This document shows, one piece after another, positions 1-55,735 of a stretch of 55,735 nt of DNA. This stretch comes from Spirochaetia bacterium (lineage in GTDB: Bacteria > Spirochaetota > Spirochaetia > Treponematales > Treponemataceae), in contig JALFAW010000088.1 of NCBI GenBank assembly GCA_022773305.1, positions 1 to 55,735 of the forward strand. The letters run 5' to 3'. How positions within the stretch are numbered: position 1 is the first letter of the stretch; each line of letters opens with the position of its first letter. The notes below the pieces were generated by a model. The model did not search any database. It saw only the letters and a program-made list of their open reading frames with translations, and was not told the origin of the DNA. The translations under genes and the position numbers were made by a program.

Positions 1-858
1 TATCAGCAAAAAAACATTTCCAAAATTGCCTCTCAGATTGTCGAAAAGAAAACTGTTCGTGTTGTTTTGATTGCAGGTCCTTCATCTTCTGGAAAAACTA
101 CATCCGCAAAAAAACTTGCACTTGAACTGTTGGCAATGGGATATAAACCAAAGATTATAAGTCTGGACTGTTATTATGCTGGTCACGATAAAACTCCACT
201 TGATGAAAATGGAAAACCAGATTTTGAATGTCTTGAAGCTTTAAATGTTGAACTTTTGAATCAAAACCTTATTGATTTGTTTGCAGGAAAAGAAGTTACA
301 ATTCCAAGTTACGATTTCCATTCAGGAACAAGTTATTTCGAAGAAAAAAACAAGATGACTCTCGAAGAAAACGAACTTTTAATTTTGGAAGGCATTCACG
401 GCTTGAACGATAAACTTACAGCAAAAGTTCCGTCTGAATTGAAATTCAAAATCTATCTTTCTGCTTTGACTCAGCTTAATTTAGACGACCACAACAGAAT
501 TTCAACTAGCGACAATCGTTTAATCAGAAGAATTGTTCGTGATAATAATTTCCGAGGTAAACCTGCAAGCGGCACTATTGATATGTGGCCTAGTGTAACT
601 CGCGGTGAAGCTCTACATATTTTCCCATTTCAAAACAATGCTGATGCTGTTTTAAACACCGCTTTAGATTATGAGCTCTCTGTTTTGCGAGTTTATGCAG
701 CGCCACTTCTTCGTCAAGTTAAACCAACAGAAAATTCATATAGTGAAGCCCGCAGACTCCTTTCTTTCCTTGAAAACTTTGCTACTATTGCACCAACAGA
801 AGTTCCAGAACGCTCAATCATACGTGAATTTATTGGTGGGAGTGCTTTTAAATATTGA
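1..858 (+). CDS. Nucleoside (uridine-type) kinase, 5' truncated by window edge
   Basis: Frame open from base 1 through the listed ORF; P-loop IAGPSSSGKTTSAKKL and DxxYY motif of the uridine kinase/PRK family. Confidence 0.75.
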   Translation, partial: YQQKNISKIASQIVEKKTVRVVLIAGPSSSGKTTSAKKLALELLAMGYKPKIISLDCYYAGHDKTPLDENGKPDFECLEALNVELLNQNLIDLFAGKEVTIPSYDFHSGTSYFEEKNKMTLEENELLILEGIHGLNDKLTAKVPSELKFKIYLSALTQLNLDDHNRISTSDNRLIRRIVRDNNFRGKPASGTIDMWPSVTRGEALHIFPFQNNADAVLNTALDYELSVLRVYAAPLLRQVKPTENSYSEARRLLSFLENFATIAPTEVPERSIIREFIGGSAFKY

Positions 859-893
859 TTTTAATATAAAAAATCAATTCCAATCATCTGATT

Positions 894-1322
894 TTATTTA
901 TAGGATTTTAGATGATTGGAAGCTTCATCCATTGCATCTGCTTCCTCATAATCAGAGGCAACTCTCCATTCCTCTTTTCTTTTTTCTTTCATTTTTTCAA
1001 GTGCAACAGTTTTCTTCATACATTCGGCCAAAACAGAACGTTTTTCTTCAGTTATCAAATTTGCTTGTGTGAGTTCTTGTAATAATTCTTCTTTTTGATG
1101 ATTTAAAAGATTTTTATGTCTGCTTTGTGTAATCACATCTTCAAAACTGCTAGATTTATCTAAACTCTGATTTGAAATAATCATTTGCTTTGCTATCATT
1201 TCAAGATTACTTTTGATTTCACTTTCTTTAGAAAGCGCTTTTGCAAGTTCTGCTTCCGCTTCCTGTTTTTCGAAATTTCTAAATTCTAAAATTTTTTCCA
1301 ATTCAAATGAAAACTTTTTCAT
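894..1322 (-). CDS. fliJ: Flagellar export chaperone FliJ
   Basis: Coiled-coil charged protein MKKFSFELEKILEFRNFEKQEAE directly after fliI in a flagellar operon. Confidence 0.75.
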   Translation of the reverse strand: MKKFSFELEKILEFRNFEKQEAEAELAKALSKESEIKSNLEMIAKQMIISNQSLDKSSSFEDVITQSRHKNLLNHQKEELLQELTQANLITEEKRSVLAECMKKTVALEKMKEKRKEEWRVASDYEEADAMDEASNHLKSYK

Positions 1323-1324
1323 AT

Positions 1325-2743
1325 TTATTCAGTTATTTTTGTCTGGGCATCCACTATCTGTGCTGTTGTTGGAATCATAATCGATGGCGATTCTACATAT
1401 TCTTCTTCTGGAATTTCAATTCCCGTCAATGCAGAAAGTTTACCAAGCATTTGTTCAATAGTCGAAGGTTCATATTCTTCCTGAATCAAAAACTCTTCTA
1501 TTGGTTGATGTTTTTCAATTGCTATGTCGACTAAAGCAGATTTTCCTTTTTCATAAATTCCTGAAGTAATCATAGTTTCATTATCTTGATAAGTTGCCAT
1601 CCATGTACGCACTTGTGCAACAGCTTTCCTTGTCTGCACACCGCTTACTCTTTTTGAAAGACGAGAAATTGATTGCAAAACATCAATTGCCGGATAATGA
1701 TAAGCCTGTGCTAGTTTTCTGTTTAAAACGATATGTCCATCCAGCGTACCACGCACCTTATCAGTAATCGGTTCATTCATATCATCACCATCAACAAGAA
1801 CCGTATAAAAAGCCGTAATTGAACCTTTTTTATTTGTTCCAGTTCTTTCCAGTAATTTTGGAATCATATCAAAAACGCTAGGCGGATAACCTTTTTGTGC
1901 CGGTGGTTCACCATTTGCAAGACCAATTTCTCTTTGAGCATGGGCAAAACGTGTAACAGAATCCATCATCAGCATGACATCTTTTCCCTGATCTCTAAAA
2001 TATTCTGCCACAGCAGTACAAACCTGGGCAGCACGAAGACGGCAAATAGAAGGTTCATCACTTGTTGCAACAACAAGAACAGAACGTTTCATACCTTCTT
2101 CACCTAAATCACGACGGACAAAATCTAAAACTTCGCGACCTCGCTCACCTATCAATCCAATTACGTTAATATCAGCATCTGTATTTCTTGCAATAATACT
2201 CAAAAGTGTAGATTTTCCAACTCCAGAACCTGCAAAAATACCAAGTCGCTGCCCTTTTCCCACTGTGAGCATAGAATCAATTGCACGAACTCCAGTTGTA
2301 ATACGTCTATTAATATCTTGTCTTTCATTTGGAGACGGAGGATTTTGAACCGCAGGATAATAAGTTTGCGGAACAATTTCTCCCTTATCATCACAAGGTT
2401 TCCCGCTTGCATTAATCATTCTACCTAAAAGGTTATATCCAACAGGGACCATCAATGTTTTTCCAGTTCCAATAACTTCAAGACCAACCTCGATTCCTTT
2501 TGTATCACCATAGGGAGCCAGACGGACTTTTTTTCCTTCTAGACCAACAACTTCTGCTTCTAAAATAGAACCATCTTCCAGTTTGATTGTACATATTTCA
2601 CCAATAACAGAACGTGGACCTTCACTTTCAATTTCAAGACCACGAACAGCAGTTACTTTTCCTGTATACAAAATTGTTTCAGCATCAGCAACTTTTTCAA
2701 GATATTTTGTAAAATTAAATTCGCCAGTGTAAGATGATTTCAC
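1325..2743 (-). CDS. fliI: Flagellum-specific ATPase FliI
   Basis: Walker A GIFAGSGVGKSTLL, F1-type ATPase motifs; GTG start preceded by GGAGG favoured over the longer ORF start at 2782. Confidence 0.95.
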   Translation of the reverse strand: MKSSYTGEFNFTKYLEKVADAETILYTGKVTAVRGLEIESEGPRSVIGEICTIKLEDGSILEAEVVGLEGKKVRLAPYGDTKGIEVGLEVIGTGKTLMVPVGYNLLGRMINASGKPCDDKGEIVPQTYYPAVQNPPSPNERQDINRRITTGVRAIDSMLTVGKGQRLGIFAGSGVGKSTLLSIIARNTDADINVIGLIGERGREVLDFVRRDLGEEGMKRSVLVVATSDEPSICRLRAAQVCTAVAEYFRDQGKDVMLMMDSVTRFAHAQREIGLANGEPPAQKGYPPSVFDMIPKLLERTGTNKKGSITAFYTVLVDGDDMNEPITDKVRGTLDGHIVLNRKLAQAYHYPAIDVLQSISRLSKRVSGVQTRKAVAQVRTWMATYQDNETMITSGIYEKGKSALVDIAIEKHQPIEEFLIQEEYEPSTIEQMLGKLSALTGIEIPEEEYVESPSIMIPTTAQIVDAQTKITE

Positions 2744-2793
2744 TTTTGTCCTCCGCATAAGATTTTTTTCTTCGTTATACAATGTGCGGTAAA

Positions 2794-3726
2794 TTATTCT
2801 GCTTGAGTCAAAGAATCCTGACGTTTGATACTTTTTAGTGGAGAAACTTCAAGAATTTTGTTTTCAAGTTCTGTTAATTGGCTGGAAATTCTGGCATCGA
2901 TTGAACCAAAATCAGTTTCAACAATAACGCCACCTTTTTCTACAGATGAGTCTTCCAAAATAGAAATATCTTCTACATTTTCTACATGTTCAATAAATTC
3001 TTTTATATGTTCAGACGTAAGTTTTACATCTTCAAGGTTTACTCTCAAAGTAACTTTTCCACGTGTTTTGACTTTTTTTAGTGCCGCAAGAGTATTTGCC
3101 ATAACAACATTTTTTTGATTCTCTGATAAAATTTTGATGACTTTTCTTGCCATTAGTATTACAAGTTCTACAATCTGACTTTCGGTATCCTGCAATATTT
3201 CTTCACGACGCTGCATTACCGCTTCAAGGATTTTATGCATTCGGTCAATCAATCGGTTAACTTCATCTTCACCTTTTTCATACCCTTCTGCAAGTCCGTT
3301 ATCGTACCCTTTTTGAAAAGCATCTGATTCTGTTTTTTGTTTTTGCGATTCAGCATCCTGCAAAATAGAAGCTGCTTGATTTTTTGCTTCTGCGATTATT
3401 CGTTCCGCTTCTTTTTGAGCATCGGCTTTTATAATTGCAGCATCATCTGTTTGACGTTTAACTTCTGCAAAAGCTGCATCTTCGGCCTTTTTGATGATTT
3501 CATCAGCTTGAGTCTGAGCTTGTACAAGCATTTGTTTTTTTTCGGTTTCCCATTGTACTTTAAAAGCTTCTGCTTCACGTCGCAAATCATCAGCAGTAGG
3601 ACCTGTATAAACTTCTTCGACAACTTCAGGTTCTTCAACAACAGGAGAATAATCTTTATATAAGGGAAGCATCACTTTATCTTCAACAATTTTAGCTTCT
3701 CCTGGACGAAAAACTGTTTTTGCCAT
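2794..3726 (-). CDS. fliH: Flagellar assembly protein FliH
   Basis: Long coiled coil plus FliH-like C-terminus between fliG and fliI. Confidence 0.85.
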   Translation of the reverse strand: MAKTVFRPGEAKIVEDKVMLPLYKDYSPVVEEPEVVEEVYTGPTADDLRREAEAFKVQWETEKKQMLVQAQTQADEIIKKAEDAAFAEVKRQTDDAAIIKADAQKEAERIIAEAKNQAASILQDAESQKQKTESDAFQKGYDNGLAEGYEKGEDEVNRLIDRMHKILEAVMQRREEILQDTESQIVELVILMARKVIKILSENQKNVVMANTLAALKKVKTRGKVTLRVNLEDVKLTSEHIKEFIEHVENVEDISILEDSSVEKGGVIVETDFGSIDARISSQLTELENKILEVSPLKSIKRQDSLTQAE

Positions 3727-3753
3727 ACCTTTTTATCTCCAAAAATTCATTAA

Positions 3754-4860
3754 CTAAGAAACAAGCTCATCTTCACCGGAACGAGCAATGACAATTTCAC
3801 CAATCTCTTCAAGATGACGAATCATAGATACGATTTTCTGTTGTGATTCTTCTACATCTTTCAAGCGTACTGGTCCCATAAATTCCATATCATCTTTGAG
3901 CATAGCAGCAGCACGTTTGGACATATTTCTAAAGATTTTATCCTGAACATCACTATCAACAGATTTCAAAGCTTTTGCAAGTTCTGGCTGATCTACATCG
4001 CGCAAAACTTTCTGAATTGCACGGTCGTCGAGCTGAACAATATCTTCGAACACAAACATTCGCTTTTTGATTTCTTCTGCCAAATCAGGATCATCCTCTT
4101 CGAGAGATTCGATAATCGCTTTTTCAGAAGAACGATCTACCTGGTTCAAGATTTCAACGATAGCTTCAACACCACCGGCAGCTGTATAATCTTCAGAAGA
4201 AAGAGTAGAAAGTTTCTTTTCCAAAACTCGTTCAACTTCACGCAAAACATCTGGAGAAGTTCGGTCCATAGTTGCAAGTCGTTTAGAAACTTCAGCCTGC
4301 ATATCTTCTGGAAGATTCTGCAAAATAACAGCAGCTTTTCCAGGTTCAAGATATGCCAAAATCAAAGCAATTGTCTGAGGATATTCCTGTTGAATAAAGT
4401 TTAAAAGATGTGCAGGGTCGGTTCGGCGAATAAAATCAAATGGACGCACCTGTAAACTAGAAGTAAGCCTGTTTATAATATCTATAGCTTTTTGAGAACC
4501 AAGTGATTTTTCCAAAAGTTCCCTTGCATAATCAATACCACCAGTTGTGATGAAGTTTTGAGCATTCATCAATTCCTGGAATTCTTCCAAAACAGAATCT
4601 TTAAACTCAGGATTTACTTTTTCCTGCCGAGCAATTTCAAAAGTCAGAGTTTCAACTTCATCTTCACGCAGATGCTTCATAATCTCAGCAGAAACATCAG
4701 GACCAAGTGAAATGAGGAAGATTGCAGCTTTCTGTCGTCCTGTCAAACTTTTATAATCTTTTGAATTATTCTTTTTTCCAGATGAACCAGCAGGTTTTAA
4801 CTGACCTGGCTTTGGCACTGGTTTAGGATTCGATTTAGGTACTTCTGTTTCGTCTGCCAT
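3754..4860 (-). CDS. fliG: Flagellar motor switch protein FliG
   Basis: TGRQKAAIFLISLGPDVSAEIMKHL and C-terminal FliG motifs; operon position. Confidence 0.95.
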   Translation of the reverse strand: MADETEVPKSNPKPVPKPGQLKPAGSSGKKNNSKDYKSLTGRQKAAIFLISLGPDVSAEIMKHLREDEVETLTFEIARQEKVNPEFKDSVLEEFQELMNAQNFITTGGIDYARELLEKSLGSQKAIDIINRLTSSLQVRPFDFIRRTDPAHLLNFIQQEYPQTIALILAYLEPGKAAVILQNLPEDMQAEVSKRLATMDRTSPDVLREVERVLEKKLSTLSSEDYTAAGGVEAIVEILNQVDRSSEKAIIESLEEDDPDLAEEIKKRMFVFEDIVQLDDRAIQKVLRDVDQPELAKALKSVDSDVQDKIFRNMSKRAAAMLKDDMEFMGPVRLKDVEESQQKIVSMIRHLEEIGEIVIARSGEDELVS

Positions 4861-4861
4861 T

Positions 4862-6565
4862 TTATTCCTCCATCAACCATGTTCTTATGAGCATTGCAAC
4901 ATCTTCCGGATGTTCTTTTGCCATTGCAATTGCATTTTCCTGAAGTTCCATTCGCCTTGTTTCTTCAACAGACATTGTAACTTCCATACTGTCTTCTTTT
5001 GCATCCCAAAGAGCCCTTTCTCTTGCAGCCTGCTGTTCGGCAAGAAGTCTTGCTTCCCTTTCACGGCGGCGACGTTCAAGTTCACGACTGATAATTCTAA
5101 AGAGGATAAAGCTCACAAGAACAACTGCAATAGCAATCAATATCATCAAGATAGTGCGTTTTCTCTGTAAAGCGGCAAAATATGCATTATCTTCTTGTAA
5201 AAATTCATCATCTCTATCGTATGCAATATTTGTAACAGCTACCTGGTCACCTCTGCTTCTATCATAGCCCATAGCTGCTTTTATGCTTTTTTCTGCTTCG
5301 GCCATATCTTCTGGAGAAACAGGAGTATATTCACGTTTTATAGAACCGTCTTCAATAATTAAATTACCTTCGTTATCTTTTACTTTTTTCCATTTTCCAT
5401 CCAAGTTTACAGAAACAGAAATTTTATTTGGTTTTGGTGAAGAAATTTCTGTTGTATCTGTTCTATTTTGAACATGATTAATTGTAGTTCCAGTTTCAGT
5501 TGATTTTCCGATAACATTCGACATATCACTATAAACAGGTGGAGTCTGTCCTTCTACACCAGCAGGACCTTCTGGATTGTAACCAGTTCCCTGCCATTCT
5601 TTTGTAACAGTTTGAGTCGAAAGTGGCAATGTATCTCTCAATTCAGAATCATCATAAGGAGTATCTGGATTATCTTCTTTTATTACAATCGGTTTATATT
5701 CTGTTGACTGACTTTGCCGCTGAGACATATCCATTTCCACAGCAACAACCATATCTCGACATCTATCTTCTGTAAATGTTTTTTGCAAAGCCTTCAATAT
5801 TTTTGCACGGATTTCAACTTCAAGCTGACGAATCAATTTCTGCTGCTTTTTTACATTATCAATTCTGTCGCTTTCAGCCATTCCTTCAAAATCATTAATC
5901 TGATTTCCATCTTCATCAGCAATGATAAGATTTTCAGCCTTTAAGCCTTCCACTGCAGATAAAATCAAATCCTGAATGCCTTTAATACGTTTTTTATTTG
6001 TATATAAATCACTGTTGTTCGTGACTTTTAAAATTACACTTGCAGTAACAGGATTTTGATCTTCTTTAAAAAGTTTATCTTCTGGTGAAACAATATTAAC
6101 ATCTGCAACTCTGATATCTGGAATTGTTTCAAGATGCTGCGTAAGCTGCTTTTGCATTGCCTGAAGTTTTTTCACTTTTACATCTTCATCTGTTGTAAAA
6201 ATATCCCTATCAAAAATTCCTGCAAACGGGTCAATATTAGACGGCAAAAGTCCTTCAGTACTTAAAATCGTCCTAAGTTTTCTTGCAGTCACTTCATCAG
6301 ATACATAAATATATCCTCTATCATCAGAATCTGCAGAAATATTTTCTTCTGAAATTCTATCTAAAATTTCGTTAAGTCTGACTGTATCTGTAATTGGAGT
6401 ATTTAAAATGCGATATTGTGTCGGCTTTGCAGAAATGCGTGCCGTTAAAACTATTGCGATGATTACAACTATGATTATGCCAATCAATATGACTTTTTGA
6501 ATTGGTTTCCACTTTGACCACAAATTCTTTATGGAAGTTAAAACCTTTTTAAGCCATTCGTTCAT
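4862..6565 (-). CDS. fliF: Flagellar MS-ring protein FliF
   Basis: Two TM segments, YscJ/FliF domain (Q..QLTQHLETIPDIRVADVNIVSPED), operon position. Confidence 0.95.
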   Translation of the reverse strand: MNEWLKKVLTSIKNLWSKWKPIQKVILIGIIIVVIIAIVLTARISAKPTQYRILNTPITDTVRLNEILDRISEENISADSDDRGYIYVSDEVTARKLRTILSTEGLLPSNIDPFAGIFDRDIFTTDEDVKVKKLQAMQKQLTQHLETIPDIRVADVNIVSPEDKLFKEDQNPVTASVILKVTNNSDLYTNKKRIKGIQDLILSAVEGLKAENLIIADEDGNQINDFEGMAESDRIDNVKKQQKLIRQLEVEIRAKILKALQKTFTEDRCRDMVVAVEMDMSQRQSQSTEYKPIVIKEDNPDTPYDDSELRDTLPLSTQTVTKEWQGTGYNPEGPAGVEGQTPPVYSDMSNVIGKSTETGTTINHVQNRTDTTEISSPKPNKISVSVNLDGKWKKVKDNEGNLIIEDGSIKREYTPVSPEDMAEAEKSIKAAMGYDRSRGDQVAVTNIAYDRDDEFLQEDNAYFAALQRKRTILMILIAIAVVLVSFILFRIISRELERRRREREARLLAEQQAARERALWDAKEDSMEVTMSVEETRRMELQENAIAMAKEHPEDVAMLIRTWLMEE

Positions 6566-6721
6566 CTGTCCCCTCCCGTGAACGAATTTGTTAAAAATCT
6601 AACCGCTTATACAGATAATTTTTAAACAACAATTTTAATAATTATATCATAGAAAAAAAGAATTGACAATTAAAAAGTGGCTACTTTAAAAATAATAATG
6701 AGACAAAAAAAATTATTAATC

Positions 6722-6861
6722 AGGTTCAATTTCGAGTATTTGATTTACAAACCGTGGCAAGGATTGTAAGGGCTGGCGAAGCCAGTTCCGAAGCGGAGCG
6801 AAGGAATGAAGCGATAGCGGAACCCTGAAAAGCCTGTTTTTTGCGAAGCAAAAAGCCACCC
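6722..6861 (+). repeat. Dispersed modular hairpin repeat, copy R1 (between fliE and fliF)
   Basis: AGGTTCAATTTCGAGTATTTGATTTACAAACCGTGGCAAGGATTG...GCCTGTTTTTTGCGAAGCAAAAAGCCACCC; contains CTGGC-GAA-GCCAG and TTTTTTGC-GAA-GCAAAAA; left end identical to copy at 55568. Confidence 0.9.
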
Positions 6862-6949
6862 TAAAAAATAAAAATTCAAAATTCGACATTTGTCCAATCA
6901 AATTGATGATCTTTAATTTTTTCTTAAGCTTAAAGTGATTTTGATTATT

Positions 6950-7366
6950 TTATCTTGTTGTCGTAATTTCGTTCCAGCCACTTACAAGACGGTCAATTAC
7001 AGTCTGCGCAAGATTTAAACTCATCCTCGCTTTTGACATTGCAATTGTAACATCATGAATATCTACTTCATCAGGATTTGTGATGATTTTTTCCTGAAGA
7101 TTCGAAACTTCCAGCTGCTGAGAATTAACAGATTTTACAGCCTCTATAAGATAATCGGAAAAAGTTTTCTTTTGAACACCATTTTGGCTTATCTGCTGAA
7201 CAGATACTGCTTCAGAATTGCGTGAAACACCCTGTACAGAAGAAATCGGAGAAAAGCCTGGATTTTTCGCAGTTAATGGTTCAATTCTTTTTGTTCCATA
7301 ATGAGAAGCATCTATTCTATTCATTTGTAACTGATTAATTTCTGGTATTTTCATAATTTTCGTCAC
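6950..7366 (-). CDS. fliE: Flagellar hook-basal body protein FliE
   Basis: C-terminal FliE pattern (DVTIAMSKARMSLNLAQTVIDRLVSGWNEITTTR), operon position. Confidence 0.9.
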   Translation of the reverse strand: MTKIMKIPEINQLQMNRIDASHYGTKRIEPLTAKNPGFSPISSVQGVSRNSEAVSVQQISQNGVQKKTFSDYLIEAVKSVNSQQLEVSNLQEKIITNPDEVDIHDVTIAMSKARMSLNLAQTVIDRLVSGWNEITTTR

Positions 7367-7405
7367 TTATCCTTTTTTATATTAATCAGTATAACTCTGT
7401 TTTGA

Positions 7406-7864
7406 TTATCGTGCAATGTCCAAAGCTGCTGTAAACATATCTTTTGCACCATCGATAACTGTAGCGTTTGCTTCGTATGCTCTGGAAGCAGAAATCAAAT
7501 CTACCATTTCGTTTACAATATTAACATTAGGATATTCAACATAACCTTTATTTGGACCACTTTTAATTGCATCAGGATGATCTGGGTCATAAACCATTCT
7601 GCCTTGAGATGTATCTTGTGTAATCTCAAGAACTTTTACTCCTTTTCCAGGTCCGTTATCTAAATCTGAAGGAACAAACGGAGTGCGCCATGTTGCGCTT
7701 TTGTCTGACACAGGACGCATTACAACTGTTGATTTTTTAAAAGCACCACCTTCCTGAGTTCTCGTTGTCGAAGCATTTGCAATATTATTAGAAATCACAT
7801 CACTTCGAAGTCTTTCTGCTGCCATTCCTGTTGATGCTATATTTATACTTGTAAACATTCCCAT
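7406..7864 (-). CDS. flgC: Flagellar basal body rod protein FlgC
   Basis: MGMFTSINIASTGMAAERLRSDVISNNIANASTTRT. Confidence 0.95.
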   Translation of the reverse strand: MGMFTSINIASTGMAAERLRSDVISNNIANASTTRTQEGGAFKKSTVVMRPVSDKSATWRTPFVPSDLDNGPGKGVKVLEITQDTSQGRMVYDPDHPDAIKSGPNKGYVEYPNVNIVNEMVDLISASRAYEANATVIDGAKDMFTAALDIAR

Positions 7865-7897
7865 AATTTACCTCGCTAATCTTTCAGTAATATACTG

Positions 7898-8314
7898 TTA
7901 TTTTTTCATTGCAGTATTGAGCTGATCAAATTCAAAACTTGTGAGTTGTGTGAGCATTCTGTATTGCATCTGAATCTGAAGAATATTGTTGGCTTCTGTT
8001 TCAGCATCAACATTATTTCCATTTGCTTTTGCAGTTGAAACATAATCAACAACACGACGTGGCTGAACTTCTCTATAATCATAAGGAACGTTTATCTGAA
8101 TGTGTCTTTCATCTGAAACTGAAAGTTTAAATCCATTTTTTGCTTTTTCTTCCGACTCAAAAGCACGTTTCAATTCACTTTCAAAGTTTACTGTCGAACG
8201 TTTAAAATTTGGAACTTCACTGTTTGCAAGATTATTTGCAGTTACCTGATAACGCAATGATGTCACGTCCATTTCGCGCTGAAGCAAATCAATAGAACGA
8301 GTAAAACTGTTCAT
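7898..8314 (-). CDS. flgB: Flagellar basal body rod protein FlgB
   Basis: LRYQVTANNLANSEVPNFKRSTVNFE. Confidence 0.93.
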   Translation of the reverse strand: MNSFTRSIDLLQREMDVTSLRYQVTANNLANSEVPNFKRSTVNFESELKRAFESEEKAKNGFKLSVSDERHIQINVPYDYREVQPRRVVDYVSTAKANGNNVDAETEANNILQIQMQYRMLTQLTSFEFDQLNTAMKK

Positions 8315-8400
8315 TTTTCCTCCAATTTGTTAGCCTAGAACCATGATTTTCACACTTCTAAGCTCAACCTCAAAAAAAAATTAGTTTACATCTACCCTAA

Positions 8401-8427
8401 TTGTCGGCTTTATGAAAAAAAAGTTTA
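8401..8427 (-). promoter_or_regulatory. Candidate sigma-28 (FliA) promoter for flgB operon
   Basis: Minus strand reads TAAA-N15-GCCGACAA (one mismatch to TAAA-N15-GCCGATAA), about 87 bp upstream of flgB. Confidence 0.6.
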
Positions 8428-8460
8428 GACATTTAAAACAAAATAATATATTATTTGCCC

Positions 8461-9189
8461 ATGACTTTAATTAATCTTACTCAAAATATCAGTTACATTC
8501 CTTCTTCCACGAAACCATTCTCCTGTGATGTTATTTTTATAAAAGGACAGAAATTTACGTGGATTTTTGACTGCGGTACAACAAAAGAAATTGCAGACGA
8601 AATCAACAGAATTCAAACACCAAAAAATATTGTGATTTCTCATTTTCACCCAGACCACATTTTGAATCTTGCACGCGTAAATTATGATAATCTTTATGTT
8701 TCAAAATATACAAAAAAATATACATTCAAAGGGACTGTATTAGAATCAGATTTTTTTACACAGGATTATTTAGAACAGACAATAACCACAAATCTACAAA
8801 ATACTAAAAATACACAGAGTTTACAAAATTCACTAGCCATTCAAAATGATGATAAAAATCAAATAAAAATATTTCATCTTCCTTCAAGTCATGCAAAAGG
8901 ATGCCTATGCCTTGCCTGCGGTGATTACTGTTTTATGGGTGACGGAACATACGCAAAAGAACTGATTGGAAATCACTATTACAACGCGCAGCTTCTTTTA
9001 CAAATGATAAATGTTATGGAAAAAATAGATGTAAAATATTTTTGCCTGAGTCATGACAAAAATTTCGTGCAAAACAAGGAAACTGTTCTCGCACTTTACA
9101 AAGATATTTATAAACGGCGACAGGAAGGAAATCCCAAAATCAGCGTAGAAGATTTTTTCAATGCCGATGGAACAGTCAAAACAGACTAA
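8461..9189 (+). CDS. Metallo-beta-lactamase-fold hydrolase
   Basis: SHFHPDHILN motif (HxHxDH) and later conserved His/Asp (SSHAKGC, GDGTYA, LSHDKN); ATG at 8461. Confidence 0.75.
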   Translation: MTLINLTQNISYIPSSTKPFSCDVIFIKGQKFTWIFDCGTTKEIADEINRIQTPKNIVISHFHPDHILNLARVNYDNLYVSKYTKKYTFKGTVLESDFFTQDYLEQTITTNLQNTKNTQSLQNSLAIQNDDKNQIKIFHLPSSHAKGCLCLACGDYCFMGDGTYAKELIGNHYYNAQLLLQMINVMEKIDVKYFCLSHDKNFVQNKETVLALYKDIYKRRQEGNPKISVEDFFNADGTVKTD

Positions 9190-9227
9190 TAATCAAAAAT
9201 GAAAAAAAATCACACAAAATAAAAAAA

Positions 9228-9308
9228 GGCAGACGCATTATAAATGCTTTTTCAAAAGGTAATCGCAAAAAACGAGCACATTTTTCAAAAGATTATAATG
9301 CATCTGCC
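9228..9308. repeat. Short TIR element (81 bp)
   Basis: GGCAGACGCATTATAA at 9228-9243 and its near-perfect inverse TTATAATGCATCTGCC at 9293-9308. Confidence 0.65.
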
Positions 9309-9347
9309 ATATTAATCAAAACACAAAACAGGATAAAAACTTAAAAA

Positions 9348-11075
9348 TTATTTTGCTTTAGCCTGTTTTGCAAAAGTTTTAACACCTTCGATAACAAGAA
9401 TGATTGCAAGAACAGCCATACTTGCAGCAAAGAATAACTGGAACCAGTTACCCCAGAAGAAAGCTCCTTCAGCACCAGCAACCATCAGCTTAAGTTTTCC
9501 AACTACAGTAAGAACCAACTGAGTCAAAGTAGCAGCAAGCATAAATACCATTGGAATGTAGAACATCTTATTATTCTTTCCAACTTCGCCAAGCCATGCA
9601 GCAACAGCAAGAAGAGCAATACCTGCAAGCAACTGATTTGCAGCACCAAACAAAGACCAGATTGCAGAAAGTTTTAAGAATCCGAGAACAGAACCAATCA
9701 AAACCATAATTCCAGTTCCAAAAACAGGATTAGCCAAAACTTTTCGTACACCTTTTGCATCTTTCCAATCTTTTTCACCTTCTTTCAAGAAAAGTTCGCT
9801 GAACATAAAACGACTCAAACGAGTAGCCGAATCAAGAGAAGTCAAAGCAAAAACAGAAACAGCAAGAGTCAGCAAAGCACTGATGGTATTATAAATTCCG
9901 CTTCCTTCATTTCCAAACATAGTAGCAATACCTGCACCAAAAGCAGCAGAAGGAGAACCAAAACCTTTGTTAGTATATTTTGACCAAACCACTCCCACAG
10001 CAATCAAAGAAATAACACCCAAAGCAGATTCAATGAGCATAGAACCATAACCAATAGGTTTTGCATGAGCTTCAGAATCAAGCTGTTTAGAAGTAGTACC
10101 AGAAGCAATCAAAGAATGGAAACCAGAACATGCACCACAAGCAACTGTGATAAACAAAGTTGGGAACATAAAATTACCGTTTACTTTCCAGCCAGCAAAA
10201 GCAGGAATTTCAAATTTCACATTTCCTTTAAATGCAGAAAGAATAATTCCCACAATAGCAATCAACATCATAGCATACAAAAGGAAAGAAGAAAGATAAT
10301 CACGAGGCTGAAGCATAATCCATACAGGAATTAACGAAGCAATTGCAATGTAAAGTGCAACAAAAATAATCCAGCCAGTTCTGTTCATAACAAAACCTAC
10401 ATTCAATCCCAAAATTACAATAGCAACAATTCCCACAATTCCAATAATAGTAGCAGGCAAAACTTTAACTCCGCCTTTGTTAGTCATAATTCCATAACAA
10501 ATAGCAAGCACAATGAACAAAACAGAAATCATAGCTGTAGTCTGATTATTAGTAGGATTTGTAGTAAAACCAAACGCTTTTCCAGATGCATCAATCTGTT
10601 CAGCAGTAGTAAAGAAAGTACCAGCAACAACATTTACAAACGAAGCAATTACAAGAATCAAAACAAGAAGTGCAAAAATTATAAAAAGCTTCTTTGATTT
10701 AGAACCCATCGAATCTTTAATGATTTCACCAACAGATTTTCCGTCATGGCGAATAGAAGCAAAAAGAGAACCAAAATCCTGCAAACCACCAAAGAAAATA
10801 CCACCAATAACACACCACAAGAAAACAGGAACCCAACCAAAAACAGCGGCCTGAATAGGACCATTAATCGGACCAGCACCAGCAATAGATGAAAAGTGAT
10901 GTCCCATCAAAACAGCTGGTTTAGCTTCTACATAATCCACACCATCAGGCATAGTTTTTGCCGGAGTCTTTTTTGCAGGGTCAATACCCCACTGTTTTGC
11001 AAGATATGAACCATAAAAAACATATCCGGCAAAAAGCAAAACGATTGCAGCAAGAATAATCAATAATGCTGTCAT
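9348..11075 (-). CDS. cstA: Carbon starvation CstA-family peptide/pyruvate transporter
   Basis: Polytopic protein; MGHHFSSIAGAGPINGPIQA and CGACSGFHSLIASGTTSKQ CstA signatures. Confidence 0.95.
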   Translation of the reverse strand: MTALLIILAAIVLLFAGYVFYGSYLAKQWGIDPAKKTPAKTMPDGVDYVEAKPAVLMGHHFSSIAGAGPINGPIQAAVFGWVPVFLWCVIGGIFFGGLQDFGSLFASIRHDGKSVGEIIKDSMGSKSKKLFIIFALLVLILVIASFVNVVAGTFFTTAEQIDASGKAFGFTTNPTNNQTTAMISVLFIVLAICYGIMTNKGGVKVLPATIIGIVGIVAIVILGLNVGFVMNRTGWIIFVALYIAIASLIPVWIMLQPRDYLSSFLLYAMMLIAIVGIILSAFKGNVKFEIPAFAGWKVNGNFMFPTLFITVACGACSGFHSLIASGTTSKQLDSEAHAKPIGYGSMLIESALGVISLIAVGVVWSKYTNKGFGSPSAAFGAGIATMFGNEGSGIYNTISALLTLAVSVFALTSLDSATRLSRFMFSELFLKEGEKDWKDAKGVRKVLANPVFGTGIMVLIGSVLGFLKLSAIWSLFGAANQLLAGIALLAVAAWLGEVGKNNKMFYIPMVFMLAATLTQLVLTVVGKLKLMVAGAEGAFFWGNWFQLFFAASMAVLAIILVIEGVKTFAKQAKAK

Positions 11076-11121
11076 TTCATTTTCCCCCTTTGGAAAATTA
11101 AAAAAAAATTTATAAATTCTG

Positions 11122-11223
11122 CCGTGCCCCCTTACGGGGTCGCTATGTCCGCACTTCGCCGACTAACCGCGGCTCATCCGTCTAAAAGACGGACTGCTTC
11201 GCAGGTGCTCCCAGCGCTCACGG
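11122..11223. repeat. GC-rich modular hairpin repeat, copy R7
   Basis: CCGTG...CACGG ends; CCGTCT-AAA-AGACGG (11178-11192), CTGC-TTC-GCAG (11194-11204, identical to module in copy at 30458). Confidence 0.7.
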
Positions 11224-11257
11224 AAAATTACAAAAAAAACAAAAACTTCCAAAAAAC

Positions 11258-11746
11258 TCAAATTTTTTGAATCATTTTTTTAAGTTCACTACCAAGTCTG
11301 TTACAAAAAACCATTCCAGAAGCTAAATCCTTTACAGCAAGTTTAAAATTGCTCCACCCGTAAAGCCCAAGCTTGTAAGAAACAGAATATTTAATTTTTC
11401 TGACATTTTTTTTCACATCATCACAAAGACTGTCAGCAATAACAATCAAAGTAACATCAGAATTCTTATGCCCATAATACGGCACAATTTTTGAACATCC
11501 ATATTTCCACGCATCATCTGCAAGATTTTTTAACTGTTCAAGACTCAAATCATTTTCAAGTTTAAAAAAAACAAATTCATTTGAATCAATGCTTGCAATT
11601 TTTGCTGCTTTCACAAGAATATACTGTTCACCATGCATCACAAATTCTGCTTCCGCATCAAACGGTTTTTGAATATTTTCTTTTTTAATAGAATAGTAAC
11701 GCTCATAAGCTTGTAAAAGCTTTTCCAAAAAAACAGATTTTTCCAT
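11258..11746 (-). CDS. Hypothetical protein (162 aa)
   Basis: Intact ORF on the same strand as its neighbours; no recognised motif. Confidence 0.6.
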   Translation of the reverse strand: MEKSVFLEKLLQAYERYYSIKKENIQKPFDAEAEFVMHGEQYILVKAAKIASIDSNEFVFFKLENDLSLEQLKNLADDAWKYGCSKIVPYYGHKNSDVTLIVIADSLCDDVKKNVRKIKYSVSYKLGLYGWSNFKLAVKDLASGMVFCNRLGSELKKMIQKI

Positions 11747-11875
11747 AACAAATCTTCAAATCATTATTCAAATTCTAAAGTACATTTTATCATTAATAAT
11801 TTTTAAAATCAATAAATTTATTTAAATATACTTAAGTAAAACAAGAAAAACGCATAATAAAAAAAATGGCTATAG

Positions 11876-12154
11876 CTAATAATCCATAATTCTATCCTCA
11901 GAGATGCCTTTAGATACAAGGTATTTCTGAACAAACTTTGAATTTAAGTCCTTACGAATAGTGAAAATTCCAATGTTTGTATTTTTTAATAGTTCTGCAG
12001 CCTTTGAAATAGAAACTACCCAGTTATTATCATTCGCATAATTATAGTCGCTTGAACCTATTTTGACTAATCTAGGACTACCTTCACGTTTTTCAGTTCC
12101 AAAACCTTCCATGTCAAAAGCGTATTCTTTTTCAAGTTCATTTATGTCAATCAT
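11876..12154 (-). CDS. Hypothetical protein (about 92 aa)
   Basis: ORF with GGAGG upstream of ATG at 12154; no recognised motif. Confidence 0.6.
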   Translation of the reverse strand: MIDINELEKEYAFDMEGFGTEKREGSPRLVKIGSSDYNYANDNNWVVSISKAAELLKNTNIGIFTIRKDLNSKFVQKYLVSKGISEDRIMDY

Positions 12155-12281
12155 ACTTGCCTCCAATCTTTTCCAATTTAAATATTATAACTTATCCCAC
12201 TTTTACCATGTAAATCTTCCAAAAAAGATTCTGCCACCACTATTTACGGACATAGCCAAAAAAATTACAGAAAAGTTAGTT

Positions 12282-12375
12282 TCAGGGAGTGAGGCACAAG
12301 GAAAAAAGACTTTTTTTTGGGGGCATAAAAACTATTATAATGCCGCTATGCTTTTTGGCATAAACGGCAGTTATA
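12282..12375. repeat. Partial/diverged copy of the repeat seen at 52042-52265
   Basis: GGGAGTGAGGCACAAGGAAAAAAGACTTTTTTTTGGGGG and AAACTATTATAATGCCGCT shared with the 52 kb element; hairpin GCCG..ATGCTTTTTGGCAT..CGGC. Confidence 0.6.
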
Positions 12376-12410
12376 AAAGCTTGATTTAAAAATTTATAAT
12401 TTTTTGATGG

Positions 12411-13946
12411 TTACAGAATATATCTTGATAAATCTTCATTCTGTACAATATCACCAAGTTTGCTGTCAACATAAGCTGAATCAATAACAATTGTTTCACC
12501 TTTATGTTCATCAGCATCAAAGTTGATATCCGACAAAACTTTTTCCATAATTGTGTGAAGACGACGGGCACCAATATTTTCAGATTTGGAATTCACATCT
12601 TCTGCTACAAAACTAATTCTATCCAAAGCATCTTCCGCAAATTCAAGTTTTACACCTTCTGTTTCCAAAAGCGCTGTATATTGCATTATCAGAGAATTTT
12701 TTGGTTCTTTTAAAATTCGTTTAAAATCTTCTTTATGCAAAGAATCAAGTTCAACTCGCAATGGGAAACGTCCCTGAAGTTCTGGAATCAAATCACTTGG
12801 AGCAGCCACACTGAAAGCACCCGCAGCAATAAACAAAATATGAGTTGTATCAACAACCCCAAATTTTGTATTCACGTTACTTCCTTCAACAATCGGCAGA
12901 ATATCACGTTGAACACCTTCGCGACTTACATCCTGTCCGTGACTTTCACCGTGAACGGCAATTTTATCAATTTCGTCAATAAAAATAATTCCGCTTTGCT
13001 CAACACGACGTTTTGCTTCGTCAGCAACTTTATCATGATCAACCATGCTGTCCAATACTTCTGCTGTCAGAATCTTTCGAGCTTCTTTTATTGTTACAGA
13101 ACGCTTCTTTTCACGTCCACCACCATTCATCATATTTAAAATGCCCTGCATGCTGTTTTGTAAATCATCAATACTTCCGCCTGCAATTATTTCCATATTC
13201 GGCATTTGAGACTGACGGCGAACCATCATATCAACTTCACGCTCTTCGAGTTTTCCTTCGCGTAACATCTGACGGAATTTTTCACGAGTATGATTATCTT
13301 TGTCAGTTTGTGCGTTTTCGTCTTTTGCTTCTTCAGTTTGATTATTCTGAATATTTTCATTTGCAGTATTTTCTGACAGTTTCTGGATTTCAGATTCCAT
13401 TTCCTGTGCAACTTTGTTCAAGTCAATAGTAATCTCAGTTCCTGAAGTCTGTGTCAAAAATCCCAAAGGAGCTTTCTGGTCAGAATTATTGTTCTTTTCA
13501 TCTTTTTTGGATTTCTTTTTTCCAGTTCCAGGTAAAAGTAAATCAAGAAGTTTTTCTTCTACAATTGAAACAGATTTTTCTTTTAAAGATTCTTCCATTT
13601 CAGCCTTTACGTCATTGTAACCTACAGCCATAAGATCGCGAACCATACTTTCTACATCACGACCAACATATCCTACTTCTGTATATTTTGTGGCTTCCAC
13701 TTTCAAAAAAGGAGCACCGCACAGTTTTGCAAGACGACGTGCAATTTCTGTTTTACCACATCCTGTCGAACCAATCATCAAAATATTTTTTGGTGCAACT
13801 TCATCACGAATATCTTCAGGCAGTTTTAATCTTCTGACTCTGTTTCTAAGTGCAACTGCTACCGCCCTTTTTGCTTTATCCTGACCAATAATATAACTGT
13901 CAAGTTTCTCCACAATCTGTTTTGGTGTGAGTTCAATGTTTTCCAT
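12411..13946 (-). CDS. hslU: ATP-dependent protease ATPase subunit HslU (ClpY)
   Basis: MENIELTPKQIVEKLDSYIIGQDKAKRAVAVALRNR, Walker A IGSTGCGKTEIARRLA; internal ATG at 13946 avoids overlap with hslV. Confidence 0.95.
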   Translation of the reverse strand: MENIELTPKQIVEKLDSYIIGQDKAKRAVAVALRNRVRRLKLPEDIRDEVAPKNILMIGSTGCGKTEIARRLAKLCGAPFLKVEATKYTEVGYVGRDVESMVRDLMAVGYNDVKAEMEESLKEKSVSIVEEKLLDLLLPGTGKKKSKKDEKNNNSDQKAPLGFLTQTSGTEITIDLNKVAQEMESEIQKLSENTANENIQNNQTEEAKDENAQTDKDNHTREKFRQMLREGKLEEREVDMMVRRQSQMPNMEIIAGGSIDDLQNSMQGILNMMNGGGREKKRSVTIKEARKILTAEVLDSMVDHDKVADEAKRRVEQSGIIFIDEIDKIAVHGESHGQDVSREGVQRDILPIVEGSNVNTKFGVVDTTHILFIAAGAFSVAAPSDLIPELQGRFPLRVELDSLHKEDFKRILKEPKNSLIMQYTALLETEGVKLEFAEDALDRISFVAEDVNSKSENIGARRLHTIMEKVLSDINFDADEHKGETIVIDSAYVDSKLGDIVQNEDLSRYIL

Positions 13947-13959
13947 AAATCTAAAATCC

Positions 13960-14508
13960 TTAATTATTTTCCAAAGTTTCAATTGTTAAGTTTTGATTTG
14001 TATAAATACAAATGCTGCCTGCAATTTTAAGAGAACGTTCTGCAATTTCTTTTGCTGATAAATCAGATGAATCAAGATAAGCAAGTGCAGCAGAATAAGC
14101 GTAATTACCGCCAGAACCAATTGCAATTGCATCATTTTCAGGTTCAATTACATTTCCATCCCCACTAATCAAAAGAATGCGGTTTTTATCAGCTACAAGA
14201 AGCATTGCCTCAAGTTTTTGAAGGCTTCTGTCAGTTCTCCAGGCTTTTGCCAGTTCAACGGCAGCTCTCATAATATCACCATTATATTCTTTTACCTTTG
14301 TTTCAAATCTGTCCAAAAGTGTAAAAGCATCAGCAACAGAACCTGCAAATCCTGTCAAAATCTTTCCATCATAAATTTTTCTAACTTTTCTGGAATTTCC
14401 TTTGCAGACAGTTTCACCCATTGTACACTGTCCGTCTCCTGCCATAGCAACCTGACCGTTTCTTTTTACGGCAAGAATTGTAGTACTTCGAATTTTTGTT
14501 TTTCCCAT
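13960..14508 (-). CDS. hslV: ATP-dependent protease peptidase subunit HslV (ClpQ)
   Basis: [39 protein letters not shown]. Confidence 0.95.
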
Positions 14509-14551
14509 TTTATTTCCTTTTATATATCAATTCTAAAATTTTCAAAAAAAT

Positions 14552-14656
14552 ACGTCTGACTCACAATACGTCGAGTCAAGGCACGCTAACGCTTAAAGCC
14601 TTAACTTCGCCGTTTTGAGGGGTTGTACAACCACCTCAATCAGAAAGAATTCAGAC
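14552..14656. repeat. Intergenic palindrome-rich repeat, copy R8
   Basis: AAGGC..GCTAACGC..GCCTT, TTGAGG-GGTTGTACAACC-ACCTCAA; GTCTGA...TCAGAC ends. Confidence 0.55.
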
Positions 14657-14726
14657 TTATTCTTATAAGTATAATAAAAAATTCACGCTACTGACAATAT
14701 TTTTTTTATTATTTATAAACAGTTTT

Positions 14727-15647
14727 TTACCTTTTTTTTTCACCATTTGCACCGTGAGGATGGGCTTTATTGTAAATATCAATAAGTTTTTCTGTTGTCA
14801 CATGAGTATAACGCTGTGTTGTACTTATAGAACTGTGACCGAGCATTTCCTGAACAATTCTCACGTCTGCTCCGTTACCAATCATTGTTGTCGCAAAAGT
14901 ATGACGGAAAGCATGCGGATTTACATGATGATTTGTTCCTTCTTTACCAGAATATTTTGTGATTATAAACCTTACTCCATTAACAGACAACGGCAATCCG
15001 CGTTGATTAATAAAAAGCTTGTCAGATGGATTTTCAATTCCCTTATCTAAAATCATTTTTTTTCTGTCTTCCAAATAAACTTTCAATGCGTTTCTAGATT
15101 CAGATGCAAAATATACGCGCCGCTGTTTATTTCCCTTTCCAGTAACTATTGCCGAATGATAATCATCCAGAAAATCACTCAGTTTCAGATTTGTAATTTC
15201 ACTGATTCGACAACCAGAAGAATAAAGCATTGTCATAATTGCGTAATCTCTATTTTTCCACAAAAGTTCATTTTCTATCGGCTGATGACATAAATCATCA
15301 ACTTCAGCCTGCGTCATAAAGTTCGGCATGCGTTTAGGATTTTTTACCGTTTTTAGTTCAAGTGCTGGATTTTTTTGTATGTATTGATAGCGTAATCCAA
15401 ATGAAAAAAGTGTTCTTACCGCTGAAATAAATCTGTTTATGCTTGCAGCTGCTTTTTTTTGCCTGGAAAGTTGTCCAATGCATAAAAGCAAGTTCTCTTT
15501 TGTGACTGATGAAATTTCTATTTCTGGTGATAAAAAATGTTGCAGTAATGACAAATCATTTTTATATCCAATCACTGTGTTTTCAGAAAGACCTCTTACA
15601 GCCGAAAGATAATTTAAAAACTCCTCTACAAAATCCTTTAACTTCAT
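14727..15647 (-). CDS. xerC: Tyrosine recombinase XerC-like
   Basis: SGCRISEITNLKLSD, HAFRHTFATTMIGNGADVRIVQEMLGHSSISTTQRYTHV catalytic R-HxxR-Y pattern. Confidence 0.88.
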   Translation of the reverse strand: MKLKDFVEEFLNYLSAVRGLSENTVIGYKNDLSLLQHFLSPEIEISSVTKENLLLCIGQLSRQKKAAASINRFISAVRTLFSFGLRYQYIQKNPALELKTVKNPKRMPNFMTQAEVDDLCHQPIENELLWKNRDYAIMTMLYSSGCRISEITNLKLSDFLDDYHSAIVTGKGNKQRRVYFASESRNALKVYLEDRKKMILDKGIENPSDKLFINQRGLPLSVNGVRFIITKYSGKEGTNHHVNPHAFRHTFATTMIGNGADVRIVQEMLGHSSISTTQRYTHVTTEKLIDIYNKAHPHGANGEKKR

Positions 15648-15715
15648 ACTTTTGATTATCGGAAACAGATTCTGAAAATAGAATAAATCTTTTCGAAATT
15701 GTGAATTCTAAAAAA

Positions 15716-17224
<1,509 letters not shown>

Positions 17225-17230
17225 TTAATA

Positions 17231-19378
17231 TTATTCCTTTTCAGATAAAATCTGATTTTCATTTTCCTGCTCATCTGCACTATGTAAATAATCACAATCT
17301 GGATTTATACAACTCTTGTAAGCACCATTTTTTTTGTCATATTTTTCCACAAGGAACCAGCCACATTTTGGGCAATACTGGTCAATTGGTTTAAAGTGAG
17401 AAATAAACGTACATTTTGGATAATTTGTACATCCAAAGAAAGATTTTCCTCGACCTTTTGTCTTGCGCTCAACAATATCTCCATTACAATCCTTACATGG
17501 ACATTTTGCAAGCGGAATTGATTTTGTGTTATGACATTCTGGAAATCCTGAACATGCAAGGAAAAATCCAAATCTTCCGAGTTTTTTAAGCATCGGTTTG
17601 CCACATTTATCACAAACTTCATCTGTCTTCTCATCAAGAAAACCTTTTATACTTTCCTGATGTTCCATTACATCATCAACATTTTTTTTGAATGGAGAAT
17701 AGAATTTTCCTATAACTTCATTCCAGACAAGTTCATCAGCTTCAACCTGGTCTAATTCTGTTTCTATCTTTGCAGTAAATTCTTCATTTATGACAGCAGG
17801 GAAGTTTTCCACAAGAATTTTGTTTATCATTCTTCCAAGTTGAGTAGGTACAAGTTGTTTATTTGATCTTGTAACGTAATAACGGTCAAGCAAAGTAGAA
17901 ATGATTGTTGCATAAGTTGAAGGACGGCCAATTCCTTTTTCTTCAAGCATTTTTACGATAGAAGCATCTGTATATCTTGCAGGTCCTTGTGTAAAATGCT
18001 GTTCCGGATGGAAATTATCTACGTCAACAGTTTCCCCTTCTTTTAGAGATGGCAATGCTGAAGTTTTTTCTTCTTTGGAAGCCAAAAGTTTTATAACTTT
18101 GTAAAATCCTTTGTCAACAATTTTACTTGCTGATACTCTGAAAGTTGCCTCATCTGCATTTATTTCAATTGAAGTAGTTTCCATTTTTGCATTATTCATT
18201 TGACTTGAAACAAAACGTTCCCATATTATTGAATAAAGTTTAAACTGATCATGTGTCAAGTTCTCTTTTATGCTTTCTGGAGTATATGAAACATAAGTTG
18301 GACGAATACCTTCATGGGCATCTTGAGCAGATTTCCCAACTGCATAATGTATTGGTTGTTCTGGTAACTCTGAAGGATAATTTTTTGACAGAAAATCGCG
18401 AACATCAGCTAAAGCAGTTTCAGAAATTCGAACAGAGTCTGTACGCATATATGTTATTAAACCCACATGATTTGAACCAATCTGAATTCCTTCATAAAGC
18501 TGCTGTGCAATTTGCATTGTTTTTCGTGAAGTAAAGCCAAGTTTATTTGCAGCATCCTGTTGCAGTTTCGAAGTTGTAAACGGAGGTTTTGGGCGCACAG
18601 TTTTTTCTGTAGTTTTTTTTGTCGCAACTTTACATTCACTTGATTTGATTTTTTCTATAATCTTTTTAACTTCGTCTTCTGATTTTAGCTCAGGTTTTTC
18701 ACCAGCATATTTTACAAGTTGTGCTGAAAATTTCGATTTTCCTTTCATAAAATCAGCATCGAGCGACCAATATTCTTCAGGCAGAAAATCTTCTACTTCT
18801 TTTTCTCGTTCACAAATAAGTCGCAAAGCTACAGACTGAACACGTCCTGCAGAAAGTCCATTTTTTACTTTCGACCACAAAAGTGGACTCAAATTGTATC
18901 CGACAAGTCTATCCAAAACTCGTCTTGCCTTCTGTGCATTTACTTTTGCTTCTACAATTTCTCCAGGATTTTTTACAGCCTCTGTGATTGCCTTTGGTGT
19001 AATTTCGTTAAAAACAATTCTGTTTATTTTAGCTTTTGTTTTATCTTTTAAAGCATTATTTAAATGCCATGCAATTGCTTCTCCTTCACGGTCATTATCG
19101 GATGCAAGCAGAACTGATTCAGACTTTTTTGCTTCCTTCTGCAATTCTTTTAAAAGTTTGGCTTTTCCTCTGACAGTGATATATTCTGGCTGAAAACCAT
19201 TTTCGACATCAATTGCCATTCTGGATTTTGGTAAGTCTATCAAATGTCCAACAGAAGCACGAACAATATATCCTGGTCCTAAGTATTTTTCAATTGTATG
19301 TGCTTTGGTTGGAGATTCAACAATCACCAAAGTCTGTTTTGCATTTTTGTCAGTGTTTTTTTTGTTTTTTTCAGCCAT
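17231..19378 (-). CDS. topA: DNA topoisomerase I
   Basis: TLVIVESPTKAHTIEKYLG, LITYMRTDSVRIS active-site Tyr, C-terminal Zn-finger repeats. Confidence 0.96.
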   Translation of the reverse strand: MAEKNKKNTDKNAKQTLVIVESPTKAHTIEKYLGPGYIVRASVGHLIDLPKSRMAIDVENGFQPEYITVRGKAKLLKELQKEAKKSESVLLASDNDREGEAIAWHLNNALKDKTKAKINRIVFNEITPKAITEAVKNPGEIVEAKVNAQKARRVLDRLVGYNLSPLLWSKVKNGLSAGRVQSVALRLICEREKEVEDFLPEEYWSLDADFMKGKSKFSAQLVKYAGEKPELKSEDEVKKIIEKIKSSECKVATKKTTEKTVRPKPPFTTSKLQQDAANKLGFTSRKTMQIAQQLYEGIQIGSNHVGLITYMRTDSVRISETALADVRDFLSKNYPSELPEQPIHYAVGKSAQDAHEGIRPTYVSYTPESIKENLTHDQFKLYSIIWERFVSSQMNNAKMETTSIEINADEATFRVSASKIVDKGFYKVIKLLASKEEKTSALPSLKEGETVDVDNFHPEQHFTQGPARYTDASIVKMLEEKGIGRPSTYATIISTLLDRYYVTRSNKQLVPTQLGRMINKILVENFPAVINEEFTAKIETELDQVEADELVWNEVIGKFYSPFKKNVDDVMEHQESIKGFLDEKTDEVCDKCGKPMLKKLGRFGFFLACSGFPECHNTKSIPLAKCPCKDCNGDIVERKTKGRGKSFFGCTNYPKCTFISHFKPIDQYCPKCGWFLVEKYDKKNGAYKSCINPDCDYLHSADEQENENQILSEKE

Positions 19379-19457
19379 ATTCTATCCTTAAAAATAAAGT
19401 CTTTCAGTATCATCCTTTTTTTCATAGAATGAAAACCGGTTTAAAAATCTGCAGAAA

Positions 19458-20519
19458 TTATACCGACTCAAACAATTCAGCCTGAACAATTTTTGCATTT
19501 CTTATTCCAGGTTCTTCATTCAAAACAGCACAAAAATCATCGAAATCTTCGATAACAGGAGCGCCCTCTTCCAAAAACTTTTGCACAGTATTTTCTAGTT
19601 TATATTTGCTTGCGGTTCCTTGAGAAAACTTCTTAAGCAAATCTTTTTTTACGATATCAGACATCTTCAATGCCATTTCGCTAAAACAAGCTTTATGTAG
19701 AAATACTTCCCTTCCATATTCCAATGCAAAATCTGCAGTTATAAGAGAACCGCTTCCATTGGGAGCTTCAATTACCACTGTAGATTCTGACAAACCTGCA
19801 ATAATTCTATTTCTTGCAACAAAATGCCAGTTTGCAATATTCATTTTAGGTTCATATTCACTTATAATGCATCCACCAGTTTTTAAAATCATCTGAGCAA
19901 GCTGTTTATGCCTGTATGGAACAATTTCATCAATTCCGCTTGGTAACACAGCAATTGTGTGTCCTAAATTTTTCGAAATCTCTTCGTCATCCAAAAAATC
20001 AAAATATGCATCTACGGAACCTTTGTGTGCATATCCATCTGCCCCATAAGCAAGTCCACTAACAACACAGTATCCATTTTTTGCTGCCTGATAAGCAAAA
20101 TCCCAAGCACTATCTCTTCCCTGTGCAGAAAGTTTCCTGGTTCCTACAACAGAAACATATTTTCTTCTATTTAATAATTCTGCATTTCCACGACAAAACA
20201 AAAGTAAAGGCGGATCTGAAATCTGCTTTAACAAAAAAGGATAATTTTCATCTAAATTTAAAATTATCCTAATATTGAGAAATTTGCAATATTCTAATGT
20301 AATTTTTGCCATGCGAAGATTATCTTTTCCATTCCAAATCGCTTTTTCTGAAATCTGGCGATGAATCATTTTTGAAATTTCTTCTTTGGACAGTAAAGAC
20401 AGTGTAGTATAATCGTCCAATTTTTTTAATAGCATCTCTTTTTCAAAGAACGACAAAAAAGTGATTCTATGCAAACACAAATAAAAAAGAATTATATCTT
20501 CATTTTGAATATTGTGCAT
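19458..20519 (-). CDS. dprA: DNA processing protein DprA/Smf
   Basis: VSVVGTRKLSAQGRDSAWDFA, GLAYGADGYAHKGS, VIEAPNGSGSLITADFALEYGREVF. Confidence 0.92.
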   Translation of the reverse strand: MHNIQNEDIILFYLCLHRITFLSFFEKEMLLKKLDDYTTLSLLSKEEISKMIHRQISEKAIWNGKDNLRMAKITLEYCKFLNIRIILNLDENYPFLLKQISDPPLLLFCRGNAELLNRRKYVSVVGTRKLSAQGRDSAWDFAYQAAKNGYCVVSGLAYGADGYAHKGSVDAYFDFLDDEEISKNLGHTIAVLPSGIDEIVPYRHKQLAQMILKTGGCIISEYEPKMNIANWHFVARNRIIAGLSESTVVIEAPNGSGSLITADFALEYGREVFLHKACFSEMALKMSDIVKKDLLKKFSQGTASKYKLENTVQKFLEEGAPVIEDFDDFCAVLNEEPGIRNAKIVQAELFESV

Positions 20520-21237
20520 TTAAAACTTTCTCCTTATTTTCTAATGCAATTTTTTTTGTTTCCTGTGATTTTGTTGTGTTTATTATTTTATCATACATTT
20601 CTGTGGATTTGTCAAATTCATAACACGAATAATATGCACGAGCTAGAACAAACATAGCATCAATATTTCTAGTATCTATTTCAATGGCTTTTTCAAGATA
20701 AGGAATTGCTTTCTGGCTTTCATCCAATTCAAAAACATAAAGCACACCAATTCCATACAAAGCTCTGACATATCTGTCTTCTATTGAAATTGCTCTCAGA
20801 TAAGCTTCTTCTGCAAGTTTTAAATAATTATATTTCTGCTGAGTATTTCCAGTTCCACCAAAATCTAAAGCAGCATGAGACATATATCCTGCACAAACAC
20901 CAACATAATAATATAAATTTTGATTATCAGGATAATATTTTAAAGCTTCTTGAAAACATTTTAATGCTTCCCCATACATTTTCTGATCAAGATATCTTGT
21001 TCCAAGAATCTTATACCAGATTCCAACCTGACCTACAGCCATCTGAACATCAGCGGCACGTTCTCCATATTTTTTTATTGCATCTTTGAGTTCATCTATT
21101 GTTGTTGGATTTGAAACACCTTCTTCAAGTTTCTGATAACGAAGAATTTTTTTATTTGAAACTTCACAGGAAACAAAAACTGTAATAACTGCTGAAAACC
21201 CCAAAATTATAATTATTTTATGCATAATACTTTTCAT
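20500..21237 (-). CDS. TPR-repeat lipoprotein
   Basis: Signal peptide with lipobox ..VFVSC and TPR repeats (GEALKCFQEALKYYPDNQNLYYYVGV...). Confidence 0.75.
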   Translation of the reverse strand: MKSIMHKIIIILGFSAVITVFVSCEVSNKKILRYQKLEEGVSNPTTIDELKDAIKKYGERAADVQMAVGQVGIWYKILGTRYLDQKMYGEALKCFQEALKYYPDNQNLYYYVGVCAGYMSHAALDFGGTGNTQQKYNYLKLAEEAYLRAISIEDRYVRALYGIGVLYVFELDESQKAIPYLEKAIEIDTRNIDAMFVLARAYYSCYEFDKSTEMYDKIINTTKSQETKKIALENKEKVLNAQYSK

Positions 21238-21401
21238 TTTGTCCCCCTTTTCACAAATCAATTTTTGTCAAAACATAAATACAATATATAATATACAAAA
21301 TATAAGTTTATTTTTCTACAAATTTTTACTTATTTTAAATAAATATTTTTTACATTTTTTTCAATCACTTTTTTTATCTTTGCATGAAGTGTAAAAAAAA
21401 T

Positions 21402-22301
21402 CTATAAATCCTGCATCTTTGCAGATTCAAAATATTTTTCATGAGCTTTTTCAAGCTGGTCGTCTGTCACATGTGTGTAAATTGTAGTTGTACTCAAATC
21501 ACTATGTCCCAAAAGTTCCTGCACAGAACGCAAGTCTGCACCACCAGACAACAAATGCGTTGCAAACGAATGACGAAGAGTGTGCACTTTTGCATCTACT
21601 CCAGACAATGCTTCCAGTTCCTTAAACCTTTTCCAAACACCTTTTCTTGAAATCGGTTCCCCTTTATAATTCACAAAAAGCTGTGGAACATTTCTTCCTT
21701 TTGTCAGAGAAGGGCGCACTTCTTCCAAATAAATTTTGATTTTTTCAAATGCACGTTCACCAAAAGGAACAATTCTCTCTTTATCACCTTTTCCACGCAC
21801 AAGAATCAACTTTTCTTCCAGATGAACGTTTGCAATCAAAAGACTGCACGCTTCGCTAATCCTTAAACCACAAGAATAAATCAGTTCAAACAGTGCATCA
21901 TCCCGAATACCAGAAGCAGTCTTTGTATCTATTACACTTAAAAGATTATCAACTTGCTCTACAGAAAGCACTTTAGGAATTTTTTTTGAAGCTCTTGGTT
22001 TTTCAAGCAGTAATGTAATGTTTTCTTCCCAAAAACTTTTTCGCACAAGAAAATCACCAAAAGCTCGAAGAGCTGAAATATCTTTTGCAATTGTCAGTTC
22101 ACTCACACCCTCTTCTTGTCTTTTTATCAAAAAAAGAATTAAATCTTGAGTAGAAACAGCACGTAACTTAATTTTTTCTTTAACCAGAAAATTCAAAAAC
22201 TCTTCTACAGAAATTTTATAAGTCATTGCAGTTTGTTCTGAATCTCTTTTGACAAGAATCAAATCTGAATAAAACTGATTCAAAATTTCAAGGACAGTCA
22301 T
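21402..22301 (-). CDS. xerD: Tyrosine recombinase XerD-like
   Basis: YSCGLRISEACSL, HTLRHSFATHLLSGGADLRSVQELLGHSDLSTTTIYTHV. Confidence 0.9.
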   Translation of the reverse strand: MTVLEILNQFYSDLILVKRDSEQTAMTYKISVEEFLNFLVKEKIKLRAVSTQDLILFLIKRQEEGVSELTIAKDISALRAFGDFLVRKSFWEENITLLLEKPRASKKIPKVLSVEQVDNLLSVIDTKTASGIRDDALFELIYSCGLRISEACSLLIANVHLEEKLILVRGKGDKERIVPFGERAFEKIKIYLEEVRPSLTKGRNVPQLFVNYKGEPISRKGVWKRFKELEALSGVDAKVHTLRHSFATHLLSGGADLRSVQELLGHSDLSTTTIYTHVTDDQLEKAHEKYFESAKMQDL

Positions 22302-22328
22302 TTTTCACCTATTTTCAATTAAAAAAAG

Positions 22329-23828
22329 TTAATCATCTGACAGCTTGATTGAACGACTAAATTCTGGTTTTCTCCAGATTGCTGGCTGATTGATATCCGC
22401 TTCGTTTGGAACAAAACCAGCTGGAGGTGTAAATGATTTATAATTTGGCTGAGCAAAACTTCCATCTGAATTGCTTTTTTCATTAGGATATTCAGAATCA
22501 AAAAGTTCCTGACCAAAATTTTCTGCTCCCTTGTTTTTTTTATTTACGTTTTGGAGATTGTGTCCATTTTGATTTTGAATAGAAGATTGCCCTTCACTAT
22601 TATGTCTTTCATTCTGTGAATTGTGACTGTTATTTGATAAATCTTTTTTTGAAATAAAATCTCCACCTAAATCATTCATCGCTCTATTTTGTCCACGTGA
22701 AACACTATTCAAAATATTTTCAAATTCTGAAGCACTTACTACATTTTCTGGAAGCTTCTTAGGTTTTGCTATTTCAACTATTTTTGTTGCTTCTTCAGTT
22801 TCTTTTATTTCATTTTGAGATTTTTCAAAACCAGTTGCTATTACAGTTACACTGATTTTTCCTTCAAGTTCTGGCTGGGTAACTTGACCCCAGAACATAT
22901 TATATTCTTTGTCAGCAGAAGCAGTAACAATTTTACAGATTTCACCTACTTCTTTTAGAGTAATTTCTTCTGAACCACAAATATTTACAAGAAGATTTTT
23001 TGCACCATCAATTTTTGAATCTTCAAGCATTGGATTATTAATAGCATTATAAGCTGCATCGGTTGCCCTATTTTCACCTTCACCAATACCAATTCCAAAA
23101 ATAGCATTTCCCTGACCAGCCATAGCATTTCTCACATCAGCAAAGTCTGTATTTACATCTCCAGGATTTGTAATTATATTTGAAATACCTTCAACGCCTT
23201 GACATAAAACTTCATCTGCTTTCCTAAAAGATTCTTTTACAGTGAGATTTTTATCAATATTTTTAAAAAGCTGTTCATTTGGAATCACAATCAAAGAATC
23301 AACTTGTTCATGCAAACGTTCAAGTCCTTCTTTTGCCTGACGCATTCTGACATTACCTTCGAATTCAAAAGGAGTTGTTACAACTGCAACAGTAAGACAT
23401 CCAAGTTCTTTTGCAATTTTTGCAACAACAGGAGCAGAACCAGTCCCAGTTCCACCACCCATTCCTGCAGTAATAAAAACCATATCTGCACCACGTAAAG
23501 TGTTTGTGATTAATTCTTTATCCTCTTCTGCAGCTTGTTCACCAATAGAAGGTCTACCACCAGCTCCTAATCCTTTTGTAACTTTTTGTCCGATTGCAAG
23601 TCTAGTAGGAGCTCGAGAACGATTTAATGCCTGTAAATCTGTATTCAAAACGATAAATTCAACATTACTCAATTCACGAGAAATCATTCGGTTTACGGCA
23701 TTTGACCCACCTCCACCGCATCCAACTACTTTTATAACAGTAGGATTTCCTCTCAAATCATCATTGTAATCATTTGAATCAACATACGAATCATCATCAT
23801 TTACTATAGAAATTCCCAAACCACCCAT
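22329..23828 (-). CDS. ftsZ: Cell division protein FtsZ
   Basis: [10 protein letters not shown] tubulin signature, long Asn/Ser/Gln-rich C-terminal linker; start at MGGLGISIV. Confidence 0.97.
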
Positions 23829-23939
23829 AATTTCCTCCCATAGAATTACCATATTAGTAAAACTTAAACAGATTTTGAACCTGCTAAGCAAACCTTATAA
23901 AAGATTAAATAAATTTCGAATTCTGATTCATTAAATTCA

Positions 23940-24083
23940 GGGTGGCTTTTTGCTTCGCAAAAAACAGGCTATCCGGGGTTTCGCTATCGCTCCAGCCGCT
24001 TCCCTCGCTCCGCTCAGTCCAGTGGCCGCCTTCGGCGCCCCTACTATCCTTGCCACGGTTTAAAACCAAAAACTCGAAATAAA
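23940..24083 (-). repeat. Dispersed modular hairpin repeat, copy R2 (between ftsA and ftsZ)
   Basis: GGGTGGCTTTTTGCTTCGCAAAAAACAGGC...CGCC-TTC-GGCG...CCTTGCCACGGTTT; reverse orientation relative to R1. Confidence 0.9.
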
Positions 24084-24100
24084 TCTAAATATCTTAATTT

Positions 24101-25375
24101 CTAAAATAATTTTTTTATCATTGATTTAAAAAATCCATCCCCACCTTTTTTTGTTACTTTCTTTCCAGTTGACCTTTTTTTTATTCTTTTAGAATCACTT
24201 TTTTGAAGCACTGACTGATAAGAAACAACAAGTCCAATCGCAGTTGCAAAATCAGGTTTTCTATAATCTTCTTCAATGCCCCCAAGACTATCAGGATAAC
24301 CTATTCTGACAGATGAAGTTTTAAAAACATACTGTGCAAGATCTACAACACCATCCATATTTGCACCACCACCAGTCAAAATAATATTCCCAGAAAGTTG
24401 CTTAATCGAATCTTTTGTATTTTTAACTACAACATTTTTTACCATAACAAAAATCTGTTCCATTCTAGCCTGTATTATCTGACAAATCTGAGATTGTTTT
24501 GTAATATCAGGTGATTTTCCACCAACCCCTGGTAAAATAACCTCTAGATCATTTTCTGGATTTATGTTAGGAAGCCAACAACAACCTGATTCAATTTTGA
24601 TTTTTTCCGCAGCTTGAGTTGTAATACCAGTAACAATTGCTATATCGTTTGTAACAAGATTGCCACCAACTGGAATTGACGCTGTACTAATTGGTGCTCC
24701 CTTAAAAAGAACAAGAACATCTGTTGTTCCAGCCCCCAAATCAATAAGGATTGATCCTAATTCCATTTCATCTTGATGACAAACAGAATGTGTCTGAGCC
24801 AAAGTCTTGAGCATCACTCCTTCAAGAAAATAATCTGCACGAGAAATACAGGAACGTAAATTCTGAATAATAGATTTTGATACAGTTACTATATGCACTT
24901 CAGCTTCAAGTCTAGTTCCCATTCTGTGAATTGGATCTGTAATACCACTCACACCATCTACAATAAAATTCTGTGGAATAACGTGAAGTTTTTCTTTATC
25001 ATCTGAAACTTTAATTGCAGTTGCACTATCAATAACTCGCTGAATATCAGCTGGTCCAATTTCCTTTGTAGATTTATTTGTGCTAGAAACAGGAACAACA
25101 CCTTTTGAATTCTGGCTTTCAATCAACTCGCCACCTACAGCCGTCACCACAGATTCAACTGTAGTTCCAGCATTTTGTTCCACAGCATCTATTGCTTCTT
25201 TGATTGCATTTTTTGCATCTTCTATGTTTACGATTACACCGTTTCTTAAACCTGCTGATTTTTTTTGAGCTGTTCCAGTGATTACCATTTTATTAGTTTC
25301 AGGATCAATTTCTCCAATGGCAACACGAATTACGCTTGTTCCAATATCAAGACCAACAATTTTATTCTCTGTCAT
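24101..25375 (-). CDS. ftsA: Cell division protein FtsA
   Basis: VGLDIGTSVIRVAIGEID actin fold, IDLGAGTTDVLVL, C-terminal amphipathic tail FFKSMIKKLF. Confidence 0.95.
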   Translation of the reverse strand: MTENKIVGLDIGTSVIRVAIGEIDPETNKMVITGTAQKKSAGLRNGVIVNIEDAKNAIKEAIDAVEQNAGTTVESVVTAVGGELIESQNSKGVVPVSSTNKSTKEIGPADIQRVIDSATAIKVSDDKEKLHVIPQNFIVDGVSGITDPIHRMGTRLEAEVHIVTVSKSIIQNLRSCISRADYFLEGVMLKTLAQTHSVCHQDEMELGSILIDLGAGTTDVLVLFKGAPISTASIPVGGNLVTNDIAIVTGITTQAAEKIKIESGCCWLPNINPENDLEVILPGVGGKSPDITKQSQICQIIQARMEQIFVMVKNVVVKNTKDSIKQLSGNIILTGGGANMDGVVDLAQYVFKTSSVRIGYPDSLGGIEEDYRKPDFATAIGLVVSYQSVLQKSDSKRIKKRSTGKKVTKKGGDGFFKSMIKKLF

Positions 25376-25477
25376 AATACTTCCTCAAAAATCATATTTG
25401 CATCAGATTTCAACAAAACACTTTTGCTTTTCCATAATTTATTTCTTCTGGAAAAGACTTTTCATTCTATAATAATA

Positions 25478-26362
25478 TCAATTATTTAAAATAATTTCAT
25501 CATTTTTTACTTGATTTTTAGTTCGATAAGAAACAGAACCATACCTTAAATCAATTTCGCAAACATCAGAACCAAGTTGTTTGACAACATCAAGAACAAC
25601 CATCATATATTTTAACGCTTCTTCATTCAAAGAACGATCAGTTAACACTTTTATATGAGACTGTGAAGGAATTAACGCAAGTTCGTAATTTCCAAACTCT
25701 TTGGGTTGAACACAAATTTCGGAAATTCCAGCAAAATAGGATTGAGGAAGTTCACTGATTTTTGTAATCTGATCAATCAAAGGTCTATATTTAGCTGGAA
25801 TTCTCATTCCCTGAGCAAGATATTCAATCGGAAGTCCTGAAATAATCGGAACTTTATTTGAATCAACATTTAATCCTTTTTTTCCTTCAAAAATTACTCC
25901 ATTTTTGTCAATCTGCATTGCAATTGTATCATCTTTTGTTGACACAAATGTAAGTGCAACAGGTTCTCTTTCTACAATATTAATAAATACTTTATCAGGA
26001 AATTTTTTTTCCACAATAACACTTTCAATTTCTGGATTAGAAGAAATGAGTGCATTTGCCTTTTCTACATCAAAAGTATGCCAATTATCATTACACATTG
26101 GAAGAATCATCTGCCCTATATCCTGTGCAGTAAATTTATTCTGTCCAGAAACAGTAATCTTAGGGCTAGAAAAACCAGGCATGATAACTTTATAGTAAAA
26201 AAACTCCCCAGCCAAAACAAGACACAAAAACACAAATACAACTTTAATGATTTTGATTTTCTTTTCAGTTTTTTCAGATGAACTACTGCTATTTATATCA
26301 GAACTGAGAAAATAATCTTTATCTAGATATTCATCCGATGTTAATACACTAATATCACTCAT
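25478..26362 (-). CDS. ftsQ: Cell division protein FtsQ/DivIB
   Basis: Single N-terminal TM, POTRA-like domain, between ftsW and ftsA. Confidence 0.8.
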   Translation of the reverse strand: MSDISVLTSDEYLDKDYFLSSDINSSSSSEKTEKKIKIIKVVFVFLCLVLAGEFFYYKVIMPGFSSPKITVSGQNKFTAQDIGQMILPMCNDNWHTFDVEKANALISSNPEIESVIVEKKFPDKVFINIVEREPVALTFVSTKDDTIAMQIDKNGVIFEGKKGLNVDSNKVPIISGLPIEYLAQGMRIPAKYRPLIDQITKISELPQSYFAGISEICVQPKEFGNYELALIPSQSHIKVLTDRSLNEEALKYMMVVLDVVKQLGSDVCEIDLRYGSVSYRTKNQVKNDEIILNN

Positions 26363-26376
26363 AATCTACCTACTTT

Positions 26377-27558
26377 TTATGATAAGTACGAAAAATCTTC
26401 TAAACTTACTTCATCGAATTCAGAAATATTTTCAATACTTTCTTCTCCTCTTGATGTATTTAAAATAAAACCACACATTGCAAGTGTTATTATTATCGAA
26501 GAACCTCCAAGTGAAAAAAAAGGTAAAGGAATTCCTGTTGACGGCAATAATCCACATACAACCATAATATTCACCATTGATTGCATAAAAATTACAGAAA
26601 CACAACCAAACCCTGCATAAGACGAAAATCTATCCCCGCAATTTATAGCACTTTTATATCCCCGCCATGCAAAAAATAAAAGCAAAATGATGTAAGCAAT
26701 TACACCTACAAATCCCATTGCTTCAGCCCATCCAGCAAAAATATAGTCAGCCTGATTTTCTGGAATAGAATTTATTTTTACAAGACCAGAACCTATTCCA
26801 CTACCCCATATTCCACCTGAACTAATTGCATTTTTTGCCGCTCTAGCCTGATAATTAAGTGTAGAATTAAACTGATCAGGATGAAGCCATCCTAAAATTC
26901 GCTTAATTCTATATTTTTCTAAAAACATTGCTATAAGACCTGTTGGAATTGCCAAAATAGAAAAAGGTATAATCCATAATAATTTCTGTCCAGCCACAAA
27001 AAATAGCAAAATTCCTATCAAAAGGATAAAGAGACTTGTTGACATATCTTTTTGCAAAATCACAACGCCCACAAAAACAACAAGAATAATCACACTTGGT
27101 AAAAGATTCTTTTCATCTGGATTTTCAAGGCGTTCCTGTTTATCAAAATAATTTGCCAAAAATAATACAACTGCAAACTTCACAAGTTCCGATGGTTGAA
27201 AACTAAAATTTCCAGGCATTTTTAACCATCTTCTAGCTCCATTTTTTTCGATTGAAAGAGGTTTTATAAAAGTTAAAAGGCATAATACAAAAGAAACAAT
27301 CACAATAATTCCGATAAATCTCCTTATCACTTTTATATCAGTAAATAAAAATACAAAAAAAAGTACAAAACCAATTGCCGATGAAATTAATTGTCTTTTT
27401 ACATATCCAAACGAATTATTACTAAAATGATTTTTAGTACAAGCAAATAAAGTAAAGATTCCAAGTCCCCACAAAAGCAAAATAGAAACGACTAGCCACA
27501 TATCAACTTTATGGTAATTTTCCGAGGGCTTTTTCGCATAAAAATTAAACTCGCTCAC
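26377..27558 (-). CDS. ftsW: SEDS glycosyltransferase FtsW
   Basis: Polytopic SEDS protein; ARRWLKMPGNFSFQPSELVKFA, GLLPSTGIPLPFFSLGGSS. Confidence 0.93.
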   Translation of the reverse strand: MSEFNFYAKKPSENYHKVDMWLVVSILLLWGLGIFTLFACTKNHFSNNSFGYVKRQLISSAIGFVLFFVFLFTDIKVIRRFIGIIVIVSFVLCLLTFIKPLSIEKNGARRWLKMPGNFSFQPSELVKFAVVLFLANYFDKQERLENPDEKNLLPSVIILVVFVGVVILQKDMSTSLFILLIGILLFFVAGQKLLWIIPFSILAIPTGLIAMFLEKYRIKRILGWLHPDQFNSTLNYQARAAKNAISSGGIWGSGIGSGLVKINSIPENQADYIFAGWAEAMGFVGVIAYIILLLFFAWRGYKSAINCGDRFSSYAGFGCVSVIFMQSMVNIMVVCGLLPSTGIPLPFFSLGGSSIIITLAMCGFILNTSRGEESIENISEFDEVSLEDFSYLS

Positions 27559-29030
27559 TGAATTTCCCCCTCATTTTTTGAAAGTACAAAATAAGGAATA
27601 AGTTTATCAAGCTCCATGCTATGAGAACCTTTTAAAAGTATTATTTCATTACCATTTACTTTTTCAAGAATTTTTTCACCAATTATTTCAAAATTCATAG
27701 GGGAGCTTTCACCAAACCAAAACACATTTTCCATATCCTTGATTACGTTATAACAAAACTTCATTTCAGTACCAATTAAAAAAACAAAATATGGAGAAAG
27801 ATTTTTTATTTTTTCACCAATAACTTTATGACTATTTTCAGATTCTTCTCCAAGTTCTTTCATATCCGCGAGAACAAGAATTTTCTTTTCATAAGCAATG
27901 TCATCAAGATTTTGACAAAAATCTAGCACTTTAAGCATAGAATCTAGATTAGCATTATAACAATCTTTGATAAGAACAGATTTTTTATGATTTTTTAATT
28001 CGGTTTTTAAAATTTCCATTCTACCGCCAATCGAACAAACATTTTCAATTCCATGTTTTATTGAAACAGCATCAATTCCAAGTTTCTTTGCAAGAGCGAT
28101 GACTCCAAGTGCATTTTGAAAATTATATTCTCCCGAAAGACTTAAATGAATTTTTATTCCATCCACAAAAAAATCAGTTCCAAAAAGCCCCAAATCTTTA
28201 CCAAATTCCACACCAGATTTAGAAACAGGGACAGACCTTCCAAATTTTATTTTTTCCCCTTTCACATTTTCTAAACAAAAATCAGCAAAAACATCATTAA
28301 ATGGAACAAAAGCAGCACCGTCTTCTGGAATATAATCAAAAGAATGACGTTTCTCTCTAGCGATATTTTCCTTTGTTTTTAAAATTCCAATATGTGCAGT
28401 TCCAATATTCGTGATTATACCATACTTTGATTTCCAAATATTAGATATTTCTTCTATCTCTCCAAATCGGTTCATTCCCATCTCAAAGATACCAATTTTT
28501 TCATCACCTTTTATTTTAAACACCGACAAAGGAAGTCCAGTTTCTGAATTAAAATTTCCTTTTGTATAAGCAACATTTTTTTCACCAAAATATTCTTTAC
28601 AAATACTAACAAGCATTTCTTTAGTCGTAGTTTTTCCACTCGAACCTGTTATGCTAACTTTAATCATATTGGAACATTTTTTTTCGACATACGCTTTTGC
28701 AGCGTCTTGCAGAGCATGTAAAGTATTTTCCACTTTTATAAAGCAGATTTCTTTATTTTTTTCAGCAAGTTCATCATAAAAATCAGATTTCTTTTGATAT
28801 TCACTTTCATTTAAAAGAATAACACCTGGTTTTTTTTCCAAAACAGAAGGAATATATTTATGACCATCTTGAAATTCACCAAGCAGAGGCACAAACATTA
28901 CTTTTGAATCTTGAGAAACATTTCTGCTATCTGTCTGAACATCACAAAAAAAGCACTCAGCATTTCCACTGCCAATTTCATTTCCTTGAACAGCTTTTAT
29001 AAGTTCATCTTTTTCAAGTAAAGTATCCAT
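27555..29030 (-). CDS. murF: UDP-N-acetylmuramoyl-tripeptide--D-alanyl-D-alanine ligase
   Basis: VSITGSSGKTTTKEMLVSI, Mur ligase middle and C-terminal domains. Confidence 0.9.
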   Translation of the reverse strand: MDTLLEKDELIKAVQGNEIGSGNAECFFCDVQTDSRNVSQDSKVMFVPLLGEFQDGHKYIPSVLEKKPGVILLNESEYQKKSDFYDELAEKNKEICFIKVENTLHALQDAAKAYVEKKCSNMIKVSITGSSGKTTTKEMLVSICKEYFGEKNVAYTKGNFNSETGLPLSVFKIKGDEKIGIFEMGMNRFGEIEEISNIWKSKYGIITNIGTAHIGILKTKENIAREKRHSFDYIPEDGAAFVPFNDVFADFCLENVKGEKIKFGRSVPVSKSGVEFGKDLGLFGTDFFVDGIKIHLSLSGEYNFQNALGVIALAKKLGIDAVSIKHGIENVCSIGGRMEILKTELKNHKKSVLIKDCYNANLDSMLKVLDFCQNLDDIAYEKKILVLADMKELGEESENSHKVIGEKIKNLSPYFVFLIGTEMKFCYNVIKDMENVFWFGESSPMNFEIIGEKILEKVNGNEIILLKGSHSMELDKLIPYFVLSKNEGEIQ

Positions 29031-29084
29031 TTTTGATTTTCCCCTCTGCTTTCTAACCATCTATCTTACAAAAAATCTTTGTAA

Positions 29085-29399
29085 CTATTTTTTTTCACCT
29101 GTCATTTCCACTCGCACAATATCTTCTGCCTGAGCCTTATGCATTCCAAGTTCTTCTACCGCCATTTTTTCAATTCTGTCAGCACTTGAAAGAATCGAAA
29201 TTTCATTCACAATTTTTTTATTTTCTTCAATCAGTTTTTCCTGTTTTTGTTCTAAAGCTTTTATTTCAATCTTTAGTTTTGAATACCTTTTAGCCTGAAA
29301 TCCATACATAAAAAGCATAAAAGGAATTAAAAGTACAAAAAGACAGATTCCAATCCTTATAAAAATATTTTTTACATTAACTTTTGTTTTATTTTTCAT
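29085..29399 (-). CDS. ftsL: FtsL-like cell division protein
   Basis: Short single-TM coiled-coil protein between rsmH and murF. Confidence 0.7.
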   Translation of the reverse strand: MKNKTKVNVKNIFIRIGICLFVLLIPFMLFMYGFQAKRYSKLKIEIKALEQKQEKLIEENKKIVNEISILSSADRIEKMAVEELGMHKAQAEDIVRVEMTGEKK

Positions 29400-29400
29400 A

Positions 29401-30387
29401 TCAATACCCTATTACCCCATCAAGATGATAAGGAGTATCATCTCTCAACTTTCTGATTACCCTAAGTTTTGCACTTCTAGACGGAGAATTCTGTTTAATT
29501 TCTTCTTCAGTCGGAATGACAGGTTTTCTAGTCAAAATTTCAGCACATTTTTCACCACCACAACGACACACTGCCACCTGAGGAGGACAAACGCACTGTT
29601 TTCCAAGATTTCTAAAATAATTTTTTACAATTCTGTCTTCCAGCGAATGAAAAGTTATCACACCCATTTTTCCACCAGGTTTTAAGCATTTAAAAGCATC
29701 GCTCAAAGCTTGCGGAAGTCGTTTCAATTCACTATTAACAGCAATACGTAAAGCCTGAAAAGTTCTTGTTGCCGGATGAATATTAGCATATCGATAATTT
29801 GCAGGTACAGCATCCCAAATAATCTGAGCTAAGGCCTTAGCAGATTCAATTTTTCCACCGTTACGTGCTTGAACTATTGCAGCAGCAATTCTACGACTCA
29901 ACTTTTCTTCTCCATAAAGATAGATTAAATCAGCAAGTTTATCTTCTGGAAGTTCATTAACTAAATCACCAGCAGATTTTTCAGTTCCAGAATTTAACCG
30001 CATATCAAGTTTTTCATCATATCTAAAAGAAAAACCACGGTTAGACTTTTCATAATGAAAAACAGAAATCCCCAAATCAAACAAAATTAAATCAGGTTTT
30101 TCATATTCAGATGGATAATCAGCATAAAAATCATTAAACCAACCGTTATAAAAATGAATTCGCTGTTCAAATTCCTTCAAACGTTCTTTTGCACGTGCCT
30201 GAATAACATTATCTGCATCAAGTCCAACAACACTAAGACCTTTAAATTTTGTCAAAAAGTTATAGGTGTGTCCCCCTTCACCCAAAGTCGAATCAATCAT
30301 AAGACAATGGTTTTCATAAGGTTCACCCACAGGAGAAAGATATTTTAAACATTCATTTAATAAAACAGGAGTATGAACAACTTCCAA
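29401..30387 (-). CDS. rsmH: 16S rRNA (cytosine1402-N4)-methyltransferase RsmH/MraW
   Basis: HTPVLLNECLKYL, DSTLGEGGHTYNFL, QALRIAVNSEL. Confidence 0.95.
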   Translation of the reverse strand: MEVVHTPVLLNECLKYLSPVGEPYENHCLMIDSTLGEGGHTYNFLTKFKGLSVVGLDADNVIQARAKERLKEFEQRIHFYNGWFNDFYADYPSEYEKPDLILFDLGISVFHYEKSNRGFSFRYDEKLDMRLNSGTEKSAGDLVNELPEDKLADLIYLYGEEKLSRRIAAAIVQARNGGKIESAKALAQIIWDAVPANYRYANIHPATRTFQALRIAVNSELKRLPQALSDAFKCLKPGGKMGVITFHSLEDRIVKNYFRNLGKQCVCPPQVAVCRCGGEKCAEILTRKPVIPTEEEIKQNSPSRSAKLRVIRKLRDDTPYHLDGVIGY

Positions 30388-30457
30388 TTTAACCTACCAA
30401 TATTTAAAATCAGTAAAATTTCAAGTTATTTAATCAAAATACAAATTTTTATATTTT

Positions 30458-30600
30458 GAGTGGCTTTTTGCTTCACAAAAATCAGGCTTTGCGCCCTTCG
30501 CTAACGCTCATCCGCTTCCCTCGCTACGCTCAGTCCAGTGGACTGCTTCGCAGGGGCTACAATCCTTGCCACGGTTTAAAATTAAAAAACTTGAAATAAA
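30458..30600 (-). repeat. Dispersed modular hairpin repeat, copy R3 (between mraZ and rsmH)
   Basis: GAGTGGCTTTTTGCTTCACAAAAATCAGGC...CTGCTTCGCAGGGGCTACAATCCTTGCCACGGTTTAAA; nearly identical interior to copy at 47641. Confidence 0.9.
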
Positions 30601-30625
30601 CCACTGTGATATAACAACAAAAAGC

Positions 30626-31069
30626 CTAAAAACTTATGTCGTTAAATTCTTCAGCAGCATCTCTAAAAGATTCTTCTGTACTTGTAAGATATTCTTTGTA
30701 AGTATTGAAGTCCCACAATTCCATATATTTTGCAATACCTAAAATTGTGCATTCTTTTGAAAGATTAGCATATTCGCGTAAGCTTTGTGGGATTGAAAGG
30801 CGACCATTTTTATCAAACTCGACAGGTTGTGCTGGCGCAATAAAATGACGCACAACATTCAAGCTTTTGCTTTTCATCATTGAAGCATTCGCCATCAATT
30901 TGTTCTGAAAGTTTTCCCATTCATCAGAAGTAAAAAGCCATAAGCAGCGATCTAAACCTTTAGTGACCATAACTACATTTTGATTTATAGCAGTTCTCAA
31001 TTTTACTGGAAATGAGACTCTACCTTTTTCATCAATTGTATTATTGTATTCACCAGTTAACAGATTCAT
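30626..31069 (-). CDS. mraZ: Transcriptional regulator MraZ
   Basis: LLTGEYNNTIDEKGRVSFPVKLR and GRLSIPQSLREYANL AbrB-like repeats; ATG at 31069 favoured over GTG at 31075. Confidence 0.92.
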   Translation of the reverse strand: MNLLTGEYNNTIDEKGRVSFPVKLRTAINQNVVMVTKGLDRCLWLFTSDEWENFQNKLMANASMMKSKSLNVVRHFIAPAQPVEFDKNGRLSIPQSLREYANLSKECTILGIAKYMELWDFNTYKEYLTSTEESFRDAAEEFNDISF

Positions 31070-31070
31070 A

Positions 31071-31110
31071 CCCACTTATTTCCACTTTTTACCACTTTTT
31101 CCCACTTATT
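31071..31110 (-). promoter_or_regulatory. Four 10-bp direct repeats, candidate MraZ operator
   Basis: CCCACTTATT TCCACTTTTT ACCACTTTTT CCCACTTATT (minus strand AAGTGGN.. x4, exact 10-bp spacing). Confidence 0.7.
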
Positions 31111-31219
31111 ACTAATTTTATAATATTTTTAACTAAAGTCAATGCTTTTTTATACCAATAATATATAAAATTGTTTTTTTTCCAAAAAAATATTCCATAC
31201 AGTTTGATAGTGATTTTAA

Positions 31220-31915
31220 ATGCAGTTTTCCACACTCAATGAAAGCAGTTTACATAAAAGTCTCAAAAACATTTACGCTGCAATTTACAGTGGGCAAACC
31301 GAAATTGAAAAAGACAATCATGTTTACGATATAATCACAAAAAAACAGAATGTTATCGAAATTCAAACCAAAAATCTTTCTAAGCTTTTACCAAAAATAC
31401 TTGATACTATCAAAAAAGGTCACAACATAAAAATTGTTCATCCTATCATTGTAGAAAATACAATAGAAATATATGATTCTGATGATAATCTGATATCAAG
31501 AAGAAAAAGTCCAAAAAAACAAAATATTTATTCAATATTTAATGAATTAACAGGAATTTATGATGTTTTGTTAAATAAACATTTTTCATTAGAAATCATA
31601 TTTATTAAAATGACAGAAGTAAGAATGCGTACAATCGAAAATATTCAATCGCAGAATAAACGGAGAAGGTTTAAAAAAAATTGGATTAAAACAGACAAAC
31701 GACTTGAACAAATAATTGAAACCAAACGCTTTTCCAACAAAGAAGATTATTTAAAACTCTTACCAGATTTACCAGAAAAGTTTTGTTCAAAAGATTTAGA
31801 AGAAAGAATCGGTAAAAAAAATAATCCAAATCTGATCTTATGGGTTCTTTCGCACATGAACATAATAAAACATGTTGAATCACAAGGCAGAAAAAAAATC
31901 TACAAAATAATATAA
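31220..31915 (+). CDS. Hypothetical protein; possible PD-(D/E)XK-like N-terminus and winged-helix C-terminus
   Basis: YDIITKKQNVIEIQTKNLSKLLPKI spacing resembles D-x(n)-ExK; C-terminal FCSKDLEERIGKKNNPNLILWVLSHMNIIKHVESQGRKKIYKI looks wHTH-like. Confidence 0.5.
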   Translation: MQFSTLNESSLHKSLKNIYAAIYSGQTEIEKDNHVYDIITKKQNVIEIQTKNLSKLLPKILDTIKKGHNIKIVHPIIVENTIEIYDSDDNLISRRKSPKKQNIYSIFNELTGIYDVLLNKHFSLEIIFIKMTEVRMRTIENIQSQNKRRRFKKNWIKTDKRLEQIIETKRFSNKEDYLKLLPDLPEKFCSKDLEERIGKKNNPNLILWVLSHMNIIKHVESQGRKKIYKII

Positions 31916-31924
31916 TTTTAAAAC

Positions 31925-31963
31925 CCTTGCCACGGTTTGTAAATCAAATACTCGAAATTGAAC
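31925..31963 (-). repeat. Solo conserved end of the modular hairpin repeat, copy R6
   Basis: CCTTGCCACGGTTTGTAAATCAAATACTCGAAATTGAAC = reverse complement of the left ends of R1 and R5; no modules follow. Confidence 0.8.
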
Positions 31964-31992
31964 AAAATAATTATTTTAATCAAAAAAGAAAA

Positions 31993-32032
31993 AAAATCCC
32001 CTGTAATTGCCAAAACAATCACAGGGGATTTT
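31993..32032 (-). terminator. Rho-independent-type terminator of flaA operon
   Basis: AAAATCCCCTGT/ACAGGGGATTTT perfect 12-bp stem just after the stop at 32051. Confidence 0.8.
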
Positions 32033-32050
32033 CTGCATCAAAAAAAGAGA

Positions 32051-32773
32051 TTACCAGTTATCAAGCATATCATCTTCGTCATGATTTTCCATATCATAAA
32101 GATCTGTAACTGCACGCAAATCATCAAGGTACATATAATATGAACCACGAGCCTGCATAGGATTACAATCAACACGGAAACCAAGAACTTTTAAACCTGG
32201 TTTATCACCATAGTAAGCACTACTTTGAACAATACCATGTTCTCCATCTGGACTAGGAGGAACTACACAAGTAAGTTTTTTCCATCCACTGAATCCAAGA
32301 TTTCCTAAATATAATTCATAATTACTTCCAAAATAATCCTGAACAAGAACATACATATCGTGAGATTGATTACGTCCACAAACCCACAAAGAAATAGTTT
32401 TTGTAGTTCCTTCAATAGGAATAGGTCTAGCAGATTTAATTGTAAACGAATTTTTACCGCGTTTAAAGAAATCTACTCGAACACCATAAACCATTTTATC
32501 TTCATCTTCTTTACCTTCATCTTCAGCTAATGGTTCCTTCATAGAAGGAGCACCTTCAAAAAGACGGGCAGCAATTGTACCATCATCAGATGAAATATGA
32601 ACTTTCCATGAACCTTCCCTTTCAAATTTATCAAGAGAAACTTCACGTAAAGATGCCATTGCAGAATCTGCTCCAACATTTTCAGGATTTGGTTCTTGCA
32701 AACTTGAAGTCTGTGCAAAAATAAAACCTGAGGTCAATATTGCCAAAACACCAAAAGTCAAAAACTTTTTCAT
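32051..32773 (-). CDS. flaA: Flagellar filament outer layer (sheath) protein FlaA-like
   Basis: Signal peptide MKKFLTFGVLAILTSGFIFA and FlaA-like body (WKVHISSDDGTIAARLFEG, NSFTIKSARPIPIEGTTKTISLWVCGRN). Confidence 0.75.
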   Translation of the reverse strand: MKKFLTFGVLAILTSGFIFAQTSSLQEPNPENVGADSAMASLREVSLDKFEREGSWKVHISSDDGTIAARLFEGAPSMKEPLAEDEGKEDEDKMVYGVRVDFFKRGKNSFTIKSARPIPIEGTTKTISLWVCGRNQSHDMYVLVQDYFGSNYELYLGNLGFSGWKKLTCVVPPSPDGEHGIVQSSAYYGDKPGLKVLGFRVDCNPMQARGSYYMYLDDLRAVTDLYDMENHDEDDMLDNW

Positions 32774-32774
32774 T

Positions 32775-33536
32775 CTATTCTGCCTCCGAAACTTCATCAG
32801 AATTATCATTGCTGTCACCAAATTCAATATCTTTCAATTCATATCCATCAAAGATATATGAAAGTGAATTAGATGTATATTTTATCTGATCAAAGAAAAT
32901 TACATAATCATCAACATATTCTTCTGCATCCGAACGCACTCTAAAACCAACAAATGTTAAATTTGCAGGACCCGAACGCAAATGTGATTTCTGCTGAATC
33001 CAACCAGGAATTTTTATAATAATATTTTTCCAACCATTAAATGCAAGACTTCCAGCTGGTAATACATGTACAACACCGTTTGGATCACGTACCATCAATT
33101 CAAGATAATAATTGTAGTTAGCACCCCAAACCCAGAAATCAATTGCTGTTACATTTCCAATAAAAGGAATCTCAAAAGGCTTATCATCTGCTGTTGGATA
33201 AACTTCAAACCAGTTATCACCTTTTCTATTAAAAGCAGTTTTCACACCAAAAACTTTAAAATCCTTTTCTGTTCCTTTATATAACTGTTTGAGTGAATTT
33301 GGAACGCCTTCGTAATATCCAATTTTAGGATATCCTTCTGCAACAAAGCGGCTTGGATTAACCGTCCAATCCCAGCTATATGCTTTTCCATCATACATAT
33401 AATTCTGTTCACCAGCAGAATCAAAATCTTCCATTAAAAATGTCTCAATACTTTTTGAACTTGGCTGTGCGAACAAAGGCAAACCAATAACAAAAGTAAA
33501 TGCAAGACCAACTAAGACTCTAAGTCCCCTTTTCAT
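32775..33536 (-). CDS. Flagellar filament outer layer protein FlaA-family paralogue
   Basis: Signal peptide; DFWVWGANYNYYLELMVRDPNGVVHVLPAGSLAFNGWKNI shares architecture with the downstream flaA. Confidence 0.75.
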   Translation of the reverse strand: MKRGLRVLVGLAFTFVIGLPLFAQPSSKSIETFLMEDFDSAGEQNYMYDGKAYSWDWTVNPSRFVAEGYPKIGYYEGVPNSLKQLYKGTEKDFKVFGVKTAFNRKGDNWFEVYPTADDKPFEIPFIGNVTAIDFWVWGANYNYYLELMVRDPNGVVHVLPAGSLAFNGWKNIIIKIPGWIQQKSHLRSGPANLTFVGFRVRSDAEEYVDDYVIFFDQIKYTSNSLSYIFDGYELKDIEFGDSNDNSDEVSEAE

Positions 33537-33587
33537 GCAAAACTCCTTGAATTATATCATTTCGATAATAAAATTCTTTCAAAATTA

Positions 33588-33614
33588 TTATCGGCATAAT
33601 TATTCAAAAATATA
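33588..33614 (-). promoter_or_regulatory. Candidate sigma-28 promoter for flaA pair
   Basis: Minus strand TATA-N15-GCCGATAA upstream of 33536. Confidence 0.6.
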
Positions 33615-33683
33615 ACTTTTGTCAATTATATTTCCTATATTATTCTTTGTCAAACCAAAATTGAAATAAAATTACAAAAAACA

Positions 33684-33728
33684 AAAAAAAATCAGGCTTC
33701 AATTAATAATGAAAACCTGATTTTTTTT
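33684..33728 (-). terminator. Terminator downstream of fba
   Basis: AAAATCAGG...CCTGATTTT stem with A/T tracts on both sides. Confidence 0.65.
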
Positions 33729-33805
33729 GATTATTTCAGATAATTTCCTAGAAACTTCTTTTGAATTTTTTATTTAACTCAATTTTCTAGGTTTAATTAC
33801 TGGAA

Positions 33806-34813
33806 TTAGTCATCAAGATGACCAGCACTTCCCAATACTTCTCTGTTTTTGCGTGAATACATTTTTACAAGTTCATCACGAGCAGGTTTGAGATACTGAC
33901 GTGGGTCAAAATCTCCAGGGTTTTCTGCAAGATGTTTACGAACTGCAGCAGTCATTGCAAGACGACCATCTGAATCAATATTGATTTTACAAACAGCAGA
34001 TTTAGCAGCTTTTCTAAGCTGTTCTTCTGGAATTCCAACTGAGTCAGGGATTTTTCCACCATATTGTTCGATAATTTTTACATATTCCTGTGGTACAGAA
34101 GAAGAACCATGAAGTACGATTGGGAAACCAGGAATCTTTTTTTCAATAGCTTCGAGTACATCGAAAGCTAATGGAGGAGGATTCAAAACTCCATCTGGTC
34201 CACGTGTACACTGTTCAGGTGTAAATTTACAGCGTCCATGAGATGTTCCAATAGAAATTGCAAGAGAGTCACATCCAGTTTTAGTAACGAAATCTACAAC
34301 TTCTTCAGGTTTTGTATATTTTGATTCTTCAGCAGCAACATCATCTTCTACACCACCAAGAACACCAAGTTCAGCTTCTACTGTGACTCCACGAGCATGT
34401 GCATATTCAACAACCTTCTTTGTTTCAGCAACATTTTCATCATAAGGAAGAGCCGAACCGTCGAACATTACTGAAGAAAAACCTGAATCGATACAATCTT
34501 TACATACTTCAAAATTTGGACCGTGATCAAGGTGAAGAACAATTTGTGGTTTTTCACATCCAAGTTCCTTTGCATATTCTACAGCACCCTGAGCCATATA
34601 GCGAAGAAGTGTTGCATTTGCATAAGCACGTGCACCTTTTGAAACCTGAAGGATGACTGGAGATTTTGTTTCAACTGCAGCTTGAATGATTGCCTGAAGT
34701 TGTTCCATGTTATTGAAGTTATATGCAGGAATTGCATATCCACCTTTAATAGCCTTTGCAAACATTTCTTTTGTGTTTACAAGGCCAAGTTCTTTGTAAC
34801 TTACATTAGCCAT
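33806..34813 (-). CDS. fba: Class II fructose-bisphosphate aldolase
   Basis: YAIPAYNFNNMEQLQAI, VLHLDHGPNFEVCKDCID, HGSSSVPQEYV. Confidence 0.93.
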   Translation of the reverse strand: MANVSYKELGLVNTKEMFAKAIKGGYAIPAYNFNNMEQLQAIIQAAVETKSPVILQVSKGARAYANATLLRYMAQGAVEYAKELGCEKPQIVLHLDHGPNFEVCKDCIDSGFSSVMFDGSALPYDENVAETKKVVEYAHARGVTVEAELGVLGGVEDDVAAEESKYTKPEEVVDFVTKTGCDSLAISIGTSHGRCKFTPEQCTRGPDGVLNPPPLAFDVLEAIEKKIPGFPIVLHGSSSVPQEYVKIIEQYGGKIPDSVGIPEEQLRKAAKSAVCKINIDSDGRLAMTAAVRKHLAENPGDFDPRQYLKPARDELVKMYSRKNREVLGSAGHLDD

Positions 34814-34913
34814 TATATCTTCCTTTTTTCGAGAAATCCCGAATTTGTATTGATTATAATATAAGTGATTTTAATGTTTTTTTCAAGTTTTTTAATTAAT
34901 ATCAAAAATATTT

Positions 34914-35465
34914 TCAAATTGGACAAACAAAAACTAATGCTTCAACAATAGAAGGTAATATCATAAATATAATAAAAACAATAGCATAAATAATAATCTG
35001 AATAATTTTTTTTAAAACAATAGATTTATATAATAGTTTTACAGAAAATGAACAGGCAAAGATCATCATTACATATAAAACAGGTTTTATAAACAATAAA
35101 AAACCTGAATACAAACCTTCCGCTGTCGTAAGAATAATAAAAGGAAGATAAACTGCAAAAAAACTCAACTCTAAAGGGAGAAAATTTTCTATTTTGTATT
35201 CCCAATTATCTCTTGAAAAAACTACAAACAAAAAATAAGGAATTAACAGAGGTAAAACTGTCTGATTTAACAGGAGATATGTTAAATTTTCTCTAAAATC
35301 ATATGGGATAATTCTATGCGAAAAAGTAAATAAAACTAAAAACAAACTTAGGACTACTGCACAAATCATTCCAAATAAAATAGAAGGTAATAACTTGGAA
35401 TTTTTCTTATAAAAACAGAACCATACAAGTAAAACTGGTAATACTAAAAAAGAAAACAAAAACAT
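34914..35465 (-). CDS. Hypothetical membrane protein
   Basis: 183 aa, multiple hydrophobic helices; no recognised family. Confidence 0.55.
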   Translation of the reverse strand: MFLFSFLVLPVLLVWFCFYKKNSKLLPSILFGMICAVVLSLFLVLFTFSHRIIPYDFRENLTYLLLNQTVLPLLIPYFLFVVFSRDNWEYKIENFLPLELSFFAVYLPFIILTTAEGLYSGFLLFIKPVLYVMMIFACSFSVKLLYKSIVLKKIIQIIIYAIVFIIFMILPSIVEALVFVCPI

Positions 35466-35615
35466 CTTTTCCCCATAAAAACCACCGTATACGGTGAACC
35501 AATAATGGCGAGATTTTTTTTTAGTTTATAAATAATAACATAAATTATAAACTTGAGTGATAAATATAAAATGAAAGTATCTTTTTCACTCTTTTTAACA
35601 ATACAACAAACAGTT

Positions 35616-36425
35616 TTATTTTGCCGAAATTTTCATAATTTTTGCAGAACCTTCTACAGTCACTTTTTCTCCAGGTAAAACTGCATAAATTTCTTCAGCT
35701 TTGATTGGAGAAGCAATTTTTTCATTCGAAGCTTTGATTACTGCGTTTTGTGAAGACAAAACATATAAAAGTTGAGTTGATTTTGGAGCACTTCCTTGAG
35801 GACATAGCATACTCCATCCACCTTTTACATCAATCTCATCTAAAGAAAAATATTCACATTCAAAATGTTTGTCAAACTGGGCAATAGGAATCATATCATC
35901 CTTTTTTATTACTGAAAGACCTTTTTCTATATGAACCTCTCTTCCCCGCCCCCAATCATAAAGGCGGTAAGTTAAATCACAAGATTGTTGAACTTCCAAA
36001 AGTCGAAGACCAGCTCCAATAGCATGAACTGTACCTGCAGGAATGTAAATAAAATCTCCTTTTTGTACTTTTACAAAATTTAGATACTGTTCCAAAGTAT
36101 TATCTTTTATAGCTTTTGCAAGAACTTCATTTGAAAAACCATCTCTGATACCGTAAACTAATTTTGCATCTTCTGTGGCATCCAATACATACCAACACTC
36201 TGTTTTTCCACAGTTACCAACACCTTCCAATTTCACGGCAAATTCATCATCAGGATGAACCTGAATAGAAAGAGTGTCATTTGCCTGAATAATTTTCACG
36301 AGCAAAGGATATTCTCCGCCTATGGCGTTTTTTAAATCATTTTGACAACCATTTGGATGTGTAGAAGCTATCCAAAGTTCATGACCCCAAATTTTCTCTG
36401 ATTTTATTGATTCTAGTTTAAGCAT
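35616..36425 (-). CDS. manA: Mannose-6-phosphate isomerase class I
   Basis: LSIQVHPDDEFA, GDFIYIPAGTVHAIGAGLRLLEVQQSCDLTYRLYDW. Confidence 0.9.
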   Translation of the reverse strand: MLKLESIKSEKIWGHELWIASTHPNGCQNDLKNAIGGEYPLLVKIIQANDTLSIQVHPDDEFAVKLEGVGNCGKTECWYVLDATEDAKLVYGIRDGFSNEVLAKAIKDNTLEQYLNFVKVQKGDFIYIPAGTVHAIGAGLRLLEVQQSCDLTYRLYDWGRGREVHIEKGLSVIKKDDMIPIAQFDKHFECEYFSLDEIDVKGGWSMLCPQGSAPKSTQLLYVLSSQNAVIKASNEKIASPIKAEEIYAVLPGEKVTVEGSAKIMKISAK

Positions 36426-36428
36426 TTT

Positions 36429-37343
36429 TTATTTTTCCCACAATTTTTCAGGATAATAACCAGATTGTATTTTTTTAGCTATTTCATCTTTTACAATCTG
36501 TCTATCTTCGGGATAAGTCATACCAAACCAAGTTTCAGTAGAATTAAAGAACTTAATAATCCCTTTTTTATGTTCAATAATATCACCAGCCGAAACAGGT
36601 AAAAGTGCTTCTGCTTTTGGAGCTTCAACGTTATTTTTGATAAAATTTTCCCAATAAACATTAAATTCTTCAAATGCTTTTGGTGAAAAACCAAAAAGGT
36701 TCATACTTACCCATTCTTTTCCAGTAAGAATTTTCTTTTCTCCATCTGGCATTTCACTAATAATTTTATCATTTTCATCATAGTAAATTTTTAAATTCTC
36801 AACAATAGAATCAAGCTGACCGTCTTTTACAGTACAAACACCACGACTAACTGAACCAGAGCGACTCATTGTATTTCCTAAAACATAACCAACCATTGCA
36901 TGCTCAGTTGAATCATTATCTATAGAAGAAAGATAACCACCAAGAACTTCAAAAGCCTGTCTTCCATAATAATCATCTGAATTTATAACCGCAAAAGGAG
37001 TATTAATTGCTTTTTCTGCACACAAAACAGCATGAGTTGTTCCCCAAGGTTTCTGTCGGTTTTCAGACAATTTTATCTGTTCAGGTGTCAAAAGAGATTC
37101 TCTTTGCTGGAAAACATATTCTGCATCACAATTTTTTGCAATTCTGTCAAAAAGTCTTTCTCTAAAAGCCTGTTCAATATCTTTTCTGATGATAAATACT
37201 ACTTTTCCAAAACCGCTTTTTATTGCATCATAAGTTGCAAAATCCAAAAGACATTCGTTATTCTGTCCAACTGCATCAATCTGTTTTACACCACCATAAC
37301 GGCTTCCCATTCCAGCTGCCAATACTAATAAAGTTGGTTTCAT
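36429..37343 (-). CDS. Sugar nucleotidyltransferase
   Basis: LLVLAAGMGSRYGGVKQ nucleotidyltransferase signature, VINSDDYYG. Confidence 0.8.
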   Translation of the reverse strand: MKPTLLVLAAGMGSRYGGVKQIDAVGQNNECLLDFATYDAIKSGFGKVVFIIRKDIEQAFRERLFDRIAKNCDAEYVFQQRESLLTPEQIKLSENRQKPWGTTHAVLCAEKAINTPFAVINSDDYYGRQAFEVLGGYLSSIDNDSTEHAMVGYVLGNTMSRSGSVSRGVCTVKDGQLDSIVENLKIYYDENDKIISEMPDGEKKILTGKEWVSMNLFGFSPKAFEEFNVYWENFIKNNVEAPKAEALLPVSAGDIIEHKKGIIKFFNSTETWFGMTYPEDRQIVKDEIAKKIQSGYYPEKLWEK

Positions 37344-37408
37344 TTATTTACCTCATTTTCAATTAATTTTTATATTTTTTTTACTTCATTTTAAGTAAAA
37401 TAACTTTA

Positions 37409-38113
37409 CTACAATTTTAATGCTGTTTCAAGTGCCAAAACCATCATATCTTTAAAAGTTGTTTGACGCTCGAGAGCAGTTGTCTGTTCGCCCGTTGCAA
37501 TATTATCACTTATAGTTAAAATTGCTAAAGCTTTTCTATTAAACTCTGCTGCAAGTGTATACAATTCTGCTGCTTCCATTTCTATGGCTGCAATGCCAAA
37601 CTTTTTCCACATTTTCCAGGTTTCTCTTTCATCGTAAAAACGGTCAGATGAAACACAGGGTTTAACAATCGGTTTTAATTCCAGTTCAAGTGCAGTATGA
37701 TAAGCTTTATCGAGAAGTTCAAAATCAGGAATTGGAGCAAAATGATTGATACCAAAACGCTGAGTTTGCAAAGCTGAATCTGAACAAGCTGCATTTGCAA
37801 TCACAATACTTCTACATGGTACATTTTCACTGACTGAACCTGCTGTTCCAATTCTAATGGCATTTTTTACATCATAGAATTGAAAAAGTTCCTGAACATA
37901 GATTGATAAAGAAGGTTGTCCCATTCCAGTTCCCTGAACTGAAATTTTTTTTCCTTTATAATAACCTGTAAACCCAAACATTCCACGAACTTCGTTATAA
38001 CATTCTGCATTTTCTAAGAAATTTTCTGCGATAAACTTAGCACGGAGAGGATCACCAGGCAACAATATTGTATCCGCAATTACTCCTTGTGGAGCTTGAA
38101 TATGTGTACTCAT
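37409..38113 (-). CDS. deoD: Purine nucleoside phosphorylase (DeoD type)
   Basis: MSTHIQAPQGVIADTILLPGDPLRAKFIAENFL, GTGMGQPSLSIY. Confidence 0.93.
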   Translation of the reverse strand: MSTHIQAPQGVIADTILLPGDPLRAKFIAENFLENAECYNEVRGMFGFTGYYKGKKISVQGTGMGQPSLSIYVQELFQFYDVKNAIRIGTAGSVSENVPCRSIVIANAACSDSALQTQRFGINHFAPIPDFELLDKAYHTALELELKPIVKPCVSSDRFYDERETWKMWKKFGIAAIEMEAAELYTLAAEFNRKALAILTISDNIATGEQTTALERQTTFKDMMVLALETALKL

Positions 38114-38224
38114 ACTTTTGATTATATCAATAAACAAAAAAAAATAAAGCGAAAATTTTATATTTTTTGAAAAATATACAAATTTTTACTTGTATTTAAT
38201 AATAATTATGCTATACTAAAAAAT

Positions 38225-38683
38225 ATGAATGAATTTATTATTAATTATGGATCATGGATTTGGATTGGAATTCTTGTTATCAGTTGTTTTATAGAAGCTT
38301 TCACCTTCGGACTTACTACTATTTGGGCAGCAATAGCAGCTATTCCATTAATTTTTATTGCACGAACAGGATTAGCTTTTCAGTGGCAAATTCTCATATT
38401 TTTACTGATTACTTTAGTCTTAATCATATTTACTAGACCTTTTGCCATCAAAAAGTTAAAAACTGGAAAATCAAAAACTAATGCTGAAACAATTATCGGG
38501 CAGGAAGTTTTGATTACAAAAACAATCAGTAATTTTGAAAAGGGGGAAGCTAAGGCAAAAAATGGTGTTATTTGGACTGCTATATCTAAGGATAATATTA
38601 TATTGAAAAAAGGAACAGTTTGTTCTGTCGTTTCTATTGAAGGAAACACAATTTGTGTAGAAGAAAAAAAAGAGGTAAATTAA
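38225..38683 (+). CDS. NfeD-family membrane protein
   Basis: TM-rich N-terminus with C-terminal OB-like domain (GKSKTNAETIIGQEVLITKTISN), overlapped by SPFH gene. Confidence 0.8.
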   Translation: MNEFIINYGSWIWIGILVISCFIEAFTFGLTTIWAAIAAIPLIFIARTGLAFQWQILIFLLITLVLIIFTRPFAIKKLKTGKSKTNAETIIGQEVLITKTISNFEKGEAKAKNGVIWTAISKDNIILKKGTVCSVVSIEGNTICVEEKKEVN

Positions 38684-39567
38684 TGATTTATATTTTTATT
38701 GCAATTTTTATTATTATTTTGATTATGATTATTGTGAACATTCGCGTTGTTTCACAATCACAAGCATTTATTATTGAAAGATTGGGCGGTTATCATTCTA
38801 CGTGGAATGTTGGAATTCATGTAAAGATGCCGTTTATCGATAAGATTATTAACAAAATGTCACTAAAGGAAAAAGTTTTTGATTTTCCGCCTCAGCCTGT
38901 CATCACAAAAGATAACGTAACTATGATGATTGACACTGTTGTTTATTTTCAAATTACAGATCCAAAACTTTACACTTATGGCGTGGAAAAACCTATAAAT
39001 GCACTTGAAAACCTTTCTGCAACCACTTTGCGAAATATTATCGGTGAACTTGAACTTGATGAATCACTAACTAGTAGAGATGTGATTAACACAAAAATGC
39101 GTTCAATTCTAGATGAAGCAACAGACCCATGGGGCATAAAAGTGAACCGTGTTGAAGTAAAGAATATTGAACCTCCACAAGCAATCAGGGAAGCTATGGA
39201 AAAACAGATGAAAGCAGAACGTGAACGTCGTGAACAGATTTTGATTGCTGAAGGACATAAACAATCTGCTATTTTGGAAGCTGAAGGAAAAAAACAGGCT
39301 TTAATTCTTGAAGCAGAAGCTGAAAAAGAAGCTGCCATTCAAAAAGCAAAAGGCGAAGCACAAGCCATTCTTGAAGTTCAACAGGCAAAAGCTGAAGGTT
39401 TAAAAATGATAAAAGAAGCTGGCATGGACGATAAAGTGATTAAACTTAGGAGTCTTGAAGCATTTGAAGTAGCTGCAAATGGTCAGGCAACAAAAATAAT
39501 TATTCCGTCAGAGATTCAAAACATGGCTGGAGTTGTAGAATCAATCACTCAAGTAATTAAAAAATAA
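38683..39567 (+). CDS. SPFH/band-7 protein (QmcA/stomatin-like)
   Basis: VVSQSQAFIIERLGGYHSTWNVGIHVKMPFID, SPFH core and AEA-rich coiled coil; ATG overlaps nfeD stop (TAATG). Confidence 0.9.
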   Translation: MIYIFIAIFIIILIMIIVNIRVVSQSQAFIIERLGGYHSTWNVGIHVKMPFIDKIINKMSLKEKVFDFPPQPVITKDNVTMMIDTVVYFQITDPKLYTYGVEKPINALENLSATTLRNIIGELELDESLTSRDVINTKMRSILDEATDPWGIKVNRVEVKNIEPPQAIREAMEKQMKAERERREQILIAEGHKQSAILEAEGKKQALILEAEAEKEAAIQKAKGEAQAILEVQQAKAEGLKMIKEAGMDDKVIKLRSLEAFEVAANGQATKIIIPSEIQNMAGVVESITQVIKK

Positions 39568-39574
39568 CCTTACA

Positions 39575-39621
39575 AACACAATAATCAAATGGTATCGCTA
39601 ATACTGATTGATTATTGTGTT
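39575..39621. terminator. Hairpin between convergent genes, possible terminator
   Basis: AACACAATAATCA / TGATTATTGTGTT 13-bp perfect stem; no clear U-tract. Confidence 0.4.
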
Positions 39622-39674
39622 CATGTTATTGGAACTATCCTTCAGAAATACTTACTAAATTAGATTTACAAATG

Positions 39675-41801
39675 TTATATTATATTATTACTTGAATGTA
39701 AGTTTACTGTTACTATAACACATGTTCCGCTTGGTTTATTTTGTTCTATTTTGAATTCAGCTCCAATTTGATTAGCACGATATTCCATAGAATTCATTCC
39801 AATACCTTTTTTCTCTTTTATTGCATTTTTGCTTATACCACAACCATTATCACAAACTTTGGCGATTATTTTATTTTTTTCAGAGTTAACAGAAACTTCA
39901 ACTTTTGACGCTTTAGAATGTTTAAGAACATTATGTAAAGCTTCCTGAATGATTCTAAAAAGATTTAACAATTTGATTTTATCAAAAACTAGATTTTCAT
40001 TAACATTCCATTTATAATCACACGAAATTCCTGATTGAATCGAAAACGAATTACACAAATTACACAAACTGTTATTCATACCTAGACTATCTAGTTCCAC
40101 AGGATATGAATTATGAGCATATTGTCGAGTACACTGCAAAGTTTCTCCTGTAAGCTGAGCAAGTTCAACCATCTGTTCTTTTGTGACAGGTACAGTTTGA
40201 TTTGAATAACTACGACATAACATTGAAATACCAGCCAAACGTTGGCATATATCATCATGCAAATCATTGCTGAACCGTTGTCGTTCAAGTTCGCTTATCT
40301 TTAACACTTCTGCTTCAACTTTCATTCGTTGATTATTTGCTTTTACAAGTTCTTTTGTTCGCTTTGTAACTTCTTTTTCAAGATATTCAGAATATTTTTC
40401 TTTTTCCTCTAGAGATTTTAATCGGTTTAATACTTGTGCAATATTATTTGAAATTGAAGTAATGTATGGGAGTAAAACATGAGAAGCTTCATAAAGTATA
40501 CACCCAATAATATCATCACCAGAACGCAGGTATTTAAATATCAAAGAAGTTTGTTTTGAATTATCAATTCCAAGGAATTTTTGATAAAAATCTCCAAAAG
40601 TAATAGTTTTTCCTTTTGAAAAATCAAAAAATTCGTTTTTATTTCTTTTAACATAAATAGGAAGAACATATAATTGATTATTTTTTACTGATTTTTTTAA
40701 TTCATATTCTTTAAACTTCAAAATGCAGAAACTAGTAACTTCAAGTTGTGAAATATTTTCAGATATCACATAATTCAATCCGTCAATAGAGGAAATATTA
40801 TTCATCTGCTGAGCAATTCTGTTTACAATTCGCAAAATATTTTCAGAACGAACATATTTTGACTGAATATGCTTTAAAAATTTTTGCATATCATTATTTT
40901 TATTCTGTTCTATTAATATGTCTTCTGTTTGTTTTAGTAAATCATAATTACATCCACAGGAATTTCTATACATCACTTTTGATTCAATGAAAGTTTCATC
41001 ACTTACTGATTTTTTTTCAACAAATTCTTTAATCAATTCCAATGATTTTTCACCAATCTCTTCTAAAGGTTGATGAATTGTTGTCAAAGCTGGAATTTCA
41101 AATTTTGCTTGAGGAACATCATCGAAACCAGTTACGGCACATTCTTTCATGTTTAATCTTTCGCTATTCATTTTGAAAAATTTATAAATTCCAAGTGCCA
41201 TATTATCATTTGCACAAACTACGACATCAGGCAGATTATCATCATTTTCCTGCAGATATTCTTCCAAAGCTTGAATAGCCACATGCTCCAAAAAAAAACC
41301 ATATTTTATCGTATATTGCAAATCGGAAAACCATGGTTGATATGCATCAAGAGTTTTTTTGAAAATCTGTTCTCGTAAAATAGCATCGTGGTGTTTAGGA
41401 CTTCCTCCAATATACAAAAATTTTTTGTAATTGTGTTTTAAAATAAGATGTTCCACAAGTTCTTTCATTGACTCATCAGTTTCAATCATTAAAGAAGGCA
41501 CATTTTTGATTTTTTGTCCTACAGAAATGACAGGAATATTTTCCCAATATTTTTGAATATCTTCTTTTTTTGAAAAAGCAAAATTATCAGTAATAACAGA
41601 CGTTAGTAAAATTATTCCATCTACATTAAAAAAATGTTTCTTTGGAAATTGAGAAACAAGTTCCTCCATTGACATATTTTTATTGTCTTGTTGAAAACAA
41701 ACTATTTCAACCCCATGTTCTTTTGCTTTTTTTACGATACCTTTGTATACAGATATCTGATATTCTTCATCTAAAAGATTTAAAAACAATCCTATGCGCA
41801 T
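39675..41801 (-). CDS. LacI-type periplasmic-binding-domain histidine kinase, apparently cytoplasmic
   Basis: MRIGLFLNLLDEEYQISVYKGIVKKAKEHG...VVVCANDNMALGIYKFF...CAVTGFDDVPQAKFEIPALTTIHQPLEEIG (LacI sensor) plus ERQRFSNDLHDDICQRLAGISM (HisKA_3) and C-terminal HATPase; no N-terminal HTH, signal or TM seen. Confidence 0.85.
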   Translation of the reverse strand: MRIGLFLNLLDEEYQISVYKGIVKKAKEHGVEIVCFQQDNKNMSMEELVSQFPKKHFFNVDGIILLTSVITDNFAFSKKEDIQKYWENIPVISVGQKIKNVPSLMIETDESMKELVEHLILKHNYKKFLYIGGSPKHHDAILREQIFKKTLDAYQPWFSDLQYTIKYGFFLEHVAIQALEEYLQENDDNLPDVVVCANDNMALGIYKFFKMNSERLNMKECAVTGFDDVPQAKFEIPALTTIHQPLEEIGEKSLELIKEFVEKKSVSDETFIESKVMYRNSCGCNYDLLKQTEDILIEQNKNNDMQKFLKHIQSKYVRSENILRIVNRIAQQMNNISSIDGLNYVISENISQLEVTSFCILKFKEYELKKSVKNNQLYVLPIYVKRNKNEFFDFSKGKTITFGDFYQKFLGIDNSKQTSLIFKYLRSGDDIIGCILYEASHVLLPYITSISNNIAQVLNRLKSLEEKEKYSEYLEKEVTKRTKELVKANNQRMKVEAEVLKISELERQRFSNDLHDDICQRLAGISMLCRSYSNQTVPVTKEQMVELAQLTGETLQCTRQYAHNSYPVELDSLGMNNSLCNLCNSFSIQSGISCDYKWNVNENLVFDKIKLLNLFRIIQEALHNVLKHSKASKVEVSVNSEKNKIIAKVCDNGCGISKNAIKEKKGIGMNSMEYRANQIGAEFKIEQNKPSGTCVIVTVNLHSSNNII

Positions 41802-41847
41802 ATAAATAATTATACAATATTTTTGAATTTGTGGTATAATTATTTTT

Positions 41848-42498
41848 ATGGAATGTTCAGTTATTATTATAGATGACCATCCGCTTTTCAGTCGCGGATT
41901 AGCACAACTCATAGAAACTCAAAAAGATTTTAAAGTTGTTGGAATGGCAAAAGACAGAATCGAAGCACTAGATTTGATTAATAAAACCACTACAGATTTA
42001 GTGATTCTCGATTTAAATCTAGGACAAGAAGATGGACTTGAATTGATTAAAGATATTCTTTCATTTAATTCCCACATAAAAATTCTCGTTCTTTCAATGC
42101 ATGATGAAAGATTTTATGCAGAACGTGCTTTAAAAGCTGGTGCAAAAGGTTACATAATGAAAGCCGAAGCAGAATCTCAAGTCATAAATGCATTAAAAAC
42201 AGTTAAAAATGGCGATATTTATTTAAGTGAAAATGAAAAGAAAAGGATGAAGGAACTTCTTCAAGGAGATTCAGATAATTCTGATAAGTTTGCAACAATT
42301 TCTACTCTTTCCGATAGACAATTACAGATTTTTTCATTGATTGGAAAAGGTTTAGGTACAGTAGATATTGCAAAAAAACTTAATTTAAGTATTAAAACTA
42401 TTGATACTCACAAAGAGAATATAAAAGCAAAACTTCACTGCACTTCTTCAGCCGAATTGAGACAAATGGCAATAAACTGGACTAGCAAAGCAGACTAA
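41848..42498 (+). CDS. NarL/LuxR-family response regulator
   Basis: Receiver IIIDDHPLFSRGLAQLI..DLVILDLNLGQEDGLEL and LuxR HTH LSDRQLQIFSLIGKGLGTVDIAKKLNLSIKTIDTHKENIKAKL. Confidence 0.92.
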   Translation: MECSVIIIDDHPLFSRGLAQLIETQKDFKVVGMAKDRIEALDLINKTTTDLVILDLNLGQEDGLELIKDILSFNSHIKILVLSMHDERFYAERALKAGAKGYIMKAEAESQVINALKTVKNGDIYLSENEKKRMKELLQGDSDNSDKFATISTLSDRQLQIFSLIGKGLGTVDIAKKLNLSIKTIDTHKENIKAKLHCTSSAELRQMAINWTSKAD

Positions 42499-42532
42499 AA
42501 ATCACTTTTTTATAATTATTAACTAATAAACG

Positions 42533-42568
42533 AAAAAAGACAGGTTTGTTCAAAAGCCTGTCTTTTTT
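42533..42568. terminator. Bidirectional terminator
   Basis: AAAAAAGACAGG..CCTGTCTTTTTT between convergent genes. Confidence 0.75.
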
Positions 42569-42596
42569 TATATTAAAAAAAACTATTAACTATTGT

Positions 42597-43031
42597 CTAT
42601 TGCAAAACTTTAGCAATACGTTCCAAAACCTTTTTGCGGTCAAGAGGTTTTATAATATAACTCTTTGCACCAGTCATTAAAGATTTTTTTACCAGTTCTT
42701 CTTTACCAAGAGCACTTACCATTACAACCTTTGCATTTTTATCAAAAGCCATAATCTGTTCCAAAGCAGTAATTCCGTCCATCTTTGGCATTGTAATATC
42801 CATAGTTACAAGGTCAACATTTGGACACAATTCCTTATATTTATCAACACCTTCTTTTCCATCAGCTGCAGTTGCAATAACTTCGTAACATTCGCTTGAC
42901 AGAATCTGACTAAGCTGTTTTGCAACGAACATTGAGTCATCTACAACTAAAACTTTATATGGAGTTCCATCTGCTTTTTTTCCTTCAGGTGGACGGTCAT
43001 TGATAGTTGGATAATCTTGTGTTGTTTTCAT
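42597..43031 (-). CDS. cheY: Chemotaxis response regulator CheY
   Basis: YKVLVVDDSMFVAKQL, DLVTMDITMPKMDGITAL; operon with cheX/cheA. Confidence 0.9.
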   Translation of the reverse strand: MKTTQDYPTINDRPPEGKKADGTPYKVLVVDDSMFVAKQLSQILSSECYEVIATAADGKEGVDKYKELCPNVDLVTMDITMPKMDGITALEQIMAFDKNAKVVMVSALGKEELVKKSLMTGAKSYIIKPLDRKKVLERIAKVLQ

Positions 43032-43074
43032 ATTGTCTCCTAAGAGAGCAAATAAATTGCTCTATTTATTTTTT

Positions 43075-43557
43075 TTAAGCACGTTCCCTAATAGAAACAT
43101 TAACTTCAATTTTACCACAATCTGAAAGAAGAGGTACAATTAAAGCTTCAACGCTATCTGTAGTTCCACCCAAAGCAGCAATTTCCATTTTCTGACCAAC
43201 AAAAAGAGCTGGAGGTGTTAAGTCGAACCGGAATCCCAATTCATGCAACTTTGTAACAGCCTGAGCAGTAATCAAATTTGCCAATTCACTGATTGTAGCT
43301 TTTGCCAAATCATCAAATTCTGGCAATTTCTCACCATTCATTGCAGAAGCAATATTTAAAGCAGTTTCCATAGTCATATCAAAAAGAACACGACCTTCTA
43401 CATCACCTGCCAAGCCAACCAAAGCAGCAACACCCATAACCGGCATAGCAGTTGATTTTAAATACAAATCTCCACGTTTTACTTCTGCACCACCAAGAAC
43501 TTCTTGAAGAACTCTAAAAGAAGTTTCAACAAATGGATTAATATACTCTACTCGCAT
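43075..43557 (-). CDS. cheX: CheY-P phosphatase CheX
   Basis: CheX/CheC-like: FDDLAKATISELANLITAQAVTKLHELG (E-x-x-N motif). Confidence 0.88.
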   Translation of the reverse strand: MRVEYINPFVETSFRVLQEVLGGAEVKRGDLYLKSTAMPVMGVAALVGLAGDVEGRVLFDMTMETALNIASAMNGEKLPEFDDLAKATISELANLITAQAVTKLHELGFRFDLTPPALFVGQKMEIAALGGTTDSVEALIVPLLSDCGKIEVNVSIRERA

Positions 43558-43576
43558 ATTTATCTCCTATATTTTT

Positions 43577-44989
43577 TTAATCCTTGCCATAAGCAACTAT
43601 TTTATCTACAGTTTTTTCGCCAAAATTGAAATTAGATGGCATAGCTTCATTTTCACCAATTATTACTATACCATTTCCTTTCATTTTTTCCAAGAAGTCA
43701 GAAACAACAGTTTCCTGAGCATTCTCGTCAAGCAAAGAAAGAATATCTCTTGCAAAAATAATGTCTACCATTGGTAAAGCATTTGTATTTTTGCAATCAT
43801 GATATTCAAACATAATACTTTCTTTTATTTCTTGACTAAAAGTATATTCTCCATTTGCTTTTTTTGTCAAAAATGGAGCATACCAATCTGTAGACAAATT
43901 AGCTGGAACAGAAATCAAAGCTGCATTTGAAACACTCAACAAATCAATATCCTGAGCATAAATCCTGATTCTTGCAGCCGGATAACGTTTCTTTAAAACA
44001 CAGGCCAATGAATAAGTTTCCATTCCTTTTGCACAACCTGGATTCCAAACAACAATTTGTTTTGCAGTATTATCAGGTAATGCTTTCTCTAAATTCTTCG
44101 CATATTCTTTTGTCCACCATGCTTCTGAACAGGTTGACCAGAATGTTTTTAAAAACTCAGCAGAATCTTTATCATTATTAATCTGAGGATTATCTTCATT
44201 TTTGATTTTTTTCCACTCTTCATAACGATGATTTACCCAAGACTTATTTACTGATGTTACAAAAAACTTTGAATATTTTTGTAAACTGTCAGCGATGAAT
44301 TTCAAATCAACTGGATTAGATTTTGCAGATGTTTGAGAAATTGTTTTTGCAATATCAGTAGCTGATTTTTCCTGAGCAGCAGCAAGAACTGGAGCAGAAG
44401 GTGCACCTACCGATTTTGAAAAAACAGTCTGTGGTTTTGTATAATGAGCCTTAAGCATTTCATCATTATTTGAATCAAATGTTTCTTTTGAAGAAAAAAT
44501 TCTAGTTACATCTAAAAGAACATAAAGTCTATTATTACTTTCAACAACACCATCAATATATTTAATATTAATATCACCAAAAAGAGGATGAGGTGGTTGA
44601 ATAGTACTTTTCTGAACGCCCACAACTTTATCAATTTTATCTACAACTATACCAAAAATTTGATCATCAACAGTAAGAATAATCATATTTTCAAGTTTGT
44701 TTTCATCTCGTGGAGGAACTTCAATATTAAAAAATAAACGTAAATCAAGAATTGGAATGATTTCACCACGAAGATTATAAACACCAAGTACAAAAGGTAA
44801 TGTATTTGGCACGTATGTAAAACGCCCTGCTTTTGCAATTTCTTTTACATACATAATATCAACTGAGTAATCTTTATCTGCCAACGAAAAAGTAACCATT
44901 TTAAAATCAATAACAGTTGCATTTTCATTTTTTTGTTCAACCTGTTCTGCCACATCAATAGCCACAAGTGTTTTATTATCTAGTTCCAT
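43577..44989 (-). CDS. CheW domain fused to degenerate CheR-like domain
   Basis: N-terminal CheW (FTYVPNTLPFVLGVYNLRGEIIPILDLR) and C-terminal CheR-like (VVWNPGCAKGMETYSLACVLKKRYPAARIRIYAQDID). Confidence 0.85.
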   Translation of the reverse strand: MELDNKTLVAIDVAEQVEQKNENATVIDFKMVTFSLADKDYSVDIMYVKEIAKAGRFTYVPNTLPFVLGVYNLRGEIIPILDLRLFFNIEVPPRDENKLENMIILTVDDQIFGIVVDKIDKVVGVQKSTIQPPHPLFGDINIKYIDGVVESNNRLYVLLDVTRIFSSKETFDSNNDEMLKAHYTKPQTVFSKSVGAPSAPVLAAAQEKSATDIAKTISQTSAKSNPVDLKFIADSLQKYSKFFVTSVNKSWVNHRYEEWKKIKNEDNPQINNDKDSAEFLKTFWSTCSEAWWTKEYAKNLEKALPDNTAKQIVVWNPGCAKGMETYSLACVLKKRYPAARIRIYAQDIDLLSVSNAALISVPANLSTDWYAPFLTKKANGEYTFSQEIKESIMFEYHDCKNTNALPMVDIIFARDILSLLDENAQETVVSDFLEKMKGNGIVIIGENEAMPSNFNFGEKTVDKIVAYGKD

Positions 44990-45013
44990 AAAAATACTCC
45001 TAATATTGACCTG

Positions 45014-47521
45014 CTACATATATTGATTTTGCTGTTGTGCAAGAAGTTCCTGTTTTACGCCAAGTTCAAGTAACTGACTAACATCAATAATTAAAGAAAC
45101 AGAACCATCACCTAGAATTGAAGCCCCAGCAATTGCTGGAGAATTTGTAAACTGATCTTTCAGTGGTTTGATTACAACATCTTCTTCACCGATTAGAGCA
45201 TCTACCATAACACCAATTTTCTTTTCCTGAGAACCAACAATTACAATATAGCATTCATCTGACTGAACAGTTTCTTTTATGCCGAAAAGTCGTGAAAGAC
45301 GCAAAATGCTTATAACTTCATTTCGAACATTCATAATTTCATAATTATCAATATGATTGATTTCCTTGATATTTATGCACTGACTTTCAATAACATTTGC
45401 AATTGGAATTGAGTAAACTTCACGTCCAACACGAACCAAAAGACCTTGAATAATAGCCAAAGTCAATGGAAGTTTTATGATAAACGAAGTGCCTTTCCCT
45501 TTTGCAGAATTTACAGAAATTGTTCCTTTCAAGTTTTGAATCATTGTTTTTACAACATCAAGACCTACTCCACGTCCAGAAATGTTTGAAATCTTATCTG
45601 CAGTTGAAAAACCTGGCTGCATTATCAACTGATATGCATCCTGATCTGAAAGAACTTTATCTGGATGAATAAGACCTTTTTCTATAGCTTTGCGTTTTAC
45701 TTTTTCTACATCAATTCCAGCACCATCATCTTTGATTTCGATGACAATCATATTTCCTTCATTTGATGCTTTGAGCAAAACTGTTCCTGTTTCAGGTTTG
45801 CCATTTGCAACACGAACATCTGGCATTTCAATTCCATGGTCAACAGAATTTCGCACACAATGCATGATTGGGTCAAGCAAATCTTCTACTACTGATTTAT
45901 CAAGTTCTGTGTCTTCACCTTCAATCACTAAATCGATTTTCTTATTCAAATCTCTTTGTAAATCGCGAACAACACGAGGGAAACGACTGAAAATCTGATT
46001 GATTGGAACCATTCGGATTTTCATTACGCCTTCCTGTAAATCTCCTGCAATTGTACCCAGATTTTGAGTGTAAGAACGGAATTTTGCATATATATTTTTT
46101 GTTTCAGCTTCATATTCATCAAAAATATTTCCAAGAGTACTGTATTCCTGCATAATATTTTTTCTGATTTCATTTGCAGAAGCACCATTTTTTGCTTCTT
46201 CAATATAATCTGGAAGTTTATCAAACAGAGAATGAAGTTTTTCTTTAAATTCAGCTTCCAAAGTCTGGAAATGAGAAATTTCACTTGCATTTTGCATTGC
46301 AAGCTGATTGAAAGAAGCTTTATTGATAACGGCTTCTGAAACAAGATTCATAAGATTATCAATTCGTCTTGAATCTACACGTAAAATTGAACCTTGCTGT
46401 GGATGAACTCCTTCTTTTTTTGGCTCAACTTTCTTCTGTTCTTTTACTTCTGATGTTCCTGCCGGTTTTGAAGCATTTTCTGCAGGGGCAGATGCTGAAC
46501 CTTTAGAACTTTCTGGTTTTAGAATATTATCATTTAAAATATCTTTCAATAAATCATTTTGAGCATCTGAGATATTTCCTTGCGGTAAATCAAGTGATGG
46601 AGTAATTGGTGCTGAAGAAACTGTTGACTGAGAAGCAACTGGAGATTGAACTGGAGCTGCTGAATGAGAAACATCAGAAGCTGTACCAGTAGTATTATCT
46701 ACAAGATAATGTGCATCAGTTATTAATGTTACATCACTTAAAAAAGATGCATCTTCAAGTTGAGAACCGTCTGCTTCTGTAGCAATATAATAATATACAT
46801 CTTCATAAAACTGATCTTCGTAAAGTGCATCAAAATCAGGAACTGTTTTAAGGACATTTCCAACTGATTTTAAAGCGGCAAAAACTTGAATACCACCTAC
46901 AGTATTCATAGGATTGTTTTCATCAAATTTAACGGCAACACACCAAAGTTTTTGAGAACCTTCACAAGTTTCCTTTAATTCAGCGAATTCTGCTTCTGAT
47001 AAATCTGGTAAAATCATGCCAGAACTTTGAGCAGGGGCTTTCTGAACAGGTGCAACAGTTTGTACTGGTGCAGAAACTGGAGATGCTGGTTTTGGTGCAG
47101 ATGCTTTTGTTTTTGCATCTCCTTTTTGAGGAATGTAAGCATGAAGTTTATTTTCAAGATCATCAATATTTTCCTGATAAATACTTCCATTTTGACGTGC
47201 TTCAAGCATAGCTTTGATAACATCGATAGAAGTAAGCAAAATGTCAACAACAGCTTCATCAACTTTCAATCTATCAGAACGAATTTCATCCAGCACATCT
47301 TCTACTGTATGTGTAAAATGAGAAAGTTCCATCATCTCTACTGTTGCAGAACCGCCTTTCAAAGTATGGGCTGCACGGAAAATTTCATCAATAGCCTCAT
47401 GATTTGAAGGGTCGTTTTCTATTACAAGAACATTACTTTCCAGCTGTTCTACCTGCTGTTCAGCTTCAGCAAAGAAATCTTTTAAGAGTTCTTCGTTATT
47501 TGGGTCAAGATAATCACTCAT
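45014..47521 (-). CDS. cheA: Chemotaxis histidine kinase CheA
   Basis: HPt AAHTLKGGSATVEM, LDPIMHCVRNSVDHGIE, GRGVGLDVVKTMIQNLKG, C-terminal CheW-like domain. Confidence 0.96.
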   Translation of the reverse strand: MSDYLDPNNEELLKDFFAEAEQQVEQLESNVLVIENDPSNHEAIDEIFRAAHTLKGGSATVEMMELSHFTHTVEDVLDEIRSDRLKVDEAVVDILLTSIDVIKAMLEARQNGSIYQENIDDLENKLHAYIPQKGDAKTKASAPKPASPVSAPVQTVAPVQKAPAQSSGMILPDLSEAEFAELKETCEGSQKLWCVAVKFDENNPMNTVGGIQVFAALKSVGNVLKTVPDFDALYEDQFYEDVYYYIATEADGSQLEDASFLSDVTLITDAHYLVDNTTGTASDVSHSAAPVQSPVASQSTVSSAPITPSLDLPQGNISDAQNDLLKDILNDNILKPESSKGSASAPAENASKPAGTSEVKEQKKVEPKKEGVHPQQGSILRVDSRRIDNLMNLVSEAVINKASFNQLAMQNASEISHFQTLEAEFKEKLHSLFDKLPDYIEEAKNGASANEIRKNIMQEYSTLGNIFDEYEAETKNIYAKFRSYTQNLGTIAGDLQEGVMKIRMVPINQIFSRFPRVVRDLQRDLNKKIDLVIEGEDTELDKSVVEDLLDPIMHCVRNSVDHGIEMPDVRVANGKPETGTVLLKASNEGNMIVIEIKDDGAGIDVEKVKRKAIEKGLIHPDKVLSDQDAYQLIMQPGFSTADKISNISGRGVGLDVVKTMIQNLKGTISVNSAKGKGTSFIIKLPLTLAIIQGLLVRVGREVYSIPIANVIESQCINIKEINHIDNYEIMNVRNEVISILRLSRLFGIKETVQSDECYIVIVGSQEKKIGVMVDALIGEEDVVIKPLKDQFTNSPAIAGASILGDGSVSLIIDVSQLLELGVKQELLAQQQNQYM

Positions 47522-47640
47522 ATTAAAATATTATATACCGAAAACAATAGATTTCAAGCAAAATTATAAAAAAAATCAAAAAAAAATAATATTTGATTAA
47601 TTCTATAATTTTTTACTTGAATCTTTAAAATTCAATCTCT

Positions 47641-47766
47641 TGTTTAAACCGTGGCAAGGATAGTAGCCCCTGCGAAGCAGTCCACTGGACTGAGCGAAGC
47701 GAGGGAAGCGGATGAGCGTTAGCGAAGGGCGAATAGCCTGTTTTTTGCGGAGCAAAAAGCCACCCA
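47641..47766 (+). repeat. Dispersed modular hairpin repeat, copy R4
   Basis: AAACCGTGGCAAGGATAGTAGCCCCTGCGAAGCAGTCC...GCCTGTTTTTTGCGGAGCAAAAAGCCACCC. Confidence 0.9.
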
Positions 47767-47834
47767 AAATAAAAAATAAATAATGTATATTTTACTTTAT
47801 CAAAAAAATAAAATTTTTCACAACTTGAGATAAA

Positions 47835-49187
47835 TCATACTGAAAATTTCATGTCATTTACTTTGGAAGAATCAAAATTTTCCCAGAACGGCATTTGTGA
47901 ATCATCGCAGTCTTTGCCGTTCGGATCACCTGTTTTGATGAAATTGCACAAATAATTGCACATTTTTCTGGAAACATCATAATGCTTTCCTGTGAACGGA
48001 CGCCAGCATTTTGCAAGAGTTTCAAACCAGAACCACAAATCTACTGAATGGAATTTTCCAGGATTGTCCCAGCCTGGAATATCAACATCAAAATGATAAA
48101 AATAATTTTTGTCTTTGATGCCATGTTTTTCCATGTACTGCTGGTACATAATGTTTGCCTGTTTGATTGGATTTTCAGTTTTTCCGTCAGGTGTCTGGAA
48201 ATTAAATTCGTCTGAAGTGTAGCCGAACATCATAGGGACTGATTTAAAATCATTTTTTTCTACTGCTGAAAAGAAATCTGAATGTATGAATTTGTTGTCA
48301 AGAACTGGTGTCCATGTTTGAATTGATTTTGCATGTCCGCCGTATTCATCCCATTTTTTGCGAAGTTCTGCTGTAGTGAATTTTCTCATTTCTGCAAGAT
48401 TTTTTGCCCCGCAAAATTCAAAAAACTGTTTCCCCATTTCTTCTGCTGTGCTTAAAGGCTTTGGATTCATTACGGTGTTTCCCGGCATGTAAAACATTCC
48501 GCTGTGGCAGACTGCACGATTGAAAAGTCCGTCTGAACCTTTAAGAATCTGGGTTAGAACGCTTGCTCCGCCCGCAGATTGACCACCGATTGTGATATTC
48601 TGGTTATCACCACCGAATGCTTCGATATTATCTTTGACCCACTGAATTGCCATTCTCTGGTCAAGAAGTCCGAAATTTGTCGGAGCTTCCGGGTTTTCTT
48701 TTGTAATTTCAGGGTGGCTCATAAATCCAAACATATTCAAACGGTAAGCTATTGTTACCACAACAATGCCGCGTCTTGCAATTCTTTCTCCGTCAAATTC
48801 CATTTCGGCTGTAAAACCTGTCTGAAATCCTCCGCCAAAAATCCAAACGTAAACAGGAAGTTTTTGTGCATCTTTTTTTTCAAGGTCAGCTGGTGTCCAA
48901 ACATTTAAATAAAGACAATCTTCGCTCATCGGGATGTCTTTATCTACCGACCACTCGCGGCAATATAAATCATCTGGATTGTAATAAGGTGTTGGTTGTA
49001 CCGAAATGGGACCAAACTTATATGCCTGGAGCGCACCTTCCCACTTTTCTACTGGAACAGGTGCGTGAAACCGCAAATTGCCAACTGGAGGCTTTGCAAA
49101 AGGAATGCCTTTGAATGAAGTGATTCTTGGATCTGCGGCTGGCAAACCTTCAATTTTTCCAAGTTTTGTTTCGACTGTTCTAATCAT
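47835..49187 (-). CDS. Type B carboxylesterase
   Basis: ITSFKGIPFAKPPVGNLRF, EDCLYLNVWTP, ITIGGQSAGGASVLTQI (GxSxG). Confidence 0.93.
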   Translation of the reverse strand: MIRTVETKLGKIEGLPAADPRITSFKGIPFAKPPVGNLRFHAPVPVEKWEGALQAYKFGPISVQPTPYYNPDDLYCREWSVDKDIPMSEDCLYLNVWTPADLEKKDAQKLPVYVWIFGGGFQTGFTAEMEFDGERIARRGIVVVTIAYRLNMFGFMSHPEITKENPEAPTNFGLLDQRMAIQWVKDNIEAFGGDNQNITIGGQSAGGASVLTQILKGSDGLFNRAVCHSGMFYMPGNTVMNPKPLSTAEEMGKQFFEFCGAKNLAEMRKFTTAELRKKWDEYGGHAKSIQTWTPVLDNKFIHSDFFSAVEKNDFKSVPMMFGYTSDEFNFQTPDGKTENPIKQANIMYQQYMEKHGIKDKNYFYHFDVDIPGWDNPGKFHSVDLWFWFETLAKCWRPFTGKHYDVSRKMCNYLCNFIKTGDPNGKDCDDSQMPFWENFDSSKVNDMKFSV

Positions 49188-49200
49188 TTTTCCTCCCTTT

Positions 49201-49433
49201 AAAAGTCAAGAAGATTGTTTCAACAATCGACTGACTTTTTTACGCTGTTCCGTAATGTAATGAGGAACAGCAGTTTAATGTAAGATAAAGCCGCGCTATT
49301 TTAGCGGTTTTATCACACTCCTATTAAAACACCGCGTTAGCGGCGAGCCAGGATGGCGAGTATCCAAGTTTATGAAGTGCAGAGCACGAAATAAACTTGG
49401 TGATAAAAATTACATGGACGTAATTTTTATCAC
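49201..49433. repeat. Array of six consecutive hairpins in one intergenic region
   Basis: Stems at 49201-49239, 49244-49271, 49284-49314, 49332-49343, 49364-49400, 49400-49433 (see finding). Confidence 0.8.
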
Positions 49434-49438
49434 ACCTC

Positions 49439-50833
49439 CTATAATTTTATGGATTTGAGCTGTCCTGCTCCATATCCTTTAAATGTAAGATAAATTGCAT
49501 TAATTCCGTCTGGAATTGAAACCTGAGCGGAATTTTCTTCCCAAAAGTTTGAATATATAACTTTGATTTTTCCAAGAATTTCTCCATCCCATTTTGTGCG
49601 AACTTCGAACTCTCCATCAAAATAACCGCGATTTACTATTGTAAGTTTTTTGATGTTTTTGCAATCAAAATATTTAAATCCTATGGTTGTATTATTTTGA
49701 ATATTCACAATGTAGCCGGTTTCCTGGTCACCATCGCGTCCATCCTGTGTGATTCTTGCAAACTTTTCTCCGCCAACATATTTACTTGGCATTTGAGTGT
49801 TAAAAATGTTGCAGGCAATGCAGGCTGGATATTCACCAACAGCACGTAAAGGTCCGCCGTTTAATCCACAGGAAGTAATTTCTACCTGGTCTATAGTTCC
49901 GTCTTCTGCAATTTTGATTTTTTCGGCACAGCCCTGACGACTGTACCAGGTTCCGTTTGTATGACGATGATAGAAAATGTAATACTCTCCGTTGATTTTT
50001 TCAAATCCGCCATGATTATTTGCCCCATAAGCAGCTGGCATATCTGAAGGTTTGTAAGATGAAATTCCAACATCACAATTACTCACAATCACACCGCGGT
50101 ATTGAAAATCTTTGACAGGATTTTTACTTGTGGCATAACAAAGTTCGTGCATTGCGCTGGAAGAATATACAAAATAATAAGTATCACCAACTTTTCTGAT
50201 AGAAGGAGCTTCGAAAAATTCGTGGTTTTCAAAAGATGTATTTTTACCGTAACAGTCTCCTGGAACTATGACATTGTAGTCTTCTTCGATGGTAAGCATA
50301 TCTGCTCCTAAAACAGTTGCCATCGCTCCAAGTCTGTCTTGCATTTGATGTCCACAAAATCCTGTGTAAAGGTAAGTTTTATTTCCTTCTGTGAGAACTG
50401 CAGGATCAAACTGAGGCATATTTCCCTGTCTTTCTCCAAGTTTTGTTCCGTCTTTGTAATGAACGTAACCGTAAAATTCATATTTTCCAGCCGGAGTGTC
50501 GCAAACAGCAACTGAAACAAAACTTGCTTTATCTAAAACATAATAAAGATAATATCTTCCGTCAGGACCTTGCGTTACATCAGGAGCATACAAAACCATT
50601 CTGCCGTCTTGAGCAGGATCCTGGTCTTTTTTATAGATTACCCCTTCATATTTCCAGTCAGTTAAATCTGTAACATTCGCTGAATAACAGACATAGTCTC
50701 CTAGACAAAAAACTGCACCATTAAACATATCGTGTGAACCAAAAACATAAACTCTGTCTCCAAAAACATGAGGTTCACCATCAGGTACATATTCCCAAAA
50801 TGGCATATATGGATTAAAACACTGTTTTTTCAT
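49439..50833 (-). CDS. Glycoside hydrolase family 43-type (arabinofuranosidase/xylosidase-like)
   Basis: NPYMPFWEYVPDGEPHVFGDRVYVFGSHDMF, VLYAPDVTQGPDGRYYLYYV, HHGGFEKINGEYYIFYHRHT-like five-bladed propeller pattern. Confidence 0.85.
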   Translation of the reverse strand: MKKQCFNPYMPFWEYVPDGEPHVFGDRVYVFGSHDMFNGAVFCLGDYVCYSANVTDLTDWKYEGVIYKKDQDPAQDGRMVLYAPDVTQGPDGRYYLYYVLDKASFVSVAVCDTPAGKYEFYGYVHYKDGTKLGERQGNMPQFDPAVLTEGNKTYLYTGFCGHQMQDRLGAMATVLGADMLTIEEDYNVIVPGDCYGKNTSFENHEFFEAPSIRKVGDTYYFVYSSSAMHELCYATSKNPVKDFQYRGVIVSNCDVGISSYKPSDMPAAYGANNHGGFEKINGEYYIFYHRHTNGTWYSRQGCAEKIKIAEDGTIDQVEITSCGLNGGPLRAVGEYPACIACNIFNTQMPSKYVGGEKFARITQDGRDGDQETGYIVNIQNNTTIGFKYFDCKNIKKLTIVNRGYFDGEFEVRTKWDGEILGKIKVIYSNFWEENSAQVSIPDGINAIYLTFKGYGAGQLKSIKL

Positions 50834-50880
50834 CTGTCATCTATCTCCTGAAAAAAATTGTTTCATTATAGTTTTATTGA

Positions 50881-51852
50881 TTACTGAAAAACTCTAAGCA
50901 TGAATTGATAGAATCCGCCACGAATTGCAACTGAATTGTGATCGGCACTCATAATTTCAAACCAAAGATGCTCTACACCATTATCATTGAAAATTTTATG
51001 ATAAGATTTTGGGAATTGACCAACAGTTCCATCGTTTGTGCCACAACAAATCATAAAAAGTTTTGGAAGAGGATTTGATCCAACAAATTTCATATCCTCT
51101 ACAGCAAGCTGACCTTCGTGACTCATAGCCCAGTCTTTTGCAGGAACAAGTCCTGGAGCTGGAGCAATGGCACCAATATAACCAAAAAGGTCAGAACGTT
51201 GTAAACCGATAAAAATTGATTCACGTCCGCCCATTGAAAAACCACAAGCAGCGGTATTCTCACGACCAGTTAATACTGAATAGTTTTTTTCAATGTATGG
51301 CATGATGTCATTTACAAGTTCATTGATAAAATTGTCATAAGGAAGAACGGCTTCGCTTGAAAAACCAGGTTTTAAATTCGGGTCGCTTGAAGCATACATA
51401 TGACCAAAAACCATGATGACTTCTTTTGCAAGTCCATCAGCAGCAAGATTTGCCGTAATCTGGCGGAATTTATTATTGTCATCATTAATCATACAATTTT
51501 CGTCGCCAAAAATTCCATGTTGAAAATAGATGACTGGATATTTTTTTGTGCCGTCATAACTTGCTGGTAAAAGAATGGAAAAAGCACGTTCCATATTACA
51601 AGTATTTGAATGATATTTCACATGTTCAACTTTGCCAAGTTTTACATCGCTTCTCTGTTCAGAAACTTCTTTTGGGCAGTCAAAAGCAATTTCATTTCTG
51701 ATCTGATATTTTTCCAAATACTCCATTTTTTTTGTTTCCTCATTTTGCTGATTTGATTGATTGTTTAATTGAATTTCTTCTTTTTTGCTAACACAACTAA
51801 TGATAAGCGGAAAACTCAATAAAACACATGCTAATTTTACTGTTGATTTCAT
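50881..51852 (-). CDS. CE1-like esterase lipoprotein (feruloyl/acetyl-xylan esterase type)
   Basis: Lipobox MKSTVKLACVLLSFPLIISC; GRENTAACGFSMGGRESIFIGL nucleophile elbow, YPVIYFQHGIFGDE. Confidence 0.8.
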   Translation of the reverse strand: MKSTVKLACVLLSFPLIISCVSKKEEIQLNNQSNQQNEETKKMEYLEKYQIRNEIAFDCPKEVSEQRSDVKLGKVEHVKYHSNTCNMERAFSILLPASYDGTKKYPVIYFQHGIFGDENCMINDDNNKFRQITANLAADGLAKEVIMVFGHMYASSDPNLKPGFSSEAVLPYDNFINELVNDIMPYIEKNYSVLTGRENTAACGFSMGGRESIFIGLQRSDLFGYIGAIAPAPGLVPAKDWAMSHEGQLAVEDMKFVGSNPLPKLFMICCGTNDGTVGQFPKSYHKIFNDNGVEHLWFEIMSADHNSVAIRGGFYQFMLRVFQ

Positions 51853-52041
51853 AATTAACAACTCCATATTTATGACAACACAAGGCTTACGAAAATTCCA
51901 CTTTATATAAAAACAAGAAGTGGTAATCCATGAGAAATTGTAAGAATATTTATAGAAGAAAACAATAAGTGAAAACCACCAATTTTGCATGAATCATGCA
52001 CGAGGGAGTGAAATTTTTAATGATTTTAAAAGTTAGGTCTG

Positions 52042-52265
52042 TCCCTAGGGCAAACGCATTATAAAATGATTAGTTGTAATATCTGGCTCCCGGTCGTAAT
52101 TCACAGGTCAAAAACGCGCAATAATGCGCTAGACGTTTTTTGGGGTATAGAAACTATTATAATGCCGCTCTCGCGGCAGCCCCAAAAAAAGTCTTTTTGC
52201 CCTGTGTCTCACTCCCTCGTGCCAACTTTTATGAAAATATTTTTTATAATGCGTTTGCCCTGGGA
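52042..52265. mobile_element. MITE-like non-coding element with about 20-bp TIRs
   Basis: AGGGCAAACGCATTATAAAA ... TTTTATAATGCGTTTGCCCT; nested stems GCCGC-TCTC-GCGGC and CAAAAACG..CGTTTTTTG. Confidence 0.7.
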
Positions 52266-52333
52266 TAACAAACTAGCATTATTGAATAATTATAAGCATA
52301 ATATTTTTTCTATCATGTTTTTCTTCAACATTT

Positions 52334-52439
52334 ATTTCAAAACTGTAACCTTTTTTACTCACTTTTATATTTTTTTATTTCAAAAGTGTAACTATTTTTT
52401 ATTTCTTTAAAAAAAGATTTATTTCAAAACTGTAACTAT
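52334..52439 (+). repeat. Left iteron cluster (3 copies)
   Basis: ATTTCAAAA(C/G)TGTAAC(C/T) at 52334-52350, 52377-52395, 52421-52439. Confidence 0.9.
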
Positions 52440-52618
52440 ATTAAACAAAAATCAACATCACTGAAACGGCTCTTCTTTTCATTTTCCAGCGTTTATTATG
52501 TAAATCAATAAATTACTCAAAAAAGTAAAAAAATCCTCTCAAAACAAAGATTTGAACGTTTTTTTTAAATATTAATTTTGATTAAATCGTTTAATCTCTG
52601 TTTATCTGACATTTATTG

Positions 52619-52649
52619 GTTTAACTATTATATTATTTAATAGTTTAAC
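52619..52649. promoter_or_regulatory. Imperfect dyad upstream of parA, candidate operator/centromere
   Basis: GTTTAACTATTATATTATTTAATAGTTTAAC within an AT-rich tract with further GTTTAA(C/T) repeats. Confidence 0.45.
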
Positions 52650-52719
52650 TTATTATTACTTTTTGTTTAACATCTGTTTAATAACTAATAAATAATTAAA
52701 GTATTTACTAGCCATTAAC

Positions 52720-52748
52720 TTGACATTTTATGATTAAATGGTTAAATA
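52720..52748 (+). promoter_or_regulatory. Candidate promoter for parA operon
   Basis: TTGACA (52720-52725), 17-bp spacer, TAAATA (52743-52748). Confidence 0.4.
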
Positions 52749-52782
52749 TGTATTAAACCTAAAAACAATCAAGGAGGCAAAC

Positions 52783-53526
52783 GTGAAATCTTATGCATTT
52801 GCTTTGCAAAAAGGCGGAACTGGAAAAACAAGCATCAGTGTATCACTTGCTGTTGAACTTGCTTCAAAAGGAAAAAAAGTTGTATACATCGACTGCGATC
52901 CTCAGGGAAATTCCAGTTCATGGCTTTTAAACAGTTTTGAACATGAATTGGCTGATATACTTTATGAAAAAGCGCAGGTTTTAGAATGTGTTTATAAATC
53001 AGATGTTGAAAATCTTTATGTAATTCCAACTTTTGGTGTCGGAGGTGAACTAAAAGTCTGGGCAAAAAAAGAAACATATCCTTTTATTTTCCAAAAAAAC
53101 ATTCTCCCTCAGCTTCAAGAACATTTTGACTATTGTATTTTTGATACATCACCTGCTTTTGATGAATTTGAAAAATCAGTTTTTATTGGTTGTGATGAAG
53201 TAGTTCCAGTTTTGAAATTGGATGAATTTTCAAAAGACGGATGGGAAATTTTTACAAAAAATCTTTCTCAAATTGACAAACAATATGGTGTACGTCCTAA
53301 ATATAAAAAAATCATTTTAAATCAGCAGGATAAACGTCTTTCAAATCAAGCTGCATATCTTGAAGCATATAATTCATCTGAAACTTCATTTGAATTTATT
53401 GTAATTCCAAAAGACCCTGCATTTGAAAAAAGTCAAAGTGCGCACACAACTATTCAGGATAAAAGAGTTCGTGCAAAAAAAGAAACTCTAGAATCTATAT
53501 CAAATTTAGCACAGAGGTTAATGTAA
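52783..53526 (+). CDS. parA: ParA-family partition ATPase
   Basis: AFALQKGGTGKTSISVSLAVELASKGKKVVYIDCDPQGNSSSWL deviant Walker A; AAGGAGG upstream of GTG 52783 (listed ORF starts earlier at 52738). Confidence 0.9.
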   Translation: MKSYAFALQKGGTGKTSISVSLAVELASKGKKVVYIDCDPQGNSSSWLLNSFEHELADILYEKAQVLECVYKSDVENLYVIPTFGVGGELKVWAKKETYPFIFQKNILPQLQEHFDYCIFDTSPAFDEFEKSVFIGCDEVVPVLKLDEFSKDGWEIFTKNLSQIDKQYGVRPKYKKIILNQQDKRLSNQAAYLEAYNSSETSFEFIVIPKDPAFEKSQSAHTTIQDKRVRAKKETLESISNLAQRLM

Positions 53527-53882
53527 TGGCAGTACACGAAAAAAACTTATCATTTGCTGAAGAACAAAAGTTGAAAATTGCGGAAAGCGTAAAAAATACT
53601 ACAAGTCTATCTGAAAGTGTAATTCCGGAAAAGAAAGTTGAAGATAACTTGTCTTTCAAAACTGTAACTATTCAATCTTCTGTATCACAGAATTCCAGAA
53701 AAAAAGATGTATTGATTGGAATTCATGTTACAAAAGAAGAACAAACAGAGCTTCGTCAAATGTTTTGCTCAAATGGTTTTTCTCTTGCTACTGCATATAG
53801 AGCAGCAATGACTTATTTGAGACAAGATATTAGTGATGGAAAAGCAATAATTACAAACAATGGTGAAATCTTAAGAAAATAA
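53526..53882 (+). CDS. Small partition/plasmid-associated protein, RHH-like C-terminus
   Basis: ATG overlaps parA stop (TAATG); C-terminal IGIHVTKEEQTELRQMFCSNGFSLATAYRAAMTYLRQ; contains an iteron in its coding sequence. Confidence 0.7.
   Translation: MAVHEKNLSFAEEQKLKIAESVKNTTSLSESVIPEKKVEDNLSFKTVTIQSSVSQNSRKKDVLIGIHVTKEEQTELRQMFCSNGFSLATAYRAAMTYLRQDISDGKAIITNNGEILRK
53654..53670 (+). repeat. Iteron copy inside a CDS
   Basis: TTTCAAAACTGTAACTA exact match to the flanking iterons. Confidence 0.9.
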
Positions 53883-54044
53883 AAAAATCCTTACAAACTT
53901 AAAAATAATGGATATTTTGAAGAAGACGACATATTTCTCGATGGATATCGTTTCAAGCCCGTAGAACCCCTTTTTTGAGCATTTGAGAGGACTTTTTCTT
54001 ATTACCAGAATTTTCAAAAGTTTTTCCTCATAAAGGAGGGTATA

Positions 54045-55034
54045 GTGAAAAAAAACAAAAAAGACCAGAAAAATGAAATAATCTCAGCAGATAATTCTGA
54101 TGCAGAATTATTCAATTTTGATTATAAGCCTGATATAAAACAGTCATTAGCTTATTTGCCAGCTCTTTTTACAACAGCTTCTTTACCTTTCAGAAATGTA
54201 AATAAAACTGTATTTGTACGAAAAGGCACAAAAGGAATTACATTAAAACTTACATCGCCTTTTAATGTACCTTATGGACGTTATGGAAGATTACTTTTAA
54301 GTGTTTTAACTACACATGCAGTAATTAATAAAGGAAAAGGTTCTGGACCTGTGTATATGGAATATGCAAAACTTAGCGATTTATTAAAAGAATTACAATT
54401 ACCAAAAAGTAGAGGACCTGAAATCAAAGAACAACTTGAATGCTTTTCAAACGCAGCATTTTCTTTTACACAAAAGGTTACAGAATTGAAAGCGGGATAT
54501 CTTTTTGAAGATTTATATGATGGAAATTATCCAAAACAAGATATACAAGTAACAACACATACTACCGGAAATATTCGTTTCACAGAAGGAGTTCAATATA
54601 AAGAAGCTGATGATGGAAGTGGTGATAAAAAAAGTTTTGCTTTTAAAATAGTTTTATCACCAGAGTTTGCAGCATTTTGTCAATCTCACGCAGTTCCTAT
54701 AAATTATACAGTTTACAAAAATATATCTTCTCCAATTGCAAAAGATATTTATGCTTGGCTTGTGTACAGAAATAATTCAATAACAGAACCGTTGTTTATT
54801 CCAAGACATCATCTTGTTGAACAATTTAATCCTGTAGATGATGCAAAAAACGAAAATCAGGAGAATGTAAGTTATTTTAGAATAATCGAATATATTAAAG
54901 AAATAAAAGAAAAGCATTATCCTGAATTAAAGGTAAGTTTTGATAAAACAGGGGAGGGGATTACTCTTTATAAAAGTAAACCTCCTGTTCTAGAAAAAGA
55001 TACAAGATATGCATTAATAACAACTGATATTTAA
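54045..55034 (+). CDS. Plasmid-type replication initiator (RepA, 'plasmid encoded RepA' family-like)
   Basis: GTG start after AAAGGAGGG; PYGRYGRLLLSVLTTHAVINKGKGSGPVYMEYAKLSDLLKELQL and SPIAKDIYAWLVYRNN patterns; flanked by iterons. Confidence 0.8.
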   Translation: MKKNKKDQKNEIISADNSDAELFNFDYKPDIKQSLAYLPALFTTASLPFRNVNKTVFVRKGTKGITLKLTSPFNVPYGRYGRLLLSVLTTHAVINKGKGSGPVYMEYAKLSDLLKELQLPKSRGPEIKEQLECFSNAAFSFTQKVTELKAGYLFEDLYDGNYPKQDIQVTTHTTGNIRFTEGVQYKEADDGSGDKKSFAFKIVLSPEFAAFCQSHAVPINYTVYKNISSPIAKDIYAWLVYRNNSITEPLFIPRHHLVEQFNPVDDAKNENQENVSYFRIIEYIKEIKEKHYPELKVSFDKTGEGITLYKSKPPVLEKDTRYALITTDI

Positions 55035-55078
55035 ATCTTAGAAAAAAAATAGTTACACTTTTGAAAGATTTTATTCAG

Positions 55079-55087
55079 TTATCCACA
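55079..55087 (+). promoter_or_regulatory. DnaA box
   Basis: TTATCCACA. Confidence 0.7.
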
Positions 55088-55280
55088 TATCCACAATCTC
55101 TATTAATTGTTTAAATATATTAATTGTTAATTAATTGTTTTTATAGAAGATATTTCAAAACTGTAATTATTTATTTCAAAACTGTAACCATAGAAAAATT
55201 TATAAGGTTTCTAAATCTATAAATAACATAAAAATAGGTCCTGAAAAACAGCATTTCAAAAGTGTAACTAAAAAAGTACG

Positions 55281-55304
55281 TTATCCACAAGAAAATGTGG
55301 ATAA
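55281..55304. promoter_or_regulatory. Inverted pair of DnaA boxes
   Basis: TTATCCACA-AGAAAA-TGTGGATAA between two iterons. Confidence 0.75.
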
Positions 55305-55567
55305 CTATTTCAAAAGTGTAACTATTTTAAGAATAAATTTAAGAATAAAAAACTCATAATCTGAATTTCTATAATACTTTAGTTCAGAAAAATTTGAATA
55401 TGATTTCGAATATTGGGAATCATATCAGAAAAAATATAAAAATAATAAAAAGAAGATAATGTTATTTCAAAACTGTAACTAAAAAAAAGCAAACAAACAG
55501 ATTTCCATTTCAAAACTGTAACTATTTATGTTTATTAAAAAATATGTTTTATTTCAAAAGTGTAACT

Positions 55568-55735
55568 AGGTTCAATTTCGAGTATTTGATTTACAAACCG
55601 TGGCAAGGATTGTAAGGGCTGGCGAAGCCAGTTCCGAAGCGGAGCGAAGGAATGAAGGTAGCACGAAGTGCGTACGTAACCCTGAAAAGCGCGAGTTTGC
55701 AATGCAAACTCGGGACGAGAAATGCATAGCATTTC
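55568..55735 (+). repeat. Dispersed modular hairpin repeat, copy R5 (truncated by window end)
   Basis: Left end and first modules identical to R1, then different modules: GCAC-GAA-GTGC, CGAGTTTGC-AAT-GCAAACTCG, GAAATGC-ATA-GCATTTC. Confidence 0.9.

Follow-up and report, generated by a model that had tools for sequence, protein, structure and literature searches.

The repeat studied here is, on balance, best read as an old, structure-conserved DNA repeat of the Treponematales that became the cargo of an IS982-type MITE in one Treponema lineage. Its MITE layer is of a known kind; its multibranched, DNA-type core, found across the order, is new, and may represent an undescribed mobile element acting as folded DNA. 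A further possibility, which we regard as doubtful, is a new class of bacterial mobile repeat whose recognition and propagation depend on folding as single-stranded DNA. Such an element would have a multibranched fold, a conserved internal loop as recognition site, and arms that are swapped or extended at the tip, and its enzyme would be neither a Y1 transposase nor an integron integrase.

The source genome (G000) is an uncultured Treponema MAG of 3.1 Mb in 321 contigs, and the whole stretch of 55,735 nucleotides analysed from it (the window) carries five copies of the core (R1 to R5) and one left-end fragment (R6). Sequence and a covariance model (E-values 2e-29 to 4e-13) place R1 to R5 where the initial annotation had put them. 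Its limits for R1, 6722-6861, gave the end of the core correctly, but the full element is longer. R1 is a complete MITE-like copy of 173 bp on the plus strand at 6723-6895, with the terminal repeats GGTTCAATTTCGAGT and ATTCGACATTTGTCC and flanked by the target duplication AATCA at 6718-6722 on the left and 6896-6900 on the right. Its structured core occupies 6752-6861 on the plus strand (130 bits, E 1.8e-29), as indicated also by folds and covariation, and fliF and fliE lie on either side. On the minus strand, the R2 core (23940-24058; 93.2 bits) lies between ftsA and ftsZ and the R3 core (30458-30574; 73.6 bits) between mraZ and rsmH/mraW, the neighbours being identified by Pfam; R6 (31920-31964, also minus) is a truncated copy limited to the left terminal repeat and the first bases of the core, recognised from direct and inverted repeats and a motif scan. 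The R4 core (47649-47765, plus strand; 80.4 bits) lacks recognisable IS982-like ends and has GCCC/GGGC as its P3 stem, a full compensatory variant also present in R3. R5 (55569-55735, plus strand; 62.5 bits over 55598-55718) has the left terminal repeat and a long-P7 variant, and is interrupted by the end of the contig. Near that end, at 52738-55034 and 55437-55560, are genes of ParA-like and RepA_C (plasmid replication) type and, after them, repeated ATTTCAAAACTGTAACTA units; the units resemble plasmid iterons, and the rest of the contig is rich in chromosomal genes.

Across the whole genome the pattern AACCGTGGCAAGG, with one mismatch allowed, has 251 matches, against 1 for the reversed control pattern. 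Such control patterns rule out a chance origin of the repeat; the copy number in G000 is about 250. Several contig ends in this assembly fall inside the repeat. The detailed study of copies covered 565 kb of G000 and 398 kb of a second genome, G155.

All copies studied across the order share one architecture. The small hairpins listed in the initial annotation proved to be parts of a single fold closed by P1-P3; this fold, its order-wide distribution, and the MITE ends and duplications go beyond what had been recognised there. The core is roughly 110 bases long and runs from P1 through a single conserved unpaired A, P2, an internal loop and P3 to a multiloop with P4-P6, followed by P7, which adjoins the 3' strand of P1. 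In R1, on the plus strand, these elements are P1 (6754-6758/6855-6859), P2 (6760-6762/6833-6835), the internal loop (6763-6768/6827-6832), P3 (6769-6772/6823-6826), P4 (6773-6785, loop GAA), P5 (6786-6806, apex loop GGA), P6 (6811-6818, loop GATA) and P7 (6838-6854, loop GAA). P1 is GTGGC/GCCAC in the window and GCGGC/GCCGC, GCGAC/GTCGC, GCGCA/TGCGC or GCGTT/AACGC elsewhere; P2 varies as AGG/CCT, GGG/CCC and GCG/CGC; and P3 is either GGGG/CCCC or GCCC/GGGC. The internal loop is conserved as ATTGNA/GAAAAG and has a compensated pair of its own in ATAGTA/GAATAG. When folded as DNA the plus strand was more stable than the minus strand for 18 of 18 cores.

Evidence for covariation in the stems of the core, as the initial annotation would require, is overwhelming. 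For 15 diverse cores aligned with MAFFT, an alignment not fitted to structure, standard pairs fill 99.4% of the cells of P1-P3 and P7, and 12 of 21 pairs have changed on both sides, compared with 3.6 in shuffles (0/500); with shifted partners pairing falls to 40-64%. Among 105 copies aligned to the covariance model, 96.4% of cells are paired, pairing drops to about 40% with shifted partners, and both partners have changed in 841 cells, where shuffles give 194 (0/500), although these copies are related and the cell counts are not independent events. The larger alignment leans towards the covariance model; the MAFFT alignment agrees with it. A two-sided paired pattern with P1 and P2 left free gave 155 matches in 1.56 Mb and 0 in the reversed sequence.

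By DNA similarity the core is present in 89 of 147 genomes of the genus, and by covariance model in 11/11 well-assembled ones, at 2 to at least 128 copies each. In a sample of the order it was found in 35 of 121 genomes and 13 of 55 genera, and one core lies on the T. bryantii plasmid pTB1. Copies without IS982-like ends are found through most of the genus and recur in other genera and families, complete genomes included; the core is older than the MITE layer. A pattern scan located its near relatives in uncultured Treponema MAGs, while scattered pattern matches in Paraburkholderia and Nitrospinota records were not model matches. No phage matched, and four pattern matches in viral contigs fail the covariance model. 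Within 1.56 Mb there was no convincing case of an element enclosing a gene of its own, and most distant half-matches there are explained by neighbouring copies.

The family also appears to be undescribed, as the initial annotation had supposed. Rfam has no gathering match in the window and nothing meaningful for nine core-bearing loci, relaxed thresholds included, and a literature search, with subscription papers mostly outside its coverage, found no paper describing the repeat. Structured intergenic repeats are common; it is unusual for one to have a multibranched fold that is kept across an order almost free of wobbles and with loops of DNA type. This offers a direct way to ask whether complex folding can be selected in DNA and not in RNA.

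The features that bear most directly on this distinction are the wobble pairs and the loops. G.U is normally tolerated in RNA stems; in a DNA stem G.T and A.C should be equally acceptable. Of 2110 pair cells in the core, 28 are G.T (1.3%) and 14 are A.C, a slight excess of G.T (p = 0.04), the corresponding counts for G155 alone being 15 and 11. A small control set of fourteen tRNAs from the same loci, located with finders that admit G.T and not A.C, gave G.T in 31 of 316 pairs (9.8%). Loops of the types cGNAg and cGNNAg are exceptionally stable in DNA. Of the 72 P4 triloops 54 are GNA, each of the four bases occurring in the middle position, and the closing pair is C-G in 63/63 of the P4 GNA/GNNA loops. 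P6 has GNNA in 61 of 77 tetraloops, and its GNA/GNNA loops are closed by C-G in 60/62; the third base of the tetraloops is T in 30, A in 22, G in 5 and C in 4, so that these are not GNRA loops, T being at least as frequent as A. The GNA rule of the initial annotation holds far above chance among distinct G000 copies for the main types of P4 (47/49) and P5 (47/50) and for short P7 loops (54/56), where exceptions are mostly ANA and never TNC. It fails for the alternative long P7, whose loops are ANT, ATA or TAT. The ATA/TAT hairpin of the long P7 occurs in both orientations in G000, which shows that flipping is possible, yet flipping is unseen for GNA.

A structured RNA, either a small RNA or an mRNA element, would account for the core through selection on the transcript, with dispersal incidental. 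Functional RNAs, too, combine a single conserved multibranched fold with unpaired positions that do not vary (here the A after P1, and ATTGNA/GAAAAG), and the small surplus of G.T over A.C points the same way. Against this, tRNAs of the same loci have several times the frequency of wobble pairs, the P6 loops are GNNA and not GNRA, some genomes hold more than 100 copies with arms swapped, Rfam has no counterpart, and orientation shows no preference relative to neighbouring genes (in G155 both the same in 21 cases, both opposite in 17 and mixed in 17). We consider the RNA explanation unlikely. The rarity of wobbles and the loop types favour constraint at the DNA level, as the initial annotation had suspected, and folding as DNA is the best reading of them; this is an argument about constraint and not a proof of single-stranded DNA in the cell. 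The slight G.T excess may leave room for some RNA-level role.

Copies are nearly always intergenic, in both orientations. Where they seem to lie inside ORFs of G155 the ORF starts are probably over-extended, since in the two cases examined the domain of the protein starts only after the repeat. This setting, together with strand-specific loops, recalls REP, BIME and REPIN repeats, and a RAYT (Y1 HUH transposase) could move a REP/REPIN-like element through the hairpins that single-stranded DNA forms. A GNAG-like motif precedes the P3 stem, and close pairs of cores in G155 (n = 8) are inverted like REP doublets, with 7 head-to-head, 1 tail-to-tail and none in the same direction. The unit, on the other hand, is about three times the length of a REP and differs in fold, being a multibranched structure of some 110 nt with P1-P3 and a conserved internal loop. 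The initial annotation had looked to a linked RAYT or IS200-type transposase, but a Y1_Tnp search of G155, the genome richest in copies (at least 128), found none. The same Pfam model, which a divergent HUH enzyme could escape, had no match in 15 of the 22 genomes searched. Movement by a RAYT thus seems most improbable.

Many copies in the G000 lineage are MITEs of IS982 type, a conclusion that is well supported. Within the 565 kb of G000, both ends could be located for 40 copies, which start with GGTTCAATTTCGAGT and finish with ACTCGACATTTGTCC, an imperfect inverted repeat. Perfect 5-bp flanking duplications accompany 22 of the 40, where 5.7 are expected and 500 re-pairings of left and right flanks gave at most 11. 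The duplications are AT-rich (TAATA, TATTA) and their signal is confined to the exact element boundary. A possible empty site was seen at L048:2468 in the comparison of L048 with L115, although the match is approximate, at one site, with flanks 84-92% identical. The 5-bp AT-rich duplication also prompted us to consider a Tn3-family TIME, which was rejected as Tn3 transposase was found in 0 of 10 genomes.

A search with DDE_Tnp_1 returned fragments with ends like GCCTGAATTTCGAGTTT, and a protein search of 201 genomes identified a longer IS982 ORF in G205, with ends related but not identical to those of the MITE. NCBIfam transpos_IS982 identifies the G205 protein as a transposase of the IS982 family (168.8 bits, cutoff 130). 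A GGTC-type IS982 subgroup (L187, L182, L180) starts with GGTCAAATTTCGAGTTT, and its left ends agree with the MITE ends at 14-15 of 17 positions; other IS982 copies have 10-14 of 17 bases identical. As the MITE ends match IS982-family ends of the genus, an IS982-type transposase probably moves these recent copies. In G000 only remnants were seen, with no intact IS982 copy having matching ends; an intact partner may be missing from the assembly because G000 is a fragmented MAG. An IS with the exact left end GGTTCAATTTCGAG and without the core was likewise absent from eight genomes, where this end occurs only together with the core. The duplication is 5 bp for the MITE versus about 6 bp for several IS982 copies. 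Six loci (L044, L055, L056, L063, L068 and L122) have an extra hairpin-containing block, ACGTCGAGTCAAGGC...CCCCCTCAA, between the core and the right end. In G137, a near-perfect palindrome of about 40 bp with IS982-like ends, CCTAATTTCGAGTT...AACTCGAAATTAGG (L145:2505-2556), is perhaps a minimal MITE. At L146 (G000:C177) a core fragment and an IS982 remnant have an IS200-type transposase gene as their neighbour.

The ends, the duplications and the IS982 relatives might suggest an ordinary IS982-derived MITE whose hairpin-rich interior is without significance. There is precedent in Cardinium, where MITECca01 is an IS982-family MITE deriving from its IS (PMC9769881). The present element resembles it in being short, lacking a transposase, having ends that match an IS982-family IS, and occurring in many near-identical copies, but its interior shows no relation to the IS and consists of the conserved structured core, which occurs order-wide without the IS. 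The same core in other genera and families without these ends, stems that covary far above chance, and a paired pattern with zero background, which speaks against chance matches across the order, make a meaningless interior very unlikely. Correia, ERIC and NEMIS-type repeats are single long palindromes or simple inverted-repeat units. They too are intergenic, MITE-like, hairpin-forming and present in many copies; here, in contrast, several hairpins are nested in one covarying fold spanning an order. The clear IS982-type MITE is in itself an addition for spirochaetes.

Under the reading that we favour, of an old DNA-level core carried as MITE cargo, an IS982-family transposase would act in trans to move recent copies by cut-and-paste. 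The core would be kept foldable at the DNA level, probably through being exposed during replication as single-stranded DNA or a cruciform. Correction templated by the hairpins, exchange, and insertion at their tips could then keep both arms matched and shuffle the modules, with arms corrected or exchanged through template switching at hairpins. A rough look at listed positions in three complete genomes, with origins assumed, gave no consistent trend in replication-strand bias. Hairpin modules differ at orthologous sites, as in R2 versus L113 and, by a short or long P7, in L046 versus L114 and L048 versus L115. At L067:13480-13760 the apex of P5 carries about 164 bp of inserted sequence, missing from L091, which suggests that hairpin tips are insertion sites. 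These orthologous sites come from short-read MAGs, and assembly effects could explain part of the differences; similar module diversity is seen inside the ten-contig genome G155. Such a natural series of arm changes at fixed sites bears on how bacteria keep and diversify inverted repeats.

In attC sites the folded form is conserved over sequence, with an extrahelical base and a central unpaired loop. An attC-like integron recombination site, formed when single-stranded DNA folds, would share with the core a conserved fold of similar outline (an extrahelical A in the stem, a central loop that is symmetrical and unpaired, and a terminal structure that varies) and the clustering of copies in one region of T. 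denticola-like genomes, but is scarcely credible given that the aligned consensus lacks RYYYAAC/GTTRRRY (R and L) boxes, that P7 is an extra hairpin interrupting the closing stem, that copies are dispersed in both orientations with no cassette arrays, and that the T. denticola-like clusters sit among Rhs genes.

In those T. denticola-like genomes the clustered cores share a region with repeated genes (L293-L295 in G262 and L296 in G211), and Rhs-core domains were identified in the three ORFs tested in L293 and the one tested in L295. In G155, a related unit, GCGNNAGGG-TCTACTTGTAGCCCC-...-GCCTGCGAGCTTA, stands in front of many cores (for example at L284, L290 and L291). An alternative upstream feature in the same genome is a GTCGCAC...GTGCGAC hairpin that overlaps the 5' strand of P1, with which it may form an alternative pairing.

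Follow-up and report, generated by a model that had tools for sequence, protein, structure and literature searches.

REPs and BIMEs are small palindromic intergenic repeats that occur in many copies and form composite arrays (PMC2817692, PMC8266576). REPs, whose associated enzyme is TnpA-REP (RAYT), have a GT[AG]G foot, and they share with IS200/IS605 elements a set of rules: hairpins, a short asymmetric target, a fixed orientation and no inverted repeats (PMC6006769). In IS200/IS605 elements and their non-autonomous derivatives, the hairpins are subterminal and insertion takes place beside a fixed tetranucleotide. Bacterial MITEs are also small, non-autonomous and multi-copy, those of the DDE type being defined by terminal inverted repeats and a target duplication. 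Last, Rfam contains two families of clan CL00124, TD-1 (RF03155) and TD-2 (RF03162), which are typed as a cis-regulatory RNA and an sRNA, respectively.

The locus that we describe lies in a window of 55,735 nucleotides (the whole stretch of DNA that was analysed) from a Spirochaetia bacterium of the Treponemataceae, in the spacer between a GH43 gene and a carboxylesterase gene. The Pfam matches of these neighbours, PF04616 and PF00135, agree with what the sequence-only reading had proposed, and since both genes are on the minus strand, the spacer is read 5' to 3' on that strand. Each of the six hairpins of positions 49201–49433 is present exactly where that reading had placed it, and there is a seventh, small one (GCC-AGGAT-GGC, at about 49344–49360). 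On the coding (minus) strand, the 263-nt region folds to -87 kcal/mol, compared to -53 ± 4.4 kcal/mol for shuffled sequences (z -7.7), and the opposite strand folds equally well (z -8.3); none of 200 shuffles is as good. We argue that a non-autonomous mobile hairpin element of the TD-1/TD-2 group, which targets and regenerates Shine–Dalgarno (SD) sequences, very probably makes up the spacer, with two copies joined together. This reading is built on the dispersal of the element, its precise GGAG borders, the existence of filled and empty orthologous sites, its position ahead of start codons and its conserved hairpins.

Table. Features of the GH43–esterase spacer and its neighbours (positions in the window)
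Feature	Position	Strand	Remarks
Whole composite element	49193..49439	-	Left GGAG to right GGAG; fills the spacer; 77 matches in own genome; absent from congener G006
Module A (TD-2-like), GGAGGTGTGATAAAAATTAC...CGCTAACGCGGTGTTTTAATAGGAG	49318..49439	-	Recurs alone, with GGAG at both borders, in the source and other species
Module B (TD-1-like), GGAGTGTGATAAAACCGC...TTGACTTTTAAAGGGAG	49193..49321	-	Recurs alone and in tandem
Left GGAG	49436..49439	-	Left border of copies; GGAG present here in empty sites of relatives; modelled as SD core before insertion
GGAG common to modules A and B	49318..49321	-	Tandem junctions
Right GGAG	49193..49196	-	Putative SD of the esterase, from module B; 5 nt before the ATG at 49187
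Hairpin A1	49400..49433	-	Perfect 14-bp stem; most conserved part of module A; covariation
Hairpin A2	49364..49400	-	Covariation analysis
Small hairpin A3, GCC-ATCCT-GGC	49344..49360	-	Covaries
Hairpin A4, CCGC-TAAC-GCGG then GTGTTTTAAT	49332..49343	-	Terminator-like; covariation analysis
Hairpin B1	49284..49314	-	Left end of module B
Hairpin B2	49244..49271	-	Module B
Hairpin B3	49201..49239	-	Right end of module B, immediately ahead of the putative replacement SD
Carboxylesterase gene (COesterase)	47835..49187	-	PF00135, E 2e-96
GH43 gene	49439..50833	-	PF04616, E 6e-22; stop codon abuts the element

The comparison of 40 loci of the same genome, together with their flanks, distinguishes two modules. 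Module A, GGAGGTGTGATAAAAATTAC..., is about 120 nt long and ends in CCGCTAACGCGGxGTTTTTAAAGGAG, and module B, GGAGTGTAAGATAAAACCGC..., is about 130 nt long and ends in ...CTTGACTTTTTATGGGAG. The main finding, which the sequence-only reading had missed, is that every module starts and finishes at a Shine–Dalgarno GGAG; in the tandems (A-B, B-B and A-A-A), neighbouring modules have one GGAG per junction in common. The recurring TATCACAC(C)TCCTAT of the spacer is the reverse complement of ATAGGAG(G)TGTGATA, the left end common to both modules, whose GGAG cores are the left and the common GGAG of the table. By inspection the two ends of the element differ and there are no terminal inverted repeats. 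The left and right contexts show no similarity outside GGAG (permutation P 0.64 for A and 0.31 for TD), so that there is no target duplication longer than GGAG. In these two respects the element departs from MITEs, which it resembles in size, in copy number and in being non-autonomous.

One or more nested hairpins are often present in module B, at a constant position. One such nested unit, CAGGGGTTAATACAACCCCTG...GGTCGTATT, is seen within module B at L025, L026, L029, L030, L032 and L036; it also occurs outside module B, at L050.

A search of the 3.1-Mb draft genome of the source organism with the spacer returns 77 BLAST matches, several of which are full length at 85–94% identity and many of which are partial, at about 40 loci; this assembly is fragmented and some of its contigs end inside the repeats. 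Relatives of the element are found in 32 of 79 sampled congeneric genomes, where the borders of module A fall repeatedly at positions 1 and 123 of the query. The carriers include Treponema porcinum and MAGs of gut or rumen treponemes. The phage and plasmid collections gave no match; one viral contig, a phage contig of IMG/VR, has a module-A copy (L307:4215-4330) at an SD that follows what is probably the major capsid gene. The many dispersed copies are what is expected of a non-autonomous mobile element, and they support the suggestion, made from the sequence, that hairpin modules accumulate in tandem: the spacer joins one module A to one module B, and each is dispersed many times in the genome.

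The other suggestion of the sequence-only reading, that the esterase/GH43 transcript carries a structured regulatory RNA, is not supported, since the same modules precede dozens of unrelated genes and the spacer of a congener lacks them. An RNA specific to this operon, or a stack of terminators, would fit the strong folding and the two terminator-like sites of the coding strand, of which one ends module A and the other follows hairpin A1, but the copies ahead of other genes at about 40 loci and the orthologous spacer that has no element make it extremely improbable. We reject the operon-specific regulatory RNA on the grounds of dispersal and empty sites; a plain terminator is rejected too, as the two terminator-like sites leave the copies unexplained.

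In the congener G006, the GH43–esterase locus reads CATAAAATTTTAATATCAGGAGTGTAAGATATGATTAGAACAG, with 18 unaligned nucleotides in place of the 252 of the window, between flanks that are 94% and 86% identical, while the near relative G181 has the element at this locus. At L036, the empty site of G006 is ..GAATGGAG/CGAATTATG (the slash marks the junction) and the filled site is ..GAATGGAG/TGTAAG...TTTTTAGTGGAG/TGATTTATG. Searches with joined flanks gave further filled/empty pairs with G006 at L014, L020, L006 and L004, and at L016 and L032 the SD that bears the element is occupied in the relative by another one. The same is seen in a T. denticola-like genus: L233 is AAATAAGGAG/AAACAAAATG when empty and AAATAAGGAG/ATACGATAAAC...TTTATAGGAG/AAGAAAATG when filled, L230 is TTAGGAG/CCGATATGGG when empty and TAAGGAG/ATGTGATAAAC...TCTGGGAG/TAGATATGGG when filled, and L235 and L225 are two more such pairs. 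At the rpsB–tsf locus L231 (tsf being identified from its start sequence, MDIKASDVKQLRDKTGAG), four genomes have an empty site, a single hairpin, a solo right end and a full element, always with ...GGAG/AAATTT. In clean pairs, the stretch that follows the right GGAG is closely similar to the one that follows GGAG in the empty site; L227 and L228 are not clean, the empty allele having a variant GGAG or none. The pairs and the four states of the tsf locus indicate that insertion takes place directly 3' of GGAG. This polymorphism of presence and absence, with precise borders, is typical of mobile elements. At single sites, we read the difference as a probable gain rather than a loss, from pairs that are not polarised.

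The esterase spacer of G006 contains GGAGTGTAAGATATG, which resembles the left end of module B and could be the footprint of the loss of an element. A few ribosome-binding sites of the form GGAG(G)TGTAAGATAAAATG or GGAG(G)T(G/A)TAAGATAAAA immediately before a start codon, which carry the first bases of module B, are found at L011, L014, L182 and the esterase site of G006; these may be footprints, the alternative being chance.

In rumen-type treponemes, the right GGAG is 4–14 nt before a start codon (mode 6 nt) in about 73 of about 77 terminal copies, a set obtained by taking 12 tandem-internal copies out of 89 by hand and which includes a small number of orthologues from closely related genomes, so that its members are not fully independent. 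A start codon was counted if it opened at least 50 codons or a frame running off the fetched sequence. By comparison, 40 of all 204 GGAGs of the window (20%) precede a start codon in this way. Among the exceptions, an ATG still follows closely at L023, L047 and L151, the SD of L047 being changed, and L012 is the only copy upstream of a separate SD. Elsewhere in the Treponemataceae, all 34 TD-1 copies of the GGAG class, drawn from 40 TD-1 loci of other genomes, have a start codon 2–10 nt past the SD core of the right end.

It could be argued that insertion is random and that copies persist only where an SD stays intact. Indeed, degenerate forms of the left GGAG (AAAAGAG, ATGAG) are frequent and the right GGAG is nearly always intact, which means that selection does act on the right copy. 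However, this view predicts many harmless copies in intergenic DNA at a distance from genes, and only about 4 of the 77 terminal copies depart from the standard arrangement of SD and start codon; moreover, the GGAG is already at the insertion point of empty sites. We consider survival bias to be an improbable explanation.

A second TD-1-like class ends in AAGGAA and is mostly not before start codons (L042-L046, L208-L210, L214). In the T. denticola-like genome G213, L268-L274 are minimal elements that consist of just one left-end hairpin; they are at SDs and most are flanked by GGAG on both sides.

On the minus strand, cmscan matches the Rfam family TD-1 over module B; the score of 39.8 bits (E 3e-5) falls short of the 64.5 bits set as gathering cut-off, and this match spans positions 1–120 of the model, with the hairpins in the full-length order. 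On the plus strand, TD-2 matches module A with 27.8 bits, below its cut-off of 48.7. The copy in the window is thus under both gathering scores, in which it differs from the families, but TD-1 matches above the cut-off exist elsewhere in its own genome (68.2 bits for a different element). The order of the hairpins and the TTTTTAtaGGA right end are the same, and so is the left end, on the opposite strand. Of 245 Treponemataceae genomes, 96 have TD-1, which occurs in 12 of the 20 genera sampled and is strongest in genus g15; its TD-1 scores are our reason for calling this genus T. denticola-like. Where TD-1 copies are strong, the TD-2 matches lie on the other strand of the TD-1 element, over its left half, so that the two "RNA families" are largely one DNA element. 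What Rfam types as a cis-regulatory RNA and an sRNA behaves here as two strand readings of one GGAG-bounded mobile element.

A true cis-regulatory RNA, as Rfam has it for TD-1, could control translation or transcription and have spread as a useful leader. The copies are always in sense orientation directly ahead of genes, they have terminator-like ends, and their hairpins covary: 18 of 31 pairs are kept through changes on both sides among 20 module-A copies, the pairs being taken from a predicted consensus, so that this supports selection on pairing rather than proving it. Against this, the downstream genes look unrelated (for example, tsf and thioredoxin, read from start sequences, the esterase, phage virion genes) and show no stable tie to a single function or regulon such as an operon-specific riboswitch or attenuator would have, the allele states at one gene, tsf, vary widely, and there is no ligand-like conserved core. 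Nor does the SD appear masked: its mean unpaired probability is 0.48, compared to 0.23 with shuffled elements, and it is higher in 14 of 18 copies, which suggests that the predicted folds leave the SD relatively free. A regulatory RNA is unlikely, although the element may have a side effect on downstream expression.

Regarding the enzyme that moves the element, the Y1 transposases of IS200/IS605 or REP type, acting in trans, are candidates. The hairpins, the short asymmetric target, the fixed orientation and the absence of inverted repeats fit their chemistry (PMC6006769), and the source genome has Y1 genes. However, no PF01797 match was found in 12 of 14 TD-1-rich genomes, most of which are single-contig, and the repeats on either side of the resident RAYT-like gene are of another kind. 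This refutes Y1/RAYT as a general resident mobiliser, and we give spread by Y1 in trans a low probability; it is possible that a Y1 enzyme has since been lost or was supplied horizontally. No element motifs are present near the IS200 copies of the source genome. The RAYT-like Y1 gene (L138:1031-1777, plus strand, contig C227) is flanked by AGGGACAGACCT-type repeats, which form arrays elsewhere (for example, at L127) and may be its own REPs. Another observation is that a 1186-aa Eco57I/PglX-like methylase ORF (L139:389-3949, minus strand, contig C209) has an in-frame Y1 transposase-like domain (aa 632-719) inside the methylase region.

The element differs from REPs and BIMEs in having direct GGAG repeats at SDs instead of a GT[AG]G foot, and from IS200/IS605 elements in that its target is GGAG at SDs, the same tetranucleotide is at both ends and no transposase-bearing form was found. 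A scan for the end patterns of the element in the 5 kb downstream, where ORFs were not annotated, revealed no such long form in a T. denticola-like genome. We also rejected a longer autonomous version, because the left-end-only copies are single-hairpin elements, most of which have their own right GGAG.

Taken as a mobile element that targets SDs, the hairpin element would insert on the coding strand directly 3' of the SD core GGAG, and its own end, ...TTTTTAt-GGAG, would supply a new SD. After insertion, the old SD would be at the left end of the element and the new one would have the original spacing to the start codon; the downstream gene, here the carboxylesterase, would thereby retain a usable ribosome-binding site. 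Head-to-tail arrays of modules would arise when one inserts at the terminal GGAG of another. We infer that transposition is ongoing and that the esterase is translated from the SD of the element. The hairpins and the short asymmetric target suggest a single-strand mechanism. We tentatively raise the possibility of a distinct class of mobile element, which targets the SD, brings a replacement SD and is moved by machinery other than a resident Y1 transposase, possibly one that works on single-stranded DNA or via an RNA copy. The question raised is which enzyme recognises GGAG in treponemes that have no HUH-Y1 transposases.

If this is true, two Rfam "RNA" families are recast as one mobile DNA element which, since translation is preserved at each insertion, is able to invade essential operons. 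Insertion at the SD and its replacement would be a safe-harbour strategy that gives access to the operons of essential genes (rpsB–tsf, thioredoxin). It would account for the structured 5' leaders of many treponeme genes, and would be a source of new leaders, terminators and variation in ribosome-binding sites.

Follow-up and report, generated by a model that had tools for sequence, protein, structure and literature searches.

An intact iteron replicon of a treponeme RepA family, probably linked to core chromosomal genes through a MITE-borne assembly chimera

Overview

The window examined here, a stretch of 55,735 bases from a Spirochaetia bacterium, is the entire contig C91 of a 321-contig, 3.1-Mb assembly (G000). 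Its end, at 52.27–55.57 kb, holds an iteron replicon that is intact and belongs to a RepA_C-type family of treponemes; the link of this replicon to the esterase gene and the core genes before it is probably an assembly chimera formed through a 217-bp MITE. The original prediction, that a plasmid-type module is integrated beside ftsZ, topA and cheA, is thus very probably wrong at this locus: Target duplications and sister gene order point instead to the chimera near 52 kb that the same prediction had named as its own undoing. The more general idea that treponeme chromosomes carry such modules is supported by copies at fixed positions elsewhere, namely in the complete chromosome of Treponema ruminis Ru1, at the site of a second module of the same genome (contig C231), and at a site beside NfeD and SPFH genes.

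The window and its chromosomal segment

The segment up to position 52045, with ftsZ, topA and cheA, is chromosomal, and to that extent the earlier reading of the window as main chromosome stands; the placement of the module on it does not, the joint between them being a many-copy MITE. The final gene of the continuous segment is a putative esterase gene (50881–51990, minus strand; PF00756), and positions 49344–52045 are 94% and 90% identical to the sister genomes G132 and G006, respectively. On the far side of the joint, the G+C content of the module is 27%, versus 34% for the chromosomal part. The right junction of the module is the contig end, which falls inside a second dispersed repeat (55569–55735), of which the genome has at least 40 copies. 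This repeat contains many short inverted repeats and often lies near gene ends and contig ends; partial copies occur at 6723–6811, 24030–24080, 30558–30597 and 31918–31963. The absence of any transposase or integrase, as first claimed for the window, needs qualification: Two tyrosine recombinase genes are present (14727–15647 and 21402–22301), but they are of Xer type, resemble housekeeping recombinases and lie far from the module. One of them adjoins genes that read as hslV/hslU. The genomes compared throughout are mostly metagenome assemblies, and the roles of neighboring genes given without a family search rest on reading of their sequences.

Genes of the module

In the last 3.3 kb of the window, three intact genes follow one another: parA, a gene for a ribbon-helix-helix (RHH) protein, and repA. 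The first of these, parA (52783–53526, plus strand), encodes a Walker-type partition ATPase of 247 aa that matches PF13614 (2.6e-30) and the ParA-like family phrog_164 (1.8e-37). Its GTG start at 52783 follows a strong Shine–Dalgarno sequence, AAGGAGG (52771–52777), and it is overlapped at TAATG (53524–53528) by the small gene behind it (53526–53882, plus strand), all as originally described. The middle protein found no family in a Pfam search, and Foldseek with the monomer returned no significant match; its family profile nevertheless matched the solved RHH proteins 2kel (7e-8) and ParG (1p94; 0.0097), upholding its assignment as a ParG-like RHH partner. It forms a single protein family common to all 66 of the 66 complete modules collected. 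The third gene, repA (54045–55034, plus strand), encodes an iteron-type replication initiator whose match to RepA_C (PF04796, 5.8e-11) lies above the cut-off, as the proposed HMM check had anticipated. Sequence comparison found no match for RepA among solved structures, while its AlphaFold model (mean pLDDT 79) gives matches to the Vibrio chromosome II initiator RctB (1.7e-7) and to the F-plasmid protein RepE54. A phage origin of the module was considered and rejected, RepA having no match in phage records and a PHROG search giving no family for either RepA or the RHH protein.

The partition genes conform in their sequence layout to type Ib, a small ParA followed by an RHH protein. With a family initiator, a modeled RepE-like fold, and iterons and DnaA boxes beside rep, the module has the makeup of an iteron-type replicon. 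The complete plasmid-type replication and partition module first proposed is borne out by its genes, its iterons and its family matches.

Iterons, DnaA boxes and the putative origin

The iterons are far in excess of chance, with 13 matches at three or fewer mismatches against 0.53 expected and at most three in 100 shuffles. Twelve had been counted before, and their distribution holds: Three lie left of parA at a spacing of 43–44 bp (52334–52438, plus strand), one lies in the RHH gene (53653–53670, plus strand), and eight lie right of repA, of which one is inverted (55050–55067). The count itself falls short by one, a 13th iteron lying on the minus strand inside parA (53201–53218). A 90% copy of the left array occurs on contig C54 (6400–6499). 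Excision between the flanking iteron arrays was considered and rejected, the arrays sharing only about 84% over 62 bp.

The earlier account also lacked three perfect DnaA boxes, TTATCCACA, at 55079, 55281 and 55296, in the stretch of the eight right-hand iterons. In a set of 70 family modules, perfect boxes number 58 within 600 bp 3′ of repA (in 33 modules) and zero within 600 bp 5′ of parA, with two in 156 kb of genes and 0.41 in shuffled sequence. Because perfect boxes cluster there across the family, the putative oriV of the window is placed 3′ of repA, in a stretch of 20% G+C that holds the eight iterons and three boxes (55050–55568).

If the module works as iteron plasmids do, the 3′ iterons beside the DnaA boxes would be occupied by RepA monomers, and RepA together with DnaA would open the origin in the 20% G+C stretch. 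At the three iterons before parA, RepA would act to repress or adjust the operon. ParA and its ParG-like partner would segregate the DNA, as in ParA/ParG systems, and the region upstream of parA is the candidate centromere for the RHH protein.

The joint between esterase and module

The 217-bp repeat at the joint (52046–52262) has the hallmarks of a MITE: terminal inverted repeats (TAGGGCAAACGC/GCGTTTGCCCTG), target duplication, many copies and short length. Its copies are near-identical, at least 40 in G000, many of them exactly at contig ends. The same MITE family occurs in the sister genomes G132 and G006. On contigs C294 and C18, copies are bounded by perfect 10-bp target duplications. The copy in the window has none: It is flanked by GGTCTGTCCC on the esterase side and by GGATAACAAA on the module side, and each of these flanks has its partner elsewhere in the assembly.

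Beyond the equivalent of position 52045, both sister genomes continue with TCAGGTCTGTCCCC or TTAGGTCTGTCCCC and then a GH1 gene; neither MITE nor module separates esterase and GH1 there. The GH1 gene of G000 itself lies on contig C190. At the end of this contig, half a MITE is followed by GGTCTGTCCCCCAGCAAACC, and here, beside the GH1 gene and the half MITE, is the GGTCTGTCCC partner that is missing from C91. From the sister gene order and the end of C190 together it follows that the partner of the esterase flank is the GH1 flank, and the actual order on this side would be esterase–MITE–GH1. On the module side, GGATAACAAA recurs on contig C54, where it forms the 3′ terminus of a GNAT gene; behind this gene come TAGGGCAAA, a remnant consisting of the first MITE bases, and then the module edge at 90% identity. 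Since GGATAACAAA and the same module edge are found together there, the partner of the module flank is the GNAT gene, and the actual left neighbor of the module would be a GNAT acetyltransferase gene, as on C54. The 10% difference between the two module edges shows C54 to be a different molecule, either an allele or a further copy. An SNF2 gene on C54 was tried as a chromosomal anchor and rejected, having no match in either sister genome.

A second suspect crossing lies on C190 itself. There, the other GH1 flank of a MITE copy (G000:C190:8441-8656), CTGATATTTA, pairs with TTGATATTTA on contig C101, and this C190–C101 pairing is the gene order of the sister genome G132. The crossing on C190 is therefore a probable second misjoin.

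Chimera, recombination or free plasmid

The joint in the window is read as a chimera because its flanks belong to two different MITE insertions, the target duplication is absent, and the sister gene order differs. As a junction of an integrated replicon, it both lacks a duplication and contradicts two sister species. Recombination between two MITE copies is probably the lesser explanation, and it would take the following form: A plasmid bearing the module and a MITE integrated at esterase–MITE–GH1 by one homologous MITE–MITE crossover, so that the joint is real. This is unlikely. It would leave mismatched target duplications at both junctions, and several observations speak for it. The MITE in C91 has two private bases, at positions 53 and 175, which are 122 bp apart and make the 141-mer path through it unique among the contigs compared; such bases count against a chimera, and a real MITE–MITE recombination would produce them too. 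The second junction that the crossover predicts, GNAT–MITE–GH1, fits the open end of C190, and modules do exist in chromosomes at other loci. Traversed MITE copies without a duplication are also not rare in the sister assemblies (3 of 10 in G132 and 4 of 5 in G006), which counts against the chimera. In G000 itself, the duplication is missing from 6 of 8 traversed copies; one of these is on C190, and its flanks, too, run counter to the gene order of the sisters. Given these six copies and the fault on C190, systematic misjoining is the least-effort account, as it covers all of them at once.

The chimera is compatible with a further proposal, that this strain has a free plasmid with the module as its replicon, which is conceivable but somewhat against the odds. 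The same RepA family runs the plasmids pTRESU01 (165 kb), pTB1 (85 kb) and pkT3, and the low G+C of the module relative to the chromosomal part would suit such an origin. Against this, no mobilization gene or cargo is linked to the module, the neighboring contig C54 carries the dispersed repeats of this genome, and most relatives stand alone among ordinary genes on long contigs. End overlaps indicative of circularity were absent from the short module contigs, save for 32 bp in L181.

The RepA family across the genus

Of 147 genomes examined from the genus, 46 carry this RepA family, with up to three copies each. Nearly all relatives are free of stops, and only a few are truncated or interrupted (G112:C37, G002:C64). 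G000 itself holds two more complete modules, on C231 and C170, and C136 carries a fourth ParA together with an RHH gene; the iteron of the C231 module is a different one, AAATATAAACTGGAGCA. The plasmids pTRESU01, pTB1 and pkT3 share the family, and the RepA tree shows the initiators of pTRESU01 and pkT3 nested amid copies that other genomes carry. In the flanks read beside modules, by open reading frames and a few family scans, no integrase, transfer or mobilization gene was seen. The C170 module (L075) sits amid defense-like genes, among them an HsdR-type restriction subunit, an ADP-ribosylglycohydrolase, a WYL regulator and LeoA/LeoBC-like dynamins. A RepA subgroup (L087, L170, L171, L179, L184 and L194) lacks an adjacent parA–RHH pair and has, 3′ of repA, genes of about 300 aa and about 260 aa, the latter ParA-like in L087. 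A treponeme-type module filed under an Acinetobacter MAG (L165, CAMORE010000115.1) is probably a binning error.

Three settings place modules of the family in chromosomes. In T. ruminis Ru1, one module lies at 1.368 Mb of the complete 2.9-Mb chromosome, and the genome paper reports no plasmids (PMC8049484). An integron cassette array was considered for T. ruminis and rejected, the gene orientations being mixed. At the C231 site, the TetR/DUF2130 side is the same in three assemblies (G000, G006 and G132); the nifS-like side extends beyond the second dispersed repeat and is less secure. The third setting is that of a RepA clade of seven assemblies at one chromosomal site, flanked on one side by a conserved gene of 467 aa and NUDIX and on the other by NfeD, SPFH and P83/100, with each pair of assemblies sharing part of these flanking genes, not always all. 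The window has its own NfeD–SPFH pair, at 38225–39567, from which the module is absent. The NfeD/SPFH spot is possibly an insertion hot spot. In the group of L143, L186 and L099, the modules found upstream of NfeD or SPFH genes come from different species and represent more than one RepA lineage.

Selection on these copies appears to be strong. Median pairwise dN/dS at the NfeD site is about 0.04 for repA and about 0.05 for parA, and values at the C231 site range from 0.014 to 0.15, with dS near saturation in several pairs, including those of the NfeD site. The C231 copy keeps its origin parts, iterons and DnaA boxes alike, while the seven-assembly NfeD lineage keeps iterons and has no perfect DnaA box. 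Together, the sequences support the view that treponeme chromosomes hold related modules under strong purifying selection. A search of an open-access library turned up no account of chromosomal RepA/ParA modules in treponemes.

Relation to known replicons

The modeled initiator fold resembles those of iteron plasmids, whose winged-helix initiators include F RepE and R6K π, and of RctB from Vibrio cholerae, and these systems likewise have iterons, DnaA boxes and an AT-rich region beside rep. The treponeme family differs from them in having no sequence match to the solved structures and in the many copies that stand alone amid chromosomal genes. Its partition genes resemble the type Ib ParA/ParG pair of TP228 in having an RHH gene that overlaps the small parA before it, but they are linked in order with repA, and the region upstream of parA holds iterons instead of tested centromere sites. 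Also close are pTRESU01 of T. succinifaciens and pTB1 of T. bryantii, which share the RepA family and, in pTRESU01, the same three-gene order; unlike the module, both are large plasmids with many other genes, and pTRESU01 has a second ParA/ParB pair.

Two systems offer parallels for plasmid-type replication within a chromosome. As two reports describe it, SGI1 is an integrated element able to replicate in plasmid-like fashion (PMC7433901, PMC7826253); it shares with the treponeme modules an integrated state with plasmid-type replication genes, but SGI1 is a mobilizable island, whereas neither integrase nor transfer genes were seen next to the treponeme modules. Single-chromosome V. cholerae with two origins likewise has a plasmid-type origin within the main chromosome (PMC6284228). 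There, a whole second chromosome is fused, whereas a treponeme genome carries up to three or four modules, each of about 3–4 kb.

Roles of the chromosomal copies

A chromosomal origin of this kind could be silent, could be a second start site, or could be a decoy that titrates against related plasmids. Purifying selection suggests that the module proteins have some function. That the copies are merely decaying plasmid remnants is very improbable: A few are indeed truncated or interrupted, yet nearly all remain open, and at fixed chromosomal sites dN/dS lies well below 1, which contradicts decay. Service as secondary replication origins is rather improbable as well. The iterons, DnaA boxes and purifying selection kept in copies such as that on C231 speak for it, as does the precedent of fused V. 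cholerae chromosomes; the absence of perfect DnaA boxes from the NfeD lineage speaks against it, and GC skew around the T. ruminis copy was uninformative, giving no clear origin signature. A broader proposal, somewhat less doubtful though still unlikely, is that these are domesticated plasmid replicons selected for a host function, as extra origins or as decoys conferring incompatibility immunity. The decoy version fits both the coexistence of copies with different iterons and the NfeD site without DnaA boxes.

Implications

Many-copy MITEs can fake a plasmid–chromosome fusion in metagenome assemblies, and 10-bp target duplications expose such joints. The wider family matters more: Complete replication and partition modules stand alone in the chromosomes of gut and rumen treponemes, and some of them, under purifying selection, occupy the same site in several species. 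They raise the question of what use a second replicon is to a chromosome that already has an origin of its own.

Follow-up and report, generated by a model that had tools for sequence, protein, structure and literature searches.

An own-type iteron inside the coding sequence of a ParG-like gene in Treponema RepA_C cassettes

The incA sites of P1 and the incC sites of F are outlying control iterons. The 39-mers of Vibrio cholerae chromosome 2 also include outlying sites, one of which overlaps the transcribed rctA ORF, and control is exerted by titration and handcuffing (PMC6090056). Like the site described here, the outlying sites of P1, F and V. cholerae are initiator-type sites away from the origin, and negative control has been shown for them; they are, however, noncoding or lie in an untranslated ORF, whereas the Treponema site lies inside a translated, conserved gene. 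Iterons within coding sequence are familiar from the lambdoid phages, in which the initiator-binding iterons lie inside gene O and the extra iterons of Stx phages add residues to the O protein (PMC7466680). In lambda, as here, iterons are part of coding sequence, although there the whole origin (4–6 iterons and an AT-rich tract) is contained in the initiator's own gene. The window (the whole stretch of 55 735 nucleotides that was analysed) instead has one outlying iteron in a partition gene and the main array downstream of repA, with a strand, frame and place that vary among relatives; no complete origin is found within the initiator gene.

The initiator of the window belongs to the same RepA_C family (PF04796) as those of the PromA-like plasmids, to which it has 25–28% identity, and putative iterons have been described downstream of repA in pSN1216-29 (PMC6232296). 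The iteron sequence of these RepA_C plasmids (the PromA and pSN1216-29 groups) differs from that of Treponema, and we found no coding-embedded iteron described for them in open-licence papers. The partition genes resemble the ParF–ParG system of TP228, which likewise consists of a ParA-type ATPase followed by a small ribbon-helix-helix (RHH) protein with a flexible N-terminal tail; this tail contacts and stimulates the partner ATPase (PMC7308502). The tail of ParG has ParF-stimulating and repression roles, whereas the Treponema tail additionally carries a candidate DNA site for the initiator. The same parA–small gene–repA–iteron cassette is present on pTRESU01, the 165 kb circular plasmid of T. 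succinifaciens DSM 2489 (NC_015386). An own-type iteron is found there inside WP_013702815.1 (annotated as a hypothetical protein), on the minus strand and encoding NSSVI; both the iteron type and the reading frame differ from those of the window.

Iterons in lambdoid gene O and outlying control iterons in several replicons are already known. A search of the open-licence literature brought up no earlier plasmid iteron within coding sequence, gene O apart, nor a single initiator site in a partition gene that fits the initiator type and reappears in other frames from one member of a plasmid family to the next. The family is a clear case in which regulatory DNA and a protein tail share bases and co-evolve, driven by initiator specificity. 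It also makes copy-number control by outlying iterons testable by synonymous changes alone, and offers a route to the incompatibility types of uncharacterised Treponema plasmids. It carries a warning as well: a short peptide that is conserved in the disordered tail of a plasmid-encoded protein may merely reflect a site in the DNA.

The cassette and its embedded iteron

The genes and iterons of the cassette are given in Table 1, in the order left iterons, parA, small gene, repA and downstream iteron array. The GTG taken as the start of parA is preceded by AAGGAGG, and a longer ORF runs from 52738. The downstream array has a geometry that is constant across replicons, with an inverted copy near the repA stop followed by steps of ∼22, 80 and 54 bp. 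A RepA_C domain in the initiator and a direct-repeat array of constant geometry beside its gene, two marks of an iteron-type RepA_C replicon, are both present.

Table 1. Positions of genes and iterons of the plasmid cassette within the window
Feature	Position	Strand	Basis or remark
Left iteron 1, TTTCAAAACTGTAACCT	52335–52351	+	Mismatch search of window
Left iteron 2, TTTCAAAAGTGTAACTA	52378–52394	+	Mismatch search of window
Left iteron 3, exact 17-mer	52422–52438	+	Mismatch search of window
parA, Walker ATPase, AAA_31/CbiA	52783–53526	+	AAA_31, E = 4.5e-30
parA-embedded iteron, TTTCAAAACTGGAACTA, 1 mismatch	53201–53217	-	Mismatch search of window
Small gene, ParG-like RHH protein with disordered N-terminal tail (predicted)	53526–53882	+	Profile search and structure model
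Small-gene embedded iteron, own-type, SFKTVT, in tail	53654–53670	+	Exact match
repA, initiator, GTG start	54045–55034	+	PF04796 RepA_C, E = 5.8e-11
Downstream array iteron 1, inverted, directly behind repA stop	55050–55066	-	Mismatch search
Downstream array iterons 55153–55169 and 55174–55190	55153–55190	+	21–22 bp pair common across replicons
Downstream array iterons 55254–55270 and 55308–55324	55254–55324	+	54 bp spacing kept across replicons
Downstream array iterons 55465–55481, 55508–55524 and 55552–55568	55465–55568	+	43–44 bp spacing

The embedded iteron of the small gene is an exact copy of the 17-mer TTTCAAAACTGTAACTA that lies in frame within the 118-codon ORF and encodes SFKTVT(I); a search of the window returned it at the coordinates and in the frame that the original prediction had given. 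The prediction's distances of 1.2 kb to the nearest left iteron (left iteron 3) and 1.4 kb to the nearest right one (the inverted copy behind repA) are also correct for those two sites, but it had overlooked the copy in parA, which is nearer. Allowing up to three mismatches, the window contains 14 iteron-like matches (0.86 expected), all of them between 52335 and 55568. Across the 3.1 Mb assembly the 15-mer core TTTCAAAASTGTAAC is confined to the window cassette and one truncated second copy, on contig C54. The genome's two further RepA loci, on contigs C231 (L085) and C170 (L086), each have a site in the small gene; for L086 the automatic profile locked onto other repeats, and its site (EIKTITK), seen via a different motif only, was left out of the counts below.

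The small protein has no Pfam or NCBIfam family match, and Foldseek with its monomer model gave no informative match. A profile built from 11 relatives matches the RHH protein with PDB code 2kel (E = 3.2e-7) and, weakly, ParG (PDB code 1p94; E = 0.18). The structure prediction has helices at residues 70–82 and 87–104 and a pLDDT of 43–55 over residues 21–60, and the embedded site encodes residues 43–48, in the disordered tail. In the aligned cassettes parA overlaps or abuts the small gene. The protein looks ParG-like, with an RHH domain behind a disordered N-terminal tail and parA directly upstream.

Recurrence and codon constraint among Treponema replicons

Cassettes of the type parA–small gene–repA were taken from other Treponema genomes and dereplicated at 85% identity of the small protein, which left 47 replicons; most of the sequences are MAG contigs, and the counted replicons are not fully independent despite the dereplication. 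Those relatives that carry a name belong to Treponema (T. succinifaciens with its plasmid pTRESU01, and MAGs from gut or rumen), and a scan of IMG/VR gave one partial relative. For each replicon a single iteron profile was trained on the noncoding flanks only and then scored on the small gene. An own-type site was found in the small gene of 32 of the 47 replicons. The small genes (18.6 kb) hold 34 own-type sites. Shuffling the codon order leads one to expect 0.04, and synonymous shuffling 4.9, the latter figure being conservative because the peptide alone already favours a match. parA and repA hold eight own-type sites each (∼0.2 expected). All of the small-gene sites lie in the tail, N-terminal to the RHH domain. 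The original prediction had judged a chance match to be very unlikely, and we reject chance as exceedingly improbable: the A+T-rich background speaks for it and nothing more, while none of 400 codon-order shuffles in the window reaches the observed score and the site recurs in the replicons counted above.

The original prediction had also held that intact homologous cassettes lacking the internal site would speak against it. There are 15 such cassettes among the 47, which tells in part against the prediction. Three of them carry an iteron in the gap ahead of repA instead, and most of the others have sites upstream of parA; the site is favoured but not essential, and can be lost or absent. For the 43 replicons with a readable upstream region, a small-gene site is present in 29 and sites upstream of parA in 30; at least one iteron lies upstream of repA in 40, and three have none. 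The proposal that the internal site is a fixed anchor joining the left and right clusters does not hold as a general rule, since nine of the 29 site-bearing readable replicons have no left cluster.

A site just before repA is found in L053, L055–L059, L061, L066–L069 and L155 (from another genus), mostly alongside a small-gene site, and in some replicons sites in the gap between the small gene and repA are 14–48 bp from the repA start. In L149 and L152 this gap is 700 bp long and holds its own iteron cluster before repA, and the internal site is nonetheless kept. Plasmid pTB1 of T. bryantii is without par genes and has an iteron ∼50 bp before repA. The upstream-site counts, the sites before repA and pTB1 together show that an iteron in the RepA-producing operon, or shortly ahead of it, is under favourable selection, on either strand and at varying distance. 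pTB1 (L119/L161) also has a long iteron array with a strict 42–44 bp period (∼5196–5600 in L119) and another iteron inside repA.

The sites occur in four strand and frame combinations across the replicons and encode unrelated peptides. Those on the plus strand use one frame and read (F/I)KTVT or QTVT/ETVT/QTGA, and those on the minus strand read SQI[FL]N, SNSFE or SNSSV, or VTNLL. The shared frame and the KTVT- or QTVT/ETVT-like peptides of the plus-strand sites are what would be seen if the (F/I)KTVT peptide were conserved and the DNA match were a mere by-product. We consider this very improbable, as the minus-strand sites encode quite other peptides, the number of sites exceeds that from the synonymous shuffles, and the codons vary with the local iteron (GTA ACT versus GTT ACC); the diversity of strand, frame and peptide excludes a peptide function.

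Codon constraint at the site, for which the original prediction had proposed a test, is evident in the alignment of homologues. Within the clade of the window (the window, L048, L049 and L122) the small gene varies at 80 of 119 codons, and of its 114 six-codon windows SFKTVT alone is fully invariant. In parA of the same clade 132 of 250 codons are variable, and just one of 244 seven-codon windows is invariant: EVVPVLK, the embedded site, whose single mismatch to the iteron falls in a conserved proline codon. A second clade (L057–L059, L061 and L066) has a coding iteron elsewhere in parA (SNNSLK, at about nucleotides 273–288 on the minus strand), and this site has rank 1 of 240 in codon conservation. 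Column-based ranking of this kind breaks down when the site has shifted to another part of the tail, as in the SQI and IKTVT clades. The embedded site of the SQI clade reads GTCACAAAT, where the iteron is mostly GTAACAAAT; this departure sits exactly where the iteron base would create an in-frame TAA stop.

The probable binder and the role of the site

The small genes score much better with their own iteron profile than with swapped profiles (mean 0.62 of the maximum versus 0.195; 0 of 20 000 permutations), and the own profile has a mean rank of 2.7 of 47. The embedded site thus has the same specificity as its replicon while lying outside the origin array, as is the case for an outlying iteron. 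Iteron distance correlates with RepA distance (rank correlation 0.65, and a partial correlation of 0.65 given RHH) more strongly than with ParA (0.48) or RHH distance (0.31). Natural exchanges of the par genes separate the candidates further. L050 and L051 have a RepA (80%) and an iteron of the window type, while their small protein is only 15–17% identical to that of the window and their ParA is different too. L054 and L050 are alike in ParA (90%) and small protein (79%) but differ in RepA (68%) and iteron, and in L063 a RepA and iteron of the L054 type are accompanied by a par pair that is different again. In every one of these swaps it is RepA that the embedded site goes with, which makes RepA the likely binder as judged from covariation. 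The RHH protein is a less likely binder because the iteron follows RepA through the par swaps, although its correlation of 0.31 remains. The internal site was also considered as a recombination hot spot, and this was rejected: the exchange of par genes between the window type and L050 extends past the site and replaces the RHH domain downstream of it, which places the junction elsewhere.

The frame changes, the par swaps and the codon invariance each count as evidence in their own right. From these sequence comparisons the 17-mer is almost certainly a member of the RepA-type iteron family that is kept by selection at the DNA level, and the claim of a selected initiator site inside the gene has strong backing in the covariation with RepA-type iterons, the codon invariance and the alternative frames and strands. 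Because it stays matched to the initiator of each plasmid while the surrounding protein drifts, the site very probably has a working control function within the gene. The roles that the original prediction had suggested, as a roadblock, an autoregulator or a handcuffing site, would be plausible. As a whole, we find the best explanation, to which we give rather better than an even chance, to be an outlying RepA control site that gives negative feedback on repA expression and on origin firing. We infer that RepA would bind the embedded iteron and that this would serve as an outlying control site of the parA–parG–repA operon. RepA bound inside the operon would contact RepA molecules on the array that follows repA. 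The resulting loop, with the small gene at one end and the array at the other, would enclose repA, lower the transcription that reaches it and restrain the origin. Rising RepA or copy number would then lead to falling initiator level and initiation. Its placement in a gene may reflect the compactness of the operon, in which often no more than 1–60 bp separate the small gene from repA, and the tolerance of the protein tail. Single sites that are free in orientation and distance would fit RepA–RepA bridging better than a phased operator. That the site acts mainly through a bridge or loop that exerts negative feedback is put forward tentatively, at a little under an even chance. Counting against the best explanation are the 15 of 47 cassettes without a small-gene site, the three of 43 replicons without any iteron upstream of repA, a promoter signal near the site that is no stronger than chance, and the fact that a single iteron is unlike the inverted-repeat operator typical of repressor dimers. 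L149 and L152, moreover, fit poorly with control of read-through into repA alone.

Site-bound RepA might limit repA without looping, as a roadblock to RNA polymerase coming from the parA promoter. The position of the site within the operon, past the parA promoter region but ahead of repA, would suit this, as would the freedom of orientation and the gap sites close to the repA start in some replicons. A single bound initiator would be a weak block, however, the parG mRNA would be cut too, and L149 and L152 keep their internal site despite the iteron cluster before repA; we regard a roadblock as rather unlikely. A promoter overlapping the site was rejected, as a promoter scan near the site gave background numbers (15 found versus 18.9 expected).

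The persistence of the internal site in L149 and L152, where repA is distant, would suit a coupling of replication to partition, in which RepA at the site would act on the par operon (the dosage of parA and parG) or on the partition complex and not on repA. The small par gene has the strongest enrichment of coding sites, and in two clades no codon window of parA is more constrained than the one at its embedded site. Against this, the iteron type tracks RepA and not ParA or the RHH protein, and pTB1 has its iteron just upstream of repA yet no par genes, so that coupling as the role of the site seems to us unlikely. Simple titration, with the site merely adding RepA-binding capacity without a positional role in the manner of outlying incompatibility iterons, would agree with the additional iterons that 30 of 43 replicons have ahead of parA and with the titration and handcuffing of initiators by outlying iterons in known replicons (PMC6090056). 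One site beside the 8–15 of the array would hardly raise the capacity, whereas no other codon window is as constrained, and its placement in small genes is far from random; titration is distinctly improbable.

To return to the control site that we favour, a broader statement of it is that an initiator-binding control element resides in the disordered ParG tail (in two clades also in parA) and is re-created in whichever strand and frame the protein permits as RepA specificity changes, the partition coding sequence doubling as a switch for copy number or for coupling replication to partition. We consider this form evenly balanced between being right and being wrong.

Surroundings of the cassette

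The plasmid cassette forms the end of the contig (52269–55735), and the genes over positions 1–52000 of the window are chromosomal (FliF–FliI, HslU, FtsZ/A/Q/W, MurF, TopA, DprA, CheA and others). This points either to a chromosomally integrated cassette or to a chimeric MAG contig; the cassettes of relatives are on circular plasmids (for example pTRESU01) or on contigs of ∼130–220 kb. At the junction between chromosomal genes and cassette a long inverted repeat can be made out by eye at ∼51996–52265 (GCACGAGGGAGTG ... AGGGCAAACGCATTATAAAA and the complement), which looks like a MITE-like element or a junction. The homology of the window with contig C54 (L015, G000:C54) begins at 52269; positions 6348–6809 of this contig carry a copy of the left iteron region that is 90.6% identical, and the contig ends just before parA. 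This suggests another related replicon or a strain variant. The gap of ∼160 bp between the small gene and repA (53883–54044) contains short self-complementary stretches by eye. At the contig end, positions 55568–55657 are a perfect 90 bp repeat of 6722–6811, with related copies near 23.9, 30.5, 31.9 and 47.7 kb, and this is a dispersed REP-like intergenic repeat.
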